DNA from: Parcubacteria group bacterium
Lineage (GTDB): Bacteria > Patescibacteriota > Minisyncoccia > JACPHC01
Direction: 5' to 3'
Assembly: GCA_016188775.1 (NCBI GenBank)
Contig: JACPHC010000005.1
Location: forward strand, 1-41,793
DNA length: 41,793 bases
Part shown: positions 1 to 41,793 of the stretch, one piece after another
Layout of the letters: each line of letters begins with the position of its first letter
Position numbering within the stretch: position 1 is the stretch's first letter
Translations under genes and position numbers: made by a program
Notes under the pieces: model-generated
Database searches by the model: none
Told to the model about the DNA's origin: nothing
Seen by the model: only the letters and a program-made list of their open reading frames with translations

Positions 1-19
1 CATTCCCTTTCAAAAAATA

Positions 20-174
20 GAGGCCAGCCCCGCCGCCTTGCTTGTCAAAGCAAAGCACCACAGAAAAATACTCTTTTCATTAGGAGAAAAAGAAATCCGG
101 CGCGCGCAAAATGAAAAGAGCAAAGAGTATTTTTCTGTGGTGCGGCGAGTGTCAGCGAGCGGCGGCGGGGCGGC
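20..174. repeat. Long imperfect inverted repeat (foldback) upstream of the histidine phosphatase gene
   Basis: gcaccacagaaaaatactcttttcat (55-80) is complementary to atgaaaag(agcaa)agagtatttttctgtggtgc (111-143); outer gccccgccgcc is complementary to ggcggcggggc. Confidence 0.8.
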
Positions 175-234
175 TTCATTCGTCGGGGTTCGTTTGGTAA
201 AAAGTTCGGATTTTGTTCAGGAGACACAGCAAAA

Positions 235-954
235 ATGAAAAAATCAAAAGAAGAACTTATTCAAAAGTGGCCGAATCGATTGGTTTTGGTTCGCCATGGT
301 TTATCCGTTTATAATGAAGAGCGGGAGCTTATTAATCGAGGCATTTTAACGACATACACAAAAAACGTTAAAGAAGTTCGCAATGCCGATATAGTTCTTT
401 CGGAAAAGGGCAGGGAGCAGGCGAAAAAAACCGGAGTTTTTTTGAAAAAAGAATACGGCAATTTTGATCTCATTTTTATTTCTCCATTTAAGCGAGCTTA
501 TGAAACAGGAGAAATTATCGCCAAAAATTTTCCAAAAGCGCGATTGATAATCGAAGAAAGGATTCGCGAAAAAGAATTTGGCATAGCGGATGGAATGACG
601 CCGGATGAAATAAAAAAACATTTTCCCTACGAGTACGAGAGAAGATTAAAAGAAAAAAAATATTATTTCAGGCCGATCGGAGGCGAATCTTACCCCGATG
701 TTAATTTGAGAATTTGGTCTTTTCTTTCAACAATTGTCCGCGAATACGCGAAAATGAATATTTTGGTCGTTTCCCATTCCGCGGCGATGTTTTCTTTTAG
801 AAAGCTTCTTGAAAAATTCACGGAAGAAAAACTTCTTGAAGTTGATAAAACCGATGATATTAAAAATTGCGGGATTATTTCTTATATTTATGATTCGGGT
901 TTAAAGCCAAAACCAAAGTTAAGATTGGAGTTTTACAATAAAAAAACTTGGTGA
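235..954 (+). CDS. Histidine phosphatase / phosphoglycerate mutase family protein
   Basis: LVLVRHGLSVYNEE (RHG motif), SPFKRAYETG, VVSHSAAM; SD aggag about 12 nt upstream. Confidence 0.85.
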   Translation: MKKSKEELIQKWPNRLVLVRHGLSVYNEERELINRGILTTYTKNVKEVRNADIVLSEKGREQAKKTGVFLKKEYGNFDLIFISPFKRAYETGEIIAKNFPKARLIIEERIREKEFGIADGMTPDEIKKHFPYEYERRLKEKKYYFRPIGGESYPDVNLRIWSFLSTIVREYAKMNILVVSHSAAMFSFRKLLEKFTEEKLLEVDKTDDIKNCGIISYIYDSGLKPKPKLRLEFYNKKTW

Positions 955-1026
955 TTTTTTGTTTTTTTTAGAAACACAAAAAGTCTTATATCAAAATTTG
1001 ACTATCTTCTTTTTTTATATTATTAT

Positions 1027-1052
1027 AAAAATGCCTTTGAGGGCATTTTTTT
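1027..1052 (+). terminator. Rho-independent terminator after the histidine phosphatase gene
   Basis: aaaatgcctttgagggcatttttttt: stem plus T-run; lies inside the over-extended 5' part of the 959 ORF. Confidence 0.75.
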
Positions 1053-1108
1053 TATGGAAATTCGCAACACCCTCCTTCGCTAAAAGCTTCGGCGGGCAAA
1101 TCGCTTAT

Positions 1109-2884
1109 ATGGAAATAAGAAACATCGCTATTATCGCTCACGTTGATCACGGCAAGACAACCTTGACCGACGCCTTGATGCGCCAAACCGGCGCGTTTAA
1201 AGAAGGAGTTTCAATGGATTCAAACGCCTTGGAGCTTGAGCGCGGCATTACAATTTATTCAAAAAACGCGGCGATTATTTATCGCGGCGTTAAAATAAAT
1301 ATCGTTGATACGCCGGGACATGCCGATTTTGGGTCGGAAGTGGAACGGGTTCTTCGTTCTATCGATTCTGTTCTTCTTGTCGTGGACGCGCAGGAAGGGC
1401 CAATGCCCCAGACCCGTTTCGTTTTAAAAAAATCTTTGGAATTGGGACTAAAACCAATCGTCGTCATAAATAAAATAGACAAATCAGCGGCCGACCCTGG
1501 CCGAACGGAAGAACAAGTGCTGGAACTTTTTTTGGAACTGGGCGCCAATGACGAACAAGCTAATTTTCCCATTATTTACGCGATCGGCCGCCAAGGAATC
1601 GCCAAGTTCAAATTGACTGACGAATCAAATGATCTCACTCCTCTTCTGGATTTGATTCTTTCGCGCGTTCCTTGCGCGTCCTCGGAATCGCTTGAGCGTC
1701 AACCGTTGCGATTCCAGCCTTTTAATCTCGCCTACGATAATTTTTTGGGACGGATGGCGGTGGGGCGCGTTTATGAGGGAAGGCTTCAGGCCGGCGCGAA
1801 TGTCTTTGTGAAAAAACAGAATGGCGAAATTCGCTCCGGCAAAATCACCAAAATTTTTACTTTTAACGGATTGGAAAGAATAGACTCGAAAGAAACAAGC
1901 GCCGGCGATATCGCGCTTATTGCCGGATTGCCCGATATAGATATCGGCGAAACCGTCACGACTGACGCGAACGCTTTGTCGCTTCCCGTCATCGCGATTG
2001 ATGAGCCGACCATCACTCTTAATTTTTTAGTCAATAATTCTCCCTTTATGGGGCGGGAAGGAAAATACGTGACATCCCGCGAATTGCGCGAGTATTTGGA
2101 GCGAGAATTGGAAGTCAATGTCGGTTTGCAAATTGATTTTAAGGCGATGGACGTGTTTCAGGTTTGCGGCCGCGGCGAATTGCATATCGCGATACTGCTC
2201 GAAAATATGAGGCGCGCCGGATATGAAGCGCAGGTTTCCCAGCCCAAAGTTATTATCCGCGAAGAAAAAGGCGTCCAGCTGGAACCGTTCGAGGAAGTCA
2301 TTATAGATACGCCAAAAGAACATCAAGGCGCGATTATTGAACACCTTGGCGCTCGCGCGTTCATTTTAAAAAATATTATTCAGCATGGCGAAATTATGAG
2401 GCTTGCGTTTGAAGGACCCACGCGGGGACTTTTGGGATATAAAAATCAGTTTGTCATTCAGACAAAAGGAGAAGGAATTCTTTCTTCGCGCGTTTTGGGT
2501 TTCAGGCCGGCCGCGGGAGAGATTCGAAAAAGGAAAGTCGGTTCAATGATTTCCATGGCCAATGGAAAATCTTCCGGTTATTCCTTGTGGGGACTTCAGG
2601 AACGAGGGACTCTTTATATAGGACCGGGAACGGAAGTGTATATTGGGATGGTAATCGGCAATACGTCAAAAGGAAATGATATGAACGTAAATCCCACTAA
2701 AGGAAAACAGCTGACAAATATGCGTTCTAAAAGCTCCGACGAGGCGATTGAGCTTATTCCTCCGTTTAAGCTGACTATTGAAAACGGTCTGGAAATAATG
2801 GGCGAGGACGAATATTTGGAAATTACTCCCATCAGCGTTCGTCTTCGAAAACAGAATCTTGGACTTCCTCATATCTTAACGTAA
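1109..2884 (+). CDS. typA: GTP-binding protein TypA/BipA; likely start ATG 1109 rather than 959
   Basis: MEIRNIAIIAHVDHGKTTLTDALMRQTG, DTPGHADFGSEVERVL, NKID; whole-length TypA-like. Confidence 0.95.
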   Translation: MEIRNIAIIAHVDHGKTTLTDALMRQTGAFKEGVSMDSNALELERGITIYSKNAAIIYRGVKINIVDTPGHADFGSEVERVLRSIDSVLLVVDAQEGPMPQTRFVLKKSLELGLKPIVVINKIDKSAADPGRTEEQVLELFLELGANDEQANFPIIYAIGRQGIAKFKLTDESNDLTPLLDLILSRVPCASSESLERQPLRFQPFNLAYDNFLGRMAVGRVYEGRLQAGANVFVKKQNGEIRSGKITKIFTFNGLERIDSKETSAGDIALIAGLPDIDIGETVTTDANALSLPVIAIDEPTITLNFLVNNSPFMGREGKYVTSRELREYLERELEVNVGLQIDFKAMDVFQVCGRGELHIAILLENMRRAGYEAQVSQPKVIIREEKGVQLEPFEEVIIDTPKEHQGAIIEHLGARAFILKNIIQHGEIMRLAFEGPTRGLLGYKNQFVIQTKGEGILSSRVLGFRPAAGEIRKRKVGSMISMANGKSSGYSLWGLQERGTLYIGPGTEVYIGMVIGNTSKGNDMNVNPTKGKQLTNMRSKSSDEAIELIPPFKLTIENGLEIMGEDEYLEITPISVRLRKQNLGLPHILT

Positions 2885-2945
2885 TTGTAGTTTAGTAAAG
2901 ATATCTCATTGAGAATTATAAATAACAACAAATCAGCGTATAGCC

Positions 2946-2973
2946 TTGACAGCGAATTTTGCATCTGTATAAT
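2946..2973 (+). promoter_or_regulatory. Consensus sigma70-type promoter
   Basis: TTGACA (2946-2951), 16 nt spacer, TATAAT (2968-2973). Confidence 0.75.
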
Positions 2974-3072
2974 GGATTTTGCGAATGCGATTTATGTTTA
3001 ATTTATTAAACCATTACCAAAAGACAGGCGGGCAACTTGGCGATTAGTTTTTGTTTAGTGATGAAAGTGAAG

Positions 3073-3096
3073 CCCCCGCCTCTGACGGGGGTTTTT
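3073..3096 (+). terminator. Intrinsic terminator between the promoter and 23S rRNA
   Basis: cccccg cctctga cggggg ttttt. Confidence 0.8.
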
Positions 3097-3211
3097 AAAT
3101 TAAATATAAATATAGACGGAAAGAAATTTAACAATTTAACTCGCCTGAATTTTTATTTGTTATCTCAAATTTAGGCGAGAATAATCCTTTGAAATTCGGA
3201 GAAATTTCAAA

Positions 3212-3238
3212 GGGTGATATTAAGCAAGTCTAGGTGGG
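3212..3238 (+). other. 5' arm of the pre-23S processing stem
   Basis: gggtgatattaagcaagtctaggtggg is complementary to cccaccttgacttgcttaatatcaccc (6968-6994), 26/27 positions. Confidence 0.85.
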
Positions 3239-3735
3239 TATTTTAAGAGCGTATGGTGGATGCCTTGGCACCAAGAGGCGAAGAAGGACGTGGCGTGACT
3301 GCGATAAGCGCCGGGGAGGTGTCTAGCGACCTTCGATCCGGCGATGTCCGAATGGGGAAACCCAATCTCGCAAACCGAGATTGTCCTTGACGTAAAGTCG
3401 AGGAAGCGAACCCGCTGAAGTGAAACATCTCAGTAAGCGGAGGAAAAGAGAAAGAATTTTATTCCCCCAGTAGCGGCGAGCGAAAAGGGAGAAGCCCAAA
3501 CCCACGCGTGTTTTGTTTTTAACAGGACGCGTTTGGGGGTAGTAAGAAAACAGCGTCCAGGCGCGAGCTTGGAGGGAGTTTAAAAAAATGAAACTTCGTT
3601 AGTCGAATGGCCCTGGAAAGGCCAATCAAAGAGGGTAATAGTCCCGTAGACGAAAACGGTTTCATGTTCCTTGTTGTTTATCTTGAGTAACCCGGGGAAA
3701 GACTGCCCTGGGCGAAGCATCCCTGACTACAGGGA

Positions 3736-3795
<60 letters not shown>

Positions 3796-5861
3796 CAGCC
3801 CGGTGAGGGCGGTGAAATAGTACCTGAAACCATATGCTTACATAGAGCGGGAGCCTTTGACGCAAGTTGAGGGTGACCGCGTGCCTATTGAAGAATGAGC
3901 CAACGACTTTGAATGCATAGCAGTCTAAGTCCTTATAAGGGACGGAGGCAAAGCGAAAGCGAGTGCGAAAAGCGCGCCTGTTCCGCTTTCAGCGGAACAA
4001 ATGCTGTGTGTTTAAGACCCGAAGCCAGGCGAGCTTACCATGGTCAGGACGAAGGTCGCCGAAAGGCGACTGGAGGTCCGAACTCATACGCTGTGCAATA
4101 CGTTGGGATGAACTGTGGTAAGAAGTGAAAAGCTAATCGAGCCTGGGAATAGCTGGTTCTCTCCGAAACAGTTTTAGGACTGGCGTCCTTTATTAATTTC
4201 GCGGGGGTAGAGCACTGGATGGTAATCATTGGGAGAAATCTCGGATAACCAATCAAACTCCGAATACCGTGAATGAGAAGGATAGTTAGACCATGGGGGC
4301 GAAGCTCCATCGGTCAAAAGGGAAACAGCCCAGCCCAAAATTTAAGGTCCCTAAATTAAAGCTAAGTGCAAGCAAGGAAGTGGAATTTCTTAAACATCTA
4401 GGAGGTTGGCTTAGAAGCAGCCATCCTTTAAAGAGTGCGTAACAGCTCACTAGTCGAGAGATTCCGCGCCGAAAATTTATCGGGGCTAAGCTTTATACCG
4501 AAAATTTGGATGAGCGTTCAATACGTTGAGCGCTCGTGGTAGGAGAGCATTCTTTACGCAGCGAAGTTGAGGGCGCGAGCCCCAATGGAGCGTAAGGAAG
4601 AGAGAATGTTGGCATGAGTAACCGCAAGTCCGACGAGAACTCGGACCACCGAAAACCTAAGGTTTCCTTGGCAATGTCAATCATCCAAGGGTTAGTCGGT
4701 CCTAAGGCAATGGCGAAAGCCGCAGCTGATGGACAGCCGGTTAATATTCCGGCACTTCTTTGTTTTTTCAAGAGAATGACGAAAAGTACTAAATCGAGCG
4801 TATTATTGGATTTATGTTTCTTCGCCCGCGAGGGCGCGGGAAAATTATTCCTTCGGGAATGAAATTCGATGAAAATTTTTCCGAGAAAAGTTCTTAAGAG
4901 CTAAAAACAAAGAAACCGTACCGTAAACCGACACAGGTAGGTAAGGCGAGAAGCCTAAGGTGAACAGGTGATTCCTCGTTAAGGAACTCGGCAAAAAAGC
5001 TACCCGTAAGTTCGCAAGATGGGTTCCCAGCATATAACTTGTTATGTGCTGGGCGCAGTTAAAGTGTCTCTAGCGACTGTTTATCAAAAACACAAGTCCC
5101 TGCTAACTCGCAAGAGGATGTATAGGGGCTGACACCTGTCCAGTGTTGGAACGTTAACGGCGAAGGTCTTGGATTTTAAGATTATATCAAAAGATTTAAG
5201 GCTCGAGCCCGAAGCGCCAATGAACGACCGCGATAACTATAATCGTGTTAAAGTAGCGTAACCCCTTGCCAGGTAAGTTCTGGCCCGCATGAAAGGTGTA
5301 ACGACTGGAGAACTGTCTCAACGAGGAGCCTGGTGAAAATGCAATTCCGGTGAAGACGCCGGGTACCTGCGACTAGACGAAAAGACCCCGGGAGCTTTAC
5401 TGTAGCTTGGTATTGGCTTTTTGTTTTGAATGCGTAGCATAGGAGGGAGACTTTGAAGTTCCGTTTTCGGACGGAATGGAGTCGTCAGTGAAATACCTCT
5501 CTTTCAAGGCTTTAAGTCTAACCTTTGACGCCAAACGTCAGAGAGACAGTGCCTGGTGGGCAGTTTAAGTGGGGCACTTTCCTCCCAAAAAGTAATGGAG
5601 GAGTTTATTAAGGTCGGCTAACTCCGGATGGAAATCGGAGTGATAGGGCAAACCCATAAGCCGGCTTAACTGCGAGGCGCGCATGCCGAGCAGGTGCGAA
5701 AGCAGAAGTTAGTGAACCGACCGTACTTCGTAGGAAGGCGGAAGATCATCGGCCAAAAGCTACCCCGGGGATAACAGGCTGGTACCGCCCAAGAGTTCAT
5801 ATCGACGGCGGTGTTCGGCACCTCGATGTCGGCTCCGCGCATCCTGGCGGTGGAGAAGCCG

Positions 5862-5892
<31 letters not shown>

Positions 5893-5979
5893 CGACGCGA
5901 GCTGGGTTCAAACCGTCGTGAGACAGGTTGGACTCCTATCTGTCGCAGGCGTCGATACTTGAGGGGAGCTGCTCCTAGT

Positions 5980-6747
5980 AAGAAATTGCTACTTTCGCCA
6001 GTAATGGCGATTGATAATTCGGCTAATAACGGTGGAATCTTAATAAATTTGGTCTGTTGATAACTATAGTTGTTGCGGTCCAATAATTATAGTACAATTA
6101 ATTGAGGACCAAAGTAATTAATTAAGACAATACCGTGGGAAGTCGATCTAAAATTAATTTAGCATATATTGCTGGTTTTCTTGATGGCGACGGCAGTTTA
6201 ATGATGCAAATTAAGAAACGTAAAGACGGAAATAAATCTGGAAAACGTTTCATGTTGACTATTTGTTTTTATCAAGATTCACGTCATGACAAAACTTTGT
6301 CGTGGATCCGAAATTTACTTGGCATAGGTTATATTTCAAAACGAAATGATGGCATAACTGAACTGCGAATTAACGGATTTAAACAAATAGAAAAAATACT
6401 AAAGAATTTACTGCCATTTATTAAATTTAAGAAAATACAAGCAAATCTTCTTTTCGAATCTTCAAAAATTCTTCAAAAAAAGCATAGTTTAAAAAATACT
6501 GATTTAAGAAAATTGGTAAATAATATTTATCGAATTCAATCAGAAAATTATGCAACGAAGAAAAAGAAAACAAAAGAAGAATTGTTTAAAATTTTAGATT
6601 TGACCCCGTAACGACTGGATTCTTTAAGTAAGACTTTTTACTTAAAGATGAAGATAATATCAATAATTTGATATTATAATACGCCGACCCCCGCTAAAAG
6701 CAGGGTGAAGATATAGTCTACACTTCTAGCGATAGAAGAATTATGTG
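5980..6747 (+). other. Group I intron in 23S rRNA domain VI (sarcin-ricin loop)
   Basis: 5' exon ends ctcctagT, intron ends G before acgagagg; candidate P1 tagT/Gcta with terminal U-G pair; R-like gtaacgactggat and S-like aagatatagtct core motifs; encodes a LAGLIDADG ORF. Confidence 0.88.
6135..6611 (+). CDS. Single-motif LAGLIDADG homing endonuclease encoded in the 23S intron (GTG start)
   Basis: LAYIAGFLDGDGSLMMQI motif, 158 aa, located inside the intron. Confidence 0.9.
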   Translation: MGSRSKINLAYIAGFLDGDGSLMMQIKKRKDGNKSGKRFMLTICFYQDSRHDKTLSWIRNLLGIGYISKRNDGITELRINGFKQIEKILKNLLPFIKFKKIQANLLFESSKILQKKHSLKNTDLRKLVNNIYRIQSENYATKKKKTKEELFKILDLTP

Positions 6748-6967
6748 ACGAGAGGACCGGAGTGGACCAACCTCTGGTGTGCCAGTTGACCCGCCAGGGT
6801 CATTGCTGGGTAGCTATGTTGGGACGGGATAAGCGCTGAAAGCATATAAGCGCGAAGCCCACCTCAAGATCAGGTATCTTAGATTCGTGGAAGATGACCA
6901 CGTTGATAGGCTGCAGGTGTAAGCGTCGTAAGGCGTTTAGCCGAGCAGTACTAATAAATCATTTATG

Positions 6968-6994
6968 CCCACCTTGACTTGCTTAATATCACCC
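6968..6994 (+). other. 3' arm of the pre-23S processing stem
   Basis: Complementary to 3212-3238. Confidence 0.85.
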
Positions 6995-7060
6995 GCCAAA
7001 ATTTTTATTTACTCGCCAAAAATTTTTAAAATTTAGGCGGGTGAAAAATTTAGGCGGGTA
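6991..7060. repeat. Tandem/nested hairpins in the 23S-5S spacer
   Basis: acccgcc...actcgcc...atttaggcgggt...aatttaggcgggt: two left arms and two right arms. Confidence 0.7.
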
Positions 7061-7063
7061 AAT

Positions 7064-7174
7064 TGCCTCCGCGACCATAGCGGGCGGGACCAACCTCTTC
7101 CCATTCCGAACAGAGTCGTTAAACCGCCTGACGCCGATGATACCCGCAAGGGGAAAGTAGGTATTGCGGGGGCA
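7064..7174 (+). rRNA. rrf: 5S rRNA
   Basis: tgcctccgcgaccatagcggg...ttcccattccgaacagag...gtaggtattgcgggggca; terminal stem closes; followed by a T-run. Confidence 0.92.
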
Positions 7175-7197
7175 TTTTTTATTTGTTACGATTTTTT

Positions 7198-7362
7198 AAG
7201 ACCTCCTGCATAATAATTTTTCGTAGCGAAATGCAGGAATTTTGAGCGAAAATAATGAAGAACGAGGCGGCATATTTGACTTAAAATACGCCAACGAGTT
7301 CTGAATTATTTGCAGCCAAAATTACAAATTGCAGCAGAAAAAATTATTTTGCAGGAGGTCTT
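7198..7362. repeat. Inverted repeat with 24-nt arms, right arm contains the SD of the next gene
   Basis: aagacctcctgcataataattttt (7198-7221) vs aaaaattattttgcaggaggtctt (7339-7362), 23/24 complementary. Confidence 0.85.
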
Positions 7363-7366
7363 TGAT

Positions 7367-8107
7367 ATGGATTCGCGATTTAAAAAACAAATTTTAATAG
7401 CTTTGATTTTTTTGGCAATAATAGCTGTCTTTGTTTTTTTGATTTACTTGATTTTTAAAAAGCCCGTTTTAACGCCAAAAATTATTGAAAAACCCCAACT
7501 TCCCGAAATTCTTTTTTCCAGGTTTTTTCTTGTTTCCGGTTCCAGTTATGACGTTTTGTTTCGGCTCAAAAATCCGAACGTAAATTTTGGCGCCTCCTCG
7601 GTTGTTTATAAAATAGAATTTTTAAATTCGGCCAATGATTTAATTGTTGAGAAAATTGGAGAAACTTATCTTTGGCCATTAGATGAGCGATGGGTGGCAG
7701 TTCCTCAAATTTCCGTTCCTTCTTTGCCGGCTAAATTGAAAGTGATTGTCGTTTCCGCCAACTGGGAAAAATTATCCGATTTTATTCCGCCGCGTATTTC
7801 AGTTTTTTCCGGAAAATACGAAGAGATAAAAAATAACGGCGTTTTTGCCAAAGCGACCGGTCGGATTAAAAATGGCGAAGTTTTCACTTTTGAAGATATT
7901 GATATTTTCGCGGTGGCCAAAGACGGCTTAGGAAACGCGCTTTCGGTTAATTTTACCAGAATCGGCAAAATCGAGGCCGGCCAAGAAATTCCGTTTGAAA
8001 TCAGCTGGTTTCGGTCTTTTGAAGGCAAAGTAGCCAAGCTCGATCTGGAAGCGAGAACGGATATATTTCAAAATGAACTTTTTTTATCTTCATTTAAAAA
8101 AGATTGA
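7367..8107 (+). CDS. Membrane-anchored protein of unknown function; start ATG 7367 preceded by ggagg
   Basis: One N-terminal TM helix (ILIALIFLAIIAVFVFLIYLIF) plus a predicted beta-rich extracytoplasmic domain; overlaps rodA. Confidence 0.8.
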   Translation: MDSRFKKQILIALIFLAIIAVFVFLIYLIFKKPVLTPKIIEKPQLPEILFSRFFLVSGSSYDVLFRLKNPNVNFGASSVVYKIEFLNSANDLIVEKIGETYLWPLDERWVAVPQISVPSLPAKLKVIVVSANWEKLSDFIPPRISVFSGKYEEIKNNGVFAKATGRIKNGEVFTFEDIDIFAVAKDGLGNALSVNFTRIGKIEAGQEIPFEISWFRSFEGKVAKLDLEARTDIFQNELFLSSFKKD

Positions 8108-9200
8108 TTGGATTCTTTTGGGAGCGATTTCGGCCCTGTGTTTAATCAGTTTGGCTGTTATTTTCAATCTTTCCTCAATTAATTTCCATAAGCAATTAAT
8201 TTGGTTTGGACTGGGAATTTTTATTTTAATTTTAATCAGTTTAGCCGATTATCGGATTTTAAAAACTTATCCCGCCCCTCTTTTATTTATTTATTTTTTA
8301 AGCTCGATTCTTCTTTTAGGCGTTATTTTTTTTGGTCAAAGAGTCAGAGGGTCGCTTTCTTGGTTTAATTTAGGCCTAGCGACTTTTCAGCCCACGGAGA
8401 TTGCCAAGCCTATTCTTGTTTTACTATTGGCCAAATATTTTTCTCTTCGGCATATTGAGATGTATCGGATTCGGCATTTAGTCGTTTCCGGTATTTACGC
8501 TTTTTTGCCCATAGCGCTTTTATTGGCTCAACCGGATTTGGGATCGGCCGTGATTTTCGGCTTGATCTGGCTGGGAATGGTTTTGCTTTCCGGCATTAAA
8601 TCGCGTCATCTTTTAGCTGTAATATTGATTTTTGGAATTATTTCCGTTTTGGCGTGGAATTTTTTTCTGGCCGATTATCAAAAAGGGAGGATTATGACAT
8701 TTTTACGGCCGGAAACGGATTTTCGCGGCCGGGGCTATCAAGCCCGGCAAACCTTAGTCGCGGCCGGATCCGGTGGATTTTTCGGCCTCGGGCTCGGTCA
8801 GGGCTATCAGGCGCGTTTGGGATTTTTGCCGGAGCCGACGACTGATTTTATTTTTTCAGCTATTTCCGAAGAGTTGGGACTGGCGGCCGGAATATTTATT
8901 TTTTTTCTCTACGGTATTATTTTTTGGAGGATTATGAAAATCGGTCTGGCCGCGGACAATAATTTCGCTCGGCTTTATTCTCTGGGTTTGGGCGTTATGC
9001 TGGCAGCCAATTTGGCTATCAGTATTGGGATGAATCTTGGTCTTTTGCCGATCACCGGAATTCCGACTCCGTTTTTAAGTTATGGCGGCTCTTATCTTAT
9101 TTCTCTTTTTTTGGCTTTCGGCATTCTTCAGGGCATTCACGTCAGAAATAGAAGCGACAGCCTATTGACTTTATATTATAGAGATATAGGATTCCAATAG
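8073..9200 (+). CDS. rodA: Rod shape-determining protein RodA (SEDS family)
   Basis: Multi-TM SEDS protein; QPTEIAKP, QPDLGSA, GIPTPFLSYGGS. Confidence 0.92.
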   Translation: MNFFYLHLKKIDWILLGAISALCLISLAVIFNLSSINFHKQLIWFGLGIFILILISLADYRILKTYPAPLLFIYFLSSILLLGVIFFGQRVRGSLSWFNLGLATFQPTEIAKPILVLLLAKYFSLRHIEMYRIRHLVVSGIYAFLPIALLLAQPDLGSAVIFGLIWLGMVLLSGIKSRHLLAVILIFGIISVLAWNFFLADYQKGRIMTFLRPETDFRGRGYQARQTLVAAGSGGFFGLGLGQGYQARLGFLPEPTTDFIFSAISEELGLAAGIFIFFLYGIIFWRIMKIGLAADNNFARLYSLGLGVMLAANLAISIGMNLGLLPITGIPTPFLSYGGSYLISLFLAFGILQGIHVRNRSDSLLTLYYRDIGFQ

Positions 9201-9238
9201 AGGTCTTTGAAAATTTAAAAAAGGAGGGAAGGGAATCG

Positions 9239-11341
9239 ATGGAAATCCAAAAAGGAGCAAAAATCGGTTTAATATCGCGAATTGATTACGGCTCCCAGGG
9301 ATTTAGGCAATCTTTAGTTGATAATGGCTTTAATATATTTAGAAAAATAGAAGGCACGCATTTCAATATTCTTGTCGGAGGATTAGTTTCAGAACAAGAT
9401 ATGAAGCAGAATATGAAAAAATATGTAAAAACGAAAATTGACGCGGAAAAAAATAAAAAAAAGACAGGCGAAAAAAGGGACGATTTTTATGAAAATCTTA
9501 CTCGAGAACAGCTTTTGTCTAAAAAATTCACGCTTGAAGAAGAATTTTTAAAAGATGTCGCTGAAAAACTGTCTAAAGTTTTTCCGGTTATAAAAGTTGT
9601 TGATCCTGAAGATCCGAATAAGGAAAAAGTCATTGATTTATTTATCGTCACCAGTCCCGCTTTTGACGGTGAAATTGGAGAAAAAATCGCCCAATTTCTT
9701 TCAGAAATCAGAAGCGATATTAGAATTTGGAATTCCGGAGGCGATAAGTTTGTTGTAAAATATGTCGATAAAACGGTTTGGGTATTAACTCCGACAAAAG
9801 CTGTCTGGATGCGAGGAGATTATTACAGCACGCCTATTGAAAGAGTGATTAAAGATAAAATCAAACAAACTTCGCAGCAAGGATCGCCAGATTTTTATAT
9901 TGTCGGATGTTTTGGTTCAAGCGTTCATAAACAAAAAGGAGAATTAAAATATCAGTATGTTTCTGTCCCTGTTTGCCATCGGCTGGAAAAGACAAGAGTT
10001 AATGAAAATCAAATTGGAGTCAGCGTTTTTGATGTTATTGATGATAGCGGAAAATATCTTTTTCGAACTTATAACCTGAAGGATATTGTCAGCCAGGAGT
10101 TAAGTTTCGTGATTCCCCCTCAAGGAGCTTCTTCTATTCAGAAAAAAATTATAGAAAATATAAAAAGCCGAGGTTGGACGACTCCCGGTATATTAAAACA
10201 CAACCTTGGTTTTACAGAGAAAGTAATAAATAACGAGCTTGAGGGTCTGAAAAAAAAGAAAACGTTTAGAAGAAACGGTGAAAACTGGCCCGGTATTTTC
10301 TATCAAGAAAAAAGTAAAAAATATTATTTTAATCTTGATTATGTTCAGCATCGCTTAAAATACGCTATGCCAGCCCCGCCTTTTGACGAAGATAGAATTA
10401 TAAGTTTTGCTTGTTTTCACGCCGGATCAGTTGAAACGGATTATAATTTTTTTCTTGTGGATCTTCCAAAAATTATTTTGAACCGCGGAGTAAAAATTTT
10501 AATTGACGCCGGCGACACAAAAGAGGGAATGAAGCATAATCTCGACAGAAAGGGCGAACTTATTGCCGGAATAAACAACACAAAGCAGGAAAAATTCGCC
10601 GCTAATTCAATCGGCATTGTTATTTTTAAAGTTTTTGTTGAAAGGTTTTCTTCGCTTTACGCCAAGGCGGATATCAATAAATTGACGCAGGAAAAAATCG
10701 ATAATTTAATTTCCGATTCCTTGTTATTGTTTATCTACATTCTTGGCAATCACGATCTTTGGGAGACGGAAGACGGCCATGATCCGTTGGAACTTTTTCA
10801 CGTCCTTCTAGCAAGATTTTTAACTGATCATATTTGGCAATATCTTAATTCAAAGCAGATTAAAACTTCTTACGAGAGTATATTAAAAATTACGGAAAAA
10901 AAGATTATGCGAAAAGAAATTTTTGAATTGCCGTCAGGCCTTAAAATGTCAATTCAGCATCCTCATATGGCTAGAGCCAAAACAACTTCTCTTCGTCCTC
11001 AAGAGATGCTGGAATTTGGGAAACGTCAAAATTGCCAGATAACCATCGGCGCCAATTTTCATGTCAGCGAAAGCTTGAATGAATGGGATATGGATTTGGG
11101 CCAATGCCATTCGCAGGAAATAGGCACAATCAAACACGGATCAAATTTTGAAAGACGCAAAATGAAAATAGTCGATCAGGGAGTCGGCTATTTAAGAGTG
11201 TTATCTAAAGATAAAAAAATTTATATGACCGAAAGCGCTTTTGACGGAGCGCCGCGCAAACAGCCGATTGATAATATAGATATTATCAATTCTTATATCA
11301 CGAAAGAATTTCAAATTGAGCCCTTAAATAAAATTGAATAG
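9239..11341 (+). CDS. Large calcineurin-like metallophosphoesterase with uncharacterised N-terminal region
   Basis: Candidate motifs: ACFHAGS, LIDAGDTKEG, YILGNHDLWE, IQHPHM, GANFHVS; internal winged-helix-like segment IIENIKSRGWTTPGILKHNLGFTEKVINNELEGLKKKKTF; SD aaggagg. Confidence 0.6.
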   Translation: MEIQKGAKIGLISRIDYGSQGFRQSLVDNGFNIFRKIEGTHFNILVGGLVSEQDMKQNMKKYVKTKIDAEKNKKKTGEKRDDFYENLTREQLLSKKFTLEEEFLKDVAEKLSKVFPVIKVVDPEDPNKEKVIDLFIVTSPAFDGEIGEKIAQFLSEIRSDIRIWNSGGDKFVVKYVDKTVWVLTPTKAVWMRGDYYSTPIERVIKDKIKQTSQQGSPDFYIVGCFGSSVHKQKGELKYQYVSVPVCHRLEKTRVNENQIGVSVFDVIDDSGKYLFRTYNLKDIVSQELSFVIPPQGASSIQKKIIENIKSRGWTTPGILKHNLGFTEKVINNELEGLKKKKTFRRNGENWPGIFYQEKSKKYYFNLDYVQHRLKYAMPAPPFDEDRIISFACFHAGSVETDYNFFLVDLPKIILNRGVKILIDAGDTKEGMKHNLDRKGELIAGINNTKQEKFAANSIGIVIFKVFVERFSSLYAKADINKLTQEKIDNLISDSLLLFIYILGNHDLWETEDGHDPLELFHVLLARFLTDHIWQYLNSKQIKTSYESILKITEKKIMRKEIFELPSGLKMSIQHPHMARAKTTSLRPQEMLEFGKRQNCQITIGANFHVSESLNEWDMDLGQCHSQEIGTIKHGSNFERRKMKIVDQGVGYLRVLSKDKKIYMTESAFDGAPRKQPIDNIDIINSYITKEFQIEPLNKIE

Positions 11342-11365
11342 GCCGATTTCCTCGGCCTTTTTTTC
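11341..11365 (+). terminator. Intrinsic terminator
   Basis: ggccgatttcctcggccttttttt. Confidence 0.8.
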
Positions 11366-11443
11366 TTGACCCCGTAAGACAACTTCGAATGTTCCAAATC
11401 ACACGCGACCGCATTTTTTTTCGAAGTTGCTCTACGGGGTTGA
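11366..11443. repeat. Foldback element with CCCCGTA/TACGGGG ends
   Basis: ttgaccccgtaagacaacttcgaa (11366-11389) vs ttcgaagttgctctacggggttga (11420-11443). Confidence 0.75.
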
Positions 11444-11468
11444 CATTTATTTTTTCTTCGATTACTAT
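11440..11468 (+). promoter_or_regulatory. Putative promoter of rplJL
   Basis: TTGACA (11440-11445), 17 nt, TACTAT (11463-11468). Confidence 0.6.
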
Positions 11469-11477
11469 TAAGTTAAT

Positions 11478-11608
11478 CAAGCCAAAGACAGCGGGTTTAT
11501 CCGCCTAAATTTTTCTAAGAAAAATTTAGGCGGATAAATAAATCCCGTCGAGGTTAAGTCAAGAAATTTCTCGCAAAGTCTTTGGTTTTACCAAAGTTTT
11601 TTATTTTT
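11478..11608 (+). promoter_or_regulatory. L10-type ribosomal protein leader with attenuator-like hairpin
   Basis: ccaaagacagcggg...cccgtcgagg resembles the bacterial L10 leader consensus (AAGACAG..GG / CC..CGAGG); 21-bp apical stem 11496-11538; ctttggttttaccaaagtttttt terminator-like hairpin at 11580-11602. Confidence 0.75.
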
Positions 11609-12103
11609 ATGGCCATTACAAAAGAAAAAAAATCAAATATTATCGCCGATTTAACTAAGCAATTTTCTGAAGCCAAGTTTTTAGTTTTTGCCGATTTTAC
11701 CGGCCTTTCCGCGGTCCAAATGAGGCTTTTTAAAAAAGCGCTACTGGATTCAGGCGCTAAAAATAAAGTTGCCAAAAAAACTTTAATCATTATCGCTCTT
11801 GAAAAGGCCGGTTTTAAAGGAAAAATTTCCGAAGAGGCGCTTGAAGGCCAAGTTACTGTTACTTTAAATGACGGAGATTTGTTAAAAGTTTCGAAAGTGA
11901 ACCGCGATTTTGCCAAAGAATATCCGACTTTTAAAATTTTAGGAGGAATTTTCAAGGGGGAATTTGTTTTAGCCGAAGATATCAAGAAATTAGGCGCTAT
12001 TCCTTCTCAAAGCGCCCTTTACGCTCAACTGGCCGGTTTATTAAATAATATTATTGGTCGATTTGTTTTCACGTTAAAACAATTAGAAATAAAAAAATCA
12101 TAA
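11609..12103 (+). CDS. rplJ: 50S ribosomal protein L10; start ATG 11609
   Basis: MAITKEKKSNIIADLTKQFSEAKFLVFADFTGLS; immediately upstream of rplL. Confidence 0.93.
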   Translation: MAITKEKKSNIIADLTKQFSEAKFLVFADFTGLSAVQMRLFKKALLDSGAKNKVAKKTLIIIALEKAGFKGKISEEALEGQVTVTLNDGDLLKVSKVNRDFAKEYPTFKILGGIFKGEFVLAEDIKKLGAIPSQSALYAQLAGLLNNIIGRFVFTLKQLEIKKS

Positions 12104-12109
12104 AAATAT

Positions 12110-12490
12110 ATGACAGAAGATAAAAAATTACAGGATATAATTGAAAAAGTTGAAGCGCTTAACGTTCTCGAGCTTTCCCAATTAGTCAAGGCCTTAGAGG
12201 AAAAATTCGGAGTTTCGGCCGCCATGCTCATGGCCGCTGGCGGGGGTGGAGCGGGAGAGGCCGCGAAGGCCGAGGAAAAATCAACTTTTGACCTTGAATT
12301 AAAGAACGCGGGAGAAGCGAAAATTCAGGTGATTAAAGCGGTGCGCGAAATTTCCGGACTTGGCCTCAAAGAAGCCAAAGATCTTGTGGACGCAGCTCCG
12401 AAAGTCGTTAAGACCGGAATGTCCAAGGACGAAGCCGAAGAAGCCAAGAAAAAATTGGAAGAAGCCGGCGCAATGGCGGAATTGAAATAA
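12110..12490 (+). CDS. rplL: 50S ribosomal protein L7/L12
   Basis: [55 protein letters not shown]. Confidence 0.97.
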
Positions 12491-12549
12491 AGGATTTTGA
12501 ACCTTTAAGACGATGCTGGTTTTGAGTTCGTAATTTAGATAATTTTGTT

Positions 12550-13146
12550 ATGCCTTCTAATATTTTAGAACAGTTATTTTCTTCCGTAACAAGACCGCGT
12601 CTTTTAAAATTGTTTTTGAGGCATAAAAACGATTACTTCACGTCTAAAGAAATTATTCGGAAGATTAAGGCCAGCAAGGAATCGGTTAAAAAAGAAATTA
12701 ATTTTTTTATAAAAATCGGGCTTATCCAATCTCGGATGATAAAACATCCTCTTTCTAAGAAAAAGGAAAGAATGATGTTTTTGAGGCCCGATTTTTATTT
12801 TTTGAAAGAATTAGGCGACTTAATTTTAAAACCGTCGATTATTTCCCGAAAAAATCTTATTAAAAAAATAATTAGCCTCGGCAACATCAAATTAGCCGTT
12901 CTTTCCGGAATTTTCATTAACGAAGAGAATACTCGAGCCGATCTTTTGCTGGTGGGAAGCAGGATTAAACAACGGAATCTTTCTAATTTTTTGGCCGGTC
13001 TTGAGGCGGAATTAGGCAAAGAAATCAATTATGTTTTGCTTTCCGAAGAGGAATTCCGATATCGAATGAATATGTTTGACCGTTTTTTACGGGATTTATT
13101 GGAAGGTCCTCATGAAATATTGATTGAAAAAATAAAGATTGAATAG
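12550..13146 (+). CDS. Winged-helix protein with a nucleotidyltransferase-like domain
   Basis: N-terminal wHTH (VTRPRLLKLFLRHKNDYFTSKEIIRKIKASKESVKKEI), C-terminal NTase-like LAVLSGIFINEENTRADLLLVG. Confidence 0.65.
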   Translation: MPSNILEQLFSSVTRPRLLKLFLRHKNDYFTSKEIIRKIKASKESVKKEINFFIKIGLIQSRMIKHPLSKKKERMMFLRPDFYFLKELGDLILKPSIISRKNLIKKIISLGNIKLAVLSGIFINEENTRADLLLVGSRIKQRNLSNFLAGLEAELGKEINYVLLSEEEFRYRMNMFDRFLRDLLEGPHEILIEKIKIE

Positions 13147-13156
13147 CTTAAGGTGT

Positions 13157-13180
13157 GGGCGGCTAGCTCAATGGCAGCCC
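13157..13180 (+). pseudogene. tRNA-like 5' fragment
   Basis: gggcggctagctcaatggcagccc resembles acceptor plus D arm, with no matching 3' half. Confidence 0.4.
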
Positions 13181-13262
13181 GGCCCTACGGGCCGTAGGCC
13201 CGGAGGGAGCGGTTTATTTTAAGGAGACGATTCAGGAAGGATTTGACTCCGCTTACAAATAT

Positions 13263-13335
13263 GCGCCCTTAGCTCAATGGTAGAGCGTTGCATTCACATT
13301 GCAAAGGCTGTTGGTTCGATCCCAACAGGGCGCAC
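13263..13335 (+). tRNA. tRNA-Val(CAC)
   Basis: gcgcccttagctcaatggtagagcgttgcattCACattgcaaaggctgttggttcgatcccaacagggcgca; complete cloverleaf, no encoded CCA. Confidence 0.93.
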
Positions 13336-13361
13336 AGGAAGATTTATAACGAAGTAAGTTT

Positions 13362-13396
13362 ACAGGGGATTATAGTTTCGAATCCTGTGCCTCCGC
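13362..13396 (+). pseudogene. tRNA-like 3' fragment
   Basis: acagg[ggattatagt]ttcgaatcctgtgcctccg: T-arm-like with a 10-nt insertion. Confidence 0.35.
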
Positions 13397-13503
13397 TAAG
13401 ATACTGAAGAAGCGCGCGTTTTCCTTGCTAGCGCGAGGACGAGCTTGCTTCTCGTTTTCGTTTTTCTTCAGTCGCGTCCGAGCGAAATGGCGGTTATTTA
13501 TTT

Positions 13504-15666
13504 TTATTTCTGAACGGAAAATCTCAAAATCCTTCCGGAGAATTTAAACTCACCCACCCAAAGAAAGGAGCCGTCGAAAGCGAGGGACGCCGGCCAGAAA
13601 ACCTTGTTTTTGCCTATTTCCGGTCTAGTGTCTTGGGCGCTGGATTCGCCCAATATTGTATCGTAAGTTTTGCCGGCTAAGGCATCCTCAATATTACGCC
13701 AAGCATAAACTGTGTTACCGGCGGTATTGGCGATAAAGAAGCTACCGCCTGCCGCTAGCGCGTCTTCGGGGAGGTTGGTGGGCGCAATATCTCTGTTAAG
13801 AGTTTTCGGTTTTGCGCCATTAGACAGATTGGCGATAGTGAAAATTTTAATGTGTCCCGTTTGGTTATCCAGTGTAGTGGCCACAACTAAATATTTTCCA
13901 TCGCTAGAAAGGCGTCGGGGTTGATCGATTGAAAGCGTGAATTTGGGTTCGCTGTTTTTGCCAGGAACGCCTTCAAACGCATAAACTTTGTCGGCTTGGC
14001 TATCGGCAAGATAAAAGTACTTATTATCCATTGCTACTCCGTGCAGTTCTTGGAATTGAACCGAACCAACGCGATCCGTCAAAATATCATTTGGAAGTTC
14101 TCCATTCAAAGGCGGATTTCTCCAAATATACACGGTCTTTCTGCCGGCAAGCGCAAGAGTATTGCCAAACAACACATTGTCCCAAGGCGCGTCCGGAAGG
14201 GAGTAAACAAAATCCGGATAAGCGTTATTTTGATCCGGCAGGTTTTTCCAGACATACAGTTTATGAAAGTCGGAAGATACAAATAAGCTCTTGCCATCAG
14301 TCGCCAGCACCGGATTAGTAATGAAGAAATTTGTGGCCAGAGTATTCACGTCAATGTCGGGACTGCCAATCGCAAAATCCGGTTTTTGTTCGGACTCCGT
14401 TGGAATTTTACGATATCCGATTATTTTGTTTTCATTCCCCCGTAAAATGTAGAGTATTTCTCCCGCGCTGGCAATATTATTTCCATCATCCGGTCCGCCG
14501 GGTATTGGCCGGATCGTAAGATCGGCGGCAATATTCGCATCGGAGGGAAAGGCATTATAGATACTTAGTCCAACGCCATCAGAGCCGGTTAATACAAGTT
14601 TGCCCTCGGCCGTGAACGCGCCGACTGCCTGGCTGGGATAATAAAAATCAAAAGGCTGATCGGGAGATGTCGGCCAAGATTTCCAAACGAAAGTCGCGGC
14701 TCCGCCGAACTCTTGAAGATTTCTGCCGGTTGGTACTTTGGCATTGTGATCCCAGATAAGCAGACGATTACCGTCGCTCGTAATGTAACGAGGCGTGCCC
14801 ATCTTTCCTTTGCCGGTTAAGACCAGATTCGGCTCTTGATTATTTTGCTGAGGGAACTTGTTCCATATCAGCGCTTTGCCACCAGACGTAGCCGCGATTA
14901 TAAGTTTTGTTCCGTCAGTCCAAACTCCCCAAGGCCATTCAAGATTATGCTGTGAGCCTATGTTCTTCGCCAGTGTAGGCACGTCCATAACAATATCCGC
15001 GGACTGGCCGTTTTTTGTAGGAAAGGTGAGCCAAATAAGGACTCGATTATTATAAGAATCCGCTACTATAACTTTTCCTTTTGCCGCGCTCACCGCGCTC
15101 GGCCAGTTTAACTGATGCAATCCCGTACCGGGATTGTTTTTTACAAAATCGGGCTGTCCTAAAACTAAATCCGGAGGCGTATTTCCGGTTGGCAATGTAT
15201 TCCAAATTAAGACGCGGTTGTTGTTGCGGTCGGATAGAAGCAAGCGCTTGCCGTCAGTCGCGATTCCGGCAGGATGATTAAAAAGAAGCGGCCCGCCGGT
15301 ATTGTTGAAATCAATCCCTGAAAGCATGATGTCCGCGTCCTGTCCGGTCTTGAACCAGCTTGCCCCGACAGCGCCGTTGGGGTCGGCTGCTGGTTTCGTA
15401 GAAACTGATTTGTATTTCGCGTCGGTGGATTTTACAGAAATCTTGTTTGACTGAGAGGGTTGAAATTGGGGTTGCTGAGACCGAGATTGTTGTTCTTGAA
15501 AACTGGGCGCTTCATTCTCTTTTTCTTGAGGCGTTGTTTTTTGAGAAATAGGCGCCTTATTTTCCCGAAATACCAAAAATCCGCCGCTAACGGCGATTAG
15601 AACTCCAATTATGATTACAAGCAAAACTATCAAAGAGAATCCTTTTTGTTGAAAATTATTTTTCAT
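13504..15666 (-). CDS. Secreted beta-propeller (NHL-like repeat) protein with prepilin-like N-terminus; start more likely 15666 than 15681
   Basis: MKNNFQQKGFSLIVLLVIIIGVLIAVSGGFLVF; repeated blades such as GIATDGKRLLLSDRNNNRVLIWNTLPTG..PDLVLGQPDF. Confidence 0.8.
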   Translation of the reverse strand: MKNNFQQKGFSLIVLLVIIIGVLIAVSGGFLVFRENKAPISQKTTPQEKENEAPSFQEQQSRSQQPQFQPSQSNKISVKSTDAKYKSVSTKPAADPNGAVGASWFKTGQDADIMLSGIDFNNTGGPLLFNHPAGIATDGKRLLLSDRNNNRVLIWNTLPTGNTPPDLVLGQPDFVKNNPGTGLHQLNWPSAVSAAKGKVIVADSYNNRVLIWLTFPTKNGQSADIVMDVPTLAKNIGSQHNLEWPWGVWTDGTKLIIAATSGGKALIWNKFPQQNNQEPNLVLTGKGKMGTPRYITSDGNRLLIWDHNAKVPTGRNLQEFGGAATFVWKSWPTSPDQPFDFYYPSQAVGAFTAEGKLVLTGSDGVGLSIYNAFPSDANIAADLTIRPIPGGPDDGNNIASAGEILYILRGNENKIIGYRKIPTESEQKPDFAIGSPDIDVNTLATNFFITNPVLATDGKSLFVSSDFHKLYVWKNLPDQNNAYPDFVYSLPDAPWDNVLFGNTLALAGRKTVYIWRNPPLNGELPNDILTDRVGSVQFQELHGVAMDNKYFYLADSQADKVYAFEGVPGKNSEPKFTLSIDQPRRLSSDGKYLVVATTLDNQTGHIKIFTIANLSNGAKPKTLNRDIAPTNLPEDALAAGGSFFIANTAGNTVYAWRNIEDALAGKTYDTILGESSAQDTRPEIGKNKVFWPASLAFDGSFLWVGEFKFSGRILRFSVQK

Positions 15667-15931
15667 AGCATGTATTTGCATTCATTGTACTATTTCGTAT
15701 AGAAAAATGAAAACAAATAATCGTCATTTCGTTTGGGCGCGGCAGGCCGCGGGACGGAACGACACGTTATTGTTTAGCCGCTATATATTTTTGATAAAGT
15801 GAGCTCGAGCGGAGTTGCATTAAAGACTCCAGATCCGAAAAGTGCACAACCTGTGTATAGTTTTTATTAAATTGGCTTTAAAAAGCCAATTTTTAATTTG
15901 TTCGTTAAGGGGATTGATTAAAGAACTGTTT

Positions 15932-15994
15932 GTGGGTTAAAATATAATAAAAGTGGCGAATTGTGGATAAGTATGGGATGAATGTGGATAACTT
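15932..15994 (+). promoter_or_regulatory. Putative MraZ operator: phased TGG repeats
   Basis: tgggt 15933, tggcg 15954, tggat 15964, tggga 15974, tggat 15985: spacing 21/10/10/11 nt; TATAAT at 15943-15948. Confidence 0.6.
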
Positions 15995-16426
15995 ATGTTA
16001 ATCGGCGAATATATTCATACAATTGATAATAAAAAACGAATCGCTATTCCGGCGAAATTAAGAGGCGAATTCGGAAGCAAAGGAGTCTTGACGCGCGGTT
16101 TGGATAATTGTCTTTTCCTGTATCCACAAAAAGAGTGGGAAGGATTGGTGGAGAGACTCCGAACTTTGCCCTTGGGCCAAGAATCGTCTCGCGGTTTTGT
16201 CAGGCTGATGCTGGCCAGCGCTTCAGAGGTTGAGATAGATAATTTGGGCAGAATTTTGGTGCCGGAATATTTAAAAGATTACGCCGGTCTTTCCAAAAAA
16301 ATAATAATTGCCGGAGTGTTAAACAGAATTGAAGTTTGGGATGAAAATAAATGGATAAACTATAAATCCGGCACGGAAAAAACTTTCGGCGATATCGCCG
16401 AAAAACTGGGTGGGTTGGGGATATGA
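15995..16426 (+). CDS. mraZ: Transcriptional regulator MraZ
   Basis: MLIGEYIHTIDNKKRIAIPAKLRGEFG ... LDNCLFLYPQKEW; duplicated AbrB-like fold. Confidence 0.96.
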   Translation: MLIGEYIHTIDNKKRIAIPAKLRGEFGSKGVLTRGLDNCLFLYPQKEWEGLVERLRTLPLGQESSRGFVRLMLASASEVEIDNLGRILVPEYLKDYAGLSKKIIIAGVLNRIEVWDENKWINYKSGTEKTFGDIAEKLGGLGI

Positions 16427-17307
16427 CGGATAATCTAATTATTCATCAGTCCGTTCTTGGGAAAGAGATTTTAGAAATTTTTGATCCAAAATCCGGAGAG
16501 AATTTTATAGACGCGACCATAGACGGCGGGGGACATGCCAGAATGATTTTAGAAAAAATCGGTTCCGAAGGAAAATTATTGGGTATTGATTGGGATTGTC
16601 AGATGATAGATCGATTGGAAAAAAGAGAAAATTTAATTTTGGAATGCGGCAATTTCGCGAATTTAAAATCAATAATTGAGAAAAATAGCTTTTTAAATAT
16701 CAAAGGAGTTTTATTCGATCTTGGTTTTTCTTCATTGCAGATTGAAAAAAGCGGTCGGGGATTCAGTTTTCAAAAAGACGAGCCGTTGGATATGCGGTTT
16801 AATCCCAAAGAAGGAATTTCCGCCAGGGACATTCTCAATAAATATTCGGAGAGAGATTTATCAAATATTCTTTGGGAGTACGGAGAAGAGCGATATTCTC
16901 GGCGGATTGCTCGAGCGATTGTCGAGGCCAGGCGTAGGAAAAGAATTGAAAGTACTTTTGATTTAGTTGAAATTATTAAAAAAGCGGCGCCTCGAGTTTA
17001 TCTTTATTCGCGGATTCACCCCGCCACCAGAACTTTTCAGGCTCTTCGGATCGCGGTTAATCGCGAACTGGAAAATATTTCCAAGGGGCTGGAGGCGGCT
17101 TACGAGGTTTTAGATAAAAATGGAAAAATAGCGGTAATATCTTTTCATTCTTTGGAAGACAGGATCGTGAAAAATTTTTTCAGAGACGGGTCTAAAGAAG
17201 AAATGATTAAAATTATCACCAAAAAACCGATTCGGCCGAGCGAAGAAGAAATTATAAAAAATCCAAGAGCGCGATCGGCCAAATTAAGAGCAGCCATAAA
17301 AAAATGA
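16423..17307 (+). CDS. rsmH: 16S rRNA (cytosine1402-N4)-methyltransferase RsmH
   Basis: HQSVLGKEILE, DATIDGGGHARMILE, HPATRTFQALRIAVNRELE, SFHSLEDRIVKNFF. Confidence 0.97.
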   Translation: MTDNLIIHQSVLGKEILEIFDPKSGENFIDATIDGGGHARMILEKIGSEGKLLGIDWDCQMIDRLEKRENLILECGNFANLKSIIEKNSFLNIKGVLFDLGFSSLQIEKSGRGFSFQKDEPLDMRFNPKEGISARDILNKYSERDLSNILWEYGEERYSRRIARAIVEARRRKRIESTFDLVEIIKKAAPRVYLYSRIHPATRTFQALRIAVNRELENISKGLEAAYEVLDKNGKIAVISFHSLEDRIVKNFFRDGSKEEMIKIITKKPIRPSEEEIIKNPRARSAKLRAAIKK

Positions 17308-17627
17308 TTATTAATCGAAGCGACAATTTCATAACTCAAAAAAATTCCGGCCTGTTTATTTTAATTAATTTTTTTATTATTTTTGCCATTGTTTCTTTAA
17401 TTATTTATTATATAATTCAAGTCAACAGTTTGGCCGGGTTCGGTTTTAAAATCAGCTCTCTCAAACGCGAATTTTTAAAAACAGATAAAGAAAATACGAT
17501 TTTAAATAAAAAAATTTTTGAAGCCGCCAGCCCCGATAAAATAAAAGAAAACGCTTTAAGCTTGGGTTTTCAGCCGGTTAAAAATATAAAATATGTCAGC
17601 GAGAGCGGCGGTGTCGCCAAAAAATGA
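17304..17627 (+). CDS. FtsL-like bitopic cell division protein
   Basis: Small protein with single TM and coiled-coil, between rsmH and the PBP; ATGA overlaps on both sides. Confidence 0.6.
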   Translation: MIINRSDNFITQKNSGLFILINFFIIFAIVSLIIYYIIQVNSLAGFGFKISSLKREFLKTDKENTILNKKIFEAASPDKIKENALSLGFQPVKNIKYVSESGGVAKK

Positions 17628-19333
17628 GAAGAAAAAACCAAAATCTTCGCCTTTTAACGCTTGGCGTCTTTTTTTTTATTTTGGGACTGATTATTGTTTG
17701 GCGTCTTTGGTCCCTTCAAATTAAACAATTTCAAGTTTATGAAAAAAAGGCGGTCACTCAAAGAAAAGTTGAAGAGGTTTTAAACCCCCAGCGCGGAGAA
17801 ATTTACATTCAGGATAAATTCGGCAATTTAGAAAAATTGGCGGCCAGATCCGAAAGAAAAATAATATTCGCCGTTCCAAAAGATATCCGCGAATCAAAAA
17901 AAACGGCCGGCGAACTGGCTCCGATTCTGGAAATATCCGAAGAAAATCTGGAATTAATGCTCAAATCGGCAATGTCTTCTTATAAAAGACTTAAAGTTGA
18001 TGTCAGCGACGAAGTAAGCAATAAAATATCAGCGGCTAAAATTTCCGGCATTGGCGTTGAAAAAGAAGAATGGCGATTTTATCCGCTAAAAAATTTAGCG
18101 GCGGAAGTGGTCGGCTTTGTCGGTTTTGACAAGGATAAAAGAAAAGGCGTTTATGGCATTGAAGCGTCGTATAACAAGGAATTGGAGGGCTTGCCGGGAT
18201 TTTTGGAAACGGAAAAGGATTTAAAAGGGCGTCAGATTTTTTTAGCTCAAAAGGAAGGAAAAGCCGTCAAAAACGGATCGGATATTATTTTAACCATTGA
18301 TCGAAATATTCAGTTTGAATCCGAAGAATTATTGAAAAAATTAATTGAAAAATGGAACGCCGAGGCCGGAACCGTTATCGTGATGGAACCAAGTACCGGA
18401 AAAATTTTGGCTTTGGCCGACGAACCGTCTTTTGATCCAAATCAATATAAAGAAGTTAAAAATCCTTCCGTTTTTTTAAATAACGCCGTTCAAAAAGTTT
18501 TTGAGCCGGGCTCGATTTTTAAACTGTTCACCATGGCCGCTGGCCTGGACTCGGAATTAATTACGCCGGACACAAAATATAAAGATGAAGGCAGCGTTAA
18601 AATCAGCGGTATTACGGTTAAGAATTTTACGTCGGAGGTTTTCGGATGGCAGACAATGACGCAAATTTTGGAAAAATCTTTGAACACCGGCGCTGTTTTT
18701 GTCGGAAAAATACTCGGCCGGGAAAATTTTTTAAAATACGTTGAAAAATTCGGCTTTGGCGAAAAAACCGGCTTGGATTTAAACGGCGAGCTTTCCGGCC
18801 TTATTTCCAATTTAAAAAGCGGCAAGGATATTGATTTTTTAACCGCGACTTTTGGCCAAGGCGTGGCTGTCACGCCGATCCAGCTTGTTTCAGCCGTCGG
18901 CGCTTTGGCCAATCAAGGAAAGTTGATGCGGCCGTATTTAGTTGATAAGATTTTGAGTGAAAACGGAGAGACAATAAAAACAATTCCGCAAGTCAGACTA
19001 GAGGCGATTTCGCCGGAAACGGCCCGGAAAATTTCGGAAATGATGGTCAGCGTGGTGGATCATGGTTTTGACAAAGCGAGGATAAACGGTTATTTTATCG
19101 CCGGAAAGACCGGCACGGCCCAAGTTGCTTTGGAAAATAAAAAAGGCTACGCTCCGGATCGTTTTATCCATGGTTTTGCCGGTTTTGCTCCGGCTTTTAA
19201 TCCGAGATTTGTCGCTTTGATCAAGCTGGATAATCCCAAGGGTATTGCTTTTGCCGCCGACTCTCTTTCTCCGTCTTTTCGCGATTTAACCCAATTTATT
19301 TTTAATTATTATGAAATTCCGCCGGATTATTAA
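17624..19333 (+). CDS. ftsI: Penicillin-binding protein 2 / FtsI family transpeptidase
   Basis: SIFK (SxxK), SLN, KTGTAQ motifs; dimerisation domain. Confidence 0.9.
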   Translation: MRRKNQNLRLLTLGVFFFILGLIIVWRLWSLQIKQFQVYEKKAVTQRKVEEVLNPQRGEIYIQDKFGNLEKLAARSERKIIFAVPKDIRESKKTAGELAPILEISEENLELMLKSAMSSYKRLKVDVSDEVSNKISAAKISGIGVEKEEWRFYPLKNLAAEVVGFVGFDKDKRKGVYGIEASYNKELEGLPGFLETEKDLKGRQIFLAQKEGKAVKNGSDIILTIDRNIQFESEELLKKLIEKWNAEAGTVIVMEPSTGKILALADEPSFDPNQYKEVKNPSVFLNNAVQKVFEPGSIFKLFTMAAGLDSELITPDTKYKDEGSVKISGITVKNFTSEVFGWQTMTQILEKSLNTGAVFVGKILGRENFLKYVEKFGFGEKTGLDLNGELSGLISNLKSGKDIDFLTATFGQGVAVTPIQLVSAVGALANQGKLMRPYLVDKILSENGETIKTIPQVRLEAISPETARKISEMMVSVVDHGFDKARINGYFIAGKTGTAQVALENKKGYAPDRFIHGFAGFAPAFNPRFVALIKLDNPKGIAFAADSLSPSFRDLTQFIFNYYEIPPDY

Positions 19334-19363
19334 TTTGAAGATAGATAAAGTATAAGAATTACC

Positions 19364-19550
19364 AGCCTTGTTATATTATCTCGCAAGCAATGAGTTAAGA
19401 AAACTGTCTCGCAGGGCGAGCGGGCAGGTGTCTCCCGTAGGGAGACGAGCGAGCCCGAGAGCAAGCGCAAATTCCTCGCTGGGGAATTTGATAGCGTGTT
19501 TTCGTGCTCATTGCTTGCGAGATATGATGTGTAAAAATGTAAACAAGGCT
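19364..19550. repeat. Large compound inverted repeat with internal hairpins between PBP and murF
   Basis: agccttgtt...atctcgcaagcaatgag...ctcattgcttgcgagat...aacaaggct; inner gtctcccgtagggagac and aaattcctcgctggggaattt hairpins. Confidence 0.85.
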
Positions 19551-19577
19551 CGGAATTTTTACAGATAGAATATATAT

Positions 19578-20852
19578 ATGAAATCAATTTTACGATATTG
19601 CCTTAAAATTTGTTCACGGATTATTCTTTGGAAATACAAACCAAAGATTATTTCCATTACCGGCTCGGTAGGGAAAACTTCAACCAAAGAGGCGATTTTC
19701 GCGGTTTTGAGTTCCGAATACAACGTTCGAAAAAGCGAAAAAAATTATAATAATGAAATTGGTTTGCCGCTGGCCATTTTGGGTTTGGAAAGCCCGGGTA
19801 AAAATATTTTCGGCTGGCTGGCCGCGTTTTTTAAGGCTTGGAAGATGATAATTTTTAAGGTTTTATTTCCGGAAATTTTGATTTTGGAAATGGGAGCGGA
19901 CCGACCGGGAGATATTGGATATTTTACTTCATTTATTAAATCAGACGTCGCGGCGGTGACGGCTCTGGGCGAAATTCCCGTCCATGTTGAATTTTACAGC
20001 GGTCCGGAAGAAGTGGCCCGGGAAAAGGCTAAACTGGTTGCCTCTCTTAATGCGAGAGGCGCGGCGATTTTAAATTACGATGATATCGCGGTTTTAGCAA
20101 TGAAAGAAAAAACTTCGGCTAAAATTATTACTTATGGATTTGGCCAAGGCGCGGATTTGCGGGCTACCGATATCAGGTTTAATGAAGAAAAAAGCGGTAA
20201 AATTGAACTTAATTTCAAATTAAATTACGCGGGCAAAGTTGTGCCGATTTGGCTGCCGAATATATTAGCCAAACATCAGATTTACGCCTCTCTGTCCGCG
20301 GTCGCGTGCGGAATTATTTTCGGAATGAACTTGGTGAAAATTTCCGAGGCGCTAAAGGAATTTCGGCCGCCTCAAGGCCGGATGAATCTAATCAAAGGCA
20401 ATAAAAATACTCGGATTATTGATGATACTTACAACGCTTCGCCCGATTCAATGGCCGCGGCTTTGGAAGTTTTAGGCGAGTTAAAGGGGAAAAGAAAAAT
20501 AGCGGTTTTGAGCGATATGCTGGAATTGGGAAAATACAGTGTTGAAGCGCATCAGGCAATCGGCAATAAAGCCTTGAAAGTTAGCGATATTATTATTACA
20601 GTGGGGGAACGGGCGAAATTTATCGCTTATGAGGCAAGGTCGCTAAAACCCGAGATAAAAGTTTTAGAATTTAGCACTTCCGAAGAAGTCGGTAAAGAAT
20701 TAGAAAAAATTATTGAGTCCGGAGATTTGATTTTAGTCAAAGGCTCGCAGGGAATGAGAATGGAAAAAATAGTTGAGGAAATAATGGCCGAGCCGGAAAA
20801 AGCCAAAGATTTGTTGGTTCGACAGGAAGAGTTTTGGAAGATGAAAAATTAG
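19578..20852 (+). CDS. murF: UDP-N-acetylmuramoyl-tripeptide-D-alanyl-D-alanine ligase (Mur ligase)
   Basis: ISITGSVGKTSTKEAI, NYNNEIGLPL, DDTYNASPDSMAAAL. Confidence 0.92.
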   Translation: MKSILRYCLKICSRIILWKYKPKIISITGSVGKTSTKEAIFAVLSSEYNVRKSEKNYNNEIGLPLAILGLESPGKNIFGWLAAFFKAWKMIIFKVLFPEILILEMGADRPGDIGYFTSFIKSDVAAVTALGEIPVHVEFYSGPEEVAREKAKLVASLNARGAAILNYDDIAVLAMKEKTSAKIITYGFGQGADLRATDIRFNEEKSGKIELNFKLNYAGKVVPIWLPNILAKHQIYASLSAVACGIIFGMNLVKISEALKEFRPPQGRMNLIKGNKNTRIIDDTYNASPDSMAAALEVLGELKGKRKIAVLSDMLELGKYSVEAHQAIGNKALKVSDIIITVGERAKFIAYEARSLKPEIKVLEFSTSEEVGKELEKIIESGDLILVKGSQGMRMEKIVEEIMAEPEKAKDLLVRQEEFWKMKN

Positions 20853-20865
20853 CAAGTAGAAATCT

Positions 20866-20938
20866 GCCCTTATCGTCTAGTGGCCTAGGACGCGGCGTTC
20901 TCAGCGCTGAAACCGGGGTTCGATTCCCCGTAAGGGCG
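20866..20938 (+). tRNA. tRNA-Glu(CTC)
   Basis: gcccttatcgtctagtggcctaggacgcggcgttCTCagcgctgaaaccggggttcgattccccgtaagggcg; cloverleaf closes. Confidence 0.93.
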
Positions 20939-20944
20939 CAAATT

Positions 20945-21568
20945 ATGAAAAAAGTGATTGTATTTATAATAATTATTTTATTTTTTGGCGCTGTGGCGTT
21001 ATTTTTAAAGCGCGATCGTGTAAATCAACCGACTGATATTTCAATGAATCATCCATCTAATTCAAAACATTTTATAATTTTAAAAACTAATTTTGGAGAA
21101 ATTCAGTTTATGACTTATGACGCTGACGCGCCGAGAACCGTTCAGAATTTTATTGATTTGGCGAATAAGGGATTTTATAATAATCTTACTTTTCATCGGA
21201 TTATCAAAGGGTTTATGATTCAGGGAGGCGATCCCGAATGCGGTCTTTTGATAAAAGATTCAGGGCATTGCGGCGCCGGCGGGCCCGGTTATAAATTTGA
21301 AGACGAACTGGATCCGCGGACGGAATCTTACAAGGCCGGATATAAAAAAGGAGTGGTCGCTATGGCTAATGCCGGACCGAACACTAACGGCAGCCAGTTT
21401 TTTATAATGCTTGAAGATTATCCTTTGCCTAATAATTACACTATTTTTGGAAAAGTGACAAAGGGCCAGGAAGTGGTTGGGGCGATTGGCAATGTTAAAA
21501 CCGGCCTTAATGATCGTCCGCTGGAACCGGTGATTATAGAATCTATTAAAATCGAAGCTGGACTTTAA
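20945..21568 (+). CDS. Peptidyl-prolyl cis-trans isomerase (cyclophilin), membrane anchored; start ATG 20945
   Basis: FHRIIKGFMIQGGDP, ANAGPNTNGSQFFIM; the ORF track's extra 37 codons read through tRNA-Glu. Confidence 0.93.
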   Translation: MKKVIVFIIIILFFGAVALFLKRDRVNQPTDISMNHPSNSKHFIILKTNFGEIQFMTYDADAPRTVQNFIDLANKGFYNNLTFHRIIKGFMIQGGDPECGLLIKDSGHCGAGGPGYKFEDELDPRTESYKAGYKKGVVAMANAGPNTNGSQFFIMLEDYPLPNNYTIFGKVTKGQEVVGAIGNVKTGLNDRPLEPVIIESIKIEAGL

Positions 21569-21609
21569 TTTGCCTTGATCTTTTTTAAAATTTATTTTAA
21601 TCTTAAATA

Positions 21610-22674
21610 ATGAATTCTTTGATTTTAAGCCTTATTTTCGGCCTTTTAGCCGGCTTTATAGCTTATTTTATTTTTGAAAAATTAACGCGTAAAAAGGAAA
21701 AAGGAGAAGATCAAAATCAAGCTTTTTTAATGATTCAGAATCAGATTAATGAAATATCCCGAACCATTGATAACAAATTAGGCGAGTCAGCCCGATTGAT
21801 TCAGCATCAGTTTGGCGAATCCACTCGGATCATCAGGGATATTACCGCGGAATTGACTAAAGTCGGCGAGGGACAAAAACAAGTAGTTGATATCGCGCGC
21901 CAGCTTGAGAATTTGCAAGATGTTTTAAAAAATCCCAAACAAAGGGGAGTTTTGGGCGAGTATTTTTTAAAAACCGTTTTGGAAAATGTTTTGCCGCCTA
22001 ACGCTTTTCAAATGCAATACGCGTTTCAAGACGGGACAATCGTTGACGCCGCGATTTTTGTCAAAAATCGGGTTATTCCGATAGATTCAAAATTCAGCCT
22101 GGAAAATTATAATCGGCTTTTGGAAACTAAAGACGAAACGGAGCGAAAACGGCTGGAAACGGCTTTTCGCGACGATTTAAAAACTCGCATTGATGAAACT
22201 TCAAAATACATAAAGCCGGCCGAGGGAACAATGGAATTCGCTTTTATGTTTATTCCGGCCGAGGCGGTTTATTACGATCTTTTGGTTAATAAAATCGGAG
22301 CGGTTAAATCCGCCACTCGCGATTTAATTCAATACGCCGCCGGAGAGAAAAAAGTATTAATCGTCTCGCCAACGACATTTTTGGCTTATTTACAAACGGT
22401 TTTGCAGGGGCTGAAAGCTCTTCAAATTGAAGAATCGGCCAAAGAAATCAGAAAACGGGTGGATGAGCTTGGCCGGCATTTAGCCAGTTATGAAACTTAT
22501 ATGAGAAAATTAGGCGTTAATTTAGGCACGACTGTCAATATGTATAACAACGCCTATAAAGAACTCGGCAAGATCGACAAGGATGTTTTAAGAATTTCCG
22601 AGAAATCAATTGAAATCAAGCCTTTGGTGGTAGAATCGCCGATTAAAGAATTGGAAGTTGAAGAAAAAGTTTAG
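21610..22674 (+). CDS. rmuC: DNA recombination protein RmuC
   Basis: RGVLGEYFLKTVLENVLP, IPIDSKFSLENYNRL, FMFIPAEAVYYDLL, VSPTTFLAYLQTV. Confidence 0.93.
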   Translation: MNSLILSLIFGLLAGFIAYFIFEKLTRKKEKGEDQNQAFLMIQNQINEISRTIDNKLGESARLIQHQFGESTRIIRDITAELTKVGEGQKQVVDIARQLENLQDVLKNPKQRGVLGEYFLKTVLENVLPPNAFQMQYAFQDGTIVDAAIFVKNRVIPIDSKFSLENYNRLLETKDETERKRLETAFRDDLKTRIDETSKYIKPAEGTMEFAFMFIPAEAVYYDLLVNKIGAVKSATRDLIQYAAGEKKVLIVSPTTFLAYLQTVLQGLKALQIEESAKEIRKRVDELGRHLASYETYMRKLGVNLGTTVNMYNNAYKELGKIDKDVLRISEKSIEIKPLVVESPIKELEVEEKV

Positions 22675-22729
22675 TTTCGTTGCTTTAAGGGTTTAAATTT
22701 GTTAAAATAAAAATAATTAACGAATTCTA

Positions 22730-23059
22730 GTGAAATTTATTTTACAAATTCTTTTTAACGCCGGCGCGATTTTTATCGCCAACCGATTTATTCCCGGTTT
22801 TGAATTTAGCGGCGATATAATTCGGCTTTTGGTGGCGGGTTTGGCCATGGGAGTAATAAATCTTTTTTTGCGGCCAATTTTAAAATTATTAACCTTTCCG
22901 CTGGCGATTTTAGCGTCCAGCCTTGTCAGTCTTGCAATTAACGCCGCTTTATTGTATATTGGCACTTTAGTCATTCCCGGTCTTGTCATCATGGGCTGGA
23001 TAGCTTATTTGGGGGGCGCTTTTCTTTTTGCCGTTATTAATTTTATTTTTCATTTGTAG
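22730..23059 (+). CDS. Phage holin family 4-TM membrane protein (GTG start)
   Basis: ANRFIPGFEFSGDIIRLLVAGLAMGVINLFLRPILKLLTFPL. Confidence 0.8.
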   Translation: MKFILQILFNAGAIFIANRFIPGFEFSGDIIRLLVAGLAMGVINLFLRPILKLLTFPLAILASSLVSLAINAALLYIGTLVIPGLVIMGWIAYLGGAFLFAVINFIFHL

Positions 23060-23088
23060 GTCTTATTTCCTTGGCTTATAATGATTAA

Positions 23089-23180
23089 AGAAGTTATTCT
23101 AAAAATTTTTAAGGTCGAGGCGCTTTAATTAAATTATATAATCCGCCGAGGGTACCTAAAAAATTTTAGAATAACTTCTT
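23089..23180. repeat. Inverted repeat upstream of secG
   Basis: agaagttattctaaaaatttttaaggt vs acctaaaaaattttagaataacttct. Confidence 0.8.
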
Positions 23181-23216
23181 GCTATTATTCCGAAAAATTA
23201 TTTTGAAAAAAGTTTT

Positions 23217-23444
23217 ATGCATTTAAATATAAATATTTTATTTACCGCTGAAATTATTATTTCAATATTTTTAATTGTCGCTATTTTGCTTCAGCAAAGA
23301 GGCACGGGGCTTTCGGCGACTTTTGGCGGCGAGGGCAATGTTTTCAGCGCTAAAAGGGGACTGGAAAAAATTATTTACGCTTCAACAATCGTTCTTGGCG
23401 GCTTGTTTTTAATTCTCGCTGCCATTTCCATTGCTGTTAAATGA
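23217..23444 (+). CDS. secG: Preprotein translocase subunit SecG
   Basis: Two TM helices, LLQQRGTGLSATFGGEGNVFSAKRGLEKI. Confidence 0.92.
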   Translation: MHLNINILFTAEIIISIFLIVAILLQQRGTGLSATFGGEGNVFSAKRGLEKIIYASTIVLGGLFLILAAISIAVK

Positions 23445-23448
23445 ACTC

Positions 23449-25137
23449 ATGCGCTTTAAGCTTGCTTTTAAATTACTTAAACCTTTTGAAATTTGGCTGC
23501 TCATTTTCTTTTTCATTATTTTTATTTTAAGCGGCTCTATTTACGGAATAAGACTTTGGAATAAATTTTCGATTCCCGCGCCCGCCAGAGGAGGAGAAGT
23601 TCGGGAAGGCGTTACGGGGGAACCTCGGTTTTTAAATCCGCTTTTTTCTCTTTTAAACGACGCGGATCAGGACGCGGTGGAATTTATTTACGACGGACTT
23701 TATGAATACAATAACAAGGCGGAACTTGTTCCGAGTTTAGCTTCCGGCATTGAAACGGAAAACGAAGGGAAAACCGTTATTCTTAATTTAAGATCGGACA
23801 TTTTCTGGCATGACGGAGAAAAATTAAGCCCCGCGGACGTTATTTTCACGATCGAGACCATTAAAAATCCTAAAACCCGGAGCCCGTTGAGATCTCTTTG
23901 GCAGGACGTTAAAGTTTTTCAATCGGACGGCGGAAAAATAAAATTCGAATTTAACGAACCCCAAGGGAATTTTCTGGAAAAATTGACTTTGAAAATTTTA
24001 CCCGAGCATATCTGGAAAGACGTTTTGCCGGAAAATATTCTTTCGGTTGACATTAAAACGCATTTAATCGGCACTGGTCCGTATAAATTTATTGCTTTAA
24101 AAAACGATGACCAGGGGCGGATTACGAATTTGGATTTGGAAATTAATCGGCGTTATCATAAAAACGGACCGTTTATAAATAAAGTCATTTTTTATTTTTA
24201 CAAAAATGAGAACGAGCTTTTGGACGCGTATTCGAAAAATATCATTGACAGTTTCGGCGGAGTTTTTTCCGAGAACGTGGATTTTGAAAAAATTGGTTCG
24301 GCCAATATTCGTTTTCTGAAAATGCCCCGCTATTACGCTGTTTTTTTAAATCCGAACGAATCTAAGGTTTTGAATATAAAAGAAATTAGGGAAGCGCTTG
24401 AATTGGCCATTGATAAGACCGCTCTTTCGAGAAAAGTTTTTAATGGCAAGGCGGAAGCGATTAACAGCGTGATTCCGGAGAATTTTTTTAAGGATGCTCA
24501 AACGCCGAAAGCGGATTTTGACGCTGAAAAAGCCAATCAAATTCTGGAAAAAGCCGGCTGGAAATTAAATGAAAAGACAAAAATTCGAGAGAAAAAATTG
24601 GGTAAGGATAAAGAACTGACAGTTTTGTCATTTCGCTTGATGACCAGCGATTGGCCGCCTCTTCGGGAAACCGCTCGGTTTTTAGAGGAGTTCTGGAAAA
24701 AAATTGGCGCTAAAATTGAAATTCAGAATTTTCCCGACGCCCAAATTCAAAAAGATTTTATAAAACCGAGAAAATATGACGCTTTGATTTTTGGCGAAGT
24801 TTTGGGAACTATTCCGGATTTTTATAATTTTTGGCATTCTTCCGAGAGAAAAGACCCCGGCCTTAATTTATCGTTTTACGTCAGCAAAGAAGCGGATAAG
24901 ATTCTTGAAGAATTAAGAAAAATAATCGATAACGATTTGAGAATTAAAAAATTAAACGAACTGGCTCAAATTATTAATAAAGATAAGCCGGCCATATTTC
25001 TTTTTTCGCCAGATTACGTCTATGTTCAGAGAAAAAATATTTTAGGTTTTGAAACGGAAAAAATTGTTGTCCCGTCAAAAAGATTTAGCGATATTGAAAA
25101 TTGGCATCTGAAAACTAAACGAGTGTTGAAAAAATAA
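23449..25137 (+). CDS. ABC transporter substrate-binding protein, SBP_bac_5/peptide type; probable start ATG 23449
   Basis: GEPRFLNPLFS, FIYDGLYEYN, FWHDGEKLSPADVIFTIETIKNP, GTGPYKF. Confidence 0.9.
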   Translation: MRFKLAFKLLKPFEIWLLIFFFIIFILSGSIYGIRLWNKFSIPAPARGGEVREGVTGEPRFLNPLFSLLNDADQDAVEFIYDGLYEYNNKAELVPSLASGIETENEGKTVILNLRSDIFWHDGEKLSPADVIFTIETIKNPKTRSPLRSLWQDVKVFQSDGGKIKFEFNEPQGNFLEKLTLKILPEHIWKDVLPENILSVDIKTHLIGTGPYKFIALKNDDQGRITNLDLEINRRYHKNGPFINKVIFYFYKNENELLDAYSKNIIDSFGGVFSENVDFEKIGSANIRFLKMPRYYAVFLNPNESKVLNIKEIREALELAIDKTALSRKVFNGKAEAINSVIPENFFKDAQTPKADFDAEKANQILEKAGWKLNEKTKIREKKLGKDKELTVLSFRLMTSDWPPLRETARFLEEFWKKIGAKIEIQNFPDAQIQKDFIKPRKYDALIFGEVLGTIPDFYNFWHSSERKDPGLNLSFYVSKEADKILEELRKIIDNDLRIKKLNELAQIINKDKPAIFLFSPDYVYVQRKNILGFETEKIVVPSKRFSDIENWHLKTKRVLKK

Positions 25138-26132
25138 TGGAAAGCGATAAATTTAAAATGAGGCAAATGATTTTGGATTTTCCCAAACAGTTTCAATTCG
25201 GCCTTAAAATTGGGAGTGAAATTAAATTCAAGGACAATTTTGACAGTTTAATCATTTGCGGCATGGGTGGCTCGGTCTTGGCCGGCGATTTGTTAAAATT
25301 TTTAATTTCGCATTTAGGATTTAAAAAATCCGTTCATATTCATCGAACGTACGGCTTGCCTTATCAAACTTCGTCCCAAAGTCTTATTGTGCCGATTTCT
25401 TACTCCGGCAACACTGAAGAAACTATTTCATCGCTTTCCGAGGCTCTAAAAAGAAAATTAAAAATTGTTGTTATTACTCAAGGCGGCGAACTTGAAAAAT
25501 TAGCTTTAAAAAATAATATCCCGCTTATTAAAATCCCTCAAGATTTTATTCCGCCCCGTCTGGCCTTAGGTTATATTTTTTCCGGTTTGTTGACGATTTT
25601 AGCCAGGGTCGGTTTAATTAAAGATCAAAGCGATTATTTTCTAAAAATCGTTAAAAATTTCAAGCCGCAAAAACTCGAAGAACGCGGGAAAAAATTGGCC
25701 AAAAGAGTTTTTAAAAAATTTCCTTTAATTTATATCTCCCAAAATAATAAAGCGCTGGCTCATATTTGGAAAATCAAATTTAACGAAAATTCCAAAACTC
25801 ACGCTTTTGATAATTATTTGCCGGAAATGTCTCATAATGAAATAGTTGGTTTTTCAGAAGATAAGGACGCTCGATTTTTCCATACTTTCTTTTTAACTTC
25901 TAAAAACGATCATCCGCGGATAATTAAAAAAACAAGGCTTATTAAAAACCTGTTTAAAAATAAAGGATTTACTTTTGACGAAATTAAAATCGAAGGCGAG
26001 AATATTTATTTTAAAATTTTTTCCACTATTATTTTAGGAGATTGGATTTCTTATTATCTGGCCCTAGAGTATGGCCTTGATCCCGTTTCTAATCCCATTA
26101 TTGACGAATTAAAATTAAAAATGAAAAAATAA
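25137..26132 (+). CDS. Bifunctional phosphoglucose/phosphomannose isomerase (SIS domain)
   Basis: LIICGMGGSVLAGDLL, PISYSGNTEETIS, MSHNEIVGF. Confidence 0.85.
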   Translation: MESDKFKMRQMILDFPKQFQFGLKIGSEIKFKDNFDSLIICGMGGSVLAGDLLKFLISHLGFKKSVHIHRTYGLPYQTSSQSLIVPISYSGNTEETISSLSEALKRKLKIVVITQGGELEKLALKNNIPLIKIPQDFIPPRLALGYIFSGLLTILARVGLIKDQSDYFLKIVKNFKPQKLEERGKKLAKRVFKKFPLIYISQNNKALAHIWKIKFNENSKTHAFDNYLPEMSHNEIVGFSEDKDARFFHTFFLTSKNDHPRIIKKTRLIKNLFKNKGFTFDEIKIEGENIYFKIFSTIILGDWISYYLALEYGLDPVSNPIIDELKLKMKK

Positions 26133-26160
26133 ATGCGGCGCTCTCTACTAAATTTTTCTG

Positions 26161-26243
26161 TGCCGAAGGTGGGATTTGAACCCACAAGCCCTTACGGGCA
26201 TAGCGTCCTGAACGCTACGTGTATACCATTCCACCACTTCGGC
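26161..26243 (-). tRNA. tRNA-Leu(CAG)
   Basis: Reverse complement gccgaagtggtggaatggtatacacgtagcgttCAGgacgctatgcccgtaagggcttgtgggttcaaatcccaccttcggca; class II variable arm. Confidence 0.93.
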
Positions 26244-26316
26244 GTGTCTGCCTGCCGGCAAGACAGGTCTGCTAATTTCACTACTTGAGCCTTTTAATAT
26301 CTATAAATATTTAAAC

Positions 26317-28032
26317 ATGATTATGATAAAAAAACAACCGATTCGACCAAGTCATTTAGGCGGTCTTAATTACCCTATTCGCATTATTCCTCTTGGCGGT
26401 TTTGAAGAAATTGGCTTGAATATGATGATTATAGAATATAACGGCAAGATGATTATAGTGGATATGGGTTTGGGGTTTCCGGAAGAAGATATGCCGGGAA
26501 TTGATTTTATTATTCCCAATATCGCTTATCTTAAGGGCAAAGAGAAAAATATTCTTGGAGTTTTTATTACTCACGGCCATTACGATCATATCGGCGCGAT
26601 TCCTTATCTTATTGAAAAACTCGGCAATCCGCCGATTTTCACGATGCCGTTAACCGCCGGTTTTATTTTAAAACGCCAGGAAGATTTTCCCGGCGTGCCT
26701 AAACTTGAAATTCATCGTTTAAAAAAAGATGAAGTCGTGCATTTAGGTTCTTTTAAGGTCGGTTATTTTCGGGTTAATCATAATATTCCCGACGGAATTG
26801 GATTAGTCATTAATACGCCGGTCGGAAAAATCGTTCATTCCTGCGATTTTAAATTTGATTACACTCCGATTAACGATGAGCCGATTGACGAGAAAAAACT
26901 CAAAGCCATAGGCGAGAGCAATGTTTTGGCGCTTCTTTCCGACAGCACTAACGCTGAAAATCCCGGCCATTCTCTTTCCGAGTCCGTGGTTTTGGAAAAT
27001 ATGGATCAAATGTTTCAAAAAGCCAAAGGCAGAATTATTACCGCGACTTTCGCTTCTTTGATCAGCCGAATTCAGATAATTTTTATGCTGGCGGAAAAAT
27101 ACGGCCGCAAAGTGGCCATTGACGGATATTCTATGAAAGCTAACGTGGCGATCGCCCGGGAACTTAAATATTTGAAGTTTTCTTCGGAGACGCTTATTAA
27201 ACCGGAAGAAGTTGATAAATTTTCCGATAATAAAATCGTGGTCCTGGGAACCGGAGCCCAGGGAGAGGGCAACGCGGTTTTGATGCGGATCGCTTCGGGC
27301 GAGCATCGCTTTATTCAAATTAAAAAGGGCGATACGGTGATATTTTCTTCTTCAGTAGTTCCCGGCAATGAGAGGACGGTCCAACGTTTAAAAGACACTC
27401 TTTATCGCCGGGGAGCGAAAGTTTATCACTATAAAATGATGGATTTGCACGCCGGCGGGCACGGCCAGCAGGAAGATCTTAGGCAAATGCTGGAACTTAT
27501 TCGCCCGAAATATTTTATTCCCATTCACGGCAATTATTATATGCTGAAATTGCACGGAGAAATTGCCGAATCAGTCGGCATTAAACCGGAGAATATAATT
27601 ATTGCCGGCGACGGAGACGCGATTGAGCTTTTATCCGGTAAAGTTGAAGTTGTGAAAGAAAAAGCGCCGGCCGGCTATGTTATGGTTGACGGACTGGGCG
27701 TTGGCGATGTCGGTGAAGTGGTGCTTCGCGACCGCCAGGTTATGGCTCAAGATGGAATGTTCGTGGTCATCGTGATCGTTGACAGCAAAACCGGAAAAAT
27801 CAGGGGCGATCCGGATGTTATTTCTCGCGGTTTTGTTTATTTAAAAGAATCAAGGGCTTTAATCGGCGAGGCTAAAAGCAAAGTTAAAAAAATTGTCAGT
27901 AAAGCGGCTTCGCCCGAGCACACGATGAACTGGGCCTATGTTCGGGATCAGATCAGGGAACGGTTGGGCCAATTTCTTTTTTCTAAAACTGAACGCCGGC
28001 CGATGATTTTACCGGTCGTTATTGAGATTTAA
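26317..28032 (+). CDS. rnj: Ribonuclease J
   Basis: RIIPLGGFEEIGLNMMIIEY, THGHYDHIGAIPYL, HVSGHA-like DLHAGGHGQQEDLRQML, IPIHGNYYML. Confidence 0.95.
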   Translation: MIMIKKQPIRPSHLGGLNYPIRIIPLGGFEEIGLNMMIIEYNGKMIIVDMGLGFPEEDMPGIDFIIPNIAYLKGKEKNILGVFITHGHYDHIGAIPYLIEKLGNPPIFTMPLTAGFILKRQEDFPGVPKLEIHRLKKDEVVHLGSFKVGYFRVNHNIPDGIGLVINTPVGKIVHSCDFKFDYTPINDEPIDEKKLKAIGESNVLALLSDSTNAENPGHSLSESVVLENMDQMFQKAKGRIITATFASLISRIQIIFMLAEKYGRKVAIDGYSMKANVAIARELKYLKFSSETLIKPEEVDKFSDNKIVVLGTGAQGEGNAVLMRIASGEHRFIQIKKGDTVIFSSSVVPGNERTVQRLKDTLYRRGAKVYHYKMMDLHAGGHGQQEDLRQMLELIRPKYFIPIHGNYYMLKLHGEIAESVGIKPENIIIAGDGDAIELLSGKVEVVKEKAPAGYVMVDGLGVGDVGEVVLRDRQVMAQDGMFVVIVIVDSKTGKIRGDPDVISRGFVYLKESRALIGEAKSKVKKIVSKAASPEHTMNWAYVRDQIRERLGQFLFSKTERRPMILPVVIEI

Positions 28033-28091
28033 AGGGCTTTCTCTAAATTTTCAAGCGCAAAGCGCGCAGAAAATTTAGTTAGAAAACCTTT

Positions 28092-28149
28092 ACCCAGCAC
28101 ATAACTTTATGTATTATGTAATAGTCTTACATAAAGTTATCTGCTGGGT
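28092..28149. repeat. Inverted repeat, 22-nt arms with one mismatch
   Basis: acccagcacataactttatgta (28092-28113) vs tacataaagttatctgctgggt (28128-28149). Confidence 0.85.
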
Positions 28150-28150
28150 G

Positions 28151-28206
28151 CTCAATGTGATAGTAAAATTTATTTCGCATTGAGGCTCGTAAATTTTAAT
28201 CACATT
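28151..28206 (+). promoter_or_regulatory. Two mutually exclusive hairpins in the trpS leader
   Basis: ctcaatg...cattgag versus aatgtgatagtaaaattta...taaattttaatcacatt, sharing the same left strand. Confidence 0.45.
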
Positions 28207-28209
28207 AGC

Positions 28210-29178
28210 ATGACCAGAGTTTTTAGCGGAGTTCGGTCTTCGGGCCGGCTTCACATCGGAAATTATTTTGGAGCGATAAAATCGTGGATTGATTTGCAAA
28301 ATAAACACGAGTCTATTTTTGCCGTGGTGGATTATCATGCCATCACTACTCCCTATAATCCGAAGGGAATGAAACGTATGGTTTGGGATACGATTTTAGA
28401 TTTTTTAGCCGCCGGGCTTAATCCGAAAAAAACTTCCATTATCATTCAATCTCAAATTCCGGAGCACACGGAATTGGCTTGGATTTTTAACACCTTAACG
28501 CCGGTCTCATGGCTGGATCGTTTGCCGACTTATCGGGAAAAGATTGAAGCTCATCCCCAAAATGCGAATATGGGCTTGTTAGATTATCCCGTTTTAATGG
28601 CTGCCGACATCCTGATTTATAAAGCTGATATTGTTCCGGTTGGCGAGGATCAGATCGCTCATATTGATTTGGCCAATGAAATTGTTAAAAGATTCAATTA
28701 TCTTTACGGCCCGACTTTTTCGAGAATAAAGCCGTTTTTTTCCAAAGGCGCTCGGATTATGTCTTTGTCCGATCCGACTAAAAAAATGTCAAAAACCGGC
28801 GGGGAAGGAATCGGTCTTTATGACGAGCCGGAAGAAATCCGCGATAAAATAAAAAAAGCCGTCACCGATTCCGGTCGGGAAATTATTATGAGGGAAGACA
28901 AACCGGCCATTTCCAATCTTCTTTTGATCTATCATCTTTTTTCCGGAAAATCGATCAAGGCGATTGAAAAAAAATATCAAGACAAAGGCTATGCCGATTT
29001 TAAAAAAGATTTAGCCGAGATTATCGTTAAAGGCTTGGAGCCTTTTCGCCAAAAAAGAAAAGAATTAGAAAAAAAGCCGCGATACGTCAAGAAAGTCGTG
29101 GCCAGCGGCGTTGATAGGGCGCGAAAAATCGCCTCAAAAAATCTTTTAGAAATTAAAAGAAAAATAGGATTAATTTAA
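28210..29178 (+). CDS. trpS: Tryptophanyl-tRNA synthetase; start ATG 28210
   Basis: SGVRSSGRLHIGNYFGAI, KKMSKTGG. Confidence 0.95.
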   Translation: MTRVFSGVRSSGRLHIGNYFGAIKSWIDLQNKHESIFAVVDYHAITTPYNPKGMKRMVWDTILDFLAAGLNPKKTSIIIQSQIPEHTELAWIFNTLTPVSWLDRLPTYREKIEAHPQNANMGLLDYPVLMAADILIYKADIVPVGEDQIAHIDLANEIVKRFNYLYGPTFSRIKPFFSKGARIMSLSDPTKKMSKTGGEGIGLYDEPEEIRDKIKKAVTDSGREIIMREDKPAISNLLLIYHLFSGKSIKAIEKKYQDKGYADFKKDLAEIIVKGLEPFRQKRKELEKKPRYVKKVVASGVDRARKIASKNLLEIKRKIGLI

Positions 29179-30552
29179 AATTAAATCCAATATTTCTTTT
29201 ATTTTTTCTCTCATTAAGTAATCGGTTTTTGCTTCCAGATTAAGACGAAGCAGAGATTCGGTATTGGACGGCCTGACATTAAACCACCAGCCGCCGGTTA
29301 AATTTTGCCAATCAAATTCCATCGTTAATCCGTCGATTTTATCAATTTTCTCGGCCTTATTTTCATAATTTTTTTCAATTCTTTTAATTGCTTCTTCTCT
29401 GTTTTTTATCTCGAAATTAATTTCGCCGGACTGAAAATATTTTTTAAAAGGCTGAATAAGATCTTCAAGGCTTTTTTTGTTTTCGGAAATAATTGACAGA
29501 ATTTTTAACATCGCGAAAATTCCCGAATCGGCGTTAAAAAAATCTTTAAAATAATAGTGGCCGGAGAGCTCGCCGCCGAAGACGGCTTCTTCTTGGCGAA
29601 GCCGGCGTTTGAAAAAAGCGTGGCCGACCTGGCTGATAATCGGTTTTCCGTTATTTTTTTCTATTGTTTCGCCAACGATTTTGGAAGAGCGGGGATCGTA
29701 GATAATTTTGGCGCCGGGATTTTTTTTCAAATAATCTTCCGCGACTAACGCCGTAATTAAATCAGCCGGGATTCTTTGGCTGAAAGAAGTGAGAAAAAAG
29801 ACTCGATCCCCGTCGCCGTCAAAAGCGATTCCTAAATCCGCTTTTTCTATTTTAATCGTGTTTTTAAGCATCGTTAAAGTTTCTTCTTTGAGCGGATTGG
29901 CTTCGTGGTTGGGAAAAGCGCCGTTGGGTTCAAAATATAAAGGAATTATTTTTATCATTGGAAATTCTTTGAAGAGTTCCGTCAAAATCAATCCGGCCAT
30001 GCCGTTTCCGTTATCAATGGCGATTTTCATCGGCAGCAGTTTAAGATTATTAGTCAGGAAGTGGACATATTCTTTTAAATAATTTTGGTCATAAATAAAA
30101 AAGTTTTCGCTTCCGCTATTTTCAAAACTCTTTTTTTCCATAATATTTTTTATTTCTTTTAGCCCCGAATCAAATCCCATGGGAATGGCCGTCTCTTTTG
30201 ATATTTTAAAACCGTTGAATTTTTTGGGATTATGCGAGGCCGTCACCATAACGCCGGCGTCAGCCAGTTCTTTATTGATTATCCAATAATGCATCGGCGT
30301 TGAAGTAAGGCCGGTTCTGATAATTTTTACGTTTTCCGAAACTAATCCTTTAATCAGATTATTTTCCAAAGCTAAAGAAGAAGGTCTTGCGTCCCGGGAG
30401 ATAATTATTTTAATATGGGAAGGCATTTGTCTGTTGATTTTAAGATACGTGATAAAGGCGCGGCCAATTAAAAAAGCCGTCTCTTCGTTTATTTCATCGG
30501 AATAAACTCCTCGAATATCGTAAGCTTTAAAAATAGAGGGATTTATTGGCAT
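29170..30552 (-). CDS. Phosphomannomutase/phosphoglucomutase
   Basis: FKAYDIRGVY, VMVTASHNPKKFNGFK, GIAFDGDGDRVFF, GGELSGHYYF, RPSNTESLLRLNLEA. Confidence 0.94.
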   Translation of the reverse strand: MPINPSIFKAYDIRGVYSDEINEETAFLIGRAFITYLKINRQMPSHIKIIISRDARPSSLALENNLIKGLVSENVKIIRTGLTSTPMHYWIINKELADAGVMVTASHNPKKFNGFKISKETAIPMGFDSGLKEIKNIMEKKSFENSGSENFFIYDQNYLKEYVHFLTNNLKLLPMKIAIDNGNGMAGLILTELFKEFPMIKIIPLYFEPNGAFPNHEANPLKEETLTMLKNTIKIEKADLGIAFDGDGDRVFFLTSFSQRIPADLITALVAEDYLKKNPGAKIIYDPRSSKIVGETIEKNNGKPIISQVGHAFFKRRLRQEEAVFGGELSGHYYFKDFFNADSGIFAMLKILSIISENKKSLEDLIQPFKKYFQSGEINFEIKNREEAIKRIEKNYENKAEKIDKIDGLTMEFDWQNLTGGWWFNVRPSNTESLLRLNLEAKTDYLMREKIKEILDLILN

Positions 30553-30569
30553 ATCATTATAATCCCGTT

Positions 30570-30676
30570 AGAAGCCGCGATCGCTTTTTTATGGGGAATT
30601 AAAGTAGTATATGTGCATACATAGATTAAAAAAAAACTAAAATTATAGCAAATCGTTTAATCGCGATCTGCTTCTA
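30570..30676. repeat. Inverted repeat between manB-like and ychF genes; right arm abuts the ychF SD
   Basis: tagaagccgcgatcgc vs gcgatctgcttcta. Confidence 0.65.
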
Positions 30677-30681
30677 AAGGG

Positions 30682-31704
30682 ATGAAACTTTCTATCGGAA
30701 TTGTCGGTTTGCCAAATGTCGGCAAATCAACTCTTTTTAAAATTTTAACCAAACAAGAAGTTCATATTGCCAATTATCCTTTTGCCACGATCGATCCCAA
30801 TGTCGGCGTGGTTTCCGTGCCGGACGAGCGGCTTCAAGCGTTAGCCGAACTTCATCGTTCAAAAAAAATTATTCCGGCCATTGTCGAATTTTACGATATT
30901 GCCGGATTAGTTAAGGGGGCGGCCGGAGGCGAAGGATTAGGGAATCAATTTTTGTCTCATATCAGGGAAGTCGAGATTATCATTGAGGTGGTTCGGGTTT
31001 TTGCCTCGGAAGAAATTATTCATGTTGAAAATAAAATTGATCCGATAAAAGATATAGAGGCGATAAACACGGAATTAATTTTAAAAGACATTGAAACCGT
31101 TCAAAAAAGATTGGAAAAACTCGAGAAAGAGGCAAAGACCGGGGATAAGAGTAAAATTAAAGATTGGGAGACGATGAAAAAAACTTTAGACGGCTTGAAT
31201 AAAAATATTCTGGCTCGAAATATCGGCCAAGAATTATTAGATGAGCCGTCCGTAAAAGAGTTGAATCTTTTAACCGCCAAACCTCAAATTTATCTTTTCA
31301 ACGGAAAAGAAGAAGAAGTCAACGCCGATTTAAAAAATAAAATTTCCGCCTTTGGCGGAAAATCGCTTGACGCCGATTATCTTATTGCCGATTTATCAAA
31401 AGAAACAAGCGTCAGCAATCTTATCAGAAAGGCTTATGAAATTTTAGGGCTAATTAGTTTTTTTACCACCGGCGAAGACGAGACTCGGGCTTGGGCCATA
31501 AAAAAGGGCCAAAAAGCGCCCCAAGCCGCCGGCGTTATTCACAGCGATTTTGAAAAAAAATTTATCAGAGCGGAAATTATTTCCTCGGATAAATTATTGG
31601 AAGCGGGAGATTGGCAGCGAGCCAAACAAAAAGGTTTAATTCGTCTTGAGGGTAAAGATTATGTTATGCGAGATGGCGACGTAATGATAGTCAGGCACGG
31701 CTAA
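30682..31704 (+). CDS. ychF: Redox-regulated ATPase YchF (OLA1 family)
   Basis: IGIVGLPNVGKSTLFKILTKQEVHIANYPFATIDPNVGVV, DIAGLVKGAAGGEGLGNQFLSHIREV. Confidence 0.96.
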   Translation: MKLSIGIVGLPNVGKSTLFKILTKQEVHIANYPFATIDPNVGVVSVPDERLQALAELHRSKKIIPAIVEFYDIAGLVKGAAGGEGLGNQFLSHIREVEIIIEVVRVFASEEIIHVENKIDPIKDIEAINTELILKDIETVQKRLEKLEKEAKTGDKSKIKDWETMKKTLDGLNKNILARNIGQELLDEPSVKELNLLTAKPQIYLFNGKEEEVNADLKNKISAFGGKSLDADYLIADLSKETSVSNLIRKAYEILGLISFFTTGEDETRAWAIKKGQKAPQAAGVIHSDFEKKFIRAEIISSDKLLEAGDWQRAKQKGLIRLEGKDYVMRDGDVMIVRHG

Positions 31705-34438
31705 AATATTTTTTCAAATACCGGCCGGTGTAAGATTTTTTGCGATTGGCGATTTGGTTGGGTGTTCCTTCGGCGACAATATAGCCGCCCAGCTCGCCGC
31801 CTTCCGGACCAAGATCAATTATCCAATCAGCCGATTTTAAAACATCCAAATTATGTTCAATTACCAATATTGTGTTTCCTTTGTCTGCCAGTTCGTTTAA
31901 AACTCCAAGCAATTTTCGAATGTCTTCAAAATGGAGACCGGTGGTCGGTTCGTCTAAAATATAAAGAGTTTGGCCGGTGTCGCGGCGAGAGAGCTCGGTG
32001 GCAAGCTTTATTCTTTGGGCTTCTCCGCCGGAGAGAGTCGTGGCCGCCTGCCCCAGCTTGATATATCCAAGGCCGACTCGATTTAAGGTTTCCAGTTTAT
32101 CTTTGAGCCCCGGAATATTTTTAAAAAATTTCAACGCTTCCTCAACCGGCATATCCAAAACCTCGGCGATATTTTTTCCGTCATACTCCACTTTTAACGC
32201 TTCTTGATTATAACGTTTGCCTTGGCATTCGGAGCATTCAACGAAAACGTCCGGCAAAAAATACATTTCGATTTTTTTCCAACCGTGGCCTTCGCAAGTC
32301 TCGCATCTCCCGCCTTTGACGTTAAAACTGAACCGTCCCGGACCATAGCCCCTGATTTTCGCTTCCATCGTCTTGGCAAAGAGGTCTCGAATATGAGTAA
32401 AAATTCCGGTGTAAGTGGCCGGATTGGAACGCGGCGTTCGGCCAATGGGAGATTGGTCAATATTAATCGCTTTATCAATATTTTGGACGCCTTCTATTTT
32501 TTCGTGATTTCCCGGCTCCGCGGTAGCCTTGTAAAATTGTTTAAGAAGCGAACGGGCGAGAATGTTATTGACGAGCGTGCTTTTACCCGATCCGGAGACG
32601 CCGGAGACAGCCACAAATTTTCCCAGCGGAATTTTAAGGTTAATTTTTTTGAGATTATTAGCCGAAGCCTTTTTGATCATTAAATAATTCCCGTTTCCAT
32701 CGCGCGGTTTTTCGCGGATCGGAATTTGATTTTTTCCCGCCAGATAAAGGCCGGTCGGAGTCTTGGTTTTCATTATTTTTTTAATTGATCCTTCGGCCAT
32801 TACATAGCCTCCTTTATTTCCGGCTCCGGGCCCGAGATCAATAATCCAATCCGCTTCTCTCATTGTTTGTTCGTCATGTTCCACGACCAGGACGGTATTG
32901 CCGAGGTCTCGAAGAGATTTTAAGGTTTTGATTAATTTCGAATGGTCCCGGGCGTGAAGGCCGATTGAGGGCTCGTCTAAAATATAGAGAACGCCGGTCA
33001 GACGGGATCCGATCTGGGTGGCGAGCCTGATTCTTTGCGCTTCCCCTCCCGATAGAGTTTGCGATTCCCGTTTGAGCGTCAAATAATCAAGTCCGACATC
33101 GGAGAGAAAATTAAGGCGGTTTAGAATCTCTTTGACAATCGGTTCGGCTATTTTTTTATTTATTTTTTCTTGGCTGTTTTTTTTCAAAAGTTTTTCAAAA
33201 AATTTTTTGGCTTCTAAAATACTCATTGCCGCGATATCAGCGATGGATTTTTTTTCTATTTTAACCGCTAAAGATTCTTTTTTTAGGCGTTGGCCAAGAC
33301 AGGCGGCGCAATTTTTAATTTTCATATATTTTTCAATTTCTTTTCTCATCCATTCCGATTCAGTTTCTTTCCAGCGATTTTCTAGATAGGGGACGACGAA
33401 TTCAAAGACGGTGTTTTTTATTTTATTCGGCAGGTCTTTCCACGGAGTATTTTCCCAATTTTGCCAAGGTGAATTATTTTGCCAAGTAAAATTCATTAAG
33501 GAATAGAAAGGTTTTAAAGCGCCTTCGGCAAGAGTTAAATTTGGATTAACAATTAAAAGATTCGGATTGATTTCCAGTTTTGATCCCAGTCCGGTGCAGG
33601 AAGCGCAGGCGCCATACGGGCTGTTAAACGAAAAAAATCTCGGCTCGATTTCCGGAAAACTGAAAGCGCAATCAACGCAGGAAAGATTTTGAGAAAAACT
33701 TTTTTCTTCCTCGTTGTTTTTTAAAATTAAAATTCCCTTTCCGATTTTTAAAGCGGTTTCAATCGAGTCGGCGACTCGGGCGCGATCCAAATTCTTATCA
33801 ATTAAAATCCTATCTACAACCGTTTCTATTGTTTGTTTTTTCTTGGCGTCCAATTTCATCTCCATTGCCTCCTCAATCATCATAATATTTTGATTGATTC
33901 TTAGTCGGCGAAAACCGGAATTTTTTATTTCTTCCAAGACTGCCCGATGCTCTCCTTTTTTGCCTCTAATCACTGGCGCTAAAATCATAATATTGCTCCC
34001 GTTTTTTAAATCAAAAACAGCTTGAGTTATTTGATCAACGGTTTGGCGGCCGACTGATTGGCCGCAGATCGGGCAAAACGGTTTGCCGATTCTGGCGAAA
34101 AGAATTCGAAGATAATCGTAAATTTCAGTGATGGTGCCGACGGTTGATCTGGGATTTTTGGAGACGCTTTTTTGATCAATCGAAATCGCCGGGGAAAGGC
34201 CGTCTATTTTATCAACTTCGGGTTTGTTGATCATTCCCAAAAATTGGCGGGCGTAGCTGGAAAGACTTTCGATATATCGGCGTTGCCCTTCGGCAAATAT
34301 CGTGTCAAAGGCCAGCGATGATTTGCCCGATCCGGAAAGGCCGGTGATGACGACCAATTTATCTCTCGGAATATCAAGATTGATATTTTTTAAATTGTGA
34401 ACCCGGGCGCCCCGGATAATTATTTTTTTCATTTCCAC
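31691..34438 (-). CDS. uvrA: Excinuclease ABC subunit A
   Basis: Two ABC modules: [63 protein letters not shown]; Zn fingers CVDC and CETCEGHG. Confidence 0.97.
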
Positions 34439-34491
34439 CTTTTTTAAAGGTGAGGGATTATAACAAAAAAGAGGCTATTTTTCAAGCCTCT

Positions 34492-34868
34492 TTATTTAGG
34501 AAGATAGGATTTCAGAATTTCTTTTTGTTCATTATTTAATTTTTGCCAGATAATGTCTTCAAAGGCGCGAATAGAATTTTCGTCAGTGTCCGGAAATAAA
34601 ACATGCAGTAATTCATGAACTAATGTTTTTGTCATATCGTCGCGATTTAAATGTTGGGTTTTGGCGGGGTTAATAAAGATAAAATTTTCTTCCGGAAAAA
34701 GCAGCCCTTTAAGCAATGATGTCGGATTATCCGGATCTTTTAATCTTTTTTAAATAAAATTTTTAAAGCGGGTTTGTTTTTATTAAGAATAAAAACAAGA
34801 TGGCGGAATATCCAATCGCAAAGAGAATCGCCGGTTCGCGGCATTTTTTTCTTTTTCACCCTGTTCAT
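34492..34868 (-). pseudogene. Small HExxH metal-binding protein gene split by a frameshift
   Basis: Frame 1: MNRVKKKKMPRTGDSLCDWIFRHLVFILNKNKPALKILFKKD*; frame 2: LKDPDNPTSLLKGLLFPEENFIFINPAKTQHLNRDDMTKTLVHELLHVLF. Confidence 0.55.
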
Positions 34869-34936
34869 AAAATACCTCTTTTTAAAGGAACATATTATTA
34901 AATTAGCCTTTTTTTTGAAAAAAAACAAATCGTATG

Positions 34937-35090
34937 CCCCGTAGTAGAATTTCCAATTAATTATGTTCTATAATTACACATTGCAAAGTTTCAGAAATAA
35001 GAATATCTATATTGGTTATACGTCTGATTCGCGAAAAAGATTAAAAGAACATAATCAAAAATAAAAATAATTGGAAATTTCACTACGGGG
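34937..35090. repeat. Foldback element with CCCCGTAGT ends enclosing a GIY-YIG fragment
   Basis: ccccgtagtagaatttccaatta (34937-34959) vs taattggaaatttcactacgggg (35068-35090); inner ttatgttct / agaacataa. Confidence 0.85.
34963..35064 (+). pseudogene. Truncated GIY-YIG nuclease domain (33 aa)
   Basis: MFYNYTLQSFRNKNIYIGYTSDSRKRLKEHNQK*: aligns by eye to the N-terminus of stand-alone GIY-YIG (UPF0213-like) proteins. Confidence 0.75.
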
Positions 35091-35108
35091 TATGCTAATT
35101 TTTCATTG

Positions 35109-36419
35109 ATGCGAAATCTTAAATTACAAGCTAAAAAAGCGCCGAAAAAAACCGGAGTTTATTTTTTTAAAAATAAACAGGGCAAAACGCTTTATGTGGG
35201 CAAAGCGGCCAATCTTAAAAATCGGCTCTCTTCTTATTTTAATCAAGAGTTGGAACCGTTCAGGCGGGAATTAATTTTTCAAGCTAAAAAAATCGATTGG
35301 CAAGAAGAAGATTCGGAAATCGAAGCTTTGATTAAAGAAGTTAAGCTTATCAAAAAATTAAAACCTCTCTTTAACGTTGCTTTGCGGGATGACAAAAATT
35401 ATTTTTTTATCGCCATTACCAAAGAAAATTTTTCTCGAATTTTTATTACTCACCGGCCTCGCGGGGATGCCAGCGCGCGCTATATCGGTCCTTTTACCGA
35501 AGGCCGGCCGTTGAAAATCGCTTTAAATGTTTTGCGGCGAATTTTTCCTTTTCGGACCTGCAAAAATAAATTTATCAAATTCTGTTTTCATTATCATCTC
35601 GGACTTTGTCCTGCCCATGGTCAAAAAGAAAATGAAAATATTGTTAAAAAACTTTATAAAGAAAATGTTAAAAATCTTACGTTGATTTTTCAAGGCAAAA
35701 AGAAGCAAGTATTAAAAAATTTAAAAAATGATTTAAAAAACGAAATTAAAAAAGAAGAGTTTGAAAAAGCGGCAGAAATTCGCGATAGAATAAACGCGCT
35801 GGAATCGGTTTTGGCTCACAAAAAAGTTATTGAAGATTTTAAAATTAATAATAATTTAAGGATCTTCAAAGCGGAAAATGAATTTAAAAAAATATTTGGC
35901 GAGGCGGTCGGAAAATTTTTCCGAATCGAGGGCTACGATATCGCTCATTTTCAAGGCGAGGCCAGTTGCGGGGCAATGGTTGTTTTTGAAAATGGCCAAC
36001 CGAAAAAATCAGACTATCGGATTTTTAAATTGAAAAGAACCGCCAAAGCCGATGACCCGGGAGGAATTAAGGAAATTTTGGAAAGAAGGTTTCGGCATAG
36101 CGAGTGGCCTTATCCGGATTTAATTTTAATTGACGGCGGCCAGACCCAGCTTGCCGCGGCATTGGTGGTGAGCTTGCGAATGTTTAACGCGAAAATTCCG
36201 ATTATTGCTCTGTCTAAAAATCCTCGGCATAGGAACAGGAGAGGGGGCGAGATTTATTTCTCTGATTTTCGAAAACCGATAAAAATCGAGAATTTATCCG
36301 CGCCTCTGGCTGATTTATTTTTGTGCGTTCGCGACGAAGCGCATCGTTTCGTAAATTCTTATCACAGAAAATTACGGGGAAAAGAATTTTTTAAAAATGA
36401 TATCCGAAGCGTTCTGTAA
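35109..36419 (+). CDS. uvrC: Excinuclease ABC subunit C, C-terminally short (no HhH tail)
   Basis: KKTGVYFFKNKQGKTLYVGKAANLKNRLSSYF, GPFTEGRPLK, EEFEKAAEIRDRINALE (UVR), EGYDIAHFQGEASCGAMVVFENG, LILIDGGQTQL. Confidence 0.9.
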   Translation: MRNLKLQAKKAPKKTGVYFFKNKQGKTLYVGKAANLKNRLSSYFNQELEPFRRELIFQAKKIDWQEEDSEIEALIKEVKLIKKLKPLFNVALRDDKNYFFIAITKENFSRIFITHRPRGDASARYIGPFTEGRPLKIALNVLRRIFPFRTCKNKFIKFCFHYHLGLCPAHGQKENENIVKKLYKENVKNLTLIFQGKKKQVLKNLKNDLKNEIKKEEFEKAAEIRDRINALESVLAHKKVIEDFKINNNLRIFKAENEFKKIFGEAVGKFFRIEGYDIAHFQGEASCGAMVVFENGQPKKSDYRIFKLKRTAKADDPGGIKEILERRFRHSEWPYPDLILIDGGQTQLAAALVVSLRMFNAKIPIIALSKNPRHRNRRGGEIYFSDFRKPIKIENLSAPLADLFLCVRDEAHRFVNSYHRKLRGKEFFKNDIRSVL

Positions 36420-36430
36420 AAATTTTTTAT

Positions 36431-36460
36431 ATATACCAATATACTGGTATATTGGTATAT
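36431..36460. promoter_or_regulatory. Perfect 30-bp palindrome, operator-like
   Basis: atataccaatatactggtatattggtatat: 14-bp arms, 2-nt centre. Confidence 0.55.
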
Positions 36461-36565
36461 TAAAATAAAATGAATATCTAATTTTTTTTCATTCTTCATC
36501 ATTATCATTAAAAAAAACGAGAAATCATTTTTGCGGGAGGTTTGTAATAGGGCTATAATTAAAGT

Positions 36566-38161
36566 ATGAAAAAACTGATTTTGAAAACGTTTTTTTTCTT
36601 TTTATTTTTAATTCCGGTCCAAGTTTTTGCCGGAGTTTTGGGAGAAACCGCGGTTTTCAATATTGAAGCCACTCACGATCTCCAAAAAAGAAATCAGGTT
36701 TCGGCTGAAATTACTTTGATATCCGGGAACGCGGAATTTTTTGTTGATCAAAATTATCTTTTAAGCTTAGGAAGCCAACGGCAATCATTTGAAAATAATT
36801 TAAAGGCTTTGGCTGACGAATTTGACAATAATATTTATCCGAAATTAACGGATTTTTTTGGGAAGGAGTGGAGTCCGGGCATTGATAATAATCCTCGGAT
36901 TAGCATGCTTTTAATTGAGATGGTTCCTTTAACCGGCGGATATTTTCGAACTCAAGACGAGTTTCCAAAAACACAAGCGCCGGAATCAAACGAACGAGAG
37001 CTAATTTATTTAAACACGCTTAATATTGAAAAAAACAACGCTAAGAGTTTTTTGGCTCATGAATTTCAGCATTTGATCAGTTTTAATCAGCTTGAAAAAA
37101 GGCTTCAAAAAAACGACGACGTTTGGGCCAATGAACTTCGTTCCGAATACGTTTCAACGATCTTGAATTACGACGATCCGTTCGCGACAAGTATTTTAAA
37201 ACAAAGATTGGAAGATTTTAAGCAAAACCCGGCTGATTCTTTAACCGAATGGAAAAACGAACTTTCCGATTACGGATCGGTCAGTCTTTTTAGTTATTAT
37301 TTGGCGGATCAATACGGCGCCGCCATTTTATCCGATCTTTTAAAAAGCGATTCTATCGGCATTGAGGCGATTGAAGCAATTTTGAAATCAAAAAATATTT
37401 CGGATACTTTTTCCGATATTTTTATCAATTGGTCCTTGGCGAATTTTTTTAACAATACGTTGAATAATCCCGCCTGGGGATACAAATATCCGAGTCTGGC
37501 TGGCAAATTCAATATTCCGGCGACAATGTCATTTAATCAATATCCGCTTTTAGTCCGCTTGTCTCTTAAAGATTGGCAGCCAGAGTTGATCAAATTCGAA
37601 AAAGGCTGGCCGCCGACAGCTTCAAATTTAAAATTGGAATTTGAAAGGCCTGATTTTGATGGATTATTTGAAATCGCTTATTTAACTTTTGAAGAAAACG
37701 GAGCGGCAGTTTTTAATAAATTTGAAATGCGCGGAAAAAATGAATCAATTTTCGTTAAAGATTTTGGAGGAAAAATTAAATCAGTTTTAGTTTTGCCTCT
37801 GAGCGAAAAAAAAAAAACAAAATTTTCAGAAAACGAACCGGTTTCGAATTTAACGATAAAAGTTGATTTTGCTAAAAGCATTCAACCCATCATAAGCGAA
37901 GTTTTTCCTAATTCCGGATTATTCAGAGGGGGCGTCTCGGTCGGCGTTAAAGGAGAAAATTTTTCTCCCGATATGAAAATTTATTTATTTTCTCAAAAAA
38001 CAAAAAAATATAAATTAATCAAAAAATTTAATTTTATAGATTCCAGAGAGATTAAATTTAAAACGCCAAGATGGCAAGCGGGCGTTTATGATTTGGTTTT
38101 AGCGACGCCCGGCGGAGAAATCGTCAGCCAAAAATCGGCATTTACTTATTTTAAAAAATAA
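36566..38161 (+). CDS. Secreted HExxH-type metallopeptidase-like protein with C-terminal IPT/TIG domain
   Basis: Signal peptide MKKLILKTFFFFLFLIPVQVFAG; SFLAHEFQHLISFNQ; PIISEVFPNSGLFRGGVSVGVKGENFSPD... Confidence 0.75.
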   Translation: MKKLILKTFFFFLFLIPVQVFAGVLGETAVFNIEATHDLQKRNQVSAEITLISGNAEFFVDQNYLLSLGSQRQSFENNLKALADEFDNNIYPKLTDFFGKEWSPGIDNNPRISMLLIEMVPLTGGYFRTQDEFPKTQAPESNERELIYLNTLNIEKNNAKSFLAHEFQHLISFNQLEKRLQKNDDVWANELRSEYVSTILNYDDPFATSILKQRLEDFKQNPADSLTEWKNELSDYGSVSLFSYYLADQYGAAILSDLLKSDSIGIEAIEAILKSKNISDTFSDIFINWSLANFFNNTLNNPAWGYKYPSLAGKFNIPATMSFNQYPLLVRLSLKDWQPELIKFEKGWPPTASNLKLEFERPDFDGLFEIAYLTFEENGAAVFNKFEMRGKNESIFVKDFGGKIKSVLVLPLSEKKKTKFSENEPVSNLTIKVDFAKSIQPIISEVFPNSGLFRGGVSVGVKGENFSPDMKIYLFSQKTKKYKLIKKFNFIDSREIKFKTPRWQAGVYDLVLATPGGEIVSQKSAFTYFKK

Positions 38162-38177
38162 TTTATTATGTATTCGT

Positions 38178-38531
38178 ATGAAGATTACCATTAAAACAAC
38201 CAACGTAGTTCTAAATCAGGCGCTGGAGGATTACATTGAAAAGAAAATCGCGGTTTTGGATAAATATGTTCCCAAAGTCGGTTATATTGAGGCTTGGGTT
38301 GAAATAGGCAAGCCATCAAAACATCACAAAAAAGGCGATGTGTTTTACGCCGAGGCCGATATTCGTTTGCCGGGGAAGATATTGAGATCCGAGGCAAAAA
38401 GTTGGGATCTGAAATTGGCGATTGACGCGGTTAAAGATGAATTGCAAATTGAATTAAAAAAATACAAGGAAGTGAAAATCGCTAAAGAAAGGGGCGGAGG
38501 TCGCAAAGCGAAAGAGTGGCCGAATATTTAA
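38178..38531 (+). CDS. raiA: Ribosome-associated translation inhibitor RaiA / HPF family
   Basis: MKITIKTTNVVLNQALEDYIEKKIAVLDKYVPKV...HHKKGDVFYAEADIRLPGKILR. Confidence 0.9.
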   Translation: MKITIKTTNVVLNQALEDYIEKKIAVLDKYVPKVGYIEAWVEIGKPSKHHKKGDVFYAEADIRLPGKILRSEAKSWDLKLAIDAVKDELQIELKKYKEVKIAKERGGGRKAKEWPNI

Positions 38532-38965
38532 TTTTTGAGAGCGACCGCCAGATATCTCGGCAGATATTTCAATTCTTTTGGAAAATTTACTGAAATGCCC
38601 CGCTCAACGGTTTTTGAATCTATTTTTTTTACCTTAAATATTTTTTTAATCGCCGATTCTATTTTTTTTTCGTCAAAATTCCGGCAACTGAATAAATCCA
38701 AAGAAAAATAATTGTTTTCCGGCCAGGTATGGATTGAAATATGCGATTCCGATAAAATTCCGAAAGCGGTGATGCCGCCGGGGATATTTCGCGAATAAGA
38801 CGCAGAAGGAAATTGATGGGCTTGAACCGGCTCAACCAAAGTCATTTCGCTAATTTTTATAAGATCCGATAAGATTTTTTTTATTTCGTTTTCATTGGCG
38901 AGTCGTAAAGAATCTTCCTCGTCGTTTAAAATTACATCCTGCATTAAATGTTTTCCGTATCTCAT
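38528..38965 (-). CDS. speD: S-adenosylmethionine decarboxylase proenzyme (class 1B-like)
   Basis: GILSESHISIHTWPENNYFSLDLFSC: cleavage-site region of prokaryotic AdoMetDC. Confidence 0.92.
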   Translation of the reverse strand: MRYGKHLMQDVILNDEEDSLRLANENEIKKILSDLIKISEMTLVEPVQAHQFPSASYSRNIPGGITAFGILSESHISIHTWPENNYFSLDLFSCRNFDEKKIESAIKKIFKVKKIDSKTVERGISVNFPKELKYLPRYLAVALKN

Positions 38966-39054
38966 TTGTTTTTTTATTTAATTTTAATTTTTTAAAAAAA
39001 TATTTTAATTTAAATTTAAAGTATGAGAAATTTTTGTCAAGTGTGGATAACCGT

Positions 39055-41676
39055 ATGTCATTAATCACTAAAATTTTTGGCGACCCCAACGCGCGTTTCA
39101 TCAAAAAAATTCAGCCGCTTATTGAGCGTGCCAACAGTTTTGAGCCGGAATTGGAAAAATTAAAAGATGATGAATTTCCAAAAAAGACTTTGGAATTTAA
39201 AACGCGTCTTGAAAAAGGAGAAACCCTGGACGATTTTTTGCCGGAAGCGTTCGCCTTGGTTCGGGAAGCGTCCAAACGCACTTTGGGCCAGCGCCATTTC
39301 GACGTTCAGATGATGGGCGGCGTTGTTTTGCATCAGGGAAAAATCGCCGAAATGAGAACCGGGGAAGGGAAGACATTAGTCGCGACTTTGCCGGCTTATT
39401 TGAACGCGCTTAGTCAAAAAGGAGTTCACGTTGTTACCGTCAATGATTATTTGGCCCGAAGAGACGCCGTTTGGATGGGGCAGATTTATCATTTTTTAGG
39501 TTTAACCACTGCCTGCTTGAATCATGAACAATCTTTTTTATACGATCCGGCGTGGCAGTCTGAAAAAAAAGATGAAGCTGACAAGACCAGAGATATTATT
39601 GGAGGATTCAAGGTGGTCGAAAGTTTTTTGCGGCCGGTCCAGCGCCGCGAGGCCTATCTGGCCGATATCACTTACGGCACCAATTCCGAATTCGGTTTTG
39701 ATTATTTAAGGGATAATTTAGTCGTCAGTCCCGACGAGCTGGTTCAGCGGCCGTTTCATTTCGCCATTGTTGACGAAGTGGACAGCATTTTAATCGACGA
39801 GGCCCGAACGCCTTTGATTATTTCCGCTCCGGCCGAGGACGCGGCCGCTCTTTATAAAAGATTTGCCAGAATTATTCCGACTCTAAAAGAGAATATTGAT
39901 TATAACATTGACGAGAAAATGAAAGCCGCGGCTTTAACCGAAGAAGGAATCAATAAAATTGAACGGGCCCTGGGAATGGAAAATATTTATGAGGCCGAAA
40001 CGATCCGTTATGTCCATCACCTTGAACAAGCTCTTCGGGCGCACACTCTTTTTAAGCGCGATCGCGATTATGTCATTAAAGACGGCGAGATTTTTATTGT
40101 TGATGAATTTACCGGCCGTTTAATGCCGGGCCGGCGTTATTCCGAAGGCTTGCATCAGGCCATTGAAGCCAAAGAGGGAGTTGAAGTTCAAAAGGAAAGT
40201 TTGACTTTGGCGACCATCACCATTCAAAATTATTTTCGAATGTATCAAAAATTGGCCGGAATGACCGGCACGGCCGCCACTTCAGCCGAAGAATTTCATA
40301 AAGTTTATAAAATAGAAGTGGTGATCATTCCCACGGCCAGTCCAATGATCAGAGTCGATCGGTCAGATAAAGTTTTTCAGACCGAAAACGGAAAATTCAA
40401 AGCGATTGTCCAAGAAATTAAAGAACGGCACGAGAAAGGCCAGCCGGTTTTGGTTGGCACCGTTTCCATTGGAAAAAACGAAAAATTAAGCGCGCTTTTG
40501 AGCCGAGAGGGAATACCTTTTCAGGTTTTAAACGCTAAAAATCACGAAAAAGAAGGCATGATTATCTCTCAAGCCGGCAAATTGGGAGCTGTCACCGTGG
40601 CGACGAATATGGCCGGCCGGGGCGTTGATATTATTTTAGGAGGCAATCCGCCAAATAAAGAAGAGGCGGAAAAAGTTAAATCAATCGGCGGGCTTTATGT
40701 TATTGGCACGGAAAGACACGAAGCCCGACGAATTGACAATCAGCTGCGCGGCCGTTCCGGCCGGCAAGGCGATCCGGGCGAATCAACTTTTTTCGTTTCT
40801 TTTGAAGACGATTTGATGCGGATATTCGCGCCGGATCGGATAAAAAATATGATGGCGAGTTTCGGCATTCCCGAAGATCAGCCGATTGAAAATCGCTTGG
40901 TTTCAAAAGCCATTGAATCGGCGCAAGGGAAAATCGAGGGCTTGAATTTTGACATTAGAAAACACGTTTTGGAATTTGACGATGTGATGAATAAACATCG
41001 AGAATCAATATATCGAAGACGCAAAGAGGTATTAGCCTCCGACAATCTCAAAGAAAAAATTTCAGAAATGATTGAAAAAACTTTGAGGCGGCTTTTGGAC
41101 GCCCATTTTCAAAATAGAGACGCCGATGATTGGGACACGGAAGAAATTTTTGAAAATATTAAAACTTTATTTTTACCGCCGGATAATTTTCACGGCGATT
41201 TGATAAATTTAAAAGAAAAAGGCCACCGGGAAGAAATTTATGATTCAATCATCGCTTTGGCGAAAAAAAGTTACGAAGAGAAGGAACAAAACATGGATTT
41301 GGCGACTCTCCGCCAATTTGAAAAAATGGTGAGTTTAAGAATGACTGACGAGCTGTGGGTGGATCATTTGGAAAATATGGAGCATCTTCGGGATTCGGTG
41401 CGTCTCCGCGCTTACGGCCAGCGGGATCCGTTGGTGGAATATAAAAACGAAGGCCGAAGATTGTATCTTCAGCTTGAGGCGCGGATTGAAGCCGCGATTG
41501 TTGAAGCTTTATTTAAATTGAATATTGAAAAAAGAAGCGGCGGTCCGCGGATTTCAGCTGTTGCCGCGACTAATCAGCCAAAAGTTGAGTTTTCCACGGA
41601 TAAATCAAAACCGAATCGAAACGATCCTTGTCCGTGCGGATCGGGAAAGAAGTATAAGAAGTGTCATGGGGCGTAG
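39055..41676 (+). CDS. secA: Preprotein translocase subunit SecA; start ATG 39055
   Basis: MSLITKIFGDPNARFIKKIQP, AEMRTGEGKTLVATLPAYLNAL, VTVNDYLARRDA, C-terminal RNDPCPCGSGKKYKKCHG. Confidence 0.97.
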   Translation: MSLITKIFGDPNARFIKKIQPLIERANSFEPELEKLKDDEFPKKTLEFKTRLEKGETLDDFLPEAFALVREASKRTLGQRHFDVQMMGGVVLHQGKIAEMRTGEGKTLVATLPAYLNALSQKGVHVVTVNDYLARRDAVWMGQIYHFLGLTTACLNHEQSFLYDPAWQSEKKDEADKTRDIIGGFKVVESFLRPVQRREAYLADITYGTNSEFGFDYLRDNLVVSPDELVQRPFHFAIVDEVDSILIDEARTPLIISAPAEDAAALYKRFARIIPTLKENIDYNIDEKMKAAALTEEGINKIERALGMENIYEAETIRYVHHLEQALRAHTLFKRDRDYVIKDGEIFIVDEFTGRLMPGRRYSEGLHQAIEAKEGVEVQKESLTLATITIQNYFRMYQKLAGMTGTAATSAEEFHKVYKIEVVIIPTASPMIRVDRSDKVFQTENGKFKAIVQEIKERHEKGQPVLVGTVSIGKNEKLSALLSREGIPFQVLNAKNHEKEGMIISQAGKLGAVTVATNMAGRGVDIILGGNPPNKEEAEKVKSIGGLYVIGTERHEARRIDNQLRGRSGRQGDPGESTFFVSFEDDLMRIFAPDRIKNMMASFGIPEDQPIENRLVSKAIESAQGKIEGLNFDIRKHVLEFDDVMNKHRESIYRRRKEVLASDNLKEKISEMIEKTLRRLLDAHFQNRDADDWDTEEIFENIKTLFLPPDNFHGDLINLKEKGHREEIYDSIIALAKKSYEEKEQNMDLATLRQFEKMVSLRMTDELWVDHLENMEHLRDSVRLRAYGQRDPLVEYKNEGRRLYLQLEARIEAAIVEALFKLNIEKRSGGPRISAVAATNQPKVEFSTDKSKPNRNDPCPCGSGKKYKKCHGA

Positions 41677-41685
41677 GAGAAAGAA

Positions 41686-41712
41686 AAGCCTAGCGCGACG
41701 GCTAGGCTTCCT
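41686..41712 (+). terminator. Terminator-like hairpin after secA
   Basis: aagcctagcgcgacggctaggctt, weak T-run. Confidence 0.5.
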
Positions 41713-41793
41713 GCCGGGTGGATTTTGAGAGCGTGGAGAAAGCGATTGAGATTGTCGGCGCGAACCTTTGCTGGTTCAATCCAGAAACGGCCG

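Follow-up and report, generated by a model that had tools for sequence, protein, structure and literature searches.

The interrupted 23S rRNA gene

We analyzed a window of 41,793 nucleotides, contig JACPHC010000005.1 of a Parcubacteria group bacterium, and all positions below refer to it. The window contains a 23S rRNA gene on the plus strand that extends from 3233 to approximately 6975 and has one interruption, between T5979 and A6748, with a 5S gene downstream. The 5' exon (3233-5979), defined with cmscan (RF02541) and by alignment to E. coli rrlB, ends in the equivalent of U2656, and the 3' exon (6748-6975, plus strand, 3' end approximate) starts at the equivalent of A2657. In this alignment, CCTAGT ends with rrlB nucleotide 2656 and the first base of the 3' exon falls on 2657, so that the insertion point lies between the equivalents of U2656 and A2657, within the universal AGUACGAGAGGA stretch. 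Joining 5979 to 6748 gives an uninterrupted loop sequence that is identical to that of E. coli over GCTGCTCCTAGTACGAGAGGACCGGAGTGGAC. An earlier, sequence-only reading of this DNA had described a 768-nt insert after the U2656 equivalent that splits the gene inside the sarcin-ricin loop, and the alignment bears this out (5980-6747, 768 nt). Few RNA segments in any organism are as highly conserved as the sarcin-ricin loop, on which the translational GTPases depend.

The interrupted gene is apparently the only 23S gene of the genome (10 contigs, rated 100% complete), because the 3' exon is present in one copy and neither an intact AGTACGAGAGGA nor an empty site was found in those contigs. The exon stem that flanks the intron, H95, stays complementary across the intron in relatives, as expected if H95 pairs in the mature rRNA. 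Perfectly complementary stretches also flank the 23S gene as a whole, at 3216-3230 and 6976-6990 (GATATTAAGCAAGTC and GACTTGCTTAATATC), and are likely to form a leader-trailer processing stem.

Two further features of the rRNA genes and their surroundings were observed. Directly upstream of the interrupted gene, on the same strand, is a gene for a BipA/TypA-like translational GTPase (959-2884; named from its sequence). Such GTPases contact the sarcin-ricin loop, and the adjacency may be a coincidence. The 16S gene is on another contig (C4:44820-47450, minus strand) and has an insert of about 1 kb near E. coli position 794, which gives a weak group I match and includes an ORF with two LAGLIDADG-like motifs. 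Both the 16S and the 23S rRNA of this organism are thus interrupted, and there is no 16S gene beside the 23S gene.

The insert has the core of a group I intron

Identification of the insert (5980-6747, plus strand) as a group I intron following U2656 is strongly supported by covariation, by the helices P1 and P9.0, by the terminal guanosine (omega-G), and by dozens of relatives at the same site. The Rfam search proposed in the sequence-only reading did return a group I match (RF00028, positions 6577-6739, E = 1.8e-4 in a search of 951 bases), at a score of 26.3 bits that is below the gathering score of 50 bits. The intron was thus not called by Rfam at the gathering threshold and was matched below it in evalue mode. 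The low score is probably owed to the ORF in P6 and to the extra hairpins P7.1 and P7.2.

We aligned the intron with those of 23 relatives at the identical site, found through their endonuclease ORFs, and wrote down 56 base pairs in the helices P1, P2, P3, P4, P5, P6, P6a, P7, P8, P9.0 and P9. One locus (L027) was excluded from this alignment because its 5' side is rearranged. Standard pairs were present in 96.0% of 1343 cells; the figure was 82.9% for shuffles and 36-42% for controls with slid partners. Among the 24 sequences, 32 of the 56 pairs had changes on both sides. The covariation score was 0.411 versus 0.142, and none of 500 shuffles reached it.

The 5' splice site is defined by P1 (5976-5991), in which the exon sequence UAGU (5976-5979) pairs with the guide GCUA (5988-5991). 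This 4-bp helix and its U-G pair at the splice site, U5979-G5988, had been noted from the sequence and proved to be invariant and paired in 24 of 24 sequences. The loop of P1 is variable, and in several relatives it carries a small hairpin of its own. P2 (5995-6010) is a hairpin with a GUAA loop. All six of its pairs have compensatory changes; in P2, as in P9, nearly every pair varies and is paired in all rows. A single weak pair, U5987-A6748, could form P10, a helix that is not universal among group I introns.

The core helices P3, P4, P5, P6, P7 and P8 are all kept. P3 (6019-6023 with 6683-6687) closes a pseudoknot with P7 and has double changes in four of its five pairs. A first, hand-assigned P3 (GGAATC with GATTCT) was dropped in favor of this one (UCGGC with GCCGA). 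P4 (6029-6034 with 6131-6136) is paired in 100% of the sequences, and P5 with its variable extension spans 6038-6127 (6038-6044 with 6121-6127; double changes in 5 of 7 pairs, 85% paired). P6 (6137-6139 with 6605-6607) holds the endonuclease ORF in its loop. Beyond it, P6a (6146-6155 with 6590-6599) is formed by the two ends of that ORF and shows compensatory changes, for example ATCAAACAT/ATGTTTGAT in one relative (L007), so that constraints on the protein and on the RNA overlap there. The guanosine-binding helix P7 (6613-6616 with 6715-6718, GACU with AGUC) is invariant in 24 of 24 sequences. P1 and P7 are thus uninformative by covariation, yet both fit the rules for group I introns. P8 (6689-6705) was placed from the alignment and from hairpin prediction.

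Between P7 and P3, two successive hairpins, P7.1 (6621-6648) and P7.2 (6654-6677), are predicted in the 24 sequences; in a few rows one of the two is longer or has branches. Two such hairpins at this position mark group IA. By these predicted hairpins we class the intron as group IA-type.

The 3' part of the core starts with the joining strand J8/7 and the 3' strand of P7 (AAGAUAUAGUC, 6708-6718), which were placed from the Rfam match and the alignment and include the joining strand AAGAUAU. The S-like core motif that had been recognized from the sequence is indeed present here (AAGATATAGTC, 6708-6718). Downstream, P9.0 (6720-6721 with 6745-6746) encloses P9 (6723-6738, GCGA loop). P9.0 has just two base pairs and positions the 3' splice site for ligation of the exons. 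It was found as AC/GU, GC/GU, AA/UU, GG/CC, AU/AU and GU/AC, was paired in 100% of the sequences, and always lies before the last intron nucleotide, G6747, which is invariant in 24 of 24 sequences. P1, the terminal G and the S motif, each named in the sequence-only reading, are not chance resemblances, because all or almost all of the 24 sequences share them. Together with the compensatory changes in the core, P9.0 and the relatives at the same site, this upholds the group I identity that was proposed there.

A LAGLIDADG endonuclease ORF in the P6 loop

The P6 loop contains an ORF for a protein of 158 aa, with a GTG start (6135-6611, plus strand), which went unmentioned in the sequence-only reading. 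It matches the Pfam family LAGLIDADG_1 (PF00961, E = 2.1e-10) as well as I-CreI, I-MsoI and I-CvuI. The predicted protein has a single domain with the LAGLIDADG helix AYIAGFLDGDGS, and its AlphaFold2 model (mean pLDDT 90) had its best Foldseek matches with I-CreI (TM approximately 0.84). D17, D19, Q47 and K99 are invariant in 27 endonuclease sequences; these include the residues that align with the catalytic Asp and with Q47 and K98 of I-CreI.

Pairwise dN/dS of the endonuclease was low (median 0.13, maximum 0.25), which indicates that the protein is, or recently was, under purifying selection. Part of the low dN/dS could reflect RNA pairing, since P6 and P6a are built from the two ends of this reading frame. 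We looked for a visible pseudo-palindrome at the insertion point as a target and rejected the candidate, which matched at 10 of 22 positions, a value reached by 88% of shuffles. The loci L038 and L042 (G137) share the same endonuclease, in which a single in-frame TGA interrupts an otherwise intact frame, and represent either a decayed copy or a lineage in which UGA is recoded.

Patchy distribution among relatives

The sequence-only reading had suggested a survey of this site in other CPR genomes. We searched 380 sampled genomes of the phylum with a model of the 5' junction and found strong matches (66 bits or more) in 22, including the genome analyzed here (~6% of the sampled species). Both junctions read as the 2656 site in 21 of the 22 (one of these, G031, through locus L017), and the remaining one (L058) was read by its 3' side alone. 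An intact AGTACGAGAGGA is missing from all 22 and was found in 255 of the 380 genomes (the pattern has 12 bases, and a few of these matches are due to chance). Matches below ~57 bits were not counted as introns at 2656, and the ones that we checked lay outside 23S or elsewhere within it. Six loci with matches of 44-51 bits (L065-L068, L070 and L071) have no similarity to E. coli 23S; these related introns may lie in 16S, tRNA or other genes.

The intron is both present and absent within each of five genera (g54, g123, g135, g167 and g212). Five of the genomes with strong matches have an intron without the endonuclease ORF, of 312 (L048), 359, 360, 447 and 497 nt, and these copies keep the ribozyme. 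In addition, the intron of L017 (459 nt) has only a remnant of the ORF, and the endonuclease ORF of L039 is frameshifted; both are stages in the usual decay cycle. Patchy presence combined with ORF-less copies is typical of homing and loss.

Endonuclease homologs with 54-75% identity sit at exactly the 2656 site (the 5' side of L027 being the rearranged one), and those with 31-38% identity sit mostly at the 23S site L2593. In the endonuclease tree, the 2656-site sequences form a clade of 40 rows (99/92) that is separate from the L2593 clade of 10 rows (99/87). Twenty confirmed loci, 19 with 54-75% identity, came from a single contig scan of limited sensitivity. Within that scan the close homologs were confined to CPR-titled or unnamed bacterial records, and other hosts may exist. 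One locus (L037; WRHJ01000002.1, 3836-4643) is an intron with an open endonuclease frame in a record titled Candidatus Saccharibacteria. Saccharibacteria are described as almost free of group I introns and homing endonuclease inserts by Tsurumaki et al. 2024 (PMC11270868).

Proposed mechanism and alternative explanations

We propose, with a probability of about 95%, that the insert is a mobile group IA-type intron that carries an I-CreI-like LAGLIDADG gene in P6, has become fixed in the only 23S gene found, and presumably splices and homes. This reading draws on the insertion site, the core fold seen by covariation, the intactness of the ORF and the selection on it, the predicted protein fold and the distribution. 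Catalysis, in vivo or in vitro, would start with an exogenous guanosine bound in P7 that attacks after U5979, presented by P1 in a U-G pair. Once freed, the 5' exon would attack after G6747, positioned by P7 and P9.0, and ligation of the exons would restore the sarcin-ricin loop. At the DNA level, the endonuclease would act as a homodimer that cuts uninterrupted 23S genes at the loop, and repair would copy the intron into them. The patchy distribution would arise as copies lose first the ORF and then the whole intron.

An insert in 23S need not be spliced. Intervening sequences that are removed without ligation, for example by RNase III, leave a fragmented 23S; they are known in bacterial 23S and have been proposed for some CPR inserts (PMC11270868). 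We consider this very unlikely here. Compensatory changes have preserved the entire group I core. This includes P9.0, whose selection for setting the 3' splice site would be purposeless if the exons were never joined. The insertion point is also identical in ~40 relatives, and the ribozyme is retained in ORF-less copies. Ribotoxin cleavage of the sarcin-ricin loop inactivates the ribosome, and a break at this loop would be expected to do the same. An artefact of assembly or binning, with the insert absent from the genome or a second, uninterrupted 23S gene present, is a concern because metagenome-assembled genomes are usual in this phylum. Its likelihood is close to nil, given that the same junctions occur with divergent sequence in dozens of independent genomes and that this genome has a single 23S 3' exon and no empty site.

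The loop broken by the intron is the one at which translational GTPases dock, and no other 23S gene was found. On this account splicing, perhaps with help from the LAGLIDADG protein or slowed under some conditions, might conceivably serve as a checkpoint of quality or activity that silences unfinished 50S subunits; we regard this as speculative and improbable. A regulated switch, in which splicing is held back to time the competence of ribosomes for EF-G and EF-Tu, would draw on the same facts, namely that unspliced RNA is without an intact sarcin-ricin loop and that only one 23S gene was found. We consider such a switch extremely improbable. The sporadic distribution, the intron-less close relatives and the loss of the ORF fit a mobile element better than a conserved control device, and the same consequence would follow from any intron in a functional rRNA site. 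The proposal from the sequence alone that splicing gates ribosome activation is thus true only in the trivial respect that a precursor has to be spliced before it can work, and nothing was found in favor of regulation. Accurate splicing is required of a mobile element in the sarcin-ricin loop, since translation should fail with a loop that is nicked or unspliced.

Comparison with known systems

The sequence-only reading did not count this insertion site among the common ones; it is a recurrent site in CPR that has been catalogued since 2024. Tsurumaki et al. 2024 (PMC11270868) list 14 sites at which insertions recur in the 23S genes of CPR. The last of these, 23IS14 (position 2657), is occupied by group I introns that encode mainly LAGLIDADG_1 proteins, and is stated not to have been reported in other bacteria. 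The present site is 23IS14, an identity that rests on the stated position of 2657 and holds within a one-base counting convention. The gene, the site (allowing for that one nucleotide), the intron group, the LAGLIDADG_1 ORF and the CPR hosts are all the same. As a difference, the main text of PMC11270868 names no sarcin-ricin loop and gives no subgroup. In a literature search for the sarcin-ricin loop together with group I introns, none of the titles and abstracts listed had previously identified this loop as the location of an intron.

The group IA3 introns at L2593 (algal chloroplasts; CPR; archaea, PMC6125680) resemble the present intron in being group IA and in having P7.1 and P7.2. Their I-CreI/I-MsoI-type endonucleases likewise have a single LAGLIDADG_1 domain and the I-CreI fold, with sequence similarity that is weak but real. 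They differ in being inserted 63 nt upstream in 23S (2593 rather than 2656), and their CPR endonucleases have 31-38% identity to those of the 2656 site and form the separate clade described above. The I-ShaI intron of CPR 23S also belongs to group I and encodes a LAGLIDADG_1 enzyme with one domain, for which cutting and dimer formation were demonstrated experimentally (PMC11270868). It is at a different site, 23IS7 (the LAGLIDADG_1 sites 23IS6-8 are given as 1917, 1931 and 1952).

The site and the type of element are thus already catalogued in CPR, and the present intron is a real and good example of them. To this our analysis adds a covariation-supported secondary structure for the 2656 intron, with evidence from P9.0 for the 3' splice site. 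It also adds a count of occupancy (22 of 380 genomes), the uneven presence inside genera, and introns without the ORF, as short as 312 nt, that would lend themselves to in vitro splicing tests.
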